Positions 1 to 64,000 of a DNA stretch of 64,000 nucleotides are shown one piece after another. The stretch is from assembly GCF_001647715.1 (NCBI RefSeq), contig NZ_CP015600.1, positions 3,968,001 to 4,032,000 on the forward strand, read 5' to 3'. The translations under genes were made by a program, and so were the position numbers. Within the stretch, counting starts at the first letter, position 1, and the number at the start of each line of letters is the position of its first letter. The notes under the pieces were generated by a model, which did not search any database, was not told the origin of the DNA, and was given only the letters and a program-made list of their open reading frames with translations. This stretch comes from Pseudomonas antarctica. GTDB lineage: Bacteria > Pseudomonadota > Gammaproteobacteria > Pseudomonadales > Pseudomonadaceae.

Positions 1-563
1 GGCGCGGTTTCCGGGTGCGCGGCAAAAAACGCCGGTATACTCGCCGGGTTTGGCTTACCGGTCGCAGGGTCTGGCGCGCCGGCCTTGAGCATCTGGTAGA
101 ACGCCTCAGGCGTGCCCACCGGGAACACCGGCATGCTGTTCATCCCCGTGCGCCATTGCTGGCCGTTGGCCTGGCTGAATTGCAGCGCAAAGCTGCGAAT
201 CGGCACACTGCTGTCCGGCGCATAGGGGTTGCCGCTGGGCAAGGCAAATCGACCAATCACCGGGGTTTTAGCCGCGCTGAACACCTGCGCACTGGAGTAA
301 GCACGCGCGTCGGCGCTGCTCTCGAAGTAACCGGCCACGCACACGCCTTTGGCATGATTGCGTCGGAAGCCCGGGTGCAAACCGTTATTGGCTTCCAGAG
401 CATTGACCAGGGTTTTGGGGCGCAGGCGCTGTGGGTCAAGCGTGCCGTTGACGTAGGCAAACGCCCCAGCAACAACTGCAACCACAGCACCGATACCGGC
501 GAGCCGCGCGATCAGGCTCGCGGTACTCAAGGGAGGACGGGGCGGTGATGAGTGATCTACCAT
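1..563 (-). CDS. Catalase-family peroxidase (SrpA-like), 3' part outside window
   Basis: The reading frame starts at ATG 563 (GGAG about 8 nt upstream) and runs off the left edge, so only about 187 N-terminal residues are visible. Residues 17-39 form a hydrophobic membrane anchor or signal segment. The following region (PKTLVNALEANNG, then GVCVAGYFESS, PVIGRFALPSGNP and IRSFALQF) matches the N-terminal part of the small heme catalase/peroxidase family exported to the periplasm. The distal heme-ligand region lies outside the window. The gene is divergent from an ECF sigma factor and carries the same promoter signature at 618-644, which suggests it is that sigma factor's main target. The role in peroxide detoxification is from family knowledge. 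Confidence 0.8.
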   Translation of the reverse strand, partial: MVDHSSPPRPPLSTASLIARLAGIGAVVAVVAGAFAYVNGTLDPQRLRPKTLVNALEANNGLHPGFRRNHAKGVCVAGYFESSADARAYSSAQVFSAAKTPVIGRFALPSGNPYAPDSSVPIRSFALQFSQANGQQWRTGMNSMPVFPVGTPEAFYQMLKAGAPDPATGKPNPASIPAFFAAHPETA

Positions 564-617
564 GAACTGACTCCAGGGCCAGAGGCCTAAGGGTTGAAAC
601 ATAAGGTCGGAGCATTA

Positions 618-644
618 AGACGAACGCCGATCAGCTCTATTCCC
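618..644 (-). promoter_or_regulatory. Predicted ECF-sigma promoter of the catalase-family gene
   Basis: Read on the minus strand this is GGGAATA, 15 nt, CGTCT. Exactly the same elements and spacing occur on the plus strand at 671-697, in front of the sigma-factor gene. The -10 lies about 55 nt upstream of the peroxidase start codon. The identical pair in a divergent gap is strong internal evidence for a sigma-specific promoter. Confidence 0.7.
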
Positions 645-670
645 GGGTTCCGGGTTTATTTTTCGGAACC

Positions 671-697
671 GGGAATAACCCTCAACGCCGGACGTCT
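671..697 (+). promoter_or_regulatory. Predicted autoregulatory promoter of the ECF sigma operon
   Basis: The sequence is GGGAATA, 15 nt, CGTCT, the mirror copy of the element at 618-644. Transcription would start near 704 and give a leader of about 28 nt before the sigma-factor start at 732. The arrangement implies positive autoregulation, as is common for ECF sigma factors. Confidence 0.7.
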
Positions 698-731
698 CTC
701 TAGTCCCAGCGTAGCGACCAGCCAGACCCCC

Positions 732-1238
732 ATGCATGAACTCGACGAACAGTTACGTGAACTCATCCCCAGAATGCGGCGTTTTGCCGTGTCACTGACG
801 CGTAACGCCAGCAGCGCAGACGATCTGGTGCAGTCGACCCTGGAACGGGCGATCATCAGTTGGGCCGATAAACGCCTCGAAGGCGACCTTCGCGCCTGGC
901 TGTTCTCGATCCTCTACCGGCAGTTCCTCGACACCCACCGCCGCAGTCGGCGCTATGCGCGCATGCTCGAATTCTTCACCGGCCGTGACGACGCACAGCC
1001 CTCGGTGGAGCGCACGGTGATGGCCCAATCGACCCTGCAAGCCTTCGACCGACTCAACACCGAACAACGCGCCCTGCTGCTGTGGGTGTCGGTCGAAGGC
1101 TTAAGCTACAAGGAAGTTGCCAATATCCTGGAGGTGCCTGTGGGCACCGTCATGTCGCGCCTGTCCCGGGCGCGCCAAGCCTTGCGTCAACTCAGCGATG
1201 GCGAAATTGCCAGCCCTTCCCTGCGGATACTCAAATGA
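732..1238 (+). CDS. ECF RNA polymerase sigma factor
   Basis: The product is 168 residues and has the two-domain ECF architecture. Region 2 (about residues 8-77) contains DDLVQSTLERA and a basic stretch DTHRRSRRYAR. Region 4 (about 100-155) contains the helix-turn-helix GLSYKEVANILEVPVGTVMSRL. I chose ATG 732 because the sigma domain begins immediately after it and because it follows the predicted promoter; an in-frame start further upstream (594) would place the promoter inside the gene. The stop overlaps the anti-sigma start (ATGA), so the two are translationally coupled. The partnership with a catalase-family peroxidase resembles the ECF26-type group as I remember it; that assignment is not checked. 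Confidence 0.9.
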   Translation: MHELDEQLRELIPRMRRFAVSLTRNASSADDLVQSTLERAIISWADKRLEGDLRAWLFSILYRQFLDTHRRSRRYARMLEFFTGRDDAQPSVERTVMAQSTLQAFDRLNTEQRALLLWVSVEGLSYKEVANILEVPVGTVMSRLSRARQALRQLSDGEIASPSLRILK

Positions 1239-1972
1239 TCAGCCTGCCCCCCAGCGAACGCGATTTGCATGCCTACGTCGACCACCAACTGTTGGAGAGC
1301 GACCGTCGCGTGCTTGAAACCTACTTGGCGGCGCACCCCGACATCGCCGCTCAGGTACAGGCCTGGCAGCAGGATGCGCACCTGCTGCGTGCGTCACTGA
1401 GCGGGGCCTTGCAACAACCGGCCAACCCCGACCTGGACCCGGCACTGATTCGCCTACGCATCAAGCATCAGTCCCGTCGCCACTTCGCCACCGCAGCCGT
1501 GTTGCTGATCGCCGTCAGCCTCGGCGGCGTGGGGGGATGGCATGCCCGCGAAGCCACTCAACCGCCGATGTTGCCGATGGCCGATGCCATGCAGGCTTAC
1601 CGCCTGTTTGCCCAGGACGGCATCATGCCCGCCGACTACAAGACGCAGGATGGCGGCACCATGCAGGCGTGGCTGGACCGTTATTTCAACCAGGCGCATC
1701 GCCTGCCGGACTTGAGCCAGTCCGGTTTCAAACCGGTGAGCGGGCGCCTGCTCACCACGGACCAAGGCGCGGCAGCCATGGTGCTGTACGAAGACCCGAC
1801 AGGTCGCCGCATCAGCTTCTATATTCGCCCGCCGGGCCCGGACAACGGCTTCCTGCCCCGTGGCAGCCGCAGCGCCGATGGCTTGCAAGCCGAATACTGG
1901 TCCGGCGCCGGGTACAACTATGCGATGGTCAGCCCGGTGGATCAGCCCGCCACGCAGATGTTGAAGTTCTAG
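1235..1972 (+). CDS. Membrane-anchored anti-sigma factor
   Basis: The product is 245 residues. A cytoplasmic N-terminal domain (residues 1-80, with LHAYVDHQLL near the start) is followed by one membrane segment (about 84-102) and a periplasmic C-terminal domain of about 140 residues. This is the layout of transmembrane anti-sigma factors. The zinc-binding HxxxCxxC motif of ZAS-type anti-sigma factors is absent, since the N-terminal domain has no cysteine. The start overlaps the sigma-factor stop by 4 nt. The gene ends tail-to-tail with the pilus operon, overlapping its stop codon. The periplasmic domain presumably senses the inducing signal, whose identity cannot be read from the sequence. 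Confidence 0.85.
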   Translation: MISLPPSERDLHAYVDHQLLESDRRVLETYLAAHPDIAAQVQAWQQDAHLLRASLSGALQQPANPDLDPALIRLRIKHQSRRHFATAAVLLIAVSLGGVGGWHAREATQPPMLPMADAMQAYRLFAQDGIMPADYKTQDGGTMQAWLDRYFNQAHRLPDLSQSGFKPVSGRLLTTDQGAAAMVLYEDPTGRRISFYIRPPGPDNGFLPRGSRSADGLQAEYWSGAGYNYAMVSPVDQPATQMLKF

Positions 1973-2970
1973 AAGCCCACGTCCAGCACCACGTTGTCGA
2001 GGTAGGTGCCACCCGGCGGTGTGGCCTGGTCGGTGTAGATTTTCGCGTTGTAGTTGAATACCTGACTGCCGGTGCCCAAGCCGTTGCCCGGGTTGATCTC
2101 TGCCGAGGCGCTGGCCCGCCGCGCTGCGCCCACGCTACCCCAGCGGGTGGAGCCCGCTCCCTGGAAAATGTCATAGGCGAGAAAATTACTGCCAGAAACC
2201 ATCTGCCGACGGCCGCCCACACTGAGCGGGTTCTGCCCATCGCTGAGCCCTACGGTGTAGGCACTGCCCTTGGTGCAGGCAATGCTGGCCTGCCCGGTGA
2301 CCGTGGCGAAGGCACTGACCACCGGGGCACTGCCGAATGCGATCGGCGGCGTGGTGATCTGGCAGTCATTGACCACGGTCATGCTGACGTTCAGCGTGGT
2401 CGTTCCGCTGTTGATCTCGCGGCCCAGGCAGATCCCGCCAATGCCAATGCCCGAGCAATAGTTCCAGTTCCAGAAAATGCTCAGCGTCTCGCTGTACACA
2501 CCCGCCGCCACGTTGCTGCCAACGGTGGTAGCGAAGTACAGCGGAACGGTTTTTGTGCCGGGCCCAAACACCAGCCCCAGGGACGCGGCAATGCCGCCAC
2601 TGCCGCCAAAATCGAACGCGGTACCGCGAGTCATCGGAAACGACGCGGTGTTGTTGGCGTAGATGGTATAGCTGATGACATCACCGGTCGGCCCAACTAA
2701 ACCGCCCTGCGACGAACCGGTAACGGTCGCGTAGAAATGGTCGCTGGAAGCCAATACCGACAGCACCGCCGGGGTACAGCTCAAGCCGGCGTTGGTCGTT
2801 GAGCTGGGCTGGGACGTGGTGCGCACAGTCATCGAACTTACCGTCGTGCCAAAGCTGGCCGGCACGGTGGCGACCACCGAACACACGGCCTGCACCTGCG
2901 CCGACACACCCAGGCTCGCCAATAGCAGCCACACCAACAGCCATTCCTTGACCCTCACTCGCACTCGCAC
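1969..2970 (-). CDS. Spore coat U domain protein, CsuE-like pilus tip subunit
   Basis: The product is about 330 residues and carries two spore coat U (SCPU) domains, about residues 28-170 and 190-333, after a signal peptide ending near VSAQVQA. Two-domain SCPU proteins encoded last in Csu operons are tip adhesins in the archaic chaperone-usher pathway. The C-terminus (TYLDNVVLDVGF) has the alternating pattern of a terminal beta strand. The start is ambiguous: three in-frame GTG codons at 2970, 2964 and 2958 follow an AAGGAG, and 2964 has the best spacing. The usher gene ends 11 nt upstream. Assignment as tip rather than shaft subunit rests on length and position. Confidence 0.85.
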   Translation of the reverse strand: MRVRVRVKEWLLVWLLLASLGVSAQVQAVCSVVATVPASFGTTVSSMTVRTTSQPSSTTNAGLSCTPAVLSVLASSDHFYATVTGSSQGGLVGPTGDVISYTIYANNTASFPMTRGTAFDFGGSGGIAASLGLVFGPGTKTVPLYFATTVGSNVAAGVYSETLSIFWNWNYCSGIGIGGICLGREINSGTTTLNVSMTVVNDCQITTPPIAFGSAPVVSAFATVTGQASIACTKGSAYTVGLSDGQNPLSVGGRRQMVSGSNFLAYDIFQGAGSTRWGSVGAARRASASAEINPGNGLGTGSQVFNYNAKIYTDQATPPGGTYLDNVVLDVGF

Positions 2971-2980
2971 ACTCCTTATG

Positions 2981-5374
2981 TCATTGGCACACCAGTGGCC
3001 CGATCAGCGGCACTTGCTCTTGCGTGGTATCCAGCTCGAACGTTGCCTGGCAGGTCTGGCCGTCGCCCACCGTGACTTGCAAGGTGTTATGGGCCACCAG
3101 GTTTTCCAGGTACACCAGGCCGTCCCAACCCACCACCGCCAGTGCACCGCTTTGCTCATGGCGTACCTGGCTGCCCAGGGGCAAATCCTGATGCTGGGCA
3201 TCGACCAGCGTGATGCTCGCCGCGAGCACCCGACGCACCGGAAACTCAAGCAAGTAGCCGCTGCCCCGGCGCACGGCAACCCGTTGCTCCACATTCGGCA
3301 CTTGCACGTTGGACGGCAGGTTCAGCGGGTCGATCTCGTATTTGGCGCGGTAGTAGGCACTGGTCCACGGCACCAACAGGTGGCCGTTGCGATCGGTTTC
3401 GCCCACGACCTGATTTTCGTAGCGCACCGGCACGCCACCCACGCCATCCGTACTCACCACCACAAACGCATCGTTGACGCGGTTGGCGGCGAACACTTGG
3501 TTGTCCATCCACACCAGCGACCCGGTAGCGTCCGCCCAACGGGTTTGCGCGTCGCTGCTGCCATACACACCCGCCTGCAACTGCACCGACTGCAGGCGCC
3601 AGGTCAGGTCAGCCTGACGATAGGCCGGCCCATCGCCGCTGGCGTAACCCAGGTTGAAGCCCACGCCACCCTCGGCAGGTACCGCGCGGCTGTAATTGAC
3701 CCGCTGCTGGCTTTGCCCGGTTTTACTGCGCTCAGTGCCCAGGCTGAGACTGCCGTAGACGTCGAAGGGAACCACCACTTGGGCCTGCACCGCCCAGCTG
3801 CTGTCACCGACTTCATGGTTGGCGGACAGGTAAAAACTGCTGTTGCGCCACAGCGGCTTGCTCCAGGTCATGTTCACCAGGCGGGTGCGAGAGTTGTCGG
3901 CCGCCTGCACATCAAAATAGCCCACGCCCAGGCTGCCGAACTCGTTGAGGTTAAGGCTCAACGTCGCCTGCTGGCTGCGCTTGCTGAGGCTGGCGTAGGG
4001 GGTGTCGATCAGGCTCAGGTCAGCATATTGATCGCGCCGCTCCACGCGCTGATACGACAGGCTGTAATGCTGGTTGCTGTATTGGTAGCCCAGGCTCAGT
4101 TGCTGGCCTGTCCCGCCGTCATACTGGCTTTGGCTGATGGCCGTATTGAGCACGCCGAAGTTGCCGACGCGAAGGTTGCCGCCCACACCACCCAGGGTCA
4201 GGTCATTGGAGGCTTCGGCGTGGCTTTCCAGGGTAAACGCGTCCGACAGCCCGTAACGAAAGGTGCCGCTGGCCACGCCGGGGCCGTAGCCGAAATCACG
4301 CACGGTGTAATCGCGGCGCAGGTTACCGGCCGCCACCGAGAAGTCTGACAAGCCCTTTTGCAACAGGGTACTGGTGACATAGAACGGCACCGTGGTCGAG
4401 ACCTGCCGACCCAGCGTATCGGTGGTGACCACCACCGCCTCCCCGGCGCCGTTGATAAACGGCACGTTGGTGAGGGTGTAGGGGCCAGGCTGCAGATCGG
4501 CGCTGCTGGACTTATAACCATTGATAAACAAGTCCACCGACGACGGCACAGCCGCCTCCCCGGCAAACTGCGGCAAGGGGTAGGTGACCAGGTCCGGGCG
4601 CACTGCAAAGTCCCGCGACACTTGCACCCCGCCCAGGCGCACCGAGGTGCTCCAGGGCAAGGCACCGCTGATGACGTCGCCCGCTTCATAGGTCAACAGG
4701 CGTTCATCGTCGGAGAATCGCCAGGTAGTGTCATAACGCCGATAGCCATTGTCCAGACTGCTGCCAACGGTCTCCCGGCCAATAGTGGTGCGGTACTGGC
4801 CGGTATTGGACAAGGTGCCCCAGGTATCGAACAGCCTGACTTCGTTGAAGATGCCGAGATAGGTGCCCGCGTCATCCGTATCGTTGAGGTAGGCGTCGTA
4901 GTTGAGCAACGCCCCGAAACTGGTCAGCGCCTGGGTACGCGGGTAATTGTCACGACTGCCGATAAACTGCTCCGGCAACCAGGCAGGCGGCACCGTGAGC
5001 ATCAGGCGCTGGCCCTGGCTGTCGTAATCGGTGTGCAGGCCTGGCAGATTTTCCAGCGCCACCTCGGCGGGGACCTCACCCGGCAGTTTCATGCCGACTT
5101 CCTGCAACACCGACGCCGGCAAAAACAGCTGCCCGGCGCGCTGATTGACGGCGACCACGCGGCCGGTGTCCCTCTGGTTGACCACCAGTTCCAGGAATAA
5201 CTGTGCATCGGCAACAGCCTCCATACTGCTGGGAGGGGGCGGCAACGGCGCGGCGGCGCCCGGCGGCGCAAGCACCAGCCCGCAGAGGCCACTCACCACC
5301 CACACCGATCGCCATAGACATCGAGCCCGATCGTGGCTCACCAAGGCTTTGTGTCCATCAATGGACGTCTCCAT
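2981..5374 (-). CDS. Csu-type outer-membrane fimbrial usher
   Basis: The product is 797 residues, the usual usher length. A signal peptide (hydrophobic WVVSGLCGLVLAPPGAAA) is followed by an N-terminal domain (LFLELVVNQRDTGRV), a large beta-barrel rich in alternating aromatic strands, a plug region, and C-terminal domains ending in TCQATFELDTTQEQVPLIGP. Ushers form the outer-membrane pore that recruits chaperone-subunit complexes and polymerises the pilus. Here it would handle the SCPU subunits encoded beside it. It lies between the chaperone gene (41 nt upstream) and the tip gene (11 nt downstream), the csuC-csuD-csuE order. Confidence 0.9.
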   Translation of the reverse strand: METSIDGHKALVSHDRARCLWRSVWVVSGLCGLVLAPPGAAAPLPPPPSSMEAVADAQLFLELVVNQRDTGRVVAVNQRAGQLFLPASVLQEVGMKLPGEVPAEVALENLPGLHTDYDSQGQRLMLTVPPAWLPEQFIGSRDNYPRTQALTSFGALLNYDAYLNDTDDAGTYLGIFNEVRLFDTWGTLSNTGQYRTTIGRETVGSSLDNGYRRYDTTWRFSDDERLLTYEAGDVISGALPWSTSVRLGGVQVSRDFAVRPDLVTYPLPQFAGEAAVPSSVDLFINGYKSSSADLQPGPYTLTNVPFINGAGEAVVVTTDTLGRQVSTTVPFYVTSTLLQKGLSDFSVAAGNLRRDYTVRDFGYGPGVASGTFRYGLSDAFTLESHAEASNDLTLGGVGGNLRVGNFGVLNTAISQSQYDGGTGQQLSLGYQYSNQHYSLSYQRVERRDQYADLSLIDTPYASLSKRSQQATLSLNLNEFGSLGVGYFDVQAADNSRTRLVNMTWSKPLWRNSSFYLSANHEVGDSSWAVQAQVVVPFDVYGSLSLGTERSKTGQSQQRVNYSRAVPAEGGVGFNLGYASGDGPAYRQADLTWRLQSVQLQAGVYGSSDAQTRWADATGSLVWMDNQVFAANRVNDAFVVVSTDGVGGVPVRYENQVVGETDRNGHLLVPWTSAYYRAKYEIDPLNLPSNVQVPNVEQRVAVRRGSGYLLEFPVRRVLAASITLVDAQHQDLPLGSQVRHEQSGALAVVGWDGLVYLENLVAHNTLQVTVGDGQTCQATFELDTTQEQVPLIGPLVCQ

Positions 5375-5415
5375 CCGTTAACATCAAGGGCTATTCCGTG
5401 CCCTACCACACTGCT

Positions 5416-6201
5416 TTACCGCCCCGGCGCAAGGCTCTCCAATTGCGTTGCACCATTGACTCGTACCTGCAGCGGCTGATCGGCCGGCAGTCCATCCGGC
5501 ACTGGCCAGCGCATGGTCGCACCCGGCAGTACATACCCCATCAAGCCTTCCACCAGCGGACGAGGTTGGCCGCCCTGCTTGAATGTGGCATCGGTCAAGC
5601 GCGCGTGAACGGCGCCCTGGTTGCGCATTTCGACGTAGTTGCGCCCGCCCACCGTGACTTTCTTCCAGCTCAAGTCAGGTTTGCCGGCGCTCTTGGGGTC
5701 GCGATCGCGCGTACCGTCAACCTTGCTCCAAAGGCCTGGGCCATAGGCGAACAAGGGCACCGAATAACGCATCTGGAAGCGGATCGCGGCGGCGGTCTTG
5801 CCATCCGCAGGGGCCGGCGCAGGGGTGGCCGAGGGGATCTCATCGATGATGATGCGATAGGCCAGCTCCTGGCCCGGTGGCACTTGTTTGGTACGGGTCA
5901 AGCGCACCAATTGCTTCTGGCCCGGTTCGATTTTCGCCACCGGCGGGCTGCCGATCACGTCGCGCTGGTTCTGGTACTGCTCATCGAAGCCGCTCTGGGA
6001 CCAGGCAAACACGCGGATTTGCAGGTTGGCGGTCTCCGTGCCGCGATTTTCCAGCCACAGTGCGCTGGCCTGTTGATCAGCCTCCAACACCGGATCAATC
6101 GGCCAGATCAGCACCGAACTGGCCGCCTGGGCCTGCCCCGCCGCTAACGCCAACAACCCGCTCAAACCTGCTGCCCACCAGTGCCGGGAAGCTGAATACA
6201 T
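5416..6201 (-). CDS. Periplasmic pilus assembly chaperone, CsuC-like
   Basis: The product is 261 residues with a signal peptide ending AAGQAQA. The N-terminal immunoglobulin-like domain shows the chaperone pattern ASALWLENRGTETANLQIRVF followed by VAKIEPGQKQLVRLTR, the region that contacts subunit C-termini. It would stabilise SCPU subunits by donor-strand complementation in the periplasm and deliver them to the usher. The gene sits between the last small subunit gene and the usher gene, the position of csuC. The start ATG 6201 precedes the signal peptide directly. Confidence 0.88.
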   Translation of the reverse strand: MYSASRHWWAAGLSGLLALAAGQAQAASSVLIWPIDPVLEADQQASALWLENRGTETANLQIRVFAWSQSGFDEQYQNQRDVIGSPPVAKIEPGQKQLVRLTRTKQVPPGQELAYRIIIDEIPSATPAPAPADGKTAAAIRFQMRYSVPLFAYGPGLWSKVDGTRDRDPKSAGKPDLSWKKVTVGGRNYVEMRNQGAVHARLTDATFKQGGQPRPLVEGLMGYVLPGATMRWPVPDGLPADQPLQVRVNGATQLESLAPGR

Positions 6202-6228
6202 AGGTCTTACTCCTCATTGCCAATCGCT

Positions 6229-6726
6229 TTACCACGACAGTTGCACCTGCAACGTGTCGCTGTACGTCCCCCCAGGCTGATTACCCGGTAACTGCACTCG
6301 CCCATAAATTGGCAAGGTGATACTCGCGGCATTGCTGTAGGCCACGCTGACGCTTTGGCTGATCCCAAGGCTCTGGCTGAAGGCCGCGTCCCGAAACAGC
6401 TGATAGGCCACCTGAGCACTGCCGCTAGTGAGCTGCATGCGGCGCCCGCTGTTGTTATGCAAACCGCCATCAACCGTCATGCTCAGCGCAACCCCCGGCG
6501 TACATTGCAGGGTCACGCCGCCGGTCAGCGCGACGGACGCCGTGCTGGTTGCCAGTGCCGAATACGTGCCGAACGCCAGGCTGCCGTAATTAGTGCCGCC
6601 CCCGACCACCAGGCAGCCGGGGGTGATGGTCGCGCTGACCTGGAACGACTGGCTCGTCACCGCCTGCAGCGACACCGGCATTCCCCAGCCTATGCACACC
6701 ACCACCGCCCACGCTGCCCGGCTCAT
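6229..6726 (-). CDS. Spore coat U domain pilus subunit (fourth of four)
   Basis: The product is 165 residues: a signal peptide (to about LQA, residue 22) and a single SCPU domain. Typical features are the paired cysteines (TPGCLV near the N-terminus, LQCTPG mid-domain), the block SMTVDGGLHNNSGRRMQL, and the C-terminal strand TYSDTLQVQLSW. It is a structural subunit of the archaic pilus. The gene begins 5 nt after the preceding subunit gene, so the operon is tightly packed. Which of the small subunits forms the main shaft cannot be settled here. Confidence 0.85.
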   Translation of the reverse strand: MSRAAWAVVVCIGWGMPVSLQAVTSQSFQVSATITPGCLVVGGGTNYGSLAFGTYSALATSTASVALTGGVTLQCTPGVALSMTVDGGLHNNSGRRMQLTSGSAQVAYQLFRDAAFSQSLGISQSVSVAYSNAASITLPIYGRVQLPGNQPGGTYSDTLQVQLSW

Positions 6727-6731
6727 GGCAC

Positions 6732-7280
6732 TCAGAACGTCAGGGTCACGTTAACCGTGTCGGTGTAAGTACCGGCTGGCAGTCCCGCCTTACCATTGGC
6801 CTTGCCGTAAATGTTCACGGCTTGAGCCACACCGGTACTGGGCGCCAGGTTGATCACCCCACCGATTGCCAGCAAATTCGAATGACCACTGTCGGTGTAG
6901 AGATCGTAGGGCACGTAGTTGGCGACGCCGTCATACAGGGCCCGCGCGCCGCCTGTGGACTTGCCGTCATTGGCACCGGCAGACACCGTCAACGTCGGCG
7001 AGGTACCTGCCGAGCACAGAATCGACAACGCCCCACCACCTCCGCCCAACACCTGGCCGTCGGCTTCGGTGAACAGGCTATTGGCCGTACCGAAGTTCAA
7101 GTTACCGAAGCTCATCCCGCCGGTCGCCGCCGCGCCATTGACCTGGCAACTGCTGGTCAGCACCAGGGTCGCGCTCACGGTGCCGGCCACGGTGGCCGCC
7201 TGCGCGCCCGACACCCACACCAGCGCGATCAATGGAAAAACTGCTTTCGATACGAGTGCATGCATGATGTTCATCCTCAT
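6732..7280 (-). CDS. Spore coat U domain pilus subunit, CsuA/B-like
   Basis: The product is up to 182 residues: a signal peptide ending SGAQA and one SCPU domain with NLNFGTANSLFTEADGQV, SILCSAGTSPTLTV, and C-terminal TYTDTVNVTLTF. Of the four subunits it looks most like the CsuA/B main-shaft type, with its glycine-rich loop and neutral composition; this is a judgement by eye. ATG 7280 is the longest start. ATG 7265 (MHALVSK) has a GAGGA about 9 nt upstream and may be the real one. The gap to the previous stop is 3 nt. Confidence 0.83.
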   Translation of the reverse strand: MRMNIMHALVSKAVFPLIALVWVSGAQAATVAGTVSATLVLTSSCQVNGAAATGGMSFGNLNFGTANSLFTEADGQVLGGGGGALSILCSAGTSPTLTVSAGANDGKSTGGARALYDGVANYVPYDLYTDSGHSNLLAIGGVINLAPSTGVAQAVNIYGKANGKAGLPAGTYTDTVNVTLTF

Positions 7281-7283
7281 GAT

Positions 7284-7826
7284 TTACCAATCCAGAGTCA
7301 CCGTCAGGGTGTCTGTGTAGATGCCGGCCGGTAGGGCCCTGGTATTCGCCACCACCGAGCCGAATACCGGGATCGGTACTTGCGTGCCCTTGGTCACGAC
7401 GAAATTGCGTTGTTGGCCGATGCTGTAGGCGCTTTGGCCCCGCGCATCAGCGGACAGCCGATATGCAATGGTCTGGCGCCCGTTGCTCAGGCGTCGCGTG
7501 GTGCCGTCACCGTGGGCGCCACCGTCAATCGTCACCGTGAAGCTGCTGACCACCGACGGGTTGCACGACACCGACAGCGGCGCACTGGCGCCGTCAGTCA
7601 CAGCGGCGCCCAACGGGTTGCTCCACGTCGGGCCCTGGCTGCCGAAGTCGAGCAATGCGCCGCCGCCCGAAGGGCTGACCGGTGCGCTCTCAATGCCTTT
7701 GCTCACCTGGCAACTGGCAGTGATCACCAGGCGTGCGTGGATCTGCCCGCTGACAGCCGCCTGGACGTCGTCGGCCAGCAGCAACAGGCCGCCCATCGCC
7801 ACAAGGGCCCAGCCCCGGCTTACCAT
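7284..7826 (-). CDS. Spore coat U domain pilus subunit (second of four)
   Basis: The product is 180 residues with a signal peptide (GLLLLADDVQA) and one SCPU domain. It has the cysteine pair (TASCQVSKG and VSCNPSVV), the block TVTIDGGAHGDGTTRRL, and the strand IYTDTLTVTLDW at its C-terminus. It is presumably a structural or adaptor subunit of the pilus. The start overlaps the end of the first subunit gene by 7 nt, which indicates translational coupling. Confidence 0.83.
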   Translation of the reverse strand: MVSRGWALVAMGGLLLLADDVQAAVSGQIHARLVITASCQVSKGIESAPVSPSGGGALLDFGSQGPTWSNPLGAAVTDGASAPLSVSCNPSVVSSFTVTIDGGAHGDGTTRRLSNGRQTIAYRLSADARGQSAYSIGQQRNFVVTKGTQVPIPVFGSVVANTRALPAGIYTDTLTVTLDW

Positions 7827-8347
7827 GTGACCGTGACCTTGAGCAGGTCGGTGTAGCGACCGACGGCAGGAATGTCCTTGAGCGATTCAATGCGGCCATA
7901 CAACGGCAGATCGACGCTGCCGGAATCCGGCACGCGGCCGCTCAGTGGCTCATTCACGGGCAAGGGGATACGCCGCGCGGCGTCGGCGTAGAGACGATAG
8001 GGAATGGGTTGGGTGGAAGACGTGGCGCTGGTCAGGTAGCGCACTTCGCCGGTGCCGCCATGCAGGCCACCATCCACGCGCACTTGATAAGGTGTATCAG
8101 GGTTGCATTCAAGACGCGGCTGGCGCTGGCTGATCAGGGCCGCACTCAGGGGACCGGCCGGGTCGTCTAGACGCGGGCCGCTGCCGAAATCCAGTACGCC
8201 AAGTTGCTCGATGCCAGCACTGCGGGTGGTTCCCACCAGCTGGCAACCTCGCTGCACGTCGATGCGCACCTCAACCTGAAGTTGCGCAGCGTACAACGTG
8301 TTACAGAGCATGGCGCCCATTACTGCCAATACTGCTCGTCCCTTCAC
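7820..8347 (-). CDS. Spore coat U domain pilus subunit (first gene of the csu-like operon)
   Basis: The product is 175 residues with a short signal peptide (to about LYA) and one SCPU domain: CQLVG, LECNPDTPYQVRVDGGLHGG, and C-terminal RYTDLLKVTVTW. The start is GTG 8347. Upstream, an AAGGA lies about 10 nt away, so initiation is somewhat weak. This is the promoter-proximal gene of the seven-gene unit 8347-1969. It is more diverged in charge and sequence from the other subunits, so it may be an adaptor rather than a shaft protein. Confidence 0.8.
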   Translation of the reverse strand: MKGRAVLAVMGAMLCNTLYAAQLQVEVRIDVQRGCQLVGTTRSAGIEQLGVLDFGSGPRLDDPAGPLSAALISQRQPRLECNPDTPYQVRVDGGLHGGTGEVRYLTSATSSTQPIPYRLYADAARRIPLPVNEPLSGRVPDSGSVDLPLYGRIESLKDIPAVGRYTDLLKVTVTW

Positions 8348-8535
8348 AGCCCCAATTCCTTATACAGGGGTGACAACTGTGTATGAGATTAGTCATTTAA
8401 CGATAAACCGCCAGTTCGCTCAGGTTTACCCGCCCGCCATGCTTTTTCGAGATAGCTGGCGGCGCCGTTCTCTATTGGTCAAATCACGGCGGGCGCCCTA
8501 AAGTAAGGGACCACAGAAATACAGAGTGAACCGCA

Positions 8536-9630
8536 TTGGCTGTGCTTTCCTTGATTCAGCGTCTGCTCGGTAAAAAAACAGATACCCCGAACGCGTCCCC
8601 GATCCCGAGGTTTTTTCAGAAAAAGGCCGAGCAGCAGGGCTATATCCTCAGTGCCGGCCAAACCCGGGCAATCACCGCCCTCGCCCGCGAGACCCAGCAC
8701 CTGCTTGCCGGGCAGCCCACCCGTAGCCTTTACCTGTATGGCCCCGTGGGGCGTGGCAAAAGCTGGCTGCTGGATGGCTTTTTCCAGGCGCTGCCGATTG
8801 CCGAAAAACAGCGCGTGCACTTCCACACTTTTTTTGCCCGCCTGCACCGGGGCATGTTCAAGCACCGTGAGCATGACGACGCCCTGGCCGCCACCCTGAA
8901 TGAGCTGCTGGCGGGTTGCCGGGTGTTGTGTTTCGACGAATTCCACGTCCACGACATCGGCGATGCCATGCTCATCAGTCGGTTGTTCAAGGCCTTGTTC
9001 CAGCGCGGCGTGCTGGTGCTGGTGACCTCCAACTATGCGCCCGAAGGGTTGCTGCCCAATCCGCTGTACCACGAGCGGTTCAAGCCGGTAATTGACCTGA
9101 TCGCGGCGCGTATGGAGGTGCTGGAAGTCAGTTCACCCCAGGACTTTCGCAGCCTGCCCCAGGCCCATGCCGAGCAGCGTTTTACCGGCGGCCAGTATGT
9201 ATGGCCGGGTACCGTCGCCCAGCGTGAAGCGCTCGGGCTGCCCGCCACACAGGGCCCGGCACACGCCCTGAGGGTCGGCAACCGGCAGCTCGTGTGCCGC
9301 AGCCATCAGGCGCGCACTATCGTGTTCACCTTCAACGACCTGTGCGAACAGCTCACGGCGGTCATGGACTACCTGCTGCTATGCGCGGACTTCGACCACT
9401 GGGTTATCGATGGCCTGCCGCAACTGGCAGAGTGTCCAATTGCTGTGCAGCAGCGTTTTATCAACCTGGTAGACGTGCTCTACGACCAGGACAAACGCCT
9501 GACCCTGATCGGCCAACAGCCGTTGACCGAATCTCTGGAAGGCCAGGCCATCGACCTCGCCCGCACCGCCAGCCGCCTGAACCAATTGCAAACCGTCTGC
9601 CCGCAACGTGCGCCCGACCCGGTATCATGA
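8536..9630 (+). CDS. zapE: Cell division AAA-like ATPase ZapE (AFG1 family)
   Basis: The product is about 364 residues. It has a Walker A motif GPVGRGKS at residues 69-76 and Walker B LCFDEFHV at 131-138, followed by the family block VTSNYAPEGLLPNPLYHERF. ZapE is a peripheral ATPase linked to Z-ring constriction in E. coli; the wider AFG1 family acts in protein quality control. The start is TTG 8536; GTG 8542 is an alternative and neither has a strong ribosome binding site. The gene is divergent from the pilus operon, with a 188-nt gap that holds both promoters. Confidence 0.88.
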   Translation: MAVLSLIQRLLGKKTDTPNASPIPRFFQKKAEQQGYILSAGQTRAITALARETQHLLAGQPTRSLYLYGPVGRGKSWLLDGFFQALPIAEKQRVHFHTFFARLHRGMFKHREHDDALAATLNELLAGCRVLCFDEFHVHDIGDAMLISRLFKALFQRGVLVLVTSNYAPEGLLPNPLYHERFKPVIDLIAARMEVLEVSSPQDFRSLPQAHAEQRFTGGQYVWPGTVAQREALGLPATQGPAHALRVGNRQLVCRSHQARTIVFTFNDLCEQLTAVMDYLLLCADFDHWVIDGLPQLAECPIAVQQRFINLVDVLYDQDKRLTLIGQQPLTESLEGQAIDLARTASRLNQLQTVCPQRAPDPVS

Positions 9631-9669
9631 GCGCCTTTTACACCCTATTGCCGAGTGACCGCGCCGTTC

Positions 9670-10974
9670 ATGAATACCCTCGACCAACTCAAGACTGGCC
9701 AATTGGCCGGTACCAAGCGCCTGGACCTGGCCTGCGGGCTGACCGAATTCCCGCAAGAAATCTTCGAGCTGGCCGACACCCTGGAAATCCTCAACCTCAC
9801 GGGTAACGCCCTGAGCAGCCTGCCGGACGACCTGCATCGCCTGTCGCACTTGCGGGTGCTGTTCTGCTCGGACAACGCCTTTACCGAACTGCCCGAATGC
9901 CTGGGCCAGTGCGCCAAGTTGAGCATGATCGGCTTCAAGGCCAACCAGATCAGCCATGTACCCGCCGCCGCGCTGCCGCCGCAATTGCGCTGGCTGATCC
10001 TCACCGACAACTGCATCAGCCAACTTCCCAGCGAATTGGGCGAGCGGCCGTTGCTGCAAAAACTGATGCTGGCCGGCAACCATCTGGCGCACCTGCCGGA
10101 GAGCCTGGCCAACTGCAAAAACCTGGAGCTGATACGCATCGCTTCCAACCGTCTGACCCAACTGCCGGAATGGCTGCTGACGCTGCCAAGCCTGACGTGG
10201 CTGGCCTATGCCGGTAACCCGGTGGAAATGGCGGTGGACGTGGCCGCTGATGACGTGACGCCGAACATTCCCTGGTCAGAACTGGACCTGGGCGAAGTGC
10301 TGGGCGAAGGCGCCTCGGGGATCATTCGCAAAGCGTTGTGGAAGCCGCAAGCCTTGCCTGTCGCGGTAAAACTGTACAAAGGCACGATCACCAGCGACGG
10401 TTCACCGCTGCATGAAATGCAGGCCTGCATCGCTGCCGGGTTGCACCCCAACCTGATCAAGGTAGAAGGCCGCATCAAAGGTCACCCTGATAATCAAGCC
10501 GCGCTGGTCATGGACCTGATCGACCCGAGCTACCGCAACCTCGCGGCATTGCCGAGCCTGGCGTCCTGCACGCGCGATATCTACGAGCCCACGACTCGCT
10601 TCAGCGTCGATGTGGCCTTGCGCATGGCGCGTGGCATCGCCTCGGTGGCGGCGCACTTGCACCGGCACGGCATCACCCATGGCGATTTGTACGGCCACAA
10701 TATTCTGTGGAATGCAGCAGGCGATTGCTTGCTCGGGGACTTTGGCGCGGCGTCGTTCCATGCCACGGCGGACACCCTGGAAACCAGGGCATTGCAGCGC
10801 ATCGAAGTGCGCGCGTTTGGGGTGTTGCTTGGGGAGTTGTTGGAGCGGATCGAGACTGAGTTCAACGACGAGGGACTGGTAGAACTGCAGAAACGATGCT
10901 GCCAACCGGATGTGTTAGCGCGACCGGGCTTCGAAGAAATCGAAGCGCTGCTGAGGTCTCTGCCAAACCACTAA
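9670..10974 (+). CDS. Leucine-rich-repeat protein kinase
   Basis: The product is 434 residues. Residues about 15-180 hold roughly seven leucine-rich repeats (for example LEILNLTGNALSSLPDDL). Residues about 200-430 form a eukaryotic-like protein kinase: glycine loop GEGASGIIRKA, ATP-binding lysine in PVAVKLYKG, catalytic loop HGDLYGHNIL, and metal-binding GDFGAA. The HRD arginine is replaced by glycine, but the catalytic Asp and Asn are kept, so activity is plausible. No membrane segment is seen, so it is probably cytoplasmic. ATG 9670 was preferred over in-frame GTG 9655. Its targets are unknown. It follows zapE by 39 nt and may be cotranscribed. Confidence 0.85.
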   Translation: MNTLDQLKTGQLAGTKRLDLACGLTEFPQEIFELADTLEILNLTGNALSSLPDDLHRLSHLRVLFCSDNAFTELPECLGQCAKLSMIGFKANQISHVPAAALPPQLRWLILTDNCISQLPSELGERPLLQKLMLAGNHLAHLPESLANCKNLELIRIASNRLTQLPEWLLTLPSLTWLAYAGNPVEMAVDVAADDVTPNIPWSELDLGEVLGEGASGIIRKALWKPQALPVAVKLYKGTITSDGSPLHEMQACIAAGLHPNLIKVEGRIKGHPDNQAALVMDLIDPSYRNLAALPSLASCTRDIYEPTTRFSVDVALRMARGIASVAAHLHRHGITHGDLYGHNILWNAAGDCLLGDFGAASFHATADTLETRALQRIEVRAFGVLLGELLERIETEFNDEGLVELQKRCCQPDVLARPGFEEIEALLRSLPNH

Positions 10975-10979
10975 ACCAA

Positions 10980-11069
10980 TGTGGGAGCGGGCTTGCTCGC
11001 GAATGCGGCGTGTCAGTCAGCTGATCTGGCGACTGACACACTGCATTCGCGAGCAAGCCTGCTCCCACA
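10980..11069. repeat. REP doublet (class GTGGGAGCGGGCTTGCTCG)
   Basis: Two inverted REP copies start TGTGGGAGC and end GCTCCCACA, separated by a short spacer; the whole can fold into one long hairpin followed by a T-run. It sits between two convergent genes and may also act as a bidirectional terminator. Confidence 0.88.
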
Positions 11070-11096
11070 TTTTTACTGCATGTATTCAGCTACAAA

Positions 11097-11804
11097 TCAG
11101 CCGGCCAGGCCGACGAACATATCCTGCACGTCATCGTGGTTGTCCAGGCCTTCCAGGAAGGCTTCGACTTCGGCCATCTGCTCATCGGTCAACCCGCTCA
11201 CCGGGTTCTTCGAGATATAGCCCAGCTTGGCCGACAGCACGGTGAAACCCTGCTCCGGCAGCGCTTTTTGCACGGCATCGAGGTCGGTGGTTTCGGTGAT
11301 GAACAAGGTGGTGCCTTCTTCTTCGCCGTCTTCAAAGTCCTGGGCGCCCGCTTCAATGGCGGCCATTTCCGGATCAGCGTCAGGGCTGTCCGGCGACGCC
11401 TCGATCAGGCCCACATGGTTGAAGTCCCACGCCACAGAGCCGGATGCGCCCAATTGGCCCTTGCGGAACGCTACACGGATTTCCGCCACGGTACGGTTGA
11501 TGTTGTCGGTCACGCATTCGACGATCAGCGGCACCTGGTGCGGAGCGAAACCCTCGTACGTCACGCGGTGGTACTGCACGGTTTCACCCAGCAGGCCGGC
11601 GCCTTTCTTGATGGCGCGCTCCAGGGTTTCCTTGGGCATCGAGGCTTTTTTGGCCTGCTCCACCACCAGACGCAAGTGGGCGTTGGTCGCGGTGTCGGCA
11701 CCGTTGCGGGCGGCGATGGTGATTTCTTTCACCAGCTTGCCGAAAATCTTGCCCTTGGCATTGGATGCCGCTTCTTTATGTTTGACTTTCCACTGTGCGC
11801 CCAT
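11097..11804 (-). CDS. YebC/PmpR family regulator (YeeN-like)
   Basis: The product is 235 residues and matches the YebC/TACO1 family throughout: the N-terminal block [19 protein letters not shown], then [23 protein letters not shown], then [15 protein letters not shown]. The N-terminus ([19 protein letters not shown]) departs from the MAGHSKWANIKHRK start of canonical YebC and resembles the YeeN paralogue group. Family members are reported as DNA-binding regulators (PmpR) or as translation factors at proline stretches; which applies here cannot be told. It is convergent with the kinase gene across a REP doublet. Confidence 0.88.
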
Positions 11805-11904
11805 GACTCACTCTCTTCCTGTCCATCGCGCCGAGACGTCTACTGGCCGGCGCTTTGGGGGCAGAGTTTATAGCGCAAAAACCCATCGTTCCACCAAAAA
11901 ACCG

Positions 11905-12762
11905 TCAAGACGCCAACTCGAAAAACGCCTGGATCAGGCGCAATGAGCGGCGTCGCTCCAGGCAACCGAGCATGTGCCGGTTCACCAGCCCCTCGCCCTG
12001 CAAGGGAATGGCATGCACCCGCGGGTCACGGCTGACCTCCATCGACGACACCACCCCCACCCCCAGTTCAGCGGCGACGGCTTCGGTGACGGCCTCGCGG
12101 CTGTCCAGTTCCAGCAACACCCTGGGCTGCACAGCGGCGATCGCGCAAGCGCTGTCGAAAGTGCGACGGGTGATGGAGCTGGGCTCGCGCAGCACCATGA
12201 TCACGTCGTGCAATTGCTCCAGGCGAATGCCTGCCGGGTCGGTCAGCCAAGGGTGCCCGGCCGGTACCAAGGCGCAGATCCGCGATTCATCAAGGGGCTG
12301 CAGATGCAAGCCACTGCGCGGCTCCACCTCGGTGAGCACCGCCACATCGGCATGCTCCGACAGCAGCGCCGCCAGGGTTTCCTGGGCATTGCCCAGACGC
12401 AGGTTGACGGTAATGCCTGGGTAGCGTGCGCGCAGCCGCGCGATCATCGGCATCACCAGGTGTGGGCCGTCCGCCGCGACTTCCAGGCGCCCGGCGAGCA
12501 ATTGCCGATTGGCCTCCAGCAGGGTCTGTGCCTCGTCCACCAGGCCGAAGATCGCCCGGGTGATCGCCGCCAGGCGTGTGCCTTCCTCGGTCAATTCCAC
12601 CCGGCGTGCCGTACGGCGCAACAGCGGGATCTGGTAGTGCTCTTCCAGCGCCTTGATATGCCCGGTCACCGCCGGCTGGCTGATGAATAGCCGCGCCGCC
12701 GCCCGGGTAAAACTGCCCTCACGGGCCACGGCATCGAATGCGCGCAGTTGGAACAAATTCAT
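11905..12762 (-). CDS. LysR-family regulator of phosphonate (phnWX) genes
   Basis: The product is 285 residues. The N-terminal winged helix-turn-helix (MNLFQLRAFDAVAREGSF, then SQPAVTGHIKALEE) is followed by a periplasmic-binding-protein-like effector domain. ATG 12762 was chosen because the helix-turn-helix begins exactly there; the longer frame upstream has no homology-like sequence. The gene is divergent from phnWX, the classic layout for a LysR activator and its target, and a LysR-type box lies directly in front of its start. The inducer is presumably 2-aminoethylphosphonate or a derivative (inference). Confidence 0.85.
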   Translation of the reverse strand: MNLFQLRAFDAVAREGSFTRAAARLFISQPAVTGHIKALEEHYQIPLLRRTARRVELTEEGTRLAAITRAIFGLVDEAQTLLEANRQLLAGRLEVAADGPHLVMPMIARLRARYPGITVNLRLGNAQETLAALLSEHADVAVLTEVEPRSGLHLQPLDESRICALVPAGHPWLTDPAGIRLEQLHDVIMVLREPSSITRRTFDSACAIAAVQPRVLLELDSREAVTEAVAAELGVGVVSSMEVSRDPRVHAIPLQGEGLVNRHMLGCLERRRSLRLIQAFFELAS

Positions 12763-12785
12763 AGCTATCGGCCTCACTGATAGCT
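12763..12785. promoter_or_regulatory. LysR box (ATC-N9-GAT) in the phnW divergent gap
   Basis: A perfect 7-bp inverted repeat, AGCTATC and GATAGCT with 9 nt between, contains the canonical LysR signature ATC-N9-GAT. It touches the regulator's start codon and lies about 90 nt from phnW, the expected place for autoregulation plus activation of phnW. Confidence 0.6.
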
Positions 12786-12872
12786 CGCATAACAACAAAC
12801 AATTTGATTGATGACAAGCCAAACTGCAATTTAGGCGCCTTAGAGTCAACCCAATGCCCGCGAGGACCTCAG

Positions 12873-14000
12873 ATGACCAGCACCGCGCCGATCCTGCTCA
12901 CACCCGGCCCACTGACCACGTCCGCCCGCACGCGCCAGGCGATGATGGTGGATTGGGGTTCATGGGACGAGCGCTTCAACCAACTCACCGCCAGTGTGTG
13001 CGAGCAACTGCTGGCGATCCTCAACGCCAGCCACAGCCATGACTGTGTGCCGTTGCAAGGCAGCGGCACCTTCGCGGTCGAAGCCGCCATCGGCACGCTG
13101 GTCCCGCGTGATGGCAAGGTACTGGTGCTGATCAACGGCGCCTACGGCAAGCGCCTGGCCAGGATTTGCGAAGTGCTCGGCCGCGATTTCAGCACCTTCG
13201 AAACCGCCGAAGATGCACCCACCGCCGCCGCCGATGTGGACCGCCTGCTGCAAGCCGACCCGGCCATTTCCCATGTAGCGCTGATCCACTGTGAAACCAG
13301 CACCGGCATTCTCAACCCGCTGCCGCAGATCGCCGACGTGGTTAAAAACCACGGCAAGCGCCTGATCATCGACGCCATGAGTTCCTTCGGCGCGCTGCCG
13401 ATCGATGCCCGCGAGGTGCGGTTCGACGCGCTGATCGCAGCGTCAGGTAAATGCCTGGAAGGCGTGCCAGGCATGGGTTTTGTGTTCGCCGATAAACAGG
13501 CGCTGGCCGCCGCCCAAGGCAACTGCCACTCCCTGGCGATGGACCTGTTCGACCAACACAGCTACATGGCCAAGACCGGCCAATGGCGTTTCACGCCACC
13601 GACCCATGTGGTCGCGGCCCTGCACGAAGCCCTGCTGCAATACGTTGAGGAAGGCGGCCTGCCCGCGCGCCATCAACGTTACGCCCGTAACTGCCAGGCA
13701 TTGCTCGACGGCATGGCCGAACTTGGCCTGCGCAGTTTCCTGCCCACGGCGATCCAGGCCCCGATCATCGTCACCTTCCATGCCCCACAAGACCCGCGTT
13801 ACCAGTTCAAGGCGTTCTACGAGCGGGTCAAGGCCAAGGGTTTCATCCTGTATCCCGGCAAATTGACCGAAGTAGACACCTTTCGCGTGGGCTGCATCGG
13901 CCATGTCGACACGGCCGAGATGCGCGCCGCCGTCGCGGCCATCGCCCAGGCACTGCACGCCATGCACATCAACCTTTCATCTTTTGGATCTCAGCTATGA
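12873..14000 (+). CDS. phnW: 2-aminoethylphosphonate--pyruvate transaminase
   Basis: The product is 375 residues, the normal PhnW length. It has the N-terminal [10 protein letters not shown], the block [19 protein letters not shown], and the PLP lysine in [11 protein letters not shown] (about K193). The enzyme transfers the amino group of 2-aminoethylphosphonate to pyruvate, giving phosphonoacetaldehyde and alanine. ATG 12873 has GAGGACC about 5 nt upstream; in-frame ATGs upstream lie in the promoter region. The stop overlaps the phnX start (ATGA), so the two pathway enzymes are translationally coupled. Confidence 0.93.
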
Positions 14001-14824
14001 ACTATCAAAACCCCACCACCTTGCAGGCCGTGATCCTCGACTGGGCCGGCACTGTGGTCGACTTCGGCTCCTTCGCCCCCACGCAGATCTTTGTCGAAGC
14101 CTTCGCCGAGTTCGACGTGCAAGTCTCCATCGACGAAGCCCGCGGCCCGATGGGCATGGGCAAGTGGGACCATATCCGCACACTCTGCGACCAGCCGCAG
14201 GTAGCCGAGCGTTACCGCAAGGCCTTCGGCCGCACGCCGACGGATGACGACGTCACTGCCATTTACCAACGCTTCATGCCGCTGCAGATCGAGAAGATCG
14301 CCGAGCACTCGGCCCTCATCCCCGGCGCCCTCGACACCCTCGCCCGGCTGCGCGTTCAAGGCATCAAGATCGGCTCCTGCTCCGGCTACCCCAAGCAAGT
14401 CATGGACAAGGTGGTCGCCCTGGCCGCTATCAATGGCTACATCGCCGACCACGTGGTTGCCACCGACGAAGTGCCCAACGGCCGTCCGTGGCCGGCCCAG
14501 GCCCTGGCCAACGTGATCGCCCTGGGTATTGACGATGTGGCGGCGTGCGTGAAGGTCGATGACACCGTGCCGGGCATCCTCGAAGGACGCCGCGCCGGAA
14601 TGTGGACCGTGGCCCTGACCTGCTCGGGCAATGCCCTGGGCCTGAACTACGAACAGTTTCGTGCGCTGGACCAGGACACCCTGGCCAGCGAGCGCAAGCG
14701 TATCGAGGCGATGTTCAAAGGCTCGCGCCCGCATTACCTGATCGACACCATTACCGACCTGCCGGCGGTGATTAGCGACATCAACCAGCGCCTGGCCCGC
14801 GGTGAAATGCCGCAAAGCCACTGA
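13997..14824 (+). CDS. phnX: Phosphonoacetaldehyde hydrolase (phosphonatase)
   Basis: The product is 275 residues of the HAD superfamily. The nucleophile is Asp15 in VILDWAGT, and the cap-domain lysine that forms the Schiff base is K56 in MGMGKWDHI. The HAD motifs continue with GSCSGYP and [10 protein letters not shown]. It cleaves the carbon-phosphorus bond of phosphonoacetaldehyde to acetaldehyde and phosphate, completing the route begun by PhnW. No phosphonate transporter gene is present within the window on either side of the pair. Confidence 0.93.
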
Positions 14825-14938
14825 TAGAGGTCAATACAACGGCATTCGCACCGGGCAAACCCGCCAAAACAGGCTTACAGTAATAGGACTCCGTCGCCAA
14901 AGAACGGAGGTTTGCCCTGATGAGTGAGGAAGAAAGCG

Positions 14939-15484
14939 ATGCCGTGGAAAAATTCCGATACGCGCTACAGCACCATGTCGATTGCACTGCACTGGTTGAT
15001 GGTGGTGCTGCTGGCGGTGGTTTACGCCTGCATTGAGTTTCGCGGGATCTTTCCCAAAGGCAGTGGCGGGCGGGCGCTGATTGTAGAAATGCACTACATG
15101 TTCGGCCTGACGGTGTTTGTGCTGGTCTGGCTGCGCCTGTTTGCCCGTACCTTGGGCGTTGCACCGAAGATCGTGCCGGCACCGCCACAATGGCAATCGT
15201 TGCTGGCGACACTGATGCATCTGGCGCTGTACGTATTCATGATCGGCATGCCGATTTTCGGCTGGCTGATCGTGAGTGCCCAGGGCCATTCCGTGATGTT
15301 CTACGGGATCGAGTTGCCGCCCTTGATTGGCGAAAACAAAGACCTGTCCAAGCAGATCAAAGAATGGCACGAGCTGGGAGGCACCGTCGGTTATTGGCTG
15401 ATCGGCCTGCATGCCTTGGCCGGCCTGTACCACCATTACTTCATGCGCGATAACACTGTGTTTCGCATGATGCCCAAGCGCTAA
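14939..15484 (+). CDS. Cytochrome b561 family protein
   Basis: The product is 181 residues with four membrane segments. Conserved histidines suited to bind two b hemes are in ALHWLM, EMHYMFG, LMHLALY and LHALAGLYHH. Bacterial b561 proteins move electrons between the quinone pool and periplasmic acceptors. ATG 14939 has GAGGAAG upstream; an in-frame GTG at 14924 is possible but lies over that ribosome binding site. The stop codon overlaps that of the convergent desulfhydrase gene (15481-15484). The ECF-type promoter found at 671-697 is not present upstream. Confidence 0.88.
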   Translation: MPWKNSDTRYSTMSIALHWLMVVLLAVVYACIEFRGIFPKGSGGRALIVEMHYMFGLTVFVLVWLRLFARTLGVAPKIVPAPPQWQSLLATLMHLALYVFMIGMPIFGWLIVSAQGHSVMFYGIELPPLIGENKDLSKQIKEWHELGGTVGYWLIGLHALAGLYHHYFMRDNTVFRMMPKR

Positions 15485-16371
15485 CCCTGCATGCTCCGGC
15501 GGCCTTGCAGGCCGCCGGTGTGCACGAAGATCAAGCGAGTGGCGGGGGCGAAGCGTCCCGCCTCGATCTGTTGCTTCAATGCCAGCAAGGCCTTGCCGGT
15601 GTAAAGCGGCTCCAGCAGCAGGCCGCATGCCTGCTCCGTGGCCTGGATAAAATTGAGCAATAACGGGTCGACCTTGGCGAAACCGCCTCGGCTCGCGTCC
15701 AGCAGTTCATAGCCATGCTGCACGATGGCCTGCACATTCTGCGCAACCCCGTGATCATCCGGTACCGCCAAGGCACCGAACACCGGATGCACGCCCGCCT
15801 CTGCCAGCGCCAACCCGGCCAGTGTGGTGCCGGTGCCCGCCGCCAACCACCATGCGTCGTAATCAGCCCAACCGAGCGTGTTCAGTTGTTCGCGCGCCTG
15901 CTCGACCAACACCCCGCAACCCATTGCACCGGCCCGTCCGCCGCCGCCCTCGGGCACGGGATAGAGATGGGGATATTGTTCACGCCACGGCAGCCAGAAA
16001 CCGGCGTCATGACGCGCGCGATAACCGCCGTAACCCAGCCAGTGCAGCTGCATGCCGAAGGCTTTCAGATCAAGGATGGTGGGGGTGTCTTGAGGATGGC
16101 CGCGCAACAGGCCGACGGTGGGGAAATCAAACCGCTTGCCGGCCGCCGCCAGCGCGTGCAGATGGTTGGAATGAGCGCCACCCAGGCTGATGAGTCCAGC
16201 GGCACCGGCCTGTTGCGCGTCGGCCAGATGTTGAGTGAGCTTGAACCACTTGTTGCCGCTGATAAGTGGGTCGATACGGTCCAGCCGCAGCACGGCCAAC
16301 TCGACCCCGTTCAGCCAATCCAGCAGCAAGGGTTCAAGTGGAGCGCGAGGAAGCCAGTCGAAAGGACCCAT
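15481..16371 (-). CDS. PLP-dependent D-cysteine desulfhydrase / ACC deaminase family protein
   Basis: The product is 296 residues. The PLP-binding lysine is K41 in SGNKWFKL, followed by the substrate or cofactor contact GGAHSNHLHALA and the phosphate-binding loop AAGTGTTLAG. The family removes H2S and ammonia from D-cysteine or opens 1-aminocyclopropane-1-carboxylate; the sequence alone does not separate these, although the gene lacks obvious plant-association neighbours. The start ATG 16371 is followed at once by the conserved domain. It ends tail-to-tail with the b561 gene. Confidence 0.82.
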   Translation of the reverse strand: MGPFDWLPRAPLEPLLLDWLNGVELAVLRLDRIDPLISGNKWFKLTQHLADAQQAGAAGLISLGGAHSNHLHALAAAGKRFDFPTVGLLRGHPQDTPTILDLKAFGMQLHWLGYGGYRARHDAGFWLPWREQYPHLYPVPEGGGGRAGAMGCGVLVEQAREQLNTLGWADYDAWWLAAGTGTTLAGLALAEAGVHPVFGALAVPDDHGVAQNVQAIVQHGYELLDASRGGFAKVDPLLLNFIQATEQACGLLLEPLYTGKALLALKQQIEAGRFAPATRLIFVHTGGLQGRRSMQG

Positions 16372-16385
16372 TAGCAAGCATCTGA

Positions 16386-16420
16386 ATAAAAAACGGGGCG
16401 GTAGTCTAGCACCGCCCCCT
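16386..16420 (-). terminator. Intrinsic terminator of the fadH gene
   Basis: On the minus strand an 8-bp stem GGGGCGGT/ACCGCCCC with an 8-nt loop is followed by GTTTTTTATT. It lies just downstream of the dienoyl-CoA reductase stop codon. Confidence 0.8.
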
Positions 16421-16429
16421 TGCGTCGCC

Positions 16430-18529
<2,100 letters not shown>

Positions 18530-18681
18530 TTATGTCCCACAGACTAAGAGGCGATGGACTACCGCTCAATGACTGAAACTGACAAGTTATTGATCCAAAT
18601 GCACAGCGCCCCTTGGCAAGCCGCTGCCTGGGCCCTACCCTAGTCGGCGAACCCTGCACCCGGTCTGTTGTCTGTTGCCCC

Positions 18682-19812
18682 ATGCGTAAACTTCTAGCCT
18701 TCACCGTCACCATGGCCCTGGTTGCCGCCGTCGCCGCGTATCTGGTCTGGACCCAGGAGCGCCCTGTGGCGCATTACCTATCGGACCTGCGCATCACCCT
18801 GGCTATCAACGAAGGCCAACCCGCCGATCGCGGTAACTTGCTGGGTATCCAGCCAGAGCTGTTTCCCGCCGATTACCAAAGCCTGGAACGCCTGCACCTG
18901 AAGCTCGCGGCCTACCTGCAAAAAGCGCGGGACAAAGGCTTGATCAATGACAAGACCATCGTCGTGCTGCCGGAACACATCGGCACGTGGCTGATGCTCA
19001 GCGGCGAGAAGAACGAGCTGTACCAGGCGGTGCATCTGAAAGATGCAATGAATTGGCTGTCGGCCAGCAACCCGTTGCAATTCGCCCGCGCCTGGATCAG
19101 CGCCACCGGCGATAACCGCATGGACGATGCCTACCTGCGCATGAAAGCACCGGCCATGGCCCGCGACTATCAGCTGCTGTTCGGCGGCCTGGCCAAAGAA
19201 TTCAGGGTCACGCTGGTGGCCGGCTCTATCGCCCTGCCCAACCCGAGTGTCAGCCAGGGGCAACTGCAGGTCGGTCAGGGTGCGCTGTATAACGCCAGCC
19301 TGGTGTTTGGCGCGGACGGTTTGCCGGTAGGCCAGCCACAGCGCCAGTTCTACCCGATCTACGACGAGCGCGGCTTTATCGAACCGGGCGATGAGAACAT
19401 CGTCAGCGTGGTCGACACCCCGGCCGGACGCCTGGGCATCCTGATCGGCAGCGACAGCTGGTACCCGGACAATTACCGCAAACTCAACGAGCAAGGCGCG
19501 CAACTGGTCGCAGTGCCAGCCTTTGTGACCGGCCGCGACACCTGGGAGCGCCCATGGCGCGGCTTTAAAAGCGTTTCAACGCCGCCCGAAATCAGCCTCA
19601 AGCCCGAAGAACTCAGTGAAGGCGAAGCCTGGCGCCGCCTCACCCTGATCAGCCAACAGCCAATCAGCCAGGCAAGCGCCGGAATGAGCGTATTCCTGCG
19701 CGGGCAGTTCTGGGACCTGGGCACTGCCGGGCACAGCTTCCTCAGCGGCAACGGGCACGTCATCACAGGCAACGACGCCCGTGGCGCGCGCCTGCTGAAT
19801 ATCTGGTTGTAG
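18682..19812 (+). CDS. Membrane-anchored nitrilase-superfamily protein, apparently non-catalytic
   Basis: The product is 376 residues: one N-terminal membrane segment (about 6-23) and a carbon-nitrogen hydrolase fold. The first catalytic position is kept (Glu in VVLPEHIGTW), but where active family members have the Lys motif there is PQRQFYPIYDE, and where they have the Cys nucleophile (ICxD) there is ILIGSDSWYPD, so Lys and Cys are both lost. It may be a binding or scaffold protein. It ends only 4 nt before an AraC-type regulator gene, so the two probably form an operon. ATG 18682 starts the membrane segment; in-frame starts upstream lack support. Confidence 0.75.
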   Translation: MRKLLAFTVTMALVAAVAAYLVWTQERPVAHYLSDLRITLAINEGQPADRGNLLGIQPELFPADYQSLERLHLKLAAYLQKARDKGLINDKTIVVLPEHIGTWLMLSGEKNELYQAVHLKDAMNWLSASNPLQFARAWISATGDNRMDDAYLRMKAPAMARDYQLLFGGLAKEFRVTLVAGSIALPNPSVSQGQLQVGQGALYNASLVFGADGLPVGQPQRQFYPIYDERGFIEPGDENIVSVVDTPAGRLGILIGSDSWYPDNYRKLNEQGAQLVAVPAFVTGRDTWERPWRGFKSVSTPPEISLKPEELSEGEAWRRLTLISQQPISQASAGMSVFLRGQFWDLGTAGHSFLSGNGHVITGNDARGARLLNIWL

Positions 19813-19816
19813 TGCC

Positions 19817-20851
19817 GTGAAGCCGGTGCGCCTGGGCGATCTTTCGGTGGGCTTCGTGCACACCCTGGCGGACGCCATTGAAAGCCATAGCCTGGACCCG
19901 CAACCGCTGTTGCTGCAATACGGCCTGGACCCGGCGCGCCTCGCCGAAGCGGGGGCGCGCCTGTCGATCCCGCGCTACATGCGCCTGGGCCACGCAGCCA
20001 TCCAACTGACCGGCGACCCTGGCCTGGGGCTGCGCATGGGCCAACTGAGTCGCCTGAGCCAGGCTGGACTGGCAGGCGTGACTGCCGCACAGGCACCGAA
20101 TGTGCGAGAAGCGGCCCGCACATTGACCCGTTTTGAAGCGCTGTACGGCTCCAACTATCGCGGGCAATCGAGCTTTCACGAAGACACCGAAGGCGCCTGG
20201 CTGCGTTTCTATTCCATCAGCCCTTACAATGCCTACAACCGTTTTGTGGTGGATTCGATCATCGCCGGCTGGCTGCAGCAATTGTCGAGTGTGGCGCAGC
20301 AACCGGTGCAGGCACAGCGTATAGACATCGAGTTTGAAGCCCCGGCGTACAGCGAACAGTACGGTGTACTCGGTGACAGCCCGGTCCACTTCGGCGCCGA
20401 CGCCAATCAACTGCGCCTCAACCAGCAGACCCTGGCCTTGCGTAACCCACAGCACTGCCCCAGTACCTGGCACCTGTTGTTGAAGTTATGTGAACACGAA
20501 TTGGAGCAGTTGACCCGCACCCGCAGCCTGCGTGAGCGCATTACCCGGTTGCTCGGGCCGATGCTCAATGGCGGCCGGGAGCCCGACCTGGAAGAAGTGG
20601 CGGCACGCTTGAAGCTGCCTACCTGGACACTGCGGCGCAAACTGGCCGAAGAAGGCACTCAGTTTCGCGCGATTCTCAACGATACCCGCCGCGACTTGGC
20701 CATGACCTACATTCGCGATACGGAACTGGCGTTCGGCGAGATCGCCTATTTGCTCGGTTTTGCCTCAGCCCAGGCCTTTCAACGGGCGTTCAGGCGGTGG
20801 AACAACCAGACCCCAGGGGAATTTCGCCGCAGTCAGCGGCATTCCGCCTGA
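19817..20851 (+). CDS. AraC-family transcriptional regulator
   Basis: The product is 344 residues. The N-terminal about 190 residues resemble the arabinose-operon-regulator-type domain found in OruR/ArgR-like regulators. The C-terminal 100 residues carry the double helix-turn-helix, including LEEVAARLKLPTWTLRRKL and FGEIAYLLGFASAQAFQRAF. The start is GTG 19817, directly behind the nitrilase-fold gene. The effector is unknown; coupling to the upstream gene suggests that protein or its ligand is part of the same response. Confidence 0.85.
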   Translation: MKPVRLGDLSVGFVHTLADAIESHSLDPQPLLLQYGLDPARLAEAGARLSIPRYMRLGHAAIQLTGDPGLGLRMGQLSRLSQAGLAGVTAAQAPNVREAARTLTRFEALYGSNYRGQSSFHEDTEGAWLRFYSISPYNAYNRFVVDSIIAGWLQQLSSVAQQPVQAQRIDIEFEAPAYSEQYGVLGDSPVHFGADANQLRLNQQTLALRNPQHCPSTWHLLLKLCEHELEQLTRTRSLRERITRLLGPMLNGGREPDLEEVAARLKLPTWTLRRKLAEEGTQFRAILNDTRRDLAMTYIRDTELAFGEIAYLLGFASAQAFQRAFRRWNNQTPGEFRRSQRHSA

Positions 20852-20859
20852 AGTCGGTC

Positions 20860-20946
20860 TTACAGCTCGGTTGCGTCATCGACCGGATCCAGCGGATCCA
20901 ATTCAAACGCGTGGTACTCCAGCAGTTCTTCTTGGTAATCGTCCAT
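20860..20946 (-). CDS. 28-residue acidic small protein (unrecognised)
   Basis: A short frame starts at ATG 20946 with a strong AAGGAG 7 nt upstream and encodes MDDYQEELLEYHAFELDPLD followed by PVDDATEL. It is very acidic (12 Asp or Glu, no Lys or Arg) with one central His, and the first half could form an amphipathic helix. It ends 8 nt from the stop of the convergent AraC-type gene. A TTGACA lies about 35 nt upstream of the start. I do not recognise a family. The ribosome binding site and biased composition argue that it is translated. Confidence 0.55.
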   Translation of the reverse strand: MDDYQEELLEYHAFELDPLDPVDDATEL

Positions 20947-21235
20947 GGCGGACTCCTTGTTGGTTTAAAGCGGCTGTCAATAAATGACCTGCACAGCCAG
21001 CCTAAAGTGCCGTGATGACGAAAAAATGTCGGCGTCGTGACGTTCCTGCACTTCAAGATAAAACGCAGCAGCGCTGAGCAGATTTAGCATCAGGGCTTTG
21101 AGGCGGGCACCCGCACTTCATCGCGCTGGCGGCGTTGAGCCGCTGGCGTATGAATGATCGGTCGCGAAGGAGCGCGTGGAGGCTTGAGCCGCTACGGGAT
21201 GAACGTCGAAGAGACGAACCCCGCAGCGGTCAACG
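20947..21235. other. Intergenic region without recognised gene
   Basis: This 289-nt stretch lies between the 28-residue ORF and the end of the DUF2242 lipoprotein gene. It should hold the small ORF's promoter (TTGACA near 20981 on the minus strand). I see no convincing RNA or protein gene. Confidence 0.5.
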
Positions 21236-22042
21236 TTACTGCGAAGGGGTTGGCAGGGGCGGAATCGCCTCTGTTGGCGCCGGCAGTTTTGGATTGGTCG
21301 CCGCAGGTGCAGGATCAGCTGCAGGCGTTGGGGCCGGTTCCGCTGTCGGGGCAATCGGTGCCGCCTCGGGTGGCGTGGCAACCGGCTCCGAAACGGCAGG
21401 CGCTGCCGGTACTTCCTTTGGCGCCTCGACTTTTTCAGCAACCGGCGCCGCTTTCGGTTCCGGCACGCCCAGCTCCGCCTTCGGCGTCTCTGGAATGTGC
21501 GCGGCCTTCTTCACTTCTTGCGGCAGGAATACATCCACGAGCGAGAAGTAACGCTCATAAAACTTCGGCGCCGAAACCGTCTCGCTCGCCACCTTCACCA
21601 TCGAGTCATCGGTGGAGCCAATCGGCATCGACACCGAGCCCAACACACCCACGCCGAGGCTTGCGGAGTTGTTGACCTTCTTCAACGCGTAGCGGTCCTG
21701 CAAGGCGTTGGCAAACATCGTCGAGTGGTTATTACCTTTGCCATCATCGGCGCACACCACATTGAAACTGATCTGCAGGTGGGTCTCGCCAGTCTGCTGG
21801 AAACTCTTGTTACCCACGACCAACTTAGGATCGCTGCTGGTGATGATGTAGCCCTGGCTCAACAGCGCGCGCCGTGCGGCCTCGCAGGCTGCCACGTCAC
21901 TGACCGGGTAATCCCGGGAGAACGTACCGGAATCGTCGAAATTCTCATGTTCATAAATGGCGGTCTTGGGTGACGAGCAGCCCGCGGCGCCCGCCAGCAC
22001 CAGCGCCAGCCCGAGGCTACGCAAGTGAAATGATGTCGACAT
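21236..22042 (-). CDS. DUF2242 family lipoprotein
   Basis: The product is 268 residues. The signal peptide ends in the lipobox LAGAAGC, so it is a lipoprotein. Residues about 30-175 form the DUF2242-like domain (ENFDDSGTFSRDYPVSDVAACEAARRAL is the start of it, given here in parts: ENFDDSG and AACEAARRALLSQGY). The last 90 residues are a low-complexity Pro/Ala/Glu linker (EAPKEVPAAPAV type). Function is unknown. A good AGGA precedes ATG 22042. Confidence 0.8.
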   Translation of the reverse strand: MSTSFHLRSLGLALVLAGAAGCSSPKTAIYEHENFDDSGTFSRDYPVSDVAACEAARRALLSQGYIITSSDPKLVVGNKSFQQTGETHLQISFNVVCADDGKGNNHSTMFANALQDRYALKKVNNSASLGVGVLGSVSMPIGSTDDSMVKVASETVSAPKFYERYFSLVDVFLPQEVKKAAHIPETPKAELGVPEPKAAPVAEKVEAPKEVPAAPAVSEPVATPPEAAPIAPTAEPAPTPAADPAPAATNPKLPAPTEAIPPLPTPSQ

Positions 22043-22152
22043 CGAAAATCCTGAGGAAAACAGTCAGGGCGGTATTGTGCAACAGAACGGGGTCCTGGCG
22101 CGCGCATTCCTGTCGGTAAAACGTCACAGCCTTACAGGACGGGGCCTGCTGC

Positions 22153-22190
22153 ATAAAAAAGCCCCCGATCCTTGCAGACCGGGGGCTCTT
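22153..22190 (-). terminator. Intrinsic terminator of ppiD
   Basis: On the minus strand an AGCCCCCG/CGGGGGCT stem is followed by TTTTTTA. It lies 15 nt past the ppiD stop codon. Confidence 0.88.
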
Positions 22191-22204
22191 TATTCAGACC
22201 AACA

Positions 22205-24079
22205 TCAGAACTTCTTGATGTCAGCCTTGGTTTCCAACTGCTTGCGGTACGCAGCAAAGTCTTGCTGGCCGATACGGGAAGCGAGGAAGCGGCGGTATTG
22301 CGCCTTTTCTTCGTCCGTAGGCGCAGCCGCTTCGTTGACAGCATTCAAGCGCACGATCATCAGGCTACCGTCAGCCAGGGTAACCGTGGTGAAGGTCGGC
22401 TTGTCCTTGCTCGCAGGCTTGGGCATGCGGAACAGGGCTTGCAACACCGCAGGGTCAATCGCTTCCTGGCTACGGGTAGCCGATGCAGTGACTTTCCATG
22501 CCTGACCATCAATCGCCTGGTTCAGTGGGGTCTTGCCATCACGCAGGCTGGCGATCAACTCGTCGGCATGGGCTTTGGCTGCTGCACTGGCACGCTCTTT
22601 GGTCATCTGTGTGCGGATCGCCGCAGAGACGCTTTCCAGAGGCAGTTGCGTAGGTTTCAAGTGCTCTTTGGCCCGCAGCACGATGATGGTTTCCGGGTCC
22701 AGCTCGATGGCGGTGCTGTTGGCACCCTCATCCAACACTTCCGGGCTGAACGCAGCAGTCACCACGGCGCGGTTGGCCGCGACACCTTCGCCACCTTCAC
22801 GGCCAAACGGCGCGGAGGTGTGCACGGTCAGCTTCAGGTCGGACGCCGGCTGGGCCAGGTCGGACGCTTCGAATGCCGCATCTTCCAATTGCTTGGAGGC
22901 GTCGACAAAGCGCTGTTCAACCTGTTGGGTCTTGAGCTCGCGGGTCAGCTTGTCTTTCAGGCTGGCAAACGATGGCACTTGCGGTGCTTCTACGCCCAGC
23001 AGCTTGATCAGGTGCCAACCGAATGTGGTGCGCACCGGTGCCGACACCTGGTCCTTGTTCAAGGCATACAGGGCCGTTTCGAAGTCAGGATCGTAGACGC
23101 CAGGGCCGGCAAAACCGAGGTCGCCGCCATTGTTGGCCGAACCTGGATCCTGGGAGAACTCCTTGGCCAGGGCTTCGAACTTCTCACCCTTGGCCAGGCG
23201 TGCCTGGATTTCTTCGATCTTCGCCTTGGCTTGAGCGTCGGTAGTCTTGTCGTTCACTTCAATCAGAATATGCGCGGCACGACGCTGTTCAGCGAGGTTG
23301 GCGGTTTCTTTCTGATAGGCAGCCTGCAGCTCATCATCCTTCACGGTGACCTGGTCGAAGAAGGAAGACTTCTTCAGTTCCAGATAGTCGATGACCACCT
23401 GGTCCGGGGTCATGAACTCTTTGGCGTGCTGGTCGTAGTGAGCCTTGACCTCGTCGTCGGTGAGTTTCACCGCCGCAGGGTCAGCCTTGATGTTGACGGT
23501 AGCGAAATCGCGGGTCTGCTTTTCCAGACGGGCAAATGCCAGCACTTCGGCATCGGTAACGAAACCGCTGCCGGCAATACCTGCGCGAACCTGGCCGATC
23601 AGCATTTCCTGGCTCAACATCTGACGGAATTGCATACGGCTGTAGCCCAGCTGACGGATCACCTGGTCAAAGCGTTCAGGGCTGAACTTGCCGTCCACCT
23701 GGAATTCCGGCGTCTGCAGGATCACTTGATCCAGGGCAGCTTCAGAGAAGCCGAACTTGGAATCAGCTGCGCCTTGCAGCAACAGCTTGCGATCAATCAG
23801 CCCTTTGAGGGCCGCTTCGCGCAGCAGTTTTTCGTCCAGCAGAGAAGCATCAAAATCCTTGCCCAGCTGTTGCATCAGCTGGCGACGTTGCATGTCGACG
23901 GCCTGGCTCAGTTCGGTTTGGGTGATCTCTTCACCGTTGACCTTGGCCACGTCCTGCTTGTTATTGGTCGAAGCCTGGAAAATGGCCTCGATACCGGTGA
24001 ACGCCATCAATGCGACGATGATCCCGATAATGGTTTTGGCAATCCAGCCTTGTGAATTGTCCCTGATATTCTGCAGCAT
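22205..24079 (-). CDS. ppiD: Periplasmic folding chaperone / SurA-like foldase PpiD
   Basis: The product is 624 residues. One inner-membrane anchor (about residues 13-35, IAKTIIGIIVALMAFTGIEA) is followed by a SurA-type chaperone domain and a parvulin rotamase domain (about 265-355, with RRAAHILIEVNDKT and GDLGFAGPGVYDPDFE). PpiD sits in the inner membrane near the Sec translocon and helps newly exported proteins fold. It follows lon-hupB in the standard Pseudomonas order but is separated from hupB by an RNA-like element and a terminator, so it likely has its own promoter. Confidence 0.93.
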   Translation of the reverse strand: MLQNIRDNSQGWIAKTIIGIIVALMAFTGIEAIFQASTNNKQDVAKVNGEEITQTELSQAVDMQRRQLMQQLGKDFDASLLDEKLLREAALKGLIDRKLLLQGAADSKFGFSEAALDQVILQTPEFQVDGKFSPERFDQVIRQLGYSRMQFRQMLSQEMLIGQVRAGIAGSGFVTDAEVLAFARLEKQTRDFATVNIKADPAAVKLTDDEVKAHYDQHAKEFMTPDQVVIDYLELKKSSFFDQVTVKDDELQAAYQKETANLAEQRRAAHILIEVNDKTTDAQAKAKIEEIQARLAKGEKFEALAKEFSQDPGSANNGGDLGFAGPGVYDPDFETALYALNKDQVSAPVRTTFGWHLIKLLGVEAPQVPSFASLKDKLTRELKTQQVEQRFVDASKQLEDAAFEASDLAQPASDLKLTVHTSAPFGREGGEGVAANRAVVTAAFSPEVLDEGANSTAIELDPETIIVLRAKEHLKPTQLPLESVSAAIRTQMTKERASAAAKAHADELIASLRDGKTPLNQAIDGQAWKVTASATRSQEAIDPAVLQALFRMPKPASKDKPTFTTVTLADGSLMIVRLNAVNEAAAPTDEEKAQYRRFLASRIGQQDFAAYRKQLETKADIKKF

Positions 24080-24149
24080 GCGTCCCCCAGAAACGGTTGA
24101 TCTTCAAAAATTAGGCAACCGTGGAGCGTGGGTAGAGTCCGGATAGAAG

Positions 24150-24175
24150 AAAGGCGCATCCGAGGATGCGCCTTC
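24150..24175 (-). terminator. Intrinsic terminator upstream of ppiD, after hupB and the tRNA-like element
   Basis: A perfect 11-bp inverted repeat AAGGCGCATCC/GGATGCGCCTT with a 2-nt loop is followed on the minus strand by TTTCTTCT. It closes the transcription unit that contains hupB and the 24183-24258 structure. Confidence 0.8.
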
Positions 24176-24182
24176 TCGTAAC

Positions 24183-24258
24183 TGGCGGAGCGGACGGGGG
24201 TTTGAACCCACACCCCCGGCGTGGCGACCCGATGGATACTTGGGTCAGCTGCCGCTCC
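24183..24258 (-). ncRNA. tRNA-like structured RNA of unknown type
   Basis: On the minus strand this 76-nt stretch starts with GGAGCGG and ends CCGCTCC-G-CCA, a perfect 7-bp acceptor-like stem with an encoded CCA end. Near the 3' end GGGTTCAAAC resembles a T-loop, but the better helix is CGGGGG/CCCCCG. GACCC/GGGTC makes a second arm with an 11-nt loop. No normal anticodon arm can be drawn. Flanking bases CTGGC and GCCAG can extend the stem. It lies between hupB and an intrinsic terminator. It may be a tRNA relic or a specific small RNA; I cannot assign an amino acid. Confidence 0.45.
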
Positions 24259-24310
24259 GCTGCCAGGTCAGACCTGCGTCCGACCCGGGTAGGTAAGGCT
24301 TGAGCGAAAC

Positions 24311-24583
24311 TTAGTTAACAGCTTCTTTCAGGGCTTTACCGGCTTTGAAACCTGGTTTCTTGGCGGCAGCGATTTGCAGTGCTTTGCCAGTCTGTGGGTT
24401 ACGGCCAGTGCGAGCTGGGCGATCAGTCACAGAGAAAGTACCGAAGCCTACCAGTACCACGGAGTCGCCGGCCTTCAGAGCGCCAGTGACGGATTCGATT
24501 ACTGCGTCCAGCGCACGGCCAGCAGCAGCTTTCGGGATATCAGCGGATGCGGCGATAGCATCAATCAGTTCCGACTTGTTCAC
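24311..24583 (-). CDS. hupB: DNA-binding protein HU-beta
   Basis: The product is 90 residues, the standard HU length, with [20 protein letters not shown] at the N-terminus and the DNA-binding arm [22 protein letters not shown] is a histone-like dimer that bends DNA and organises the nucleoid. The start is GTG 24583, with AGGGG about 8 nt upstream; the longer frame to 24667 runs through the leader. A consensus sigma-70 promoter lies at 24680-24708. The gene follows lon in the usual order. Confidence 0.95.
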
Positions 24584-24679
24584 TCTAAGTCCCCTTATAT
24601 ATCTATTGAGTATGGTTCTAAGTTTTTTGGTGAAAGCAAAAACCAGTGCTGAATGGCCTACAGACACTTAAGAGCCGCT

Positions 24680-24708
24680 TTATAACAAGGGCTCTAAAAA
24701 GCTGTCAA
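24680..24708 (-). promoter_or_regulatory. Sigma-70 promoter of hupB
   Basis: On the minus strand TTGACA, 17 nt, TTATAA: near-perfect consensus. Transcription would start near 24673, giving a 90-nt leader before the hupB GTG start. Confidence 0.75.
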
Positions 24709-24731
24709 GGAAGCCCCCAGGCTTAACGGCA

Positions 24732-27128
24732 TTAATGTGTACTAATTCTTTCCTTGGAATCAGACTCGCGTTTTTCATCCTTCGCGACAATCTCCGGAGC
24801 CACATCTGGCAAGGGCTCCGGCGCGTATTGCAGCGCAATTTGCAGGACTTCGTCAATCCATTTAACCGGTTTAATCTGAAGATCCTGCTTGATGTTGTCA
24901 GGAATTTCCTTCAAGTCGCGAACATTCTCTTCAGGAATGATCACCGTCTTGATACCGCCTCGGTGTGCAGCAAGCAATTTCTCTTTCAGACCACCGATGG
25001 CCAATACCTGACCACGCAGGGTAATTTCCCCTGTCATGGCGACATCGGCTCGTACCGGTATGCCCGTCAATGCCGACACCAGTGCCGTGCACATGCCTAC
25101 ACCGGCGCTAGGGCCGTCCTTCGGGGTAGCCCCTTCCGGCATGTGGATGTGAGTGTCGTGCTTCTCGTGGAAGTCCAGGGGAATCCCCAGGCTCTTCGCG
25201 CGGCTGCGCACCACGGTCTGCGCGGCAGTGATGGATTCGACCATCACATCACCCAACGAACCGGTCTTGATAAGCTGACCTTTACCCGGGATCACCGCGG
25301 CTTCGATGGTCAGCAATTCGCCGCCCACCTGGGTCCACGCCAGGCCAGTCACCTGCCCTACCTGATCCTGCTGCTCAGCCAGGCCGTAACGGAATTTTTT
25401 CACGCCCAGGAAGTGTTCCAGGGAGTCGGCAACCACCTTCACAGAGAAGCGTTTTTCCAGCGCGTGCTCTTTGACTGCCTTGCGGCAGATCTTCGCAATT
25501 TGACGCTCAAGGCCGCGCACACCGGCCTCGCGGGTGTAGTAGCGAACGATGTCGCGGATCGACTCGACGTCGAATTCGATCTCGCCTTTTTTCAGGCCGT
25601 TGGCCGAAATCTGCTTGGGCGCGAGGTATTTGACGGCGATGTTGATCTTCTCGTCTTCGGTGTAACCCGGCAGACGAATCACCTCCATCCGGTCCAGCAA
25701 AGCCGGCGGGATGTTCATGGAGTTGGAGGTGCACAGGAACATTACGTCGGACAGGTCGTAGTCGACTTCCAGGTAATGGTCGTTGAAATTGTGGTTCTGC
25801 TCCGGGTCGAGCACTTCGAGCAAAGCCGACGCCGGATCGCCACGCATATCGCTGCCCATTTTGTCGATTTCATCGAGCAGGAACAGCGGGTTGCGCACCC
25901 CAACCTTTGTCATCTTTTGAATCAATCTTCCTGGCATCGAACCGATGTAAGTACGGCGATGACCACGAATTTCCGCCTCATCACGCACACCACCGAGGGC
26001 CATGCGCACGAATTTGCGGTTGGTGGCGTTGGCAATCGACTCCGCCAAGGAGGTTTTACCCACACCTGGAGGACCGACCAGGCACAACACCGGACCACGA
26101 ATTTTCTTCACGCGCTTTTGCACGGCGAGGTATTCGAGGATGCGCTCTTTGACTTCTTCGAGGCCGTAGTGGTCGGCGTCGAGGATGTCCTCGGCGCGGG
26201 CCAGGTCCAGGCGCACTTTGGTCTGAGCCTTCCACGGCACCTGCACCAGCCAGTCGATGTAGGAACGAACCACAGTGGCTTCGGCCGACATTGGCGACAT
26301 TTGCTTGAGCTTGTTCAGCTCAGCGTTGGCTTTGGTCAGGGCGTCTTTCGGCAGGCCGGCGGCATCGATGCGCTTTTTCAGCTCTTCGATTTCGTTGTGG
26401 CCCTCCTCGCTGTCGCCGAGTTCTTTCTGGATGGCCTTCATCTGCTCATTCAGGTAGTACTCGCGCTGACTGCGCTCCATCTGTTTCTTCACACGACCAC
26501 GGATGCGTTTTTCGACCTGCAGCAGATCGATTTCGCCATCCAGCAGCGCCAGCACGTGCTCAACACGGGCCGACAGGTCGATGATTTCGAGGATGTCCTG
26601 CTTCTGCTCGATTTTCAGCGCCATGTGTGCAGCCATGGTGTCGACCAGGCGGCTTGGCTCATCAATGCTGTTGAGGGAAGACAGGACTTCAGCCGGGACT
26701 TTTTTGCCCAACTGCACATACTGCTCGAACTGCGAGAGCAGGCTGCGCACAAATACTTCGGATTCGCGCTCAGGGGCCTCGACTTCGTCGATCAGCGCCA
26801 CTTCGGCGCGCAGGTGGCCATCCACCTCCATGAAGCGCTCGACCGCACCGCGCTGCTCACCTTCCACCAGCACCTTGACGGTGCCATCAGGCAACTTGAG
26901 CAATTGCAATACGGTCGCAATGGTACCGACGCGATACAGGGCGTCTTCGCCTGGATCATCATCAGCAGGATTCTTCTGGGCCAACAGCAAAATTTGCTTG
27001 TCGCCCGTCATCGCGGCCTCGAGGGCTTCGATAGACTTCTCGCGCCCCACGAACAGCGGGATAACCATGTGCGGATAGACGACGACATCACGCAACGGCA
27101 GGAGAGGCAATTCAATGGTTGTCTTCAT
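24732..27128 (-). CDS. lon: ATP-dependent Lon protease
   Basis: The product is 798 residues with the three Lon parts in order: N-terminal substrate domain ([19 protein letters not shown]), AAA+ module (Walker A GPPGVGKT, about 350), and protease domain with the Ser of PKDGPSAG and the Lys of [14 protein letters not shown]. It degrades misfolded and regulatory proteins in the cytoplasm. It has its own heat-shock-like promoter at 27170-27198. The frame is intact throughout. Confidence 0.96.
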
Positions 27129-27169
27129 GATTTCGCCTCTATGACAGTTGAAAAATTAGCTTGAAACCA

Positions 27170-27198
27170 AGATGGGGGCTGCATGCAAAAAAAACAAG
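27170..27198 (-). promoter_or_regulatory. Candidate sigma-32 heat-shock promoter of lon
   Basis: On the minus strand CTTGTTT, 13 nt, CCCCCATCT matches the heat-shock pattern CTTGAAA-N13-CCCCATNT, strongly in the -10. The expected start near 27163 leaves a leader of about 35 nt before lon. Confidence 0.55.
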
Positions 27199-27273
27199 CT
27201 CAATGCCAGCAGTTAAACGCATGAATAAACGGGAATTAAAAAAACAACGCGTCAAAATCGCCCCAAAATAAAT

Positions 27274-27295
27274 AAGGGGCCCCGAAAGGCCCCTT
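27274..27295 (-). terminator. Intrinsic terminator of clpX
   Basis: AAGGGGCC/GGCCCCTT with a 6-nt loop; on the minus strand it is followed by ATTTATTTT. It separates clpX from the lon promoter. Confidence 0.8.
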
Positions 27296-27319
27296 GCTTG
27301 TACTGCGACGGCTAAACGC

Positions 27320-28603
27320 TTACGCGTCTGGTGCAGCCTTGGCAGCCGGCTCACTGTTTTCGTAGATATACAGTGGCTTGGACTTGCCTTCGATAACGCT
27401 TTCGTCGATCACCACCTTACTCACCTCAGACTGCGAGGGGATTTCGTACATGGTGTCGAGCAACACGCCTTCGAGGATCGAGCGCAAACCACGTGCACCG
27501 GTCTTGCGCTCCAGTGCCCGCTTGGCCACTGATTTGAGTGCGTCGGTACGGAACTCGAGGTCTACACCTTCCATTTCGAACAACTTGGCATATTGCTTGG
27601 TCAGGGCGTTTTTCGGCTCGGTGAGGATCTGAATCAGAGCAGCCTCATCCAACTCGTCCAACGTGGCCAGGACGGGCAGACGGCCAACGAATTCCGGGAT
27701 CAGACCGAACTTGACCAGATCGTCAGGCTCGACTTCACGCAGGGACTCGCCCACCTTCTTGCCTTCTTCCTTGCTGCGTACTTCCGCACCAAAACCGATG
27801 CCGCCACGCGTGGAACGCTGCTGAATAACCTTCTCCAGACCGGAGAACGCACCGCCACAGATGAACAGGATGTTGCGCGTATCAACCTGAAGGAATTCCT
27901 GCTGCGGGTGCTTGCGGCCGCCTTGTGGCGGTACGGAAGCTACCGTGCCTTCGATCAGTTTCAACAGGGCCTGCTGCACGCCTTCACCGGAAACGTCCCG
28001 GGTGATCGACGGGTTGTCCGACTTGCGCGAAATCTTGTCGATTTCGTCGATATAGACAATACCCATCTGGGCCTTCTCTACGTCGTAGTCGCACTTCTGC
28101 AGCAATTTCTGAATGATGTTCTCGACGTCTTCACCCACGTAGCCAGCCTCGGTGAGGGTGGTGGCGTCGGCGATGGTGAACGGAACGTTCAGCAGGCGAG
28201 CGAGGGTTTCCGCAAGCAAGGTTTTACCCGAGCCAGTAGGACCGATCAGCAAGATGTTGCTCTTGCCGAGTTCGACCTCGTCGCCTTTCTTGTCACGCTG
28301 ATTCAAGCGCTTGTAGTGGTTGTACACCGCTACGGCCAGAACCTTCTTTGCACGCTCTTGACCAATCACATATTGGTCAAGGATGCCGCTGATTTCTTTA
28401 GGCGAAGGCAATTTATGCGCGCTGCTCTCGGCCTGGGCTTCCTGCACCTCCTCGCGGATGATGTCATTGCACAGGTCGACGCACTCGTCGCAGATAAACA
28501 CCGAGGGGCCGGCAATCAATTTGCGCACTTCATGCTGGCTTTTGCCGCAGAAGGAGCAATAGAGCAGCTTGCCGTTGTCCTCGCCGTTGCGGGTGTCAGT
28601 CAT
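27320..28603 (-). CDS. clpX: ATP-dependent protease ATP-binding subunit ClpX
   Basis: The product is 427 residues. The zinc-binding domain ([11 protein letters not shown], then [10 protein letters not shown]) is followed by the AAA+ module with Walker A GPTGSGKT and Walker [10 protein letters not shown]. ClpX unfolds tagged substrates and feeds them to ClpP. ATG 28603 ([11 protein letters not shown]) matches the family start. It follows clpP by 112 nt, a gap that contains two short hairpins (GGTCGG/CCGACC and CGGGCTT/AAGCCCG), so readthrough from clpP may be modulated. Confidence 0.95.
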
Positions 28604-28715
28604 TCGTTCGATCCAAATCCGATAGGCTTGCAACACAAGATGAAGGCTTATGCGGGCTTTTTCAAGCCCGCCGGTGGTCGGACACGCCGACCAGCCCTAT
28701 TTTGAGCTGCTTATA

Positions 28716-29351
28716 TTAAGCGGGGCGCTTTTCGATCACCGCATCGATCAACCCATACGCGCGCGCAGCTTCCGCGCTCATAAAGTTGTCGCGATTGGTG
28801 TCACGCTCGATTTCTTCCAGGGTGTGCCCGCTGTGCTTGGCCATCAATGTATTGAGGCGCTCACGAATAAACAGGATTTCCTTGGCGTGAATTTCGATGT
28901 CCGACGCCTGGCCCTGGAAACCACCCAATGGCTGGTGAATCATCACGCGCGAGTTCGGCAGGCAGAAGCGCTTGCCCTCGGCACCTGCGGTCAGCAGGAA
29001 CGCGCCCATGCTGCAGGCCTGGCCGATGCACGTGGTCGACACGTTTGGCTTGATGAACTGCATGGTGTCGTAGATCGACATGCCAGCCGTCACCGAGCCG
29101 CCCGGGGAGTTAATGTAAAGATGGATGTCCTTGTCCGGGTTTTCCGCTTCAAGGAACAGCAGCTGCGCGCAGATCAGGTTGGCCATGTAGTCCTCTACAG
29201 GGCCGACCAGAAAAATCACTCGTTCCTTGAGCAGGCGCGAGTAGATGTCATAGGCGCGTTCGCCACGAGCAGATTGCTCGACAACCATCGGGACCAGGCC
29301 GCCAGCGGCCTGGATATCAGAGTTCTGCTGAATATAGGAATTACGGAACAT
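28716..29351 (-). CDS. clpP: ATP-dependent Clp protease proteolytic subunit
   Basis: The product is 211 residues. The catalytic Ser is in [11 protein letters not shown] and the His in [10 protein letters not shown], followed by the Asp-containing [16 protein letters not shown] region ([12 protein letters not shown]). ClpP forms the barrel protease that pairs with ClpX or ClpA in the cytoplasm. It lies between tig and clpX. A strong hairpin sits in the tig-clpP gap. Confidence 0.95.
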
Positions 29352-29390
29352 GCTCTGCAGTTACTCCCAAATAGTCATGTCTTGAAAACG

Positions 29391-29417
29391 CATAAGCCAG
29401 CGCGAGGCTGGCTTATG
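29391..29417 (-). terminator. Hairpin between tig and clpP (terminator or attenuator)
   Basis: An 11-bp perfect stem CATAAGCCAGC/GCTGGCTTATG with a 5-nt loop, followed on the minus strand by CGTTTTC. The short T-run suggests partial termination rather than a full stop. Confidence 0.6.
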
Positions 29418-29442
29418 GTTGTATTTCGAACGAGTTGGACAA

Positions 29443-30753
29443 TCAGTCGGCTTGTGCTGCTTCCGCCGGTTTGACTGCTTCTTCGTAAGAGACCGCTTTG
29501 TCGGTCACCTTAGCCTTCTGCAGAACAGTATCCACAACTTGTTCTTCCAGCACAACCGAACGTACTTCGTTCAGCTGCTGGTCGTTCTTGTAGTACCAAG
29601 CTACAACCTGCTCAGGCTCCTGGTAGGCCGAAGCCATTTCCTGGATCATTTCGCGAACGCGATCTTCGTCAGGCTTGAGGTCGAACTGCTTGACCACTTC
29701 GGCCACGACCAGACCCAGCACAACGCGGCGCTTGGCTTGTTCTTCGAACAGCTCGGCCGGCAGTTGGTCAGGCTTGATGTTGCCACCGAACTGCTGGACC
29801 GCTTGAACGCGCAGGCGATCCACTTCGTTGGACAGCAGGGCCTTAGGCACTTCGATCGGGTTGGCAGCCAGCAGGCCGTCCATTACCTGGTTCTTGACCT
29901 TGGACTTGATAGCCTGGCGCAGCTCGCGCTCCATGTTCTTGCGAACTTCGGTGCGGAAGCCTTCGATACCGGTTTCCTTGATACCGAACTGAGCGAAGAA
30001 CTCTTCGTTCAGCTCTGGCAGCTTAGGCTCGGACACGCTGTTGACAGTCACGGTGAACTCGGCGGCTTTGCCGGCCAGGTCCAGGTTCTGGTAGTCAGCA
30101 GGGAACGTCAGGTTCAGAACGCGCTCTTCGCCGGCTTTTGCGCCAACCAGGCCGTCTTCGAAACCAGGGATCATGCGGTTGGAACCCAGCACCAGCTGAG
30201 TGCCCTTGGCGGAGCCGCCAGCGAATGCTTCGCCGTCAACCTTGCCAACGAAATCGATGTTCAGTTGGTCTTCGTTCTGGGCGGCGCGATCGGCCACTTC
30301 GAAACGAGTGTTCTGCTTGCGCAGAATTTCCAGCATGTTGTCCAGGTCGGCATCAGCCACGTCAGCGCTCAGGCGCTCAACAGCGATTTCTTCGAAACCG
30401 GCAACGGTGAACTCCGGGAACACTTCGAATACGGCAACGTATTCCAGGTCTTTACCGGCTTCCAGGGACTTAGGCTCGATCGAAGGCGAGCCAGCCGGGT
30501 TCAGCTTGTGCTCAACAACAGCTTCGTAGAAAGAAGCCTGGATCACGTCACCCACAGCTTCCTGACGCGCATCGGCACCAAAACGACGCTTGATTTCGCT
30601 CATTGGCACTTTGCCTGGACGGAAACCAGCGATCTTGGCCTTTTGGGCAGTCTGCTGCAGACGCTTGTTGACCGCAGTCTCAATACGCTCTGCCGGCACG
30701 GTGATGCTCAGGCGGCGCTCGATAGCAGTAGTATTTTCAACAGAAACTTGCAT
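29443..30753 (-). CDS. tig: Trigger factor
   Basis: The product is 436 residues. The ribosome-binding domain has the signature [17 protein letters not shown]. The FKBP-like prolyl isomerase domain (about 150-245; [16 protein letters not shown]) and the C-terminal chaperone arms follow. It binds the ribosome exit tunnel and meets nascent chains first. ATG 30753 ([15 protein letters not shown]) is the family start; a longer frame upstream is not supported. It leads the tig-clpP-clpX cluster. Confidence 0.95.
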
Positions 30754-30932
30754 GGATATTCCTCGTTGCACAGACGTTAGCCGGCCGTTTCCGACCCCAG
30801 AATCAAGGGCATGCATTCTAGTGGGTCAAACTCAAGAAGTCACCCTACTGAAAACGGGTAGAAAAACAGCAGGCCATTTATAGGTTCAAGTGCACGCATG
30901 CACCTCATCCCGTTAGCAAATACAGCTCAACA

Positions 30933-30992
30933 CGCCAGGGCTCTGCATCAACCCTTCTATATATAGAAGCGTCGGAACGCACTCCCCTGGCG
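30933..30992. repeat. Nested inverted repeat in the tig-tRNA gap
   Basis: Outer arms CGCCAGGG (30933-30940) and CCCTGGCG (30985-30992) are perfect complements. Inside lies a perfect 16-bp palindrome, CTTCTATATATAGAAG (30954-30969). No T-run follows on either side. Confidence 0.6.
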
Positions 30993-31087
30993 ACCGACCT
31001 TGCAAACAAGACCGGAGGGCACGGCGGCAGCATCGAGAAACACAAATACGACGAAACGCCCCGCCCTGAAACTCAAAACACTTAAAC

Positions 31088-31125
31088 AAAAACGGCACAG
31101 CCCTTTTTCAGGTACTGCGCCGTTA
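31088..31125 (-). terminator. Intrinsic terminator without an assigned gene
   Basis: On the minus strand AACGGCGCAG/CTGTGCCGTT (one G-T pair) is followed by TTTGTTT. The tRNA cluster already has a terminator at 31278-31313, so this one either backs it up or ends a separate small RNA. Confidence 0.65.
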
Positions 31126-31277
31126 TCGCTATTAAATAGCTGTACTGACCCTGGTATAGCCTCGGATCAGTTCTACACGCTCAAAACCGGCAACGATTCT
31201 AACGCCAAGGCATTGAGAATGCTTGTTTTTTCTTGGCGTCAAGTTGACTCGCACAACCAATGGGAAATTGCTGACGC

Positions 31278-31313
31278 AAAAAAAAGCGCCAGATCATTGA
31301 TCTGGCGCTTTTT
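31278..31313 (-). terminator. Terminator after tRNA-His (promoter-distal copy)
   Basis: AAAAAGCGCCAGATCA/TGATCTGGCGCTTTTT is nearly perfectly symmetric, followed on the minus strand by a run of Ts, 8 nt past the tRNA 3' end. It ends the tRNA operon. Confidence 0.85.
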
Positions 31314-31320
31314 CTGAATA

Positions 31321-31397
31321 TGGGGTGGACGAAGGGGATCGAACCCTCGACAACGGGAGTCACAATCCCGTGCTCTACCAACTGAGCTACGCCCACC
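31321..31397 (-). tRNA. tRNA-His (GTG), promoter-distal copy
   Basis: A 77-nt tRNA with the extra 5' G typical of tRNA-His, anticodon loop TTGTGAC (anticodon GTG), T-loop GGTTCGATCC, and encoded CCA end. It is identical to the copy at 31615-31691 and is the last gene of the Arg-His-Leu-His cluster. Confidence 0.95.
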
Positions 31398-31473
31398 ATA
31401 TTGCATTAACAAAGAACTCACACATCTTCTTTGTTGAGCCCTACCGCGCCTGACGGCCCGGCAACGCTTGAAT

Positions 31474-31558
31474 TGGTGCGGATGAAGAGACTCGAACTCT
31501 TACGCCTCGCGGCGCTGGAACCTAAATCCAGTGTGTCTACCAATTCCACCACATCCGC
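31474..31558 (-). tRNA. tRNA-Leu (TAG)
   Basis: 85 nt with a long variable arm as expected for tRNA-Leu. The anticodon stem CTGGA/TCCAG encloses TTTAGGT, giving anticodon TAG. The acceptor GCGGATG pairs with the 3' end and CCA is encoded. It lies between the two tRNA-His genes. Confidence 0.95.
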
Positions 31559-31576
31559 GCTTGAAGCTCTTAAAGC

Positions 31577-31607
31577 AAAGGCGCCAGATGATTAATCTGG
31601 CGCCTTT
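31577..31607 (-). terminator. Terminator-like hairpin after the first tRNA-His copy
   Basis: AAAGGCGCCAGAT/ATCTGGCGCCTTT is a perfect 13-bp stem with a 5-nt loop, very similar to the hairpin at 31278-31313. Because tRNA-Leu and the second tRNA-His lie downstream, it probably serves RNA processing or partial termination. Confidence 0.65.
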
Positions 31608-31614
31608 CTAAATA

Positions 31615-31691
31615 TGGGGTGGACGAAGGGGATCGAACCCTCGACAACGGGAGTCACAATCCCGTGCTCTACCAACTGAGCTACGCCCACC
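31615..31691 (-). tRNA. tRNA-His (GTG), promoter-proximal copy
   Basis: 77 nt, anticodon GTG, encoded CCA, identical in sequence to the gene at 31321-31397. It follows tRNA-Arg by 31 nt. Confidence 0.95.
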
Positions 31692-31722
31692 ATATAGCGC
31701 TACTTGTGCCAAAGCTGCCTAA

Positions 31723-31799
31723 TGGCGCACCCGGCAGGACTCGAACCTGCGACCATCCGCTTAGAAGGCGGATGCTCTATCCAGCTGAGCTACGGGCGC
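31723..31799 (-). tRNA. tRNA-Arg (TCT)
   Basis: 77 nt. The acceptor GCGCCCG pairs with CGGGTGC, the anticodon loop CTTCTAA gives TCT, T-loop GGTTCGAGTCC, encoded CCA. It is the first gene of the tRNA operon. Confidence 0.95.
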
Positions 31800-31913
31800 C
31801 TTATTAATCTGTACTCTTGGAGGATTACAAACTAAGTGCTTCCAGCCTTACAGAACAGCAATTCTGCTCGACCTTCTTAAGCAGTGCTAGGCTGTGCCCG
31901 ACAAGTGCGACGA

Positions 31914-31942
31914 ATAGTATAGAGGGCCTTGAAACCCGTCAA
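31914..31942 (-). promoter_or_regulatory. Promoter of the tRNA operon
   Basis: On the minus strand TTGACG, 17 nt, TACTAT, about 115 nt before tRNA-Arg. The next bases (TCGTCGC) are GC-rich, as in the discriminator of stringently controlled stable-RNA promoters; that control is inferred. Confidence 0.6.
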
Positions 31943-32074
31943 ATCTTTTTTGAAAAAAATTCATTTTATTTAAGGGGTTAGGCCAATTTGCAGACCAAGC
32001 GCCTTTGCCCTCACGTCCTGGCGTGCGAGAATACGCGCACTTTTCTTCCCCCTCTCGATGGTTAATCACGCGTA

Positions 32075-32929
32075 ATGACTGCACAACTTATCGACGGCAA
32101 ATCAATCGCCGCCAGCCTGCGCCAGCAGATCGCCAAACGCGTCACCGAGCGTAGCCAGCAAGGCCTGCGCACGCCTGGCCTCGCGGTGATCCTGGTCGGC
32201 AGCGATCCTGCCTCTCAGGTTTATGTCTCGCACAAGCGTAAAGACTGTGAAGAAGTCGGCTTTATTTCCAAAGCCTACGACTTGCCGGAAGACACCACAC
32301 AGCAGGCCCTTACCGACCTGATCGACAGCCTCAACGAAAACCCGAGCATTGACGGCATCCTGCTCCAACTGCCGCTGCCCGAGCATCTGGACGCCTCCCA
32401 ACTGCTGGAGCGCATTCGCCCGGACAAGGACGTCGACGGCTTCCACCCTTATAACGTCGGCCGTCTGGCCCAGCGTATCCCGCTGCTGCGCCCCTGCACG
32501 CCGAAAGGCATCATGACGCTGCTGGAAAGCACCGGTGTCGATCTGTACGGCCTCGATGCCGTGGTGGTCGGCGCGTCCAACATCGTCGGTCGCCCGATGG
32601 CCATGGAACTGCTACTGGCTGGCTGCACCGTGACCGTCACCCACCGCTTCACCAAGGACCTCGCCGGCCACGTCGGCCGTGCCGATCTGGTGGTGGTTGC
32701 CGCCGGCAAGCCGGGCCTGGTCAAGGGTGAGTGGATCAAGGAAGGCGCCATCGTTATCGACGTGGGCATCAACCGCCAGGAAGACGGCAAGCTGGTAGGC
32801 GATGTGGTGTACGAAACCGCCCTGCCCCGCGCGGGCTGGATCACCCCAGTACCCGGGGGTGTCGGCCCGATGACCCGTGCGTGCCTGCTGGAAAATACGC
32901 TGTATGCGGCAGAAACGCTGCACGGCTAA
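32075..32929 (+). CDS. folD: Methylenetetrahydrofolate dehydrogenase/cyclohydrolase
   Basis: The product is 284 residues. The catalytic lysine lies in [13 protein letters not shown], the substrate region in PLPEHLD and [15 protein letters not shown], the NADP site in [14 protein letters not shown], and the signature PGGVGPMTR near the C-terminus. It interconverts methylene-, methenyl- and formyl-tetrahydrofolate for one-carbon metabolism in the cytoplasm. It is divergent from the tRNA operon and ends in its own terminator. Confidence 0.96.
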
Positions 32930-32944
32930 TAACCCGCCGTACTG

Positions 32945-32974
32945 AAAAAGCCCTGCCTTATAGCAGGGCTTTTT
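32945..32974 (+). terminator. Intrinsic terminator of folD
   Basis: AAAAGCCCTGC/GCAGGGCTTTTT with a 6-nt loop, 16 nt after the stop codon. The A-run on the 5' side makes it potentially bidirectional. Confidence 0.88.
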
Positions 32975-33136
32975 AATGCCCGCATAAAACCCGTTTTTTG
33001 TTAGTTTTTAAGCACTTTCGTCTGGTTCTCGAAGAACATTCGACAGTTTCTGATCCATACTCCTAAAATGTAACGGCATTTGTCATAAAACCCGTTCCCA
33101 AACGGTATTTCCTTACTTTTTAGCGAGTTCATCCGC

Positions 33137-34060
33137 GTGAAAATTCGTCTCTCTATTGTCAGCCTATTTTTCGCATTTACAGGCACCTTCGCGCACGCAG
33201 CCGAAACCACCTTGGCCCCGCGTGATACCTCCAAACTGCAAATCGCTTCCGGCAGCGCCATGCTGGTCGACTTGCAGACCAACAAAGTCATCTATTCCAG
33301 CAACCCCGATGTCGTGGTGCCCATTGCTTCCGTGAGCAAGCTGATGACCGGCCTGATCGTGCTGGAAGCCAAGCAAAACATGGATGAGTACATCGATATC
33401 AACATCAAAGACACGCCGGAAATGAAAGGCGTGTTCTCCCGGGTGAAAATCGGCAGCGAAATGCCCCGCAAGGAAATGCTGCTGATCGCCCTGATGTCCT
33501 CGGAAAACCGTGCTGCTGCGAGCCTGGCGCACCACTACCCTGGCGGCTATCCGGCCTTCATTGCCGCAATGAACGCCAAAGCCAAGGCGCTGGGCATGAC
33601 CAGCACTCACTACGTCGAGCCTACCGGCCTGTCGATTCACAACGTGTCCACCGCCCGTGACCTGAGCAAGCTGTTGGCCGCCGCGCGCAAGTACCCGCTG
33701 CTCAGCCAACTGAGCACCACCAAAGAAAAGACCGTGTCATTCCGCAAACCCAACTACACCCTGGGTTTCTCCAACACCGACCACCTGATCAACCGTGCCA
33801 AATGGGATATCAAACTGACCAAGACCGGCTTCACCAACCAGGCCGGCCACTGCCTGGTACTGGTAACCAGCATGGGTAACCGCCCGGTGTCGTTGGTAAT
33901 CCTTGATGCTTTCGGCAAGTTCACCCACTTCGCCGATGCCACGCGTATCCGCAATTGGGTTGAGACCGGCAGCAGCGGTTCGGTGCCGGACGTCGCCTTG
34001 CGCTACAAGGCTGACAAGAACCTGAAGAATCGCCCGAACGCTGCCGAAGTACGTCGTTGA
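33137..34060 (+). CDS. pbpG: D-alanyl-D-alanine endopeptidase (penicillin-binding protein 7 type)
   Basis: The product is 307 residues with a signal peptide ending FAHAA. The three active-site motifs of low-molecular-weight penicillin-binding proteins are present: SVSK (SxxK), SEN (SxN) and KTG (in [13 protein letters not shown]). It cleaves D-Ala-meso-DAP cross-links of peptidoglycan in the periplasm. The start is GTG 33137, directly before the signal peptide. It stands alone, bounded by the folD terminator and a REP element. Confidence 0.9.
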
Positions 34061-34091
34061 ACCACGCAGTTCGACGAGGGGAGCTGGCTTG

Positions 34092-34177
34092 TGTGGGAGC
34101 TGGCTTGCCTGCGATGGCTGCAACGCGGTGCAACAGATAACCGAGTTGCCTGCATCGCGGGCAAGCGCGCTCGCACA
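34092..34177. repeat. REP doublet (class GTGGGAGCTGGCTTGCCTGCGAT)
   Basis: Inverted REP arms beginning TGTGGGAGC and ending GCTCGCACA flank a central spacer; the second arm is diverged. It lies between pbpG and the convergent lipoprotein gene. Confidence 0.8.
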
Positions 34178-34196
34178 TTTTTGAACCTTGGGTACG

Positions 34197-34859
34197 TTAC
34201 TTCCTTTCTGCCAGCACCTTGAGTGCCTGCGCCGCCGACTGCTCCTGACCGGCCTGTGCCGTAGCATTGGCAGCCTCTCGCCAGCGCTGCGCATCTACAT
34301 TTGCCGGCAACTGGCTCGGACGCTGGGTCAGGATGCCCCAGTGACCGGCACTCTTCCACGCCGATTCAAAATCGCTGAAGCTCATCAACAAACGTCGATC
34401 CTTGCCCGAGCGCAGTAGCACGGTGCTCTTCTGCTGATTGAATCCCACCACCACGACGTACCGCGCGCCGGACCAAAAGCTTGAGTCGATCCGCGCCATC
34501 ACCGGGTAACCCGCGGCCACCTGTTCCAGTACCGCCGTAAGCCTGGTATCCAGCGGGTACACCATCAGCCCGTATTCGCGCGCGAGTACCTGCATGTTGC
34601 GCTCAAGATCAGCTTCACCGCTCGGCAAGTGCAGCGGTTTATCCAGCAAGCCGGGTGTCATGACAATGCCTTGTTGCGACAGCATGCTGGCTAAAGCCGA
34701 TGGACCGCTCAGGTAAGCCTCACTGCGAAAGGCCGGCACTCCGGTGAGTTCGACACGCTCCGGCAAGCCCGCCAGTTTCGACGGGTGCCCGGAGCAGGCG
34801 GCAAGCCCGAAGGCGCATGCCAGGAGCAAAGAGGTTTTAACGTTCGAACGTAACCGCAA
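34197..34859 (-). CDS. Lipoprotein resembling C39-like cysteine peptidases, active site degenerate
   Basis: The product is 220 residues. The signal peptide ends in the lipobox FGLAAC. The domain matches the PA2778-type C39-like peptidase fold (RVELTGVPAF, then GPSALASMLSQQG, YPVMARIDSSFWSG, RYVVVVGFNQQ). In active members a Cys precedes GP and a His precedes the VVVVG strand; here they are Ser and Arg. It is therefore probably not a protease. The start is TTG 34859, with AAGAGAG about 8 nt upstream; no ATG is available before the signal peptide. Confidence 0.7.
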   Translation of the reverse strand: MRLRSNVKTSLLLACAFGLAACSGHPSKLAGLPERVELTGVPAFRSEAYLSGPSALASMLSQQGIVMTPGLLDKPLHLPSGEADLERNMQVLAREYGLMVYPLDTRLTAVLEQVAAGYPVMARIDSSFWSGARYVVVVGFNQQKSTVLLRSGKDRRLLMSFSDFESAWKSAGHWGILTQRPSQLPANVDAQRWREAANATAQAGQEQSAAQALKVLAERK

Positions 34860-35056
34860 TTTTTTACTCTCTTGATCAACGGCCGGTGAGGGCCCTGATC
34901 ATAGCCCAATCGCGTTTAGGTAACAGAGAGGGGGTGCGGATATAGCAAACAAGTTGGATGGACTCGACCATTGGTCAATAGCAGGCAACCGCCAGCTAGC
35001 TAGACTGTCCATTGAGAAGACTGTGTGTGCCCCCAGTGGGGCGAAAGGAGGCCCGA

Positions 35057-35218
35057 ATGAGCCTTGCAACAACGATTTTCCTGTTGGTCTGCGGTTGGCT
35101 GGCGGTGGCCAGCGCCATGTTGTGGGGCGTGATGCGCGTGACTCGCCGGCATCATCACCCCCACGTCAACCCTGCTGCACCGGCCAAGCCCCACAAGGCG
35201 GCGGTGCACCACGCTTAG
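35057..35218 (+). CDS. 53-residue membrane protein with His-rich tail
   Basis: ATG 35057 is preceded by GAAAGGAGG at good spacing. The product has one membrane helix (about residues 5-27) and a basic, histidine-rich cytoplasmic tail (TRRHHHPHVNP, HKAAVHHA; eight His). I recognise no family. Metal binding by the tail is possible but unproven. It overlaps the stop codon of the convergent lipoprotein gene by 4 nt. Confidence 0.65.
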   Translation: MSLATTIFLLVCGWLAVASAMLWGVMRVTRRHHHPHVNPAAPAKPHKAAVHHA

Positions 35219-35634
35219 CCAGGCATGCAACTGAAGTCTTGAGTCGCCGCGACTTCCTTGCCGTGACCGTCCTTGAGGACGGCACGTACGGTGGTGCCCA
35301 GGCTCGACTCCACCAAGGTGTAGTGCTCACCTGCCTTGAAGTTCTTGTACTCGACCCGGCCCTGGCAGTCTTGCTGGTTGTCGTCGCCCGCCTCCTCTTC
35401 AAATAACGTCACGTCCAGACGGTGGTCGCCCGGGGTCACTTCAAAGTAGCGGCCGTCATCCACACGTTTGCCATCGACGCGCTCAGCCATCAGGTCGTTC
35501 GGTGCTTCTTCTTTCAAACCAATCCACGCTTCGCTCGGGTCAGCCTTGGGCATCGGGCCGGCACAGGCCGACAACAACAAAACAGCACCGAGGGCGGGAA
35601 TCAACAGCAGGGGTTTAAGTGTTTTAAATGACAT
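35215..35634 (-). CDS. PA0061/PA0062-type lipoprotein
   Basis: The product is 139 residues with a lipobox LLLSAC. The mature domain (WIGLKEEAPNDLMAERVDGK, then DGRYFEVTPGDHRLDV and CQGRVEYKNFKAGEHYTL) resembles the small Pseudomonas lipoprotein family PA0061/PA0062 as I remember it. Function is unknown. ATG 35634 was chosen because the signal peptide begins there and GGAG lies upstream. It is convergent with the small membrane protein gene. Confidence 0.72.
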   Translation of the reverse strand: MSFKTLKPLLLIPALGAVLLLSACAGPMPKADPSEAWIGLKEEAPNDLMAERVDGKRVDDGRYFEVTPGDHRLDVTLFEEEAGDDNQQDCQGRVEYKNFKAGEHYTLVESSLGTTVRAVLKDGHGKEVAATQDFSCMPG

Positions 35635-35849
35635 GGCAGGGCTCCAAAAAACAACGTTGTCCGGATCTGAAAAGTGTCGAGTCCGATGGATGACAAGCTT
35701 GGAGACCCACCCTTTGTAGAACAAATGAATACATATGAAACGATCTTCAGCCGTTAACTAAATGTTCCTTCACTTGGCTGAAAGGTGCGTGTTAGGTGGG
35801 TCGGGCAAGACTGCCGGGGTTTGCAATCCTGTTCTCCGGAGGTTCACGC

Positions 35850-38800
35850 ATGCTCGGGCTGGTAAAGACCGCACTGCAAAAGCCGTACACGTTTATCGTG
35901 TTGGCCATATTCATCTGCATCGTCGGGCCGATGGCGGCCCTCAGAACCCCTACGGATGTTTTCCCCGACATCGGCATCCCTGTGGTCGCCGTGGTCTGGC
36001 AGTACAACGGCCTGTCACCGGACGCCATGGCCGGTCGGGTGATCTACACCTATGAACGCTCCCTGAGCACCACCGTTAACGACATCGAACACATCGAATC
36101 GCAATCGCTGCCCGGCATGGGCATCGTGAAGATCTTCTTCCAGCCCGGCGTGGATATCCGCACCGCCAACGCCCAAGTGACGGCGGTTTCACAAACCGTG
36201 CTCAAGCAGATGCCGCCGGGCATCACGCCACCGCTGATTCTCAACTACAGCGCCTCCACGGTGCCCATCCTGCAGATGGCGTTCTCCAGCCCCAGCCTCT
36301 CGGAAGCCAAGATCCGCGACCTGGTGCAGAACAATATCCGCCTGCCCTTGAGTGCCCTGCCCGGCCTGGCCATGCCCACGCCAATGGGCGGCAAGCAACG
36401 CCAGATCACCCTCGACCTCGACCCCCAGGCTCTGGCCGCAAAAGGCTTGTCGGCGCAGGACGTGGGTAACGCCCTGGCATTGCAGAACCAAATCATCCCG
36501 GTGGGCACCGCCAAACTCGGCCCCAACGAATACACGATCCTGCTCAACAACAGCCCCAAAGCGATTGACGAGCTGAACGACCTGCCGATCAAGACCGTCG
36601 ACGGCGCCATCATCACCATTGGCCAAGTGGCCCACGTGCGTGACGGCTCGCCGCCACAGACCAACATCGTGCGCGTCGACGGTCACCGCGCAGTACTCAT
36701 GCCGGCCTTGAAAAACGGCAGCATCTCGACCCTGTCGATCATCGACGGCATCCGCCAGATGCTGCCGCGTATCAACGAAACCCTGCCGCCGTCGCTGAAA
36801 ACTTCGCTGTTGGGTGACGCCTCGGTGTTCGTTAAGCAGTCGGTAGGCAGCGTGGCTCAGGAAGGCATCATCGCCGCGCTGCTGACCAGTGCGATGATCC
36901 TGCTCTTTCTCGGCAGCTGGCGCTCGACGCTGATCATCGCCGCGTCGATTCCCCTCGCGGTGCTGTCGGCCATCGCGCTGCTGGCCGTCACCGGGCAAAC
37001 CCTCAACGTGATGACCCTAGGCGGGCTGGCGTTGGCGGTGGGGATTCTGGTGGACGACGCCACAGTGACCATCGAAAACATCAACTGGCACCTGGAGCAA
37101 GGCAAGGCGGTGAAGACCGCGATCCTCGACGGCGCCGCGCAAATTGTCGGCCCGGCATTCGTCTCGCTGCTGTGCATCTGCATCGTGTTTGTGCCGATGT
37201 TCCTGCTGCAAGGCATCGCCGGTTACTTGTTCCGGCCGATGGCACTCGCGGTGATCTTTGCCATGGCCAGCTCGTTCATCCTTTCGCGCACCCTGGTGCC
37301 GACCCTGGCGATGTTTCTGCTCAAGCCGCATACGCCTGAGCAAGGCGCTGGGCATCACCCGGAAGATCAATTCATCAACCACCACGAGGGTGAGCAACAC
37401 AAGAAACCCCGCAATCGCGCGCTGCAATCGGTGCTGAATTTCCAGCAAGGGTTCGAGCGGCACTTCTCGAATATCCGCGATACCTACCTCGGTCTATTGA
37501 CGCTGGCCTTGGGCGCCCGCAAGCGCTTTATCGTCGGTTTCCTGGCCTGCGTGCTGGCGTCGTTCCTGCTGCTACCGAGCCTGGGCCAGGACTTCTTCCC
37601 GGCCACCGACGCCGGCGCCCTCGCCCTCCACGTACGCTTGCCGCTGGGCACACGTATTGAGGAAAGCGCCGCGGCCTTCGACCGGATTGAAGCGCGGATT
37701 CGCGAAGTGATCCCGGCCGAAGAACTGGACACCATCGTCGACAACATCGGCATTCCGCTCAGCGGCATCGACATGGCCTACAGCAGCAGCGGCACCATCG
37801 GCCCGCAGGATGGCGACATTCAGGTCACCCTGAAAAAGGACCACGCACCGACTGCCGACTACGTAAAAAAGCTGCGTGAAGCCTTGCCGGAAAGTTTCCC
37901 CGGCAGCCACTTCGCATTCCTGCCTGCGGATATCAGCAGCCAGATCCTCAACTTCGGTGCACCTGCCCCACTCGACGTGAAAATCTCCGGGCGCAGCGAT
38001 GAAGAAAACCGCGCCTACGCCGTGGAACTTGAACGTCGCCTGCAACACGTGCCGGGCATTGCCGACCTGCGCATCCAGCAGTCCACCGGCTACCCGTCGC
38101 TACAAGTTAACGTCGACCGCATGCGCGCCAATGGCCTGGGCATCACCGAGCGTGACGTGACCAACAGCATGGTCGCCTCCCTCGCCGGCAGCTCGCAAAC
38201 CGCGCCGACCTTTTGGCTCAACCCGGCCAACGGCGTGTCGTACTCGATCGTGGCCGCCACCCCGCAATACCGTCTCGACAGCCTGCCGTCACTGGAAGCC
38301 TTGCCGGTGACCGGCGCCGATGGCCAATCACAAATCCTCGGCGGCGTGGCTACCATCTCCCGCGTGCAAAGCCCGGCGGTGGTGACCCACTACAACATCG
38401 AACCGACCCTGGACCTGTACGCCAACGTGCAAGGCCGCGACCTCGGCGGCGTGGCCCGCGACGTGCAAAAAGTGCTGGATGACACCGCTTCCATGCGCCC
38501 CAAAGGCGCGGTGATCAGCCTGCATGGGCAGATCGATGCGCTGCATGAAGCCTTCAGTGGTTTGAGCTTCGGCCTGCTCGGCGCCGTGGTGCTGATCTAC
38601 CTGCTGATCGTGGTCAACTTCCAGTCGTGGGCCGACCCGTTTGTGATCATCACCGCGCTGCCCGCAGCGTTGGCGGGGATCGTGTGGATGCTGTTTCTCA
38701 GCGGTACCTCGCTGTCGGTGCCCGCCCTCACCGGCGCCATCCTGTGCATGGGCGTGGCCACCGCCAACTCGATCCTGGTGGTGAGCTTCTGCCGTGAACG

Positions 38801-39071
38801 CCTAGCCGAACATGGCGATGCACTGAAGGCCGCCATGGAGGCCGGTTACACGCGCTTCCGGCCGGTGTGCATGACCGCCCTGGCGATGATCATCGGCATG
38901 CTGCCGCTGGCGATTTCCGAGGAGCAGAACGCCCCGCTTGGCCGTGCCGTTATCGGTGGCTTGATCTTCGCCACCGTCGCCACTTTGTTGTTTGTTCCCG
39001 TGGTCTTCAGCCTGGTCCACGGTCGTCACCCTACTCGCGCAGCTGCTGGAGAAACCCCACATGTCGTCTGA
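35850..39071 (+). CDS. RND efflux transporter permease
   Basis: The product is 1073 residues with the RND layout: membrane helix 1, large periplasmic loop, helices 2-6, second loop, helices 7-12. The paired aspartates of helix 4 are present (GILVDDATVTIENI). In helix 10, the position of AcrB Lys940 is alanine (GVATANSILVVSF), a subfamily trait. With the adaptor and outer-membrane factor encoded next it forms a tripartite exporter. ATG 35850 has CCGGAGG upstream. The permease comes first, unlike mexAB-type operons. Substrates are unknown, and no local regulator gene is adjacent. Confidence 0.92.
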   Translation: MLGLVKTALQKPYTFIVLAIFICIVGPMAALRTPTDVFPDIGIPVVAVVWQYNGLSPDAMAGRVIYTYERSLSTTVNDIEHIESQSLPGMGIVKIFFQPGVDIRTANAQVTAVSQTVLKQMPPGITPPLILNYSASTVPILQMAFSSPSLSEAKIRDLVQNNIRLPLSALPGLAMPTPMGGKQRQITLDLDPQALAAKGLSAQDVGNALALQNQIIPVGTAKLGPNEYTILLNNSPKAIDELNDLPIKTVDGAIITIGQVAHVRDGSPPQTNIVRVDGHRAVLMPALKNGSISTLSIIDGIRQMLPRINETLPPSLKTSLLGDASVFVKQSVGSVAQEGIIAALLTSAMILLFLGSWRSTLIIAASIPLAVLSAIALLAVTGQTLNVMTLGGLALAVGILVDDATVTIENINWHLEQGKAVKTAILDGAAQIVGPAFVSLLCICIVFVPMFLLQGIAGYLFRPMALAVIFAMASSFILSRTLVPTLAMFLLKPHTPEQGAGHHPEDQFINHHEGEQHKKPRNRALQSVLNFQQGFERHFSNIRDTYLGLLTLALGARKRFIVGFLACVLASFLLLPSLGQDFFPATDAGALALHVRLPLGTRIEESAAAFDRIEARIREVIPAEELDTIVDNIGIPLSGIDMAYSSSGTIGPQDGDIQVTLKKDHAPTADYVKKLREALPESFPGSHFAFLPADISSQILNFGAPAPLDVKISGRSDEENRAYAVELERRLQHVPGIADLRIQQSTGYPSLQVNVDRMRANGLGITERDVTNSMVASLAGSSQTAPTFWLNPANGVSYSIVAATPQYRLDSLPSLEALPVTGADGQSQILGGVATISRVQSPAVVTHYNIEPTLDLYANVQGRDLGGVARDVQKVLDDTASMRPKGAVISLHGQIDALHEAFSGLSFGLLGAVVLIYLLIVVNFQSWADPFVIITALPAALAGIVWMLFLSGTSLSVPALTGAILCMGVATANSILVVSFCRERLAEHGDALKAAMEAGYTRFRPVCMTALAMIIGMLPLAISEEQNAPLGRAVIGGLIFATVATLLFVPVVFSLVHGRHPTRAAAGETPHVV

Positions 39072-40227
39072 TCACAAACCCTCGCGCAAGCGTCTGATGC
39101 TCATGGGTGTCGGCGGCCTGACACTGGCCGCCCTGTTGGTCGCCAACGGCCTGCACGCCCGTACGATGCACGAACAGTCGGTCACCGCCTGGACCGAAAC
39201 CGCCGCCATCCCGCAAGTGATGGTGTTCCAACCGAAACAGAACGTGGCCGGTGACACCTTGCGCCTGCCCGCACACCTCGAGGCCTGGAGCAAGGCGCCG
39301 ATTCACGCGCGGGTCAGCGGCTACTTGAAAGACTGGAAAGCCGACATCGGTACCCAAGTCAAAGCCGGGCAAGTCCTCGCCGAAATCGACAGCCCGGACC
39401 TCGACCAGCAACTGGCGCAAACTCACGCCCGCCTGGTGCAGGAACAGGCCAATGCACGCCTGGCCGAAACCACCGCCACGCGCTGGCAAAACCTGTTGGC
39501 CAGCCACTCGGTGTCGCGTCAGGAGGCCGATGAAAAAACCTCCAACGCCGCCGCAGCCAAGGCCAACGCCGAGGCGGCGGGTGCCGACTATGCGCGGCTG
39601 TCGGCCCTGGAAAGCTACAAGACCATTCGCGCACCGTTCGCCGGTACCATCACCGCGCGCAACACCGATATTGGCCAGTTGATCAAGGCCGACACCGACA
39701 GTGATCCCGAGCTGTTCAACATCGCCGACACTCACCAGTTGCGCCTCTACGTGCCGGTGCCGCAGAACTACGCGGCGGTCATCCACCCCGGCCTCGAAGC
39801 CGAACTGACCGTGCCCGAGCACCCCGGCGAGCACTTCAAGGCGCACCTGATCGGCGACTCCACCGCCATCGACCGCCGCTCCGGCACCTTGCTCGCCCAG
39901 TTCGTGGCCGACAACCCCAACGGCGAATTGCTGCCCGGCGATTACGCCGAAGCCACCTTGCCGATTCCCGCGGACACCCATGGCGTGAGCATCCCGGCCA
40001 GCGCCCTGATCTTCCGCGCCCAGGGCACCCAGGTCGCGGTGCTGGATGCGCAGAATCATGTGCACTTGCAAGACATCCACATCGGCCTGGACCTCGGCGA
40101 GCGCCTGGTAATCGACCAAGGCCTGAAACCCGCCGACCGCGTCGTCGATAACCCGCCCGACGCCCTGCGCGAAGGCGACCCCGTGCAGTTGGCCGACGCC
40201 GGAGGTGCGCATGCGCCCAAGGCTTAA
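39061..40227 (+). CDS. RND efflux periplasmic adaptor subunit
   Basis: The product is 388 residues. An N-terminal membrane helix (about 11-30) is followed by the lipoyl/barrel-sandwich halves (PIHARVSGYLKDWKADIGTQ and IRAPFAGTITARNTDIGQL) around a coiled-coil hairpin (about 110-175). It bridges the permease and the outer-membrane factor in the periplasm. ATG 39061 overlaps the end of the permease gene by 11 nt, which points to translational coupling. Confidence 0.9.
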   Translation: MSSDHKPSRKRLMLMGVGGLTLAALLVANGLHARTMHEQSVTAWTETAAIPQVMVFQPKQNVAGDTLRLPAHLEAWSKAPIHARVSGYLKDWKADIGTQVKAGQVLAEIDSPDLDQQLAQTHARLVQEQANARLAETTATRWQNLLASHSVSRQEADEKTSNAAAAKANAEAAGADYARLSALESYKTIRAPFAGTITARNTDIGQLIKADTDSDPELFNIADTHQLRLYVPVPQNYAAVIHPGLEAELTVPEHPGEHFKAHLIGDSTAIDRRSGTLLAQFVADNPNGELLPGDYAEATLPIPADTHGVSIPASALIFRAQGTQVAVLDAQNHVHLQDIHIGLDLGERLVIDQGLKPADRVVDNPPDALREGDPVQLADAGGAHAPKA

Positions 40228-41629
40228 ACCCCTCGCGGCGTTAGTGCTGCTGGCCTTGCAGGGTTGCTCGCTGGCGCCCACTTACACAGTGCCATCGGTC
40301 GACCTCCCGGCCGACTACCGCGAACAGACCAGCGATGGCCCGTGGCACAGTGCGCAACCGTCCGACCAACTGGCGCCCGAATGGTGGAAGCTCTACAACG
40401 ATTCGCGCCTCAACGACCTGCAACAACAACTGCTCAAGGCCAACCCGGACCTGGCGGCAGCGCTGGCGCACTTCGATGCGTCCCAGGCCTATGCCAGCCA
40501 GTTACATGCCGGGTTATTCCCGCAGATTACCGCCAGCGCGCAGCCGTTGCGCCAGCGTCAATCGGATTCGCGGCCGCTGCGAGGTGATACGCAGCCGTCG
40601 GTCTACAACAGCAATACGGCGGGCTTTTCGTTGAGCTATGACCTGGACCTGTGGGGCAAAATCCGCAACCAGGTCGCGGCGGGTGATGCCCAGGCGCAAG
40701 CCTCCGGGGATGACCTGGCGGTGGCGCGCCTGAGCCTGCAGCATCAATTGGCGACGCTGTATGTGCAACTCAATGGGCTGGATGCGCAGAGCCGGATTCT
40801 GAACAGCTCGCTGGATGATTTCAGCCAGGCGTTGCAACTGACGCGTAGTCGTTATGAGGGCCAGATTGCCTCGGAGCTGGACCTGACCCGCGCGCAAAAT
40901 CAACTGGCCGAAGCCAAGGCGCAACTGGACGAGGTGCGCGGCCAGCGCAACCTGACCGAGCATGCGATTGGTGAACTGGTGGGTGTCGCAGCCAGCGACT
41001 TCACGTTGCCGGCGAGTCAGCAATTGATCGCGTTGCCGGGGATTCCCTCTCAACTGCCGAGCCACCTGCTGCAACGTCGTCCGGACATTGCCGCGGCGGA
41101 ACGCCGGGTGTTCGCAGCCAACGCGAATATCGGCGTGGCGAAAGCCGCGTGGTATCCGGATTTCAGTTTGACCGGATTGATTGGCGGCCAGACACAAGGG
41201 GTTGGCAATCTGCTGTCCGCCGGTAATCGTTATTGGGCGCTGGGGCCGCTGGTTAATTTGCCGATCTTTGACGGTGGACGCTTGAGTGCCAATGAGCGTC
41301 AGGCCAAGGCCGAGTTTGAAGAGGCTTCGGCGCAGTACCGCAGCCATGTACTGAAAGCCGTGCGCGAGGTGGAAGATAACCTCGCGCAACTGCGCGACTT
41401 GCAGCAGGAAGCGCAAGATGAACAAGCGGCGGCGGATGCGGCGCAGCACACGCAGTCACTGGCGATGAACAGCTATCAGGCGGGAGCGGTAAGTTACCTG
41501 GATGTGGTGACGGCGCAGACGGCGGCGTTGCAGGCACAGAGGACGTTGCAGGCGGTGCAGACCCGGCAACTGCAGGCGAGTGTAGGGTTGGTGACGGCAC
41601 TTGGCGGCGGCTGGCAACCCGGCGCCTGA
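40211..41629 (+). CDS. RND efflux outer-membrane lipoprotein (NodT/OprM family)
   Basis: The product is 472 residues. The lipobox is LALQGC. The body shows the duplicated outer-membrane-efflux pattern, including WWKLYNDSRLNDL, GFSLSYDLDLWGK and RRPDIAAAERRVFAANANIGVA. It forms the outer-membrane trimer channel of the system. GGAGG at 40201 gives ATG 40211 a good ribosome binding site. The start overlaps the adaptor gene by 17 nt. Confidence 0.92.
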   Translation: MRPRLKPLAALVLLALQGCSLAPTYTVPSVDLPADYREQTSDGPWHSAQPSDQLAPEWWKLYNDSRLNDLQQQLLKANPDLAAALAHFDASQAYASQLHAGLFPQITASAQPLRQRQSDSRPLRGDTQPSVYNSNTAGFSLSYDLDLWGKIRNQVAAGDAQAQASGDDLAVARLSLQHQLATLYVQLNGLDAQSRILNSSLDDFSQALQLTRSRYEGQIASELDLTRAQNQLAEAKAQLDEVRGQRNLTEHAIGELVGVAASDFTLPASQQLIALPGIPSQLPSHLLQRRPDIAAAERRVFAANANIGVAKAAWYPDFSLTGLIGGQTQGVGNLLSAGNRYWALGPLVNLPIFDGGRLSANERQAKAEFEEASAQYRSHVLKAVREVEDNLAQLRDLQQEAQDEQAAADAAQHTQSLAMNSYQAGAVSYLDVVTAQTAALQAQRTLQAVQTRQLQASVGLVTALGGGWQPGA

Positions 41630-41633
41630 TAAA

Positions 41634-41660
41634 TGTGGGAGGGACTTGCTCCCTCCCACA
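41634..41660 (+). repeat. REP hairpin (class GTGGGAGGGxCTTGCTCCC) after the efflux operon
   Basis: TGTGGGAGG, a GACTTG loop and CTCCCTCCCACA form a compact perfect hairpin 5 nt behind the efflux operon's stop codon. It may double as a terminator and belongs to the REP class found around the RAYT gene. Confidence 0.8.
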
Positions 41661-41704
41661 TCAACACTGCGTTAGACACACAATGTATGAACACCGCTGC
41701 CCCC

Positions 41705-41726
41705 TGTGGGAGGGGGCTTGCTCCCG
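41705..41726 (+). repeat. Single REP copy upstream of the RAYT gene
   Basis: TGTGGGAGGGGGCTTGCTCCC, a class-3 REP, about 100 nt before the transposase gene. Confidence 0.8.
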
Positions 41727-41823
41727 TTAGCGACCTCTGAGACACATCCTGCCAAAAACCTGTCGACCATCCTCGCAACACCAGATCTAGCCTCTCAACA
41801 CACCCCCTGAGAGAGGCCAAGGA

Positions 41824-42282
41824 ATGCCTGAACTACCCGCTTCACACCGTTTGCGCATCGGTCGATTCAGCGAACCAAACCGTACCTACCTGATCACCAC
41901 CAACACTCACGAACGCACACCGATATTCAGCGACTTCCACCTCGGTCGCTTGGTTGTCTGGCAATTGCGGGTCGCCCAGCACCAAGGGCTGGCAAACTCC
42001 CTGGCATGGGTAATCATGCCGGACCATTTCCATTGGCTGCTGGAACTGCAAAAAGGCTCGCTGGCGGACCTGATGTGTCAGGTGAAGTCTAAAAGCACGC
42101 GAAACGTTAACGGCGTCACTGGGCGCAAAGGACGGATTTGGCAGGAAAGCTTCCATGACCGGGCGCTACGCAAGGAAGACGACTTGGTGAAAATGGCCAG
42201 GTATGTGGTGGCCAATCCATTGCGGGCGGGATTAGTGAAGAAGATTGGCGACTATCCGTTGTGGGATGCGATTTGGGTATAG
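41824..42282 (+). CDS. rayT: REP-associated tyrosine transposase (RAYT)
   Basis: The product is 152 residues of the Y1/HUH family. The metal-binding His-x-His motif is in IMPDHFHWLLEL, and the catalytic Tyr in MARYVVANPLRAGLV. The N-terminus (GRFSEPNRTYLITTNTHERTPIF) is typical of RAYTs. These are single-copy domesticated relatives of IS200/IS605 transposases that recognise and are thought to spread REP palindromes. It is flanked on both sides by GTGGGAGGGGGCTTGCTCCC-class REPs, as expected for a RAYT and its cognate elements. The frame is intact. Confidence 0.92.
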   Translation: MPELPASHRLRIGRFSEPNRTYLITTNTHERTPIFSDFHLGRLVVWQLRVAQHQGLANSLAWVIMPDHFHWLLELQKGSLADLMCQVKSKSTRNVNGVTGRKGRIWQESFHDRALRKEDDLVKMARYVVANPLRAGLVKKIGDYPLWDAIWV

Positions 42283-42300
42283 GTCGAGACCGAGTCGCCC

Positions 42301-42746
42301 CTATCGGGAGCAAGCCCCCTCCCACATTTTCCTACGGCATTTCAGGCAGACCGTTTGCCGCTGGCGATCATTGGGCAAGCCTGCTCCCACATCTTGATCA
42401 ATATTCGACAGGACAAGGCGATCAATTGTGGGAGGGGGCTTGCTCCCGATGGCGGTGGGTCAGTTAGCTCAGCCGTAGCTGATACTCCGCTATCGGGAGC
42501 AAGCCCCCTCCCACATTTTCCTACGGCATTTCAGGCAGCCCGTTTGCCGCTGGCGATCATTGGGCAAGCCTGCTCCCACATTTTGATCAATATTCGACAG
42601 GACAAAGCGATCAATTGTGGGAGGGGGCTTGCTCCCGATGGCGATGGGTCAGTCAGCTTATCTGTAGCTGATACTCCGCTATCGGGAGCAAGCCCCCTCC
42701 CACATTTACTTACGGCATTTCAGGCTGCCCGTTTGCCGCTGGCGAT
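42301..42746. repeat. 189-bp tandem REP array containing copies of the adjacent gene's 3' end
   Basis: Unit 1 is 42301-42489, unit 2 is 42490-42678, and a third partial unit is 42679-42746. The period is exactly 189 bp, and units 1 and 2 differ at roughly 8-10 positions. Each unit holds three REP motifs (CTATCGGGAGCAAGCCCCC, GGGCAAGCCTGCTCCCACA, TGTGGGAGGGGGCTTGCTCC). Each also contains a 27-bp copy of the terminal codons and stop of the downstream convergent amidase gene; in the third unit that stretch is the real gene end (42720-42746). Confidence 0.92.
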
Positions 42747-44003
42747 TGCCGCCGAAGCAGCCACCATTGCCCTTAACAACACCGCACACCCTGCCGCCAG
42801 GTCATCCGGTGCGGCGTTCTCGATTTCGTTGTGGCTGATGCCGCCTTCACAGGGCACAAAGATCATCCCGGCCGGGCCGAGTTCGGCGACGAAGATCGCG
42901 TCGTGCCCTGCCCCGCTGACGATGTCCATGTTCGACAGCCCCAACCCATTCGCCGCGTCACGCACAGCGTCCACGCAGCCTTTGTCGAAATACAGCGGCG
43001 GGAAGTCGGCGGTGGGTTCCATTTCAAAACTCAAGCCGTGCTTGGCGCAGGTGTCGTCAATCACCTTGCGCACCTCGGCAATCATCGAATCCAGCCGCGT
43101 CGGTTCCAGATGACGAAAGTCCAGGGTCATGCGCACTTCACCCGGGATCACATTGCGCGAGCCAGGATAGGCCTGCAAACAACCCACGGTGCCGCACGCA
43201 TGCGGCTGATGCCCCAACGCCGCCGCATTCACGGCAGCCACCACTGCTGCCGCGCCCACCAGAGCATCCTTGCGCAGGTGCATCGGCGTCGGCCCCGCAT
43301 GGGCTTCAACGCCGCGCAGTTTGAGGTCGAACCACTTCTGCCCCAAGGCCCCCAACACCACGCCGATGGTTTTCTTCTCATCCTCAAGAATCGGGCCTTG
43401 TTCGATATGGGCCTCGAAATAGGCGCCGACCTTGTGCCCGCTCTCCGGCCGCGTGCCCGCATAGCCAATCGCATTCAATGCATCGCCCACGCTGACTCCG
43501 TCCACGTCGACTTTGGCCAGGGTATCGGCCAGGGTGAATTTCTCGGCGAATACGCCCGAGCCCATCATGCACGGCGGGAAGCGCGAGCCTTCCTCGTTGG
43601 TCCACACCACCACTTCCGGCGGCGCCTCGGTTTCGACGTTGAGGTCGTTGAGGGTGCGCAGCACCTCGACACCTGCCAACACGCCGAAGCACCCATCGAA
43701 TTTACCGCCCGTGGGCTGAGTATCGATATGGCTGCCGGTCATCACCGGTGGCAGGTTGGGATTGCGTCCCGGGCGGCGCGCGAAGATGTTGCCGATGCCG
43801 TCGACGGTCACGGTGCAACCGGCCTCCTCACACCACTGCACGAACAGATCGCGAGCCTTGCGATCAAGGTCGGTGAGGGCCAGGCGGCATACGCCGCCCT
43901 TGGGCGTTGCGCCGAGCTTGGCCAGGTCCATCAGGGATTGCCACAAGCGGTCGCGGTTGATGTGCTGATGGGTGGATTGCAGAACGTCCAGGGCAGCGTT
44001 CAT
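42720..44003 (-). CDS. Beta-ureidopropionase / N-carbamoyl-amino-acid amidohydrolase
   Basis: The product is 427 residues of the M20 metallopeptidase-related amidase family. Metal ligands are seen in GSHIDTQPTGGKFDG, WTNEEGSRF and the C-terminal ISHNEIENA. By context it hydrolyses N-carbamoyl-beta-alanine to beta-alanine, CO2 and ammonia, the last step of reductive uracil degradation. It lies downstream of the NCS1 transporter gene (REP between). Its last 27 bp are part of the REP tandem array. Confidence 0.87.
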   Translation of the reverse strand: MNAALDVLQSTHQHINRDRLWQSLMDLAKLGATPKGGVCRLALTDLDRKARDLFVQWCEEAGCTVTVDGIGNIFARRPGRNPNLPPVMTGSHIDTQPTGGKFDGCFGVLAGVEVLRTLNDLNVETEAPPEVVVWTNEEGSRFPPCMMGSGVFAEKFTLADTLAKVDVDGVSVGDALNAIGYAGTRPESGHKVGAYFEAHIEQGPILEDEKKTIGVVLGALGQKWFDLKLRGVEAHAGPTPMHLRKDALVGAAAVVAAVNAAALGHQPHACGTVGCLQAYPGSRNVIPGEVRMTLDFRHLEPTRLDSMIAEVRKVIDDTCAKHGLSFEMEPTADFPPLYFDKGCVDAVRDAANGLGLSNMDIVSGAGHDAIFVAELGPAGMIFVPCEGGISHNEIENAAPDDLAAGCAVLLRAMVAASAAIASGKRAA

Positions 44004-44069
44004 GGGGATCTCCTCAGGCTACATTTCTTATGAGTTGACTCGATTCCAGCACTGGAATGAGGTCATCCA

Positions 44070-44158
44070 TGTGGGAGCGGGCTTGCTCGCGAATGCAGTC
44101 TGTCAGCGACTGATGTGCTGACTGACTCATTGCTTTCGCGAGCAAGCCCACTCCCACA
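44070..44158. repeat. REP doublet (class GTGGGAGCGGGCTTGCTCG)
   Basis: Inverted arms starting TGTGGGAGCGGGCTTGCTCG and ending CGAGCAAGCCCACTCCCACA, between the transporter and amidase genes. Its hairpin could reduce readthrough or stabilise the upstream mRNA. Confidence 0.88.
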
Positions 44159-44179
44159 TTTGGCTTGCATTTCAACCTT

Positions 44180-45667
44180 TTATAGCGGTGTTTTCAGCGC
44201 CACCGCGCTGGCTCTGCGCTTGGCATTCAGCCCGTAGTACAACAAACCGCCCAACGCCGAACCGGTGAACCAGCCGTAGCTGTAGAACCAGCTGAAGGCA
44301 TCGCTGCCCAACGACAACAGGGTCAGCACCACCGGCACGCCGAAGGCGACAAAGCCACTCCAGTTCCACGCCGGGTACACGTCATCGCGGTACAGGCCGG
44401 CCAGGTCCAACTGCTGTTTGCGGGTGATGAAGTAGTCCACCACCATGATCCCGGCAATCGGCCCCAAGAGGCTTGAGTAACCCAGCAACCAGTTGGAATA
44501 GACGGTCTCCAGGCTGACATTCGAAACGATCAGCCCGAGTTTTTTCAGCAGCTCATGCCCCATCAGCGCCAGACCGACCAGACCGGTAAGTATCACCGCC
44601 GTGGTGCGATTGATCAGCTTGGGCGCGATGTTCTGGAAGTCGTTGGTGGGCGAGACGATGTTGGCTGCGGTGTTGGTGGACAACGTGGCGATGATGATCA
44701 GCAGCATGGCAATGGCCACCCACACCGGGCTCTGGATATGCCCGATCAGCGTCACCGGATCAGAGACGCTGACACCCACCAGTTTCACCGACGCGGCGGT
44801 CATGATCACGCCGAGGGCGGCGAACAGGAACATGGTCAGCGGCAGGCCGAAAATCTGCCCGAGGATCTGGTCCTTCTGGCTTTTTGCGTAGCGGCTGAAG
44901 TCTGGAATATTCAGCGACAAGGTGGCCCAGAAGCCCACCATCGCAGTCAGCCCCGCCATGAAGTAGCCGGTGAGACTCGCGCCTTCGGGGCGCTTGGGTG
45001 GAATCGCCATCAACTCGCTGAGCGATACATTCGGCATCGCCCAAACCAGCAGGCCAATCCCCACCGCCACCAACAACGGCGCCGACAGCGTTTCCAGGCG
45101 CTTGATCGACTCGGCGCCGCGCAGCACCACCCACAAATTCAGGGTCCAGAAAATCATGAAGCCGATCACTTCACCGGTGCCGCCGAGGGCTTTCCAACCC
45201 TCGAAAATCGAGCCCAGAAACAGGTGAATCGCCAACCCGCCAAACATCGTCTGAATACCAAACCAGCCACACGCCACCAGCGCCCGAATCAGACACGGCA
45301 CGTTGGAACCGAGAATGCCAAAGGAGGAACGCAGCAATACCGGAAACGGAATGCCGTACTTGGTGCCGGGAAACGCGTTAAGGGTCAGCGGAATCAGCAC
45401 CACGATATTGGCCAGCAGGATCGCCATCAGTGCCTCGCCCACCGACAACCCGAAGTAGGCGGTGAGCACCCCGCCCAACGTATAGGTGGGCACGCAAATC
45501 GACATCCCGACCCACAGCGCGGTGATGTGCCATCTGTTCCAGGTGCGTTCGTGCACCTTGGTCGGTGCCATGTCGTGGTTGTAGCGAGGGCTGTCGAGGA
45601 CGTCGGGGCCGGCGTCGAGTTCGTACAGGCCGTTGCGCTCAATGACTTGCGATCTGTTCTGTTGCAT
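44180..45667 (-). CDS. NCS1-family nucleobase/hydantoin transporter
   Basis: The product is 495 residues with about 12 membrane helices. The family signature is visible in the N-terminal NRWHITALWVGMSICVPTYTLGG and in GWFGIQTMFGG. NCS1 proteins import uracil, cytosine, allantoin or hydantoins with Na+ or H+. Flanked by pyrimidine-degradation genes, uracil or thymine or their dihydro forms are the likely substrates. It is divergent from the dihydropyrimidinase gene across a 601-nt AT-rich gap and is probably cotranscribed with the amidase gene. Confidence 0.88.
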   Translation of the reverse strand: MQQNRSQVIERNGLYELDAGPDVLDSPRYNHDMAPTKVHERTWNRWHITALWVGMSICVPTYTLGGVLTAYFGLSVGEALMAILLANIVVLIPLTLNAFPGTKYGIPFPVLLRSSFGILGSNVPCLIRALVACGWFGIQTMFGGLAIHLFLGSIFEGWKALGGTGEVIGFMIFWTLNLWVVLRGAESIKRLETLSAPLLVAVGIGLLVWAMPNVSLSELMAIPPKRPEGASLTGYFMAGLTAMVGFWATLSLNIPDFSRYAKSQKDQILGQIFGLPLTMFLFAALGVIMTAASVKLVGVSVSDPVTLIGHIQSPVWVAIAMLLIIIATLSTNTAANIVSPTNDFQNIAPKLINRTTAVILTGLVGLALMGHELLKKLGLIVSNVSLETVYSNWLLGYSSLLGPIAGIMVVDYFITRKQQLDLAGLYRDDVYPAWNWSGFVAFGVPVVLTLLSLGSDAFSWFYSYGWFTGSALGGLLYYGLNAKRRASAVALKTPL

Positions 45668-46044
45668 GGCCGCTCCACGGTTTTTTCGAATTATTTTTGC
45701 TCACCCCACGCTAAGTGCGGGGTGGCCGGAGTACCTCGTAAACAACATGACATCACGGGTCCGGCCAGCCGCCACTGCACTCAATAACCGTGCCGACAAC
45801 CGCCCCTGAACCCGCACCGCTTATATAACCTGCTGATGTTTATCAGCTTTATTTCCTTACCCGATTGCCCCCTCGATACTGTCCGCGCGACTCAGGCTAA
45901 ATAACGCAGACGTTGTCCGACGCCTCAGGGCTCAATCTGGTGCAACACAATTATTTTTATTTCCCGCCCTCGTCAAGGGGCATGTCTCAAGCGTCTGATT
46001 TGCAATAAGAAATGTTGCTCAAATTGATAACCTGTCAAGTGCGT

Positions 46045-46072
46045 CAAAATGGTGAGAGGTCGCTACATTTTG
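46045..46072. promoter_or_regulatory. Candidate operator, inverted repeat CAAAATG-N14-CATTTTG
   Basis: Perfect 7-bp arms with centres 21 bp apart (two helical turns), each neighbouring a GGTGA. It is a possible binding site for the TetR/RutR-like regulator encoded at 50619-51239. Confidence 0.4.
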
Positions 46073-46173
46073 GTGATTTATGTTTTTTATTCTTATTAAT
46101 CAATAGTTTAAATACGATATAAGCTTATAAAAAATGTTCTTGCTCATTATAAAAACTCGGGCTAGTTTCTATT

Positions 46174-47708
<1,535 letters not shown>

Positions 47709-47714
47709 GACCGC

Positions 47715-47791
47715 CAATCGCGGGCAATCCCGCTCCCACATTTGATCGGGTTCACACATTCCAAATGTGGGAGCTGGCTTGACTGCGATGG
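47715..47791. repeat. REP pair in tail-to-tail orientation (class 2)
   Basis: A REP reading CGCTCCCACATTT (ending about 47743) faces AAATGTGGGAGCTGGCTTG (from about 47763). Compared with other doublets in the window the two copies point away from a short central spacer in the opposite sense. Confidence 0.75.
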
Positions 47792-47855
47792 CGCCAGCAC
47801 AGGCAACAAAGATGCCCGCTAGAGGCAATCCAAAAAAAACCGTGAGGCCAAAACC

Positions 47856-49223
47856 GTGATCCAGACCCTGACCCACCTCCCCCATCCCCACGAAGATGGG
47901 GCGACTCTCGCCAGCCATTTCACCGACCTGGCGCCGCCGTTCAACGCCCGCCAGGCCCAATTGGAAGCCTCGCGCTGCCTGTATTGCTACGACGCGCCCT
48001 GCGTGAATGCGTGCCCCAGCGAGATCGATATCCCGTCGTTCATCCGCAATATCCACACCGAAAACGTACAGGGCGCGGCGCAGAAAATCCTCTCGGCGAA
48101 TATCCTCGGCGGCAGTTGCGCGCGGGTGTGCCCCACCGAGATCCTGTGCCAGCAAGCCTGCGTGCGTAACAACGCCGAAGAATGCGCGCCGGTGCTGATC
48201 GGCCTGCTGCAACGCTACGCCATCGACAACGCGCACTTTAGCGAACACCCGTTCCAACGCGCTGCACCGACCGGCAAACGCATCGCCGTGGTCGGCGCCG
48301 GGCCGGCGGGTTTGGCGTGTGCCCATCGCGCCGCCTTGCACGGCCACGACGTGGTGATTTTCGAAGCCAGGGAAAAAGCCGGTGGCCTGAATGAATACGG
48401 GATCGCCAAATACAAACTGGTCGATGACTTCGCCCAGAAGGAACTGGATTTCCTCCTGCAGATCGGCGGCATCGAGATCCGCCACGGCCAACGCCTGGGC
48501 GACAACCTGACCTTGAGCGAACTGCACCAGCAATTCGATTCGGTGTTCCTCGGCCTGGGCCTCGCCGCCAGCAAACAGCTCGGCTTACCCCACGAGGACG
48601 CCCCCGGCCTGCTCGCCGCCACCGACTATATTCGCGAACTGCGCCAGGCCGATGACCTCTCGCAACTGCCTCTGGCCGACCGCTGTATCGTGCTTGGTGC
48701 GGGCAATACCGCCATCGACATGGCCGTGCAAATGGCCCGTCTCGGGGCCCGCGACGTGAACCTGGTGTACCGCCGTGGCCTTGCCGACATGGGCGCCACC
48801 CAGCATGAACAGGACATTGCCAAAGCCAATCAGGTGCGGCTGCTGACCTGGGCCCAGCCCGATGAGGTCTTGCTCGATGATCAGGGCCACGTACGCGGCA
48901 TGCGCTTTGCCCGTACACGCATGGAAAACGGTCGACTGCAGCGCACTGGCGAGACCTTCGAGCTGGCCGCCGACGCGATCTTCAAAGCCATCGGGCAAGG
49001 TTTCGATAACGAGGCGCTGCACGACCCACTGGCCCAGCAACTGCACCGCGTGGGCGAAAGAATTTTCGTCGACGAACACCTGCGCACCAGCATTCCCGGG
49101 GTATACGCCGGCGGCGATTGCGTCAGCCTCGGTCAGGACCTCACGGTACAAGCGGTGCAACACGGCAAACTGGCCGCCGAAGCCATGCACGCCCAACTCA
49201 TGCTGAATGTGGAGGCTGCGTAA
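47856..49223 (+). CDS. preT: NAD(P)H-dependent dihydropyrimidine dehydrogenase subunit PreT (PydX)
   Basis: The product is 455 residues. The N-terminal iron-sulfur region has cysteines in CLYCYDAPCVNACPSEID and CARVCPTEILCQQAC. The FAD site is [14 protein letters not shown] and the NAD(P) site VLGAGNTAIDMA. This flavoprotein passes electrons from NAD(P)H to the PreA subunit, which reduces uracil or thymine. The start is GTG 47856; no better start is available. The stop overlaps the preA start (TAATG). Confidence 0.9.
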   Translation: MIQTLTHLPHPHEDGATLASHFTDLAPPFNARQAQLEASRCLYCYDAPCVNACPSEIDIPSFIRNIHTENVQGAAQKILSANILGGSCARVCPTEILCQQACVRNNAEECAPVLIGLLQRYAIDNAHFSEHPFQRAAPTGKRIAVVGAGPAGLACAHRAALHGHDVVIFEAREKAGGLNEYGIAKYKLVDDFAQKELDFLLQIGGIEIRHGQRLGDNLTLSELHQQFDSVFLGLGLAASKQLGLPHEDAPGLLAATDYIRELRQADDLSQLPLADRCIVLGAGNTAIDMAVQMARLGARDVNLVYRRGLADMGATQHEQDIAKANQVRLLTWAQPDEVLLDDQGHVRGMRFARTRMENGRLQRTGETFELAADAIFKAIGQGFDNEALHDPLAQQLHRVGERIFVDEHLRTSIPGVYAGGDCVSLGQDLTVQAVQHGKLAAEAMHAQLMLNVEAA

Positions 49224-50497
49224 TGGCCGATCTCTCGATTGTGTTCGCCGGTATCAAAGCCCCCAACCCGTTCTGGCTGGCCTCCGCGCCGCCCACCGAC
49301 AAGGCCTACAACGTGGTCCGCGCTTTCGAAGCGGGCTGGGGCGGCGTGGTGTGGAAAACCCTCGGTGAAGACCCGGCGGCGGTCAACGTGTCGTCACGCT
49401 ACTCGGCGCATTACGGCGCCAACCGTGAAGTGCTGGGCATCAACAATATCGAGCTGATCACCGACCGTTCCTTGGAGATCAACCTGCGGGAAATCACCCA
49501 GGTCAAAAAGGACTGGCCCGACCGCGCGCTGATCGTGTCGTTGATGGTGCCCTGCGTTGAAGAATCCTGGAAAAACATCCTGCCGTTGGTGGAGGCCACC
49601 GGCTGCGACGGCATCGAGCTCAACTTCGGCTGCCCCCACGGTATGCCCGAACGTGGCATGGGCGCGGCGGTGGGCCAAGTGCCGGAGTATGTGGAACAGG
49701 TGACGCGCTGGTGCAAGACGTATTGCTCGCTGCCGGTGATCGTCAAGCTCACGCCGAATATCACCGACATTCGCGTGGCCGCGCGGGCTGCATATCGCGG
49801 GGGTGCGGATGCGGTGTCGTTGATCAACACCATAAACTCCATCACCAGCGTGGACCTTGAACGCATGGTCGCCCTGCCGATAGTCGGCACCCAAAGTACC
49901 CATGGCGGTTATTGCGGCTCGGCGGTGAAGCCGATCGCCTTGAACATGGTCGCGGAAATCGCTCGCGACCCACAGACCCAGGGCCTGCCCATTTGCGGGA
50001 TTGGCGGCATCGGCAACTGGCGCGACGCGGCGGAATTCGTCGCCCTGGGTTGCGGCGCAGTGCAGGTGTGCACGGCTGCGATGCTGCATGGGTTTCGAAT
50101 TGTCGAGGAGATGAAGGATGGGCTGTCGCGGTGGATGGACAGCCAAGGCTACACAAGCTTGCAGGAATTTTCCGGGCGGGCGGTGGGCAATACCACGGAC
50201 TGGAAGTACCTGGACATCAACTATCAGGTGATCGCCAAGATTGATCAGGCCGCGTGTATTGGCTGCGGACGTTGCCATATTGCCTGTGAGGACACGTCGC
50301 ACCAGGCCATCGCCAGCTTGAAACAGGCGGATGGCACGCACAAATACGAAGTGATTGACGATGAGTGCGTGGGCTGCAATTTGTGCCAGATCACCTGCCC
50401 GGTGGCCGATTGCATTGAGATGGTGCCGATAGAGACGGGTAAACCGTTTTTGAATTGGACGCAAGACCCGCGTAATCCTTACCGGGAGGCGGTGTAG
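49223..50497 (+). CDS. preA: Dihydropyrimidine dehydrogenase catalytic subunit PreA (PydA)
   Basis: The product is 424 residues. An FMN-binding dihydroorotate-dehydrogenase-like barrel (about 1-330; FWLASAPPTDK, GIELNFGCPHGMPERGMG) is followed by two [4Fe-4S] ferredoxin motifs, CIGCGRCHIAC and CVGCNLCQITC. With PreT it forms the cytoplasmic enzyme for the first step of reductive pyrimidine breakdown. Translation is coupled to preT. A strong REP doublet follows the stop and probably ends the transcript. Confidence 0.92.
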   Translation: MADLSIVFAGIKAPNPFWLASAPPTDKAYNVVRAFEAGWGGVVWKTLGEDPAAVNVSSRYSAHYGANREVLGINNIELITDRSLEINLREITQVKKDWPDRALIVSLMVPCVEESWKNILPLVEATGCDGIELNFGCPHGMPERGMGAAVGQVPEYVEQVTRWCKTYCSLPVIVKLTPNITDIRVAARAAYRGGADAVSLINTINSITSVDLERMVALPIVGTQSTHGGYCGSAVKPIALNMVAEIARDPQTQGLPICGIGGIGNWRDAAEFVALGCGAVQVCTAAMLHGFRIVEEMKDGLSRWMDSQGYTSLQEFSGRAVGNTTDWKYLDINYQVIAKIDQAACIGCGRCHIACEDTSHQAIASLKQADGTHKYEVIDDECVGCNLCQITCPVADCIEMVPIETGKPFLNWTQDPRNPYREAV

Positions 50498-50509
50498 CTT
50501 CTTGGACCG

Positions 50510-50596
50510 CCTTCGCGAGCAAGCCCGCTCCCACATTCGACTGCACTGCTTCAAACAAAACGCGGTCAACTGTGGGAGCGGGCTTGCTCGCGAAGG
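50510..50596. repeat. REP doublet (class GTGGGAGCGGGCTTGCTCG)
   Basis: 26-bp perfect inverted arms (CCTTCGCGAGCAAGCCCGCT and onwards, mirrored at 50571-50596) around a 35-nt centre, between convergent preA and the TetR gene. Confidence 0.88.
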
Positions 50597-50618
50597 GCCC
50601 TAAGCCTCACCACACCTC

Positions 50619-51239
50619 TTAAGGCTCCAACCCAATCCCCCGCAGAATCACCCCCGTCACCGTCTGGATCGCTTTCTCAAACTGCATATCCGACAACGGC
50701 TGGTGATCATTCAGAATTTTCACCTGGTGATCAAAGTCCGCATAGTGTTGGGTCGACGCCCAAATCATATACAGCAAGCTCGACGGCTCCACTGGCAGGA
50801 TGCGTTTGTCCTCGACCCACTGGCGAATTTTCGCTTCCTTCATCTTGGCCCAGTCATACAGGCTTTCGTCCAGCGCCTCACCCAGTGTCGGCGCGCCGTG
50901 GATGATTTCATTGGCCCAGACTTTCGAGCCATACGGCCGCGTACGCGAGCGCTGCATCTTGGCGCGGATGTAGCTGCTGAGCACCACCCGTGGGTCATCG
51001 AAGGTTTCAAAGCTCAGGGCATCCTGCTTCCACAGCTCCAGCAGGTCGAACAGCACCGCGCTGTACAGCTCGCTTTTGGTGGTGAAGTAGTAATGCAGGT
51101 TGGAGCGCGGCAGTTGCACCTCTTCGGCGATGTCAGCCATGGCGGTGCTGCCATAGCCTTTCTCAGCGAAGATTTTCTCCGCCGCCAGCAGGATTTTTTC
51201 GACGTTGACCCGACGAATGCTGATCTTGTGATTGCCCAT
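50619..51239 (-). CDS. TetR-family regulator, RutR-like (pyrimidine degradation)
   Basis: The product is 206 residues. The N-terminal helix-turn-helix is ILLAAEKIFAEKGYGSTAMA followed by LPRSNLHYYFTTKSELY. The C-terminal ligand domain (YSAVLFDLLELWKQD, then IIHGAPTLGEALDESL) resembles the RutR/YcdC group, which responds to uracil or thymine. It is convergent with preA and is the obvious candidate repressor for the cluster. ATG 51239 was chosen; a TTG 11 codons upstream is less likely. Confidence 0.88.
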   Translation of the reverse strand: MGNHKISIRRVNVEKILLAAEKIFAEKGYGSTAMADIAEEVQLPRSNLHYYFTTKSELYSAVLFDLLELWKQDALSFETFDDPRVVLSSYIRAKMQRSRTRPYGSKVWANEIIHGAPTLGEALDESLYDWAKMKEAKIRQWVEDKRILPVEPSSLLYMIWASTQHYADFDHQVKILNDHQPLSDMQFEKAIQTVTGVILRGIGLEP

Positions 51240-51587
51240 AGATGCTGGAAGCCCACTCACTGTTATATGCAATTTACCTTCGACACTTCAAACCCCTACC
51301 GCTCTTGCTCTGCGCGTTCCCACGAACGTGTGCGCCGCGAGCGTTATAAGCGTGCTGTAAAGGCATCGCGTGATGAATGCCCTCCATCACATCACGAACC
51401 GCCTCATTAGGCTACACGCCATCATGAGGTGCCGAGCAGATCGCTCGACTGCGCAACGGTGGCGCTGGCCTTTGAACGCCGTTGATCGACAGATCGGGCT
51501 TGGCGCCTGAAAGTCTGCAGGATTCCTCGGCAACGTCCTTCGCGATCGGGCTATGATCGGCGAATCTGAACCGGACGCTCCTGACCT
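51240..51587. other. Intergenic region between the TetR gene and the diguanylate cyclase
   Basis: 348 nt. It contains a diverged palindrome around 51315-51335 (GCGTTCCCACGAACGTG), the type of REP-like remnant common in pseudomonads, and a minus-strand frame of about 37 codons through it that I do not accept as a gene. Otherwise I see only presumed promoters. Confidence 0.5.
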
Positions 51588-52451
51588 ATGGCCGTTGACC
51601 TGCAAGCCCTCTATCCAAAGTTGATACACCTGATGCTGGACACGGTGTTCGTGGTCGACAGCGATAACCTGATCGTCTTTGTGAGTGATGCCTGTGAAGC
51701 GCTGCTCGGTTACCGTGCCGACGAACTGACCGGCACACTCATTACCGACTACATGCACCCAGAAGAACTGCCGCGCACCCGGGCCTCGATCGTGCGGGTC
51801 ATGAACGGCCAGCCTCACGTCGACTTCCGCAACCGCTATATCCGCAAGAACGGCAGTGTCGTACATATCCTGTGGGCGGCATTCTGGTCCGAAGAAGTCG
51901 GTGCGCGGATCGGTGTTGCGAGGGACGTAACGGCCCTCACACAGGCTGAGGAAGAGTTACGGTTCCTTGCCCATCATGATCCGCTGACGGCCCTCACCAA
52001 CCGCTCACTGTTCAATGATGGGCTGGCGTCGGCCCTGCAAGCAGCACAGCGCCACACCACCACGTTTGCGTTGCTGTTTCTGGACGTCAATGACTTTAAG
52101 GGCATCAACGACGTGCATGGCCATGCCGTGGGCGATCGGGTGCTCTGTGTGATCGCACGACGGCTGGAACGCTGCGTACGCGAGAGCGACCTGGTGGCCC
52201 GGATGGGCGGGGATGAATTCACGGTGCTGCTGACGGATATCCAATCGCAAGAAGCTGTTTGCGCGAAAGTGGCGCAGATACTCGCGGTCATGGCCGAACC
52301 GCTGGGCGCCGAGTTTGACGGGGTAAAAATGCCGTCTTGCAGTGTGGGTGTGGCGTTTTATCCGGCGAACGGTGAGGACGCCGATACGCTGCTCAGCCAC
52401 GCAGACAGCGATATGTACCGGATAAAAAGGCAGCGCTTTGCCGTGAAGTGA
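51588..52451 (+). CDS. PAS-GGDEF diguanylate cyclase
   Basis: The product is 287 residues. A PAS sensor domain (about 10-120; DTVFVVDSDNLIVFVSDACE, LLGYRADELTG) is followed by a GGDEF domain (about 130-287). The catalytic motif is intact (ARMGGDEFTVLL), and the product-inhibition I-site RESD lies 5 residues upstream of it. It should make c-di-GMP in the cytoplasm in response to a ligand or redox signal read by PAS. There is no membrane segment. It stands alone. Confidence 0.9.
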   Translation: MAVDLQALYPKLIHLMLDTVFVVDSDNLIVFVSDACEALLGYRADELTGTLITDYMHPEELPRTRASIVRVMNGQPHVDFRNRYIRKNGSVVHILWAAFWSEEVGARIGVARDVTALTQAEEELRFLAHHDPLTALTNRSLFNDGLASALQAAQRHTTTFALLFLDVNDFKGINDVHGHAVGDRVLCVIARRLERCVRESDLVARMGGDEFTVLLTDIQSQEAVCAKVAQILAVMAEPLGAEFDGVKMPSCSVGVAFYPANGEDADTLLSHADSDMYRIKRQRFAVK

Positions 52452-52608
52452 CGAACTTCGCGCGGGGCGATCCTCCGACAGCTCCATGGCCTCAAGACTG
52501 ACGTCGGCTCAGGATCAAGGCGACCGGGCATAATGAAACTTCTTACGCGAACCTTTCCCCCCAAAAACGGATTGGTTAGGATCGCGATCCCCATGAAGGA
52601 TCATTGCA

Positions 52609-53076
52609 ATGACTACTCGACCTCGCGTGGCCGCCGACGACACCGTGCTGGGAGCACTGTGGGAGCGCTCGGTACGGGCCACCCATGACTTCCTCACTGA
52701 GGACGACATTCAACGTTTACTGCCCCTGGTACGCGACACCTACCTGCCGATGCCTGCCATCGACGTGTGGGTGTTCGAGGATAACGCAGGCATCGCCGGT
52801 TTTATCGGCACCGGCGGGCACACTGTGGAAATGCTGTTTATCGACCCCGACCGCCGTGGCCAGGGCATCGGCCGGCAATTGCTCGACCATGCCCGCGCAC
52901 GCCTCGGCACGCTGATCGTGGACGTAAACGAACAAAACCCGCAGGCCGTGGGGTTCTACCTGCACTATGGTTTTATCCAGGTCGCGCGCTCGCCGCTGGA
53001 TGGCGAGGGCAAACCCTTTCCTGTGCTGCACATGGCATTACCGACTCCCTCCACTGAAGGTACTGAACAATGTTGA
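52609..53076 (+). CDS. GNAT-family N-acetyltransferase
   Basis: The product is 155 residues. The acetyl-CoA binding motif A is seen in EMLFIDPDRRGQGIGRQLLD and motif B in NPQAVGFYLHYGF. It resembles the YjaB-like subgroup. The substrate is unknown. It overlaps copC by 7 nt, so it belongs to the copCD operon, although a direct role in copper handling is not evident. Confidence 0.85.
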   Translation: MTTRPRVAADDTVLGALWERSVRATHDFLTEDDIQRLLPLVRDTYLPMPAIDVWVFEDNAGIAGFIGTGGHTVEMLFIDPDRRGQGIGRQLLDHARARLGTLIVDVNEQNPQAVGFYLHYGFIQVARSPLDGEGKPFPVLHMALPTPSTEGTEQC

Positions 53077-53435
53077 TCAAGAAAGCCCTGACCACCGTCA
53101 CTCTGCTCGCTTCTCTGCTGGGCGCCTCGGCGGCATTTGCCCATGCCCACCTGAAAAGCGAAACGCCCGCCGCCGACAGCACTGTCGCAGCGCCCGCTGA
53201 CGTGCGCCTGACCTTCAGCGAAGGCGTCGAAGCAACCTTCACCAAGGTGTCCCTGAGCAAGGACGGCACCGAAGTCGCGGTCAAAGGCCTGGAAACGCCC
53301 GACGCCGACAAGAAAACCCTGGTGGTGACGCCTGCCGCCCCACTGGCCGCCGGCACCTACAAAGTGGTGTGGAACGCGGTGTCGGTCGACACCCACAAGA
53401 GCAACGGTGAATACAGCTTCAAGGTCGGCCAATAA
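53070..53435 (+). CDS. copC: Periplasmic copper-binding protein CopC
   Basis: The product is 121 residues with a signal peptide ending GASAAFA. The mature protein begins with HAHLKSETP, and VSVDTHKSNGEYSF near the C-terminus supplies the Asp and His that, with the N-terminal His, form the Cu(II) site. The methionine-rich Cu(I) loop of classical CopC is missing, so it is the single-Cu(II)-site type. It would bind copper in the periplasm and pass it to CopD, encoded 3 nt downstream. Confidence 0.92.
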   Translation: MLIKKALTTVTLLASLLGASAAFAHAHLKSETPAADSTVAAPADVRLTFSEGVEATFTKVSLSKDGTEVAVKGLETPDADKKTLVVTPAAPLAAGTYKVVWNAVSVDTHKSNGEYSFKVGQ

Positions 53436-53438
53436 CCC

Positions 53439-54296
53439 ATGGCGACCCTGCTGGTGCTGTGCCGTTTCCTGCATTTCATCGTCGTGCTGTTGATGTTCGG
53501 GGCCTGTGTGTTCAGGCCCTGGCTCTTGGGCGCTGAACCGCAGCCGACACTGGACCGGCAACTGCTGCGCATCACCCGTGCCTTGGCGTGGCTGGGGCTG
53601 GGCTCCGGCGTGGCCTGGTTGCTGTTAATCACGGCGAGCATGGCCGGCAGTTGGGATGCGGCCCTGCAACCGGCAACCGTGCAATTGGTGCTGGGCAAAA
53701 CCTTTTTCGGCCAGGTGTGGGTCTGGCATTTATTGCTGAACCTGCTGCTGGTAATCGTGTTGATCAAACCCTGGCCGGTAGTGCGCCTGCCGGTGAGCGC
53801 ACTGCTGCTGGCGACGCTGGCCCCCATTGGCCACGGCGCCATGCTCAATGGGCTGAGCGGGCAATTGCTGATTCTGAACCAGGTGGTGCATTTAGTCTGC
53901 GTCGGTGCCTGGCTCGGCGGGCTGTTGTTGCTGGTGTTGATCCTCAGGCAGTCACAAGCGCGCGTGCTGCAACCTATCCTCCAACGCTTCAGCGGCGTGG
54001 GTTACGCCCTGGTCGCCGGCCTGCTGGTGACGGGTTTGATCAACGTGCGCGTGCTGACCGGGCAGCTGTGGCCCACGCCGCTGTTCAACGGGTTTGCCCT
54101 GATTCTGTTGATCAAAGTGCTGCTGGTGCTGGGCATGTTGGCGCTGGCGCTGCTGAACCGGCTACGCATCGAGCATTGCGAGCAACGGCTGGGGAGCTTG
54201 AAGGCCAGCGTGATGCTGGAAGGGCTGTTAGGCGTTTGTGCAGTCGCCGCTGTTTCCCTGCTTGGCACCCTTCCTCCGATGGTGATGGCCGGCTGA
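53439..54296 (+). CDS. copD: Copper resistance/uptake membrane protein CopD
   Basis: The product is 285 residues with about eight membrane helices. Conserved histidines in CRFLHFIVVLLMFGA, HGAMLNGLSG and NQVVHLVCVGAWLGG fit the CopD domain. CopD works with CopC to move copper across the inner membrane. The gene begins 3 nt after copC. There is no copAB or cueR-type gene in the window. Confidence 0.9.
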   Translation: MATLLVLCRFLHFIVVLLMFGACVFRPWLLGAEPQPTLDRQLLRITRALAWLGLGSGVAWLLLITASMAGSWDAALQPATVQLVLGKTFFGQVWVWHLLLNLLLVIVLIKPWPVVRLPVSALLLATLAPIGHGAMLNGLSGQLLILNQVVHLVCVGAWLGGLLLLVLILRQSQARVLQPILQRFSGVGYALVAGLLVTGLINVRVLTGQLWPTPLFNGFALILLIKVLLVLGMLALALLNRLRIEHCEQRLGSLKASVMLEGLLGVCAVAAVSLLGTLPPMVMAG

Positions 54297-54425
54297 ATTC
54301 ACGGCACGCTCAAGCCCACGTCGATTACCCACACTGACGCGCCCACTTCAGACCGATCAACACGAAGTCATCGTATAACTTCTGCTTGACACCCCGCGAA
54401 AACCCCGCAAATATCTCGCCAAATG

Positions 54426-54446
54426 TTGTACGACGACGTACGACAA
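54426..54446. promoter_or_regulatory. Candidate GntR/FadR-type operator upstream of oprD-like gene
   Basis: TTGTACGACGA (54426-54436) overlaps ACGTACGACAA (54436-54446); both fit or nearly fit the FadR-subfamily pattern TNGTNNNACNA. A related TCATACGACAA lies upstream of the uronate dehydrogenase gene. Confidence 0.45.
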
Positions 54447-54480
54447 ATAATAAAAACAACAAACGAAACGGAGCCTCACT

Positions 54481-55743
54481 GTGAGTCAATTCGCCCGCAA
54501 TTCCTCCTCACGTATCGGCCTTATCGGTCTAAGCAGCCTGGCGTTCACTCTTCCCCTCAACGCCCAGGCCGACGGTTTTATCGATGACGCCACGGCCACG
54601 CTCAACCTGCGCAACGCCTACTTCAACCGTAACTTCACCAACCCGACCTATCCCCAGGCCAAGGCCGAAGAGTGGACGCAGAACTTCATCCTCGATGCCA
54701 AATCGGGCTTCACCCAGGGCACCGTGGGTTTCGGGCTTGATGTGTTGGGGCTGTATTCGCAGAAGCTCGATGGCGGTAAAGGCACCGGGGGCACCCAACT
54801 GCTACCGATCGGCAGTGACGGCCGCCCCGCTGACAATTTCGGGCGCCTGGGCGTGGCGCTGAAAACCAAACTGTCGAAGACCGAATTGAAAGTCGGCGAA
54901 TGGATGCCGGTGCTGCCGATCCTGCGTTCGGACGATGGTCGCTCCCTGCCCCAGACCTTTCGCGGTGGCCAGGTTACCTCCAATGAAATCGCCGGGCTGA
55001 CACTCTATGGCGGGCAGTTTCGCAGTAACAGCCCGCGTAACGATGGGAGCATGGAAGACATGTTCATGAACGGCAAAGCCGCGTTCACCTCCAACCGTTT
55101 CAATTTCGGCGGCGGCGAATACAGCTTCAACGACAAGCACACTCAAGTCGGCGTGTGGTACGCCGAGCTGAGCGATATCTACCAGCAACAGTTTTTCAAC
55201 CTGACGCACAGCCAGCCCGTGGGCGACTGGACCCTGGGCGCCAACCTCGGTTACTTCAACGGCAAGGAAGACGGCAGTGCCCTGGCCGGAGACTTGAACA
55301 ACAAGACCCTCTCCGCACTGCTCTCGGCCCGATACAACGGCAACACCTTCTATGTGGGCTTGCAGAAACTGACCGGCGATAGCTTGTGGATGAGGGTTAA
55401 TGGCACCAGCGGCGGCACCCTGGCCAACGACAGCTACAACTCCAGTTATGACAACGCCAGGGAAAAGTCCTGGCAAGTGCGCCATGACTTCAACTTCGTA
55501 GTGCTCGGCATTCCCGGGCTGACCATGATGAACCGCTATATCAGCGGCAGTAACGTACACACCGGTGCGATCACGGATGGCAAGGAATGGGGCCGCGAAT
55601 CGGAACTGGCCTACACCGTGCAGAGTGGCGCGTTGAAGGATTTGAACGTGCGCTGGAGGAATTCGACCCTGCGTCGGGATTTCAGCAACAATGAATTCGA
55701 TGAAAATCGGATCTTTATCAGTTACCCGATTTCCTTGTTGTAA
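54481..55743 (+). CDS. OprD-family outer-membrane porin
   Basis: The product is 420 residues with a signal peptide ending LNAQA. The mature N-terminus (DGFIDDATATLNLRNAYFNR) and alternating beta strands to the C-terminal SYPISLL are typical of OprD/Occ substrate-specific porins. By position in front of uronate-catabolism genes, it probably admits galacturonate or glucuronate. The start is GTG 54481. A GntR-type operator candidate lies about 35 nt upstream. Confidence 0.88.
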   Translation: MSQFARNSSSRIGLIGLSSLAFTLPLNAQADGFIDDATATLNLRNAYFNRNFTNPTYPQAKAEEWTQNFILDAKSGFTQGTVGFGLDVLGLYSQKLDGGKGTGGTQLLPIGSDGRPADNFGRLGVALKTKLSKTELKVGEWMPVLPILRSDDGRSLPQTFRGGQVTSNEIAGLTLYGGQFRSNSPRNDGSMEDMFMNGKAAFTSNRFNFGGGEYSFNDKHTQVGVWYAELSDIYQQQFFNLTHSQPVGDWTLGANLGYFNGKEDGSALAGDLNNKTLSALLSARYNGNTFYVGLQKLTGDSLWMRVNGTSGGTLANDSYNSSYDNAREKSWQVRHDFNFVVLGIPGLTMMNRYISGSNVHTGAITDGKEWGRESELAYTVQSGALKDLNVRWRNSTLRRDFSNNEFDENRIFISYPISLL

Positions 55744-55752
55744 CTCGGTCAA

Positions 55753-55837
55753 TGTGGGAGCTGGCTTGCCTGCGATAGCGGTGTATCAGTAACCGCAATA
55801 TCAACTGACCGACCACCATCGCCAGCCAGCTCCCACA
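55753..55837. repeat. REP doublet (class GTGGGAGCTGGCTTGCCTGCGAT)
   Basis: Inverted arms TGTGGGAGCTGGCTTGCCTG and CCAGCCAGCTCCCACA, 10 nt past the porin stop codon. Confidence 0.85.
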
Positions 55838-55864
55838 ATGAGTCACTTGTCATCAGGAAGAACG

Positions 55865-55914
55865 TTGACAACGTAGGGAATGCAAAACGATACTTTCATC
55901 AAGTCATACGACAA
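55865..55914 (+). promoter_or_regulatory. Candidate promoter and operator of udh
   Basis: TTGACA (55865-55870), 18 nt, GATACT (55889-55894), then TCATACGACAA (55904-55914), which resembles the sites before the porin gene and would cover the transcription start. Confidence 0.45.
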
Positions 55915-55937
55915 CCTACAACAACAATGGAACCCTC

Positions 55938-56762
55938 ATGACCACCACCACAACCGCACCTGTTCCATTCAACCGCCTGCTGCTCACCGGTGCCGCCGGC
56001 GGGCTGGGTAAAGTCTTGCGCGAACGCCTGCGCCCTTACGCCAAGGTGCTGCGCCTGTCGGACATCGCCAACATGGCCCCGGCCGTCGATGCCGGCGAAG
56101 AAGTGCAGCCGTGCGACCTCGCCGATAAACAAGCCGTGCAACAGCTAGTAGAGGGCGTCGACGCCATCCTGCATTTCGGCGGCGTTTCGGTAGAGCGTTC
56201 GTTCGAAGAAGTGCTCGGCGCGAATATCTGCGGCATTTTCCACATCTATGAAGCCGCCCGCCGCCAGGGTGTAAAGCGCGTGATCTTCGCCAGCTCCAAC
56301 CACGTGATCGGTTTCTACAAGCAAGGCGAAACCATCGACGCACATTCGCCGCGCCGCCCGGACAGCTACTACGGGTTGTCCAAGTCCTACGGTGAAGACA
56401 TGGCGAGTTTCTACTTTGATCGCTATGGCATCGAGACCGTGAGCATCCGCATCGGCTCCTCGTTCCCCGAGCCGCAAAACCGCAGGATGATGCACACCTG
56501 GCTGAGTTTCGATGACCTGACTCAATTGCTCGAACGCGCGCTGTACACGCCGAACGTCGGCCACACCGTGGTCTATGGCATGTCGGATAACCTCGACACC
56601 TGGTGGGACAACCGCTACGCCGCGCACCTGGGTTTTGCGCCCAAGGACACTTCTGAAGTGTTCAGGGCGCAGGTCGAAACGCTGCCACCCGTCGCTGCCG
56701 ATGACCCGGCGAAGCGCTATCAAGGCGGCGCATTCTGCGCGGCGGGACCGTTCGGTGACTGA
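55938..56762 (+). CDS. udh: Uronate dehydrogenase
   Basis: The product is 274 residues of the short-chain dehydrogenase superfamily. It has the NAD site LLTGAAGGLGKVL, a Ser in FASSNHVIGFY, and the catalytic YxxxK in YYGLSKSYGED. It closely matches the P. putida Udh sequence as I remember it. It oxidises galacturonate or glucuronate to the corresponding aldarolactone with NAD in the cytoplasm. Lactonase and epimerase-like genes follow in the same direction. Confidence 0.93.
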   Translation: MTTTTTAPVPFNRLLLTGAAGGLGKVLRERLRPYAKVLRLSDIANMAPAVDAGEEVQPCDLADKQAVQQLVEGVDAILHFGGVSVERSFEEVLGANICGIFHIYEAARRQGVKRVIFASSNHVIGFYKQGETIDAHSPRRPDSYYGLSKSYGEDMASFYFDRYGIETVSIRIGSSFPEPQNRRMMHTWLSFDDLTQLLERALYTPNVGHTVVYGMSDNLDTWWDNRYAAHLGFAPKDTSEVFRAQVETLPPVAADDPAKRYQGGAFCAAGPFGD

Positions 56763-56792
56763 GTGCACAGCAACCCAAGGGAATGAGTGACC

Positions 56793-57668
56793 ATGAGTGC
56801 CGAATTGATTGTCGACGCCCGCAATGCCGTGGGCGAGTGCCCGGTGTGGGTGCCGCAGGAAAACGCGCTGTACTGGGTGGATATCCCCAACGGCGGCCTG
56901 CAACGCTGGAGCGCCGCCACCGGCCATGTCGCCGCCTGGAAAGCGCCGCAAATGCTTGCGTGCATTGCCCGCACCACAACGGGCAATTGGCTCGCCGGCA
57001 TGGAAAGCGGTTTTTTCCAACTGACCCCGCACAACGATGGCAGCCTCGACACTACGCTTCTGGCGAGTGTCGAGCACCCGCGCCCGGACATGCGCCTCAA
57101 CGATGGCCGCTGTGATCGCCAGGGCCGTTTCTGGGCCGGCAGCATGGTGCTGGACATGGGGTTGAACGCGGCCGAGGGCACCCTTTACCGCTACGCCTCA
57201 GGTGCGGCGCCGCAGGCTCAGTTAAGCGGTTTTATCACCCTGAATGGCCTGGCCTTCAGCCCTGACGGCCGCACAATGTACGCGTCGGACTCCCATCCGC
57301 TGGTGCAGCAGGTCTGGGCCTTCGATTACGACATCGAAACCGGCACGCCGTCCAATCGCCGTGTGTTTGTCGATATGCAGCAGTACCCCGGGCGCCCCGA
57401 CGGCGCAGCGGTAGATGCCGACGGCTGCTATTGGATCTGCGCCAATGACGCCGGGCTGATTCACCGCTTCACCCCCGAGGGTCGCCTCGACCGTTCCCTG
57501 AGCGTGCCGGTGAAAAAACCCAGCATGTGCGCCTTTGGCGGCAGCCGCCTGGACACGTTGTTCGTCACCTCGATCCGTGACGACCAGAGTGAACAGTCAC
57601 TGGCCGGCGGCGTATTCGCCCTGGACCCTGGCGTCCAGGGCCTGCCCGAACCGACCTTTGCCCTCTAA
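56793..57668 (+). CDS. SMP-30/gluconolactonase-family aldarolactone hydrolase
   Basis: The product is 291 residues. The six-bladed propeller metal ligands are visible: Glu in AVGECPVW, Asn/Asp in RLNDGRCDRQGRFWAG, and PDGAAVDADGCYW. It would open the lactone made by Udh to galactarate or glucarate. ATG 56793 was preferred; GTG 56787 is an in-frame alternative. The stop overlaps the next start (TAATG). Confidence 0.87.
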   Translation: MSAELIVDARNAVGECPVWVPQENALYWVDIPNGGLQRWSAATGHVAAWKAPQMLACIARTTTGNWLAGMESGFFQLTPHNDGSLDTTLLASVEHPRPDMRLNDGRCDRQGRFWAGSMVLDMGLNAAEGTLYRYASGAAPQAQLSGFITLNGLAFSPDGRTMYASDSHPLVQQVWAFDYDIETGTPSNRRVFVDMQQYPGRPDGAAVDADGCYWICANDAGLIHRFTPEGRLDRSLSVPVKKPSMCAFGGSRLDTLFVTSIRDDQSEQSLAGGVFALDPGVQGLPEPTFAL

Positions 57669-58573
57669 TGGGTTGGACTGCGATGCTGATTGAACTCGAA
57701 GATAACCTGACCCACCTTACCCTGGCTCCGGCCGTGGGCGGGAGCATCGTCAACTGGCGCGTACGCGCCACCGGGCAAGCGCTGTTGCGACACACGGATG
57801 AGCACGCGCTGAACAGCGGTTTGCCGGGCAAGCTGGGCTGTTATCCCTTGGCGCCCTGGTCCAACCGGATCGCCCTGGGCGGTTTTGACAACCCCGATGG
57901 CTGGCTGGACCTGACGCCCAACAGCCTCACCGATCCGCTGCCGATCCATGGCTCAGCCTGGCAACAGGCGTGGCAGGTGGTCAGCCAGACGGCGGATGAA
58001 GTGGTGCTCGAGGTGGTGTGCGGCACACCGTTCGCCTACCGCGCCGAGCAGCGGTTTCGCTTGAATAACGGTGAGCTGAGCATCGCGTTGCGCGTGACGC
58101 ATCTGGCTGAGCACGCGGCGTGGCACGGTTTGGGCTTGCACCCCTACTTGCCGCGTCAGCCAGGCACACGGTTGCAGGCCAGGGCTAAGCAGGTGTGGTT
58201 GAGTGATGCGTCGAAGCTGCCTACCGGGCTGGCGCCAGTGCCGGAAAATTGGGACTTCAAGGTCTCAAAAGCCCTGCCCGCAGGCCTGGTGGACAATGGG
58301 TTTTGCCAATGGGACGGGCATTGCCGGATTGAGCAGCCAGAGCTGGGGTATGTGCTGGAGTGCCGGGCGACCGGCGCCGATTACTTCCTGTTGTACTGCC
58401 CGCCGGGGTTGGGGTTCTTTTGCATTGAGCCGGTGAGCCATCCGGTGAATGCCCATCATCTGCCAGGGCGGCCTGGCCTCAAACTGTTAGAACAAGGCCA
58501 ATCAATCCAACTCGATTTCAACCTCAACTACCATCCAACTGTGGGCTTGCTCGCGAATGCGGTGGATCAGTAA
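57668..58573 (+). CDS. Aldose 1-epimerase-like protein with REP-derived C-terminus
   Basis: The product is 301 residues of the galactose mutarotase superfamily: NRIALGGF, the active-site HG region PIHGSAWQ, GLHPYLP, and a conserved C-terminal IEPVSHPVNAHHLPG. In this cluster it probably equilibrates uronate anomers for Udh. Start ATG 57668 overlaps the preceding stop. The last 11 codons (TVGLLANAVDQ) and the stop are encoded within a REP element (58540-58573), so the natural C-terminus has been replaced or extended. Confidence 0.85.
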   Translation: MGWTAMLIELEDNLTHLTLAPAVGGSIVNWRVRATGQALLRHTDEHALNSGLPGKLGCYPLAPWSNRIALGGFDNPDGWLDLTPNSLTDPLPIHGSAWQQAWQVVSQTADEVVLEVVCGTPFAYRAEQRFRLNNGELSIALRVTHLAEHAAWHGLGLHPYLPRQPGTRLQARAKQVWLSDASKLPTGLAPVPENWDFKVSKALPAGLVDNGFCQWDGHCRIEQPELGYVLECRATGADYFLLYCPPGLGFFCIEPVSHPVNAHHLPGRPGLKLLEQGQSIQLDFNLNYHPTVGLLANAVDQ

Positions 58574-58619
58574 CACACCCACCGACTGACACACCGCATT
58601 CGCAATGCCTACTCCCACA
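58540..58619. repeat. REP doublet fused to the epimerase gene
   Basis: TGTGGG-CTTGCTCGCGAATGCGG pairs with CCGCATTCGC and ACTCCCACA. The left arm lacks the AGCG normally found after GTGGG and encodes the end of the epimerase. The right arm is also diverged. Confidence 0.82.
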
Positions 58620-58627
58620 TGTCTGTG

Positions 58628-59782
58628 TCAGGGCGGTGTGTTTTTGAGGCGCCCTGCCGTGTCGATACTCACCACCACCGACAACCCCGGCCGCAGGCGC
58701 TCGATCTCGGCCTGGTCGGGGTCAACCGTAATCCTCACCGGCACCCGCTGGGCAATCTTCACAAAGTTGCCGGTGGCATTGTCCGCCTGCAACAGGCTGA
58801 ACTCCGACCCGGTCGCCGGGGAAATATGCTGCACCGTGCCGTGAAACTTGCGGTGGTTCAGCGCATCGACGGTGAAGGTCACCGGCTGGCCAACCTGCAC
58901 ATTGTCCATCTGGGTTTCTTTCATATTGGCAATCACCCACAACTGGGGCGGCACCAGGGCCATCAACTGCGCGCCGGAGTTGACGTAGGCACCGAGGCGT
59001 ACGCCAATCTGCCCCAGTTGGCCGTCACGCGGCGCGATGATGCGGGTGTTGGACAGGTCGATACGCGCCAGTTCCACGGCCGCATCGGCACTCGCCACAG
59101 CGGCTTCCAACGAACCGCGATTGACGATCACCGTTTGCAGGTCCTGCCGGGCAATTTCCAGGCTGGCCTGGGCCTGGGCCACAGCGGCGATGGTCTGCGC
59201 ATTCGCGGCGCGGGCCACATCCAACTCACGCTTGGACACCGAACCGTCGCTGATCAATTCTTCGTTTCGGCGCAAATCGGCAGTGCTTTTGCGCGCCTGG
59301 GCCTGGCTGTCCACCAGTGCGGCCTGGCGCAGTTTGATCGTCGCTTCGGCGCTGTTGCGTTGCTGCACCACGTTGGCCAATGAAGCTTTCTGCACGGCCA
59401 GTTGCGCCAGTGCCTGGTCGAGGCGTTGCTTGTAGATGCGATCATCCAGGCGTACCAACAGGTCGCCGGCCTTGACGAACTGGAAGTCCTGCACCGGCAC
59501 TTCATACACATAGCCGCTCAGTTGCGGGCCGATAATCGTCACCTGCCCGCGCACCAGGGCGTTCTCGGTGGTTTCCACCGCGCTGCTGAACGGTGGCAAC
59601 TGCCAGGCATACAGCACGATCAGCACACCGACGATCGCGATCGCGGCAAAGCCCAGGGACGAGATGATGCGCACCCGCAGCGAGCGCGGCTCGGTGACCG
59701 ATGCACCCGGCGGCGTGGTGCCTTCCGGGGTGGACGCGATGGCGTTAGTGGTGGTCGTGGTGCTGGTGGTCGGTTCGGTCAT
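58628..59782 (-). CDS. HlyD/EmrA-family periplasmic adaptor
   Basis: The product is 384 residues. A Thr/Pro-rich N-terminus (about 1-33) is followed by one membrane helix (about 38-58), a barrel-sandwich domain (LSGYVYEVPVQDFQFVKAGD), a coiled-coil hairpin (about 110-215), and IIAPRDGQLGQIGVRLGAYV. It connects the MFS pump encoded upstream to an outer-membrane channel not found here. ATG 59782 overlaps the MFS stop (ATGA). The long Thr run near the N-terminus is unusual. Confidence 0.9.
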   Translation of the reverse strand: MTEPTTSTTTTTNAIASTPEGTTPPGASVTEPRSLRVRIISSLGFAAIAIVGVLIVLYAWQLPPFSSAVETTENALVRGQVTIIGPQLSGYVYEVPVQDFQFVKAGDLLVRLDDRIYKQRLDQALAQLAVQKASLANVVQQRNSAEATIKLRQAALVDSQAQARKSTADLRRNEELISDGSVSKRELDVARAANAQTIAAVAQAQASLEIARQDLQTVIVNRGSLEAAVASADAAVELARIDLSNTRIIAPRDGQLGQIGVRLGAYVNSGAQLMALVPPQLWVIANMKETQMDNVQVGQPVTFTVDALNHRKFHGTVQHISPATGSEFSLLQADNATGNFVKIAQRVPVRITVDPDQAEIERLRPGLSVVVSIDTAGRLKNTPP

Positions 59783-61425
59783 GAAGTAACGCCGCTGGGT
59801 TGAACGAGAGGGGCTGCTGTCTTGGTGGTACTCATCAGCCACAGACTGCGGATAAATATCCAGAGCATGGTGAGGATCGCGATGATCGCAATCAACATGA
59901 ACACATCGTTGTAGGCCATCACGTTCGCCTCACGCGTGGCCGCAGTGGCCAGGCTGCGGATGCCCATCAGGTTACGCAATTGCGGGTCGGCGATGACGCC
60001 GCCATAGGCCGAACCGCCGCTCTGCACCCGCGCGGCCACAAGCGGGTCAAGCAGGGTCAGGTGCTCGACGATCATGCTGGAGTGGTACTTCTCGCGCACG
60101 ATCTGAAAGGTGCCCAGCAAGGCCGCGCCAATCAAGCCCCCAAGGTTCTGGCAAATGCCGAACATCACCGAGAAACTCACCAGGTTGCGCGGGTTGGTCA
60201 ACACGTTTTTCGTGCCCAGCACCATCGTCGGCCCGAGAAAGAAGGTGCCGCCAAAGCCTAGCAGGAACTGGCTGATGTACAGGTTCTGCGGACGGGTCAG
60301 GTTGCTGGAGAAGCTGTCCATCACCGAACCCGTGGCCATCAGCGCCAGGGAGATGATCAACGGCATCAGCAAGTGGGCCGGGTTGATCGTCAGCGCACTG
60401 ACCACCAGCCCGGCAATCGCCCCGGCCAGCATCACCACGTACAACGTGTGCATCTGCTGGTAGCTCATGTTCAACATCTGCATGAACCCCACGGCGCCGG
60501 TGGACTGCTCCGACAGCACCATGCGAATCAGCACCACCGCCAGCGCCAGGCGGATCATCACGCCACTGCCCAACCAACGGGTCATCAGCAACGGGTTTTT
60601 GCGGTTATGCTCGATGGCCAGGCCAGCCATGATCAGCACCAGGGAACAGGCCGAGGCGACGCCGATCCACGGCGCTTCCAGCCACCAGTCGATACGCCCC
60701 AGGGACAGCACCGCGCAGAGCAGTGCCACGCCGGTGGCGAGGATGCCGAAGGTGAGGAAGTCGAGTTTTTCAAAAGTCTTGAAGCGATCGCCGGGCGGTA
60801 ACTTGAGCAGAAATACGCAGCCGAGGCAGATCAGTGCCAGGCCCAGTTCAAACAGGTACAACCCGCGCCATTCGGCGATTTGCAGCAAATCTTCGGAGAA
60901 CAATCGCGCCAGCGGCAACGCCAACTGCGCGGTGCCCAGCCCCAGCACCAGGGCTTTCATGCGCCACTTCGCCGGGAACGCCTGGATCATGTAGTACAAG
61001 CCCAACGAACTCAGTGCCGCACCCACCATACCGTGGGCCGCCCGCACCGCAATCGCCGAACTGAGGTCGTTGACGAACAAATGGCCGAAGGTCACCAGTG
61101 CATACAGCACCAGGAACACCTCGGTAAACGCACGCAAGCCGAACTGCTGGCGAAACTTCACCAGCAACAGGTTCATGCACACGTTGGTCATGACATAAGC
61201 AGCGGGCAGCCAGGCCATTTCGGCGGTGGTCGCGCCGAGAGCACCCTGCAGGTATTGCAGGTTGGCGATCACCAGGGCGTTGCCCAGCCCGCCGGTAATC
61301 GCGACCAATACGCCGACCAGCGCAAACAGCCAGCGCTTGTGCGTGGGGTGCAGCGGCGTCGACGGCGAGCCGGGCAGGCTCGGTCGCTCGTGGGGCTGCC
61401 AGGTGTGGGGGGTGTATTTGTCCAT
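59779..61425 (-). CDS. DHA2-family MFS exporter (EmrB-like)
   Basis: The product is 548 residues with about 14 membrane helices. It is the drug:H+ antiporter-2 type found in EmrAB systems, with an AAYVMTNVCMNLLLVKF segment and acidic and basic residues in helix loops. Substrates are unknown; drugs, fatty acids or siderophores are typical. ATG 61425 (MDKYTPHTWQPHERP) lies 90 nt inside a longer frame that has no membrane or domain support. It is coupled to the adaptor gene downstream. Confidence 0.88.
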   Translation of the reverse strand: MDKYTPHTWQPHERPSLPGSPSTPLHPTHKRWLFALVGVLVAITGGLGNALVIANLQYLQGALGATTAEMAWLPAAYVMTNVCMNLLLVKFRQQFGLRAFTEVFLVLYALVTFGHLFVNDLSSAIAVRAAHGMVGAALSSLGLYYMIQAFPAKWRMKALVLGLGTAQLALPLARLFSEDLLQIAEWRGLYLFELGLALICLGCVFLLKLPPGDRFKTFEKLDFLTFGILATGVALLCAVLSLGRIDWWLEAPWIGVASACSLVLIMAGLAIEHNRKNPLLMTRWLGSGVMIRLALAVVLIRMVLSEQSTGAVGFMQMLNMSYQQMHTLYVVMLAGAIAGLVVSALTINPAHLLMPLIISLALMATGSVMDSFSSNLTRPQNLYISQFLLGFGGTFFLGPTMVLGTKNVLTNPRNLVSFSVMFGICQNLGGLIGAALLGTFQIVREKYHSSMIVEHLTLLDPLVAARVQSGGSAYGGVIADPQLRNLMGIRSLATAATREANVMAYNDVFMLIAIIAILTMLWIFIRSLWLMSTTKTAAPLVQPSGVTS

Positions 61426-61534
61426 TGCATGACCTTGATGATCCGACGTGCAAGGCCGGTGAATCCGTGACTCAGGGCCTAGTAAACCTGAGAGGCGTTC
61501 ATCTTGCCATGTCAAATATGTACACGGTCAACAC

Positions 61535-61605
61535 TGTGAGAGATGGCTTGCCTGCGATCGCGGTGGGTCAGCCACACCGCTATCGCAGGCAAGCCAGTTC
61601 TCACA
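61535..61605. repeat. REP doublet (class 2 variant, GTGAGA)
   Basis: TGTGAGAGATGGCTTGCCTG and CAGGCAAGCCAGTTCTCACA form inverted arms of about 30 nt. The usual GTGGGAG is GTGAGAG here. It lies between the MFS promoter region and the TauE gene end. Confidence 0.82.
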
Positions 61606-61623
61606 GTTGGACTGTATTCCAGG

Positions 61624-62436
61624 TCAGGGTGAGAGTGTTGCCTTGATGAGCATTCCGACAGCCACCAGCACACACAGGCTCGCGAAGCCTACCTGCAAGG
61701 TTCGTGCGCTGATCAACGAACACAAACGCCGCCCCGCCAGCATGCCGACAATGCTGGCGCTGATGAACATCCAGCCCACGGGCCCGATAGTCACACCGGC
61801 GTGCATCGCACCCGCCACGCCGATCAGCGAAATCAGGCTGATCACCATCAACGACGTAGCCACAATGCCGCGCATCTGCACATCGGTCAGTTGCTTGAAC
61901 GCCGGCACGATCAGAAACCCGCCGCCCACGCCGAGTAAGCCCGACACCGCGCCGGTCACTGCGCCCAGCGCTGCCAGGGTGGCCGTGCATTTGGCGGTCC
62001 AGGCCAGGCGCCCGGTTTGCTGGTTGAGCATGCAGTTTTTTTGGCCCCAGGACGCGGCACCATGGTCGCTGGGCCCGGCCTCGACCTTTTCACGTTGCAA
62101 CATGCGCCAGGCCACCAGCACCATCAACGCGCTGAACAAGCCCATCAGCAGGTGCTCCGACAACTGGTGTGCGACAAACACACCCAGCGGTGAAAACAGC
62201 GCGCCGAGCAAGGCAATCAACAACGCGGCACGGTAGCGCACCAGGCCGTGACGCAACCCATGGACCGCCCCGACCGCCGCCGCCGCACCTACGGCGAGCA
62301 ACGACACCGGCGCCGCCTGGGTCATGGTCAAGCCCAGCCCCAGTACCAACGCCGGCACCGCGAGGATGCCGCCGCCCGCGCCAGTCAGGCCCATGACCAG
62401 GCCCATCAATAACCCCAACACACTCGCCAGCAGCAT
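61624..62436 (-). CDS. TauE/SafE-family sulfite/sulfur-anion exporter
   Basis: The product is 270 residues with about eight membrane helices in two halves, each containing the glycine-rich pattern of the family (LTGAGGGILAVPAL and LLGVGGGFLIVPAF). It presumably exports sulfite or a related anion produced during sulfide oxidation. Its ATG (62436) directly touches the stop codon of the sulfide:quinone oxidoreductase gene, so the two are tightly coupled. Confidence 0.9.
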   Translation of the reverse strand: MLLASVLGLLMGLVMGLTGAGGGILAVPALVLGLGLTMTQAAPVSLLAVGAAAAVGAVHGLRHGLVRYRAALLIALLGALFSPLGVFVAHQLSEHLLMGLFSALMVLVAWRMLQREKVEAGPSDHGAASWGQKNCMLNQQTGRLAWTAKCTATLAALGAVTGAVSGLLGVGGGFLIVPAFKQLTDVQMRGIVATSLMVISLISLIGVAGAMHAGVTIGPVGWMFISASIVGMLAGRRLCSLISARTLQVGFASLCVLVAVGMLIKATLSP

Positions 62437-63681
62437 TTAATCCACCTTGCTCAGGCGGGTCAGCCATTCGCGGCCCTTGAGCATGCCGTTCCAGTAGAAC
62501 CACGGCAGCAGCGTGGCCTTGAGAAACCACATCGAGCGGCGCGCCCGGGTCGGGTCCAATGGAAAGGTCGGCAGCAGTTTGCCGCCGTAACCGAACTCGG
62601 CCAGCACCACCTTGCCCTTCTCCACCGTCAGCGGGCACGAACCATAGCCGTCGTACTTGAGCGGCAGCGGCGCCTGCTTGCGCAGGGCCAGCAGGTTTTC
62701 CGCGACGACCACGATCTGTTTGCGCACGGCGGCGGCAGTCTTGGCGTTGGTGGTGCCGCATACATCGCCGAGGCCGAAGATGTGCGGGTAGCGCAAGTGC
62801 TGCAAGCTGTGGGGGTGCACTTCGCACCAGCCGGCGGCATCGGCCAGGAGGCTTTGGCGGATGAAGTCCGGGGAGACTTGCGGCGGAACCACGTGCAGCA
62901 GGTCAAAGGTTTTCTCTTCAACCGTGACAGTGCCCTCGGCGTTCTTTACTTCGAACCAGGCCTTGCGTGCCGGGCCATCAACCCTGATCAGGTTTGAGTT
63001 GAACGCCAGGTGCGCGTTGTATTTCTCGATGTATTTCATCAGCGGCGGCACAAAGGTCGCCACCCCGAACAGGGCCGCTCCCGCCAGATTGAATTCCACG
63101 TCAATGTTCTTCAGGTGGCCTTGCTTGAGCCAGTGATCGCAGGACAGGTACATGGCCTTTTGCGGCGCGCCCGCGCATTTGATCGGCATGGCCGGCTGGG
63201 TAAAAATCGCCTTGCCGCCCTTGAGTTGCTGCACCAATTGCCAGGTGTAGGCAGCGTGCTGGTAACTGTAGTTGGAGGTGACGCCGTTCTGGCCGAGGGT
63301 GTCTTGCAGGCCTTCGACTTTCTCCCAGGCCAGGCGCAGGCCGGGACAGACGATGAGGTTTTGCCAGGTGACGCGCTGGCCACTGTCGAGCACCAGGGTG
63401 TGTTCGTCGGGCAGCAACTCGGTGACGGTGGCCTGCACCCAGGTGACGCCGTTGGGTAGCACGTCGGCCAGTGGGCGCCGGGTCTTTTTCAGGTCGTAGG
63501 CACCGCCGCCGACAAGGGTCCAGGCTGGCTGGTAGCAGTGGAATTCGCTCGGTTCGATAAGGGTGATGTTCAGGTGCGGGTCGCGCTTGAGCAAGCTGGC
63601 CAGCAGGCCGATACCTGCCGAGCCGCCGCCGATGACTACGATGTCGCCACTGATGGTTGGTCCACAGTGTTGCTCGGTCAT
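62437..63681 (-). CDS. sqr: Sulfide:quinone oxidoreductase (FAD-dependent)
   Basis: The product is 414 residues. The FAD site is IVVIGGGSAGIGLLASLL and the second nucleotide motif is GLGDVCGTTNAKTAAAVRKQ. Cysteines in NLIVCPGLRL, MPIKCAGAPQK, YLSCDHW and DVCG fit the SQR active-site pattern, though which pair is catalytic is not settled here. It oxidises sulfide to sulfane sulfur or persulfide and passes electrons to quinone at the inner membrane. ATG 63681 is the family-type start. It lies 51 nt downstream of the BigR-like repressor gene. Confidence 0.88.
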   Translation of the reverse strand: MTEQHCGPTISGDIVVIGGGSAGIGLLASLLKRDPHLNITLIEPSEFHCYQPAWTLVGGGAYDLKKTRRPLADVLPNGVTWVQATVTELLPDEHTLVLDSGQRVTWQNLIVCPGLRLAWEKVEGLQDTLGQNGVTSNYSYQHAAYTWQLVQQLKGGKAIFTQPAMPIKCAGAPQKAMYLSCDHWLKQGHLKNIDVEFNLAGAALFGVATFVPPLMKYIEKYNAHLAFNSNLIRVDGPARKAWFEVKNAEGTVTVEEKTFDLLHVVPPQVSPDFIRQSLLADAAGWCEVHPHSLQHLRYPHIFGLGDVCGTTNAKTAAAVRKQIVVVAENLLALRKQAPLPLKYDGYGSCPLTVEKGKVVLAEFGYGGKLLPTFPLDPTRARRSMWFLKATLLPWFYWNGMLKGREWLTRLSKVD

Positions 63682-63732
63682 GGTCTTTTGCCTTTTATAG
63701 TCAATGCACACAAGGGTCGCTGCCGGATGGCG

Positions 63733-64000
63733 TCACGCCCAGCTTTTCATGACCGCGCCGCAGTACAGCCCGGACAAGGTTTTCATCACTTGAATCACTT
63801 CGTGGCTGGCCAGCCCGTAGAAAATGTATTTGCCTTCCCGACGGGTGGCGACCAACCCTTCGTCACGCAAGATGCCCAACTGTTGAGACAGCGTGGGCTG
63901 GCGCACGCCGGTCATGGTTTCCAGCTCGCCGACGTTGCGCTCGCCCTGGGTCAACTGGCACAAGATCAACAAGCGGTCCTCATTGGCCAGCGCCTTGAGC
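63733..64000 (-). CDS. ArsR-family sulfur-responsive repressor (BigR/SqrR-like), 5' end outside window
   Basis: About 88 C-terminal residues are visible; the frame is open to the right edge (LKALANEDRLLILCQLTQGE onward). The winged helix is QPTLSQQLGILRDEGLVATRREGKYIFYGL. One Cys in LLILCQ and one in SGLYCG fit the redox-switch pair of BigR, which forms a disulfide or tetrasulfide with persulfide and releases DNA. Metal-site residues of classic ArsR are not evident. It leads the sqr-tauE operon and likely represses it. Confidence 0.87.
   Translation of the reverse strand, partial: LKALANEDRLLILCQLTQGERNVGELETMTGVRQPTLSQQLGILRDEGLVATRREGKYIFYGLASHEVIQVMKTLSGLYCGAVMKSWA

Follow-up and report, generated by a model that had tools for sequence, protein, structure and literature searches.

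A tandem REPIN array beside a RAYT gene in Pseudomonas antarctica carries copies of the end of a convergent amidase gene

Within the window, i.e., the whole 64,000-nucleotide stretch of Pseudomonas antarctica DNA that was analyzed, a RAYT gene and an amidase gene are separated by a small tandem array, the units of which carry copies of the amidase 3' end. Comparison of this array with related loci suggests that it probably arose by local tandem duplication at a hairpin-forming REPIN between the two convergent genes, the duplication having overrun into the end of the amidase gene, and that RAYT action would not be needed to account for it.

The RAYT gene matches a curated profile well above its cut-off and is flanked by inverted REPs (41705-41730 and 42301-42326, 96% complementary). 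The amidase gene, which is convergent to RAYT, is the source of the copied 27-bp tail, and an outer-membrane efflux gene lies upstream of RAYT. The parts of the region are as follows, L008 being a relative with a single-copy arrangement that is described further below.

41705..41733, plus strand: REP upstream of RAYT, inverted relative to the REP downstream of RAYT (inverted pairs I7-I9, 96% complementary)
41824..42282, plus strand: RAYT gene (REP-associated tyrosine transposase), open frame of 152 aa (NF047646, 157.5 bits against a cut-off of 80; Pfam Y1_Tnp)
42298..42368, no strand: first copy of the 71-bp segment, with a REP of the right-REP type, its 3' flank, and a 27-bp amidase tail reading RSA (direct-repeat family D2; comparison with L008)
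42369..42486, no strand: first copy of the 118-bp segment, with CATT, REP remnant, linker, left REP, and REPIN spacer (repeat D1; linker against L008, 84% over X 7-69)
42427..42515, no strand: first full REPIN, with left REP, spacer, and inverted right REP (inverted repeat I1)
42487..42557, no strand: second REP, flank, and 27-bp amidase tail copy reading RAA (D2, 97% to the first copy)
42558..42675, no strand: second copy of the 118-bp segment (repeat D1, 94% to the first copy)
42616..42704, no strand: second full REPIN (I3, fold z = -11.0)
42676..42746, no strand: third REP, flank, and true amidase 3' end (D2, 93% to the first copy)
42720..44003, minus strand: amidase of the allantoate amidohydrolase subfamily (peptidase M20 fold family), open frame of 427 aa (NF006769, 670.8 bits against a cut-off of 452; Pfam Peptidase_M20)

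The layout agrees with the preliminary description, in which a 189-bp unit was present twice in full and once in part, with starts at 42301, 42490, and 42679. Both TRF (42301-42746, period 189, 2.4 copies, 95% match, 0% indels) and a comparison of the units lead to this result. As had also been proposed, the partial third unit (68 bp) is the genuine end of the amidase gene (minus strand, stop codon starting at 42720), and each full unit carries the final 27 bp of this gene, stop codon included, with 93% identity in unit 1 and 96% in unit 2. A segment made of REP and coding tail has indeed been copied and amplified, in an array that adjoins a bona fide RAYT gene. Two details have to be amended. 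The tail is joined to a REP remnant, but not directly: in both junctions, the gene fragment (ending in GGCGAT) is followed by the same four bases, CATT, and only then by the REP remnant, which begins with GGGCAAGCC. Furthermore, REPs are present in the units as described, but these include two full REPINs (inverted REP pairs) and not just single REPs.

Each REPIN consists of two inverted REPs that can form one long hairpin (inverted repeats I1 and I3), the complementarity of the paired REPs being 86% over 43 nt in one and 85% over 40 nt in the other. When folded as single-stranded DNA, the second REPIN gives a strong hairpin, with a free energy of -41.9 kcal/mol and a z of -11.0. As expected for REPINs, which have many dispersed copies, the core GGGGGCTTGCYCCC is found at 81 sites in the P. 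antarctica genome (43 forward and 38 reverse), while a reversed-pattern control is found at none. The near-identical REPIN units, repeated together with their flanks (189 bp, 2.4 copies, 95%), make the array an ordered tandem REPIN cluster. A 252-aa open frame on the plus strand (42355-43113 of the window) crosses the array and runs antisense to the amidase gene; it is probably spurious and could be annotated as a protein.

The array is unlikely to be an assembly artifact because its copies differ at several positions, inside a contig of 6.44 Mb. There are 8 differences between units 1 and 2 over 189 positions, and the 68 bp of partial unit 3 show four differences from unit 1 and three from unit 2, so the copies have drifted after amplification. 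Both junctions nevertheless share CATT and 40 identical bases around it, which is as expected from one founding event followed by amplification. Junction microhomology is short at best (possibly AT, or GCCGCT nearby, as judged by eye). Sharing of the array with relatives was not seen, the junction pattern (two mismatches at most) being present in 1 of 398 genomes of the genus, namely the window's own.

A search of these 398 genomes with the amidase 3' end gave matches in 297. The loci that we compared are 30, one of which is the window's own, together with 40 further ones from the amidase-end search and 80 named GTDB loci, which are the best 80 of at least 591 confirmed stretches. One relative (L008, genome G171), with an amidase gene 88.6% identical in DNA to that in the window, has a single-copy order consisting of RAYT, a single REP, a linker matching that of the window, an inverted REP pair, and the amidase gene. 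Without its extra copies, the window sequence aligns to L008, save for a large part of the REPIN and spacer that is absent from L008. L008 looks like the state before duplication, and with its single-copy arrangement as reference, the window array is best read as a local intergenic duplication that would have overrun into the amidase gene. The REP beside RAYT in the window is a hybrid, combining the left flank of the single REP of L008, which the left flank of the first 71-bp segment copy (42298..42368) resembles, with the body and right flank of the right REP of the REPIN. These hybrid flanks are as expected from an exchange between two REPs.

We infer a duplication in two steps, reconstructed from this one relative. 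In the first step, the interior of the single REP on the RAYT side would have become connected, by copying or joining, with a point 27 bp into the amidase gene, and the left part of this REP would have been exchanged with the right REP of the REPIN. The outcome would be a second REP with its flank and a 27-bp tail copy (71 bp altogether) beside RAYT. The event would probably have proceeded through illegitimate recombination, or through template switching or repair at stalled REP hairpins, and triggering by fork stalling or repair is consistent with a hairpin-prone REPIN lying mid-unit. In the second step, unequal crossing over between the 71-bp direct repeats would produce two full units followed by the real gene end. 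RAYT would at most have been the source of the REP-rich context, or of single-strand nicks starting the event. The same final sequence would also result if illegitimate recombination joining the RAYT-side REP and the amidase end had produced a simple tandem triplication and the REPIN of the first unit was subsequently deleted via its two direct REPs. A tandem array with both breakpoints in genes, found at the amidase locus of Pseudomonas sivasensis, lends some credit to this scheme, but three events instead of two are then required for the window, and we consider it improbable.

Another possibility is that RAYT built the array. In this scenario, a REP in single-stranded form was nicked by RAYT, copying from the free 3' end as primer ran through the REP into the amidase end, the product was joined to the RAYT-side REP, and repeats of this process generated the array. 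RAYT is intact and adjacent, the copied 71-bp segment has a REP at its left edge, and a REPIN cluster adjoins each of the three RAYTs in SBW25, according to the available part of that study (Bertels and Rainey 2011, PMC3116915). In addition, HuH cleavage leaves a 3'OH able to prime replication, and distant cleavage sites have been seen for TnpAREP, as stated in the accessible portion of PMC8266576. However, the gene-side joints do not lie at REP ends, as they would in a product of RAYT cleavage and joining. In the window, the breakpoint on the gene side connects a position 27 bp into the amidase gene with the interior of a REP, and the other joint falls within matching REP sequence, which allows no exact placement. 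In P. sivasensis, the unit starts and stops inside genes, not REPs. As for cut sites, the RAYTs characterized in the part of PMC8266576 available to us cut between C and T near a REP, with some distant sites, and one relative also cuts at CA. By eye, the window joint GCGAT-CATT-GGGC contains no CT and one CA, although this cut rule comes from other RAYTs and may not be that of the RAYT in the window. The joints in P. sivasensis, ACC-ATG, ACC-GTA (twice), and ACC-GAG, include one that is spanned by a CA and one with a minus-strand CT at a distance of one base. Since the gene-side joints in both species are inside coding sequence, duplication provoked by a hairpin is favored over clean transposase cutting at REP ends.

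How this locus has been amplified varies among related species. The array of P. sivasensis P7 (L101) has 5.0 copies of a 300-bp unit, in each of which a REPIN is accompanied by RAYT-end sequence (~96 nt) and amidase-end sequence (~64 nt), and it spans from ~1436 bp before the amidase end to 64 bp inside it. The units differ from one another at 10 to 20 of 300 positions, the genuine RAYT end being in unit 0 and the genuine amidase end in unit 4. A stop codon is common to the RAYT-end copies of units 1-4, which therefore look like drifting noncoding copies. Pseudomonas sp. MYb60 (L107) has its entire RAYT gene doubled (729-bp unit, 2.1 copies, 97%). Further arrays at RAYT-bearing amidase loci have units of 136 bp (L014), 70 bp (L020), and 72 bp (L045), and the last two could be related. 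L003 (134 and 207 bp) and L029 (116 bp, 6.2 copies) have large REPIN arrays upstream of RAYT, with no amidase-tail copy. Because the eight RAYT-locus arrays differ in unit or place, most of them are probably independent. A broader but rather doubtful reading would be that the RAYT-amidase interval, together with the upstream flank of RAYT, is a recurrent amplification hot spot in this Pseudomonas group. A resident RAYT acting on long REPIN hairpins would there trigger breakage or template switching, leading to tandem units with gene ends or a whole RAYT, something that would be rare for the same family elsewhere.

A search for other loci repeating the tail of a neighboring gene, which the preliminary description had suggested for RAYT loci, uncovered L101, which has RAYT, and a locus that has none, in Pseudomonas aylmerensis (L005 and L103, one and the same locus). 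Counting the window, direct-orientation copies of a neighboring gene end or piece beside the amidase gene thus occur at 3 of 142 distinct loci. This screen covered 150 loci, 142 of them distinct by amidase end and the GTDB share being the best 80 of at least 591; L030/L102 and L165 have less than 170 bp of downstream sequence, and the efflux-gene end was screened only at loci whose fetched stretch includes that gene. Short amidase-tail matches (18-29 nt, E 1.4e-4 to 3e-3) in L015, L050/L113, L055, L057/L134, L059, L063, L140, and L161, as well as weak efflux-gene matches in L014 and L051, were judged to be due to chance and were not counted. In P. aylmerensis, two copies of a palindromic repeat from another family enclose an internal amidase piece of 41 nt (93%) and 48 nt from the efflux-gene end (83%). 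No RAYT is present in this 10.3-kb locus. The genome contains at least two RAYT matches, one of which is on another contig, and RAYT may act there in trans. That gene pieces were copied in P. aylmerensis with no local RAYT nevertheless counts against RAYT as the builder of the window array.

In favor of a RAYT link, arrays go with RAYT presence at the amidase locus. Of the amidase loci sampled, 8 of 24 with this RAYT have arrays, compared with 3 of 113 having no RAYT within 2 kb (Fisher 3.4e-5), or 7 of 23 vs. 3 of 113 when the window is excluded (Fisher 1.4e-4), the two groups being neither phylogenetically independent nor corrected for descent and REP content. We tallied arrays with a period of at least 60 and at least 1.8 copies, within 1-2 kb downstream of the amidase gene, leaving out L102 and L165 (too little downstream sequence) and L137, L118, and L146 (RAYT below 80% identity, no arrays). 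The three arrays at RAYT-less loci (L069, L143, and L148) are other palindromic repeats. P. aylmerensis is absent from these three because TRF reports no array there; with its structure counted in, the RAYT-less figure becomes 4 of 113. Only 13 of the RAYT-less loci had this REP motif, and none of these 13 has an array (0.032 including the window, 0.034 excluding it). An association between arrays and RAYT at the amidase locus therefore exists in the sample and leaves room for a RAYT role.

RAYT loci elsewhere speak against a general effect of RAYT. Of 60 such loci sampled, L269 alone has an array (101 bp, 3.6 copies), the unit of which takes in the last 8 nt of RAYT. This REP motif is present within ~700 bp at 50 of the 60 loci, L269 not being among them. 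The 60 loci were taken in order down the similarity matches listed, omitting amidase-locus hits and two matches near contig ends (G179 and G245), and the stretches inspected differ, covering ~2.2 kb on both sides of RAYT for these loci vs. 1-2 kb on one side of the amidase gene. At 20 of the 60 loci, RAYT is at least 80% identical, and none of these 20 has an array, since the RAYT of L269, the sole array locus, is at 73%. The notion that all RAYT loci grow arrays was consequently rejected: the presence of RAYT is not sufficient.

Conversely, the P. antarctica genome contains REP arrays away from RAYTs. A long distance separates both full RAYTs from the arrays at ~270.6 kb (picked from the search for REP core sites), ~401.6 kb, and ~5.908 Mb, the closest weak RAYT-family match to the first of these arrays being ~36 kb away, and there is no array at the second full RAYT of this genome. 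No gene tail was seen in these three arrays when sequence and open frames were inspected (on one side only at 5.908 Mb). The sample of this genome consisted of 62 pieces (1,265,409 bp), in which weaker arrays are also present in L206, L225, and L231; loci L071-L100 and L246-L247 were not used. The site at ~5.908 Mb (L241, 8156-9260) has two REPIN arrays with 133-bp units, in 2.2 and 5.8 copies, far from any RAYT found, and that at ~401.6 kb (L187, 1639-2282) is a REPIN array with a 185-bp unit, 3.5 copies, and a mixture of two REP types. Separately, three RAYT-family matches below the cut-off lie within 6 kb at 228.6-234.6 kb (L183-L185), one of them with an internal stop.

Together, these findings refine the origin suggested in the preliminary description, where the array was seen as a trace of RAYT- or REP-mediated copying, or of slippage at REP hairpins. 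Slippage or recombination at REP hairpins is the better supported part. A trace of RAYT action is disfavored by the gene-internal breakpoints, the single array among 60 other RAYT loci, the RAYT-distant arrays, and P. aylmerensis, and the joints bear no clear cut-site signature, some of them having a CA. Direct RAYT action on the array is possible, but it is rather unlikely that RAYT built it by nicking and priming.

A functional explanation would be that the array is kept, for example, as a set of terminators between the convergent genes. There are three terminator-like sites, one per unit and all on the plus strand, and both flanking genes have open frames. However, a scan of 41600-42900 gave four sites against a shuffle mean of 1.5 (sd 1.4), which is a weak excess, and no array was found at 16 of the 24 RAYT-bearing amidase loci. 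The gene-tail copies, moreover, are drifting, and the RAYT-end copies in units 1-4 of P. sivasensis carry a stop codon. We therefore regard selection for such a function as highly improbable.

The value of such an array is that the gene tails in its units act as tags, revealing both the source of the copied DNA and the position of the joints. The eight array-bearing amidase loci provide a natural series in which duplication at hairpins could be tested against transposase cutting.

In enteric bacteria, REP sequences are found at the join points of large tandem duplications between distant REPs. The window differs from these in that its unit is ~190 bp and one breakpoint is outside a REP. Its REPs presumably belong to a sequence class different from that of BIME REPs. 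BIMEs, which pair a REP with an inverted REP and often occur as consecutive tandem copies, resemble the window in having REP pairs in tandem, but the window unit includes a gene tail (compared with the accessible portion of PMC8266576). In the REPtron described in the same source, i.e., a RAYT/TnpAREP gene with flanking REPs, RAYT lies between REPs with an inverted REP on the other side, as in the window, whereas the duplicated unit of the window is not bounded by REPs, its gene-side end being inside the amidase gene. In Escherichia coli lacking SbcCD and RecA, an interrupted palindrome gives rise to inverted duplications of large size, as the available part of Darmon 2010 (PMC3315005) reports. 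There too an interrupted palindrome provokes rearrangement, although the window duplication is short and direct. The closest parallel comes from Pseudomonas fluorescens SBW25, in which 16 tandem REPIN clusters "including the flanking sequences" have been described, with a higher-order cluster beside each of three RAYT genes, and for which a second mechanism for cluster formation has been inferred (Bertels and Rainey 2011, PMC3116915, as far as available). What distinguishes the window from these ordered clusters is the coding end of a neighboring gene inside the unit, a feature that the available part of that study does not mention for SBW25. The window array is thus one more tandem REPIN cluster, genuine and mostly an ordinary small tandem duplication running into a gene end. 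What it adds beyond known clusters is a gene tail that serves as a tracer, a single-copy relative, and differing arrays at one locus across species.
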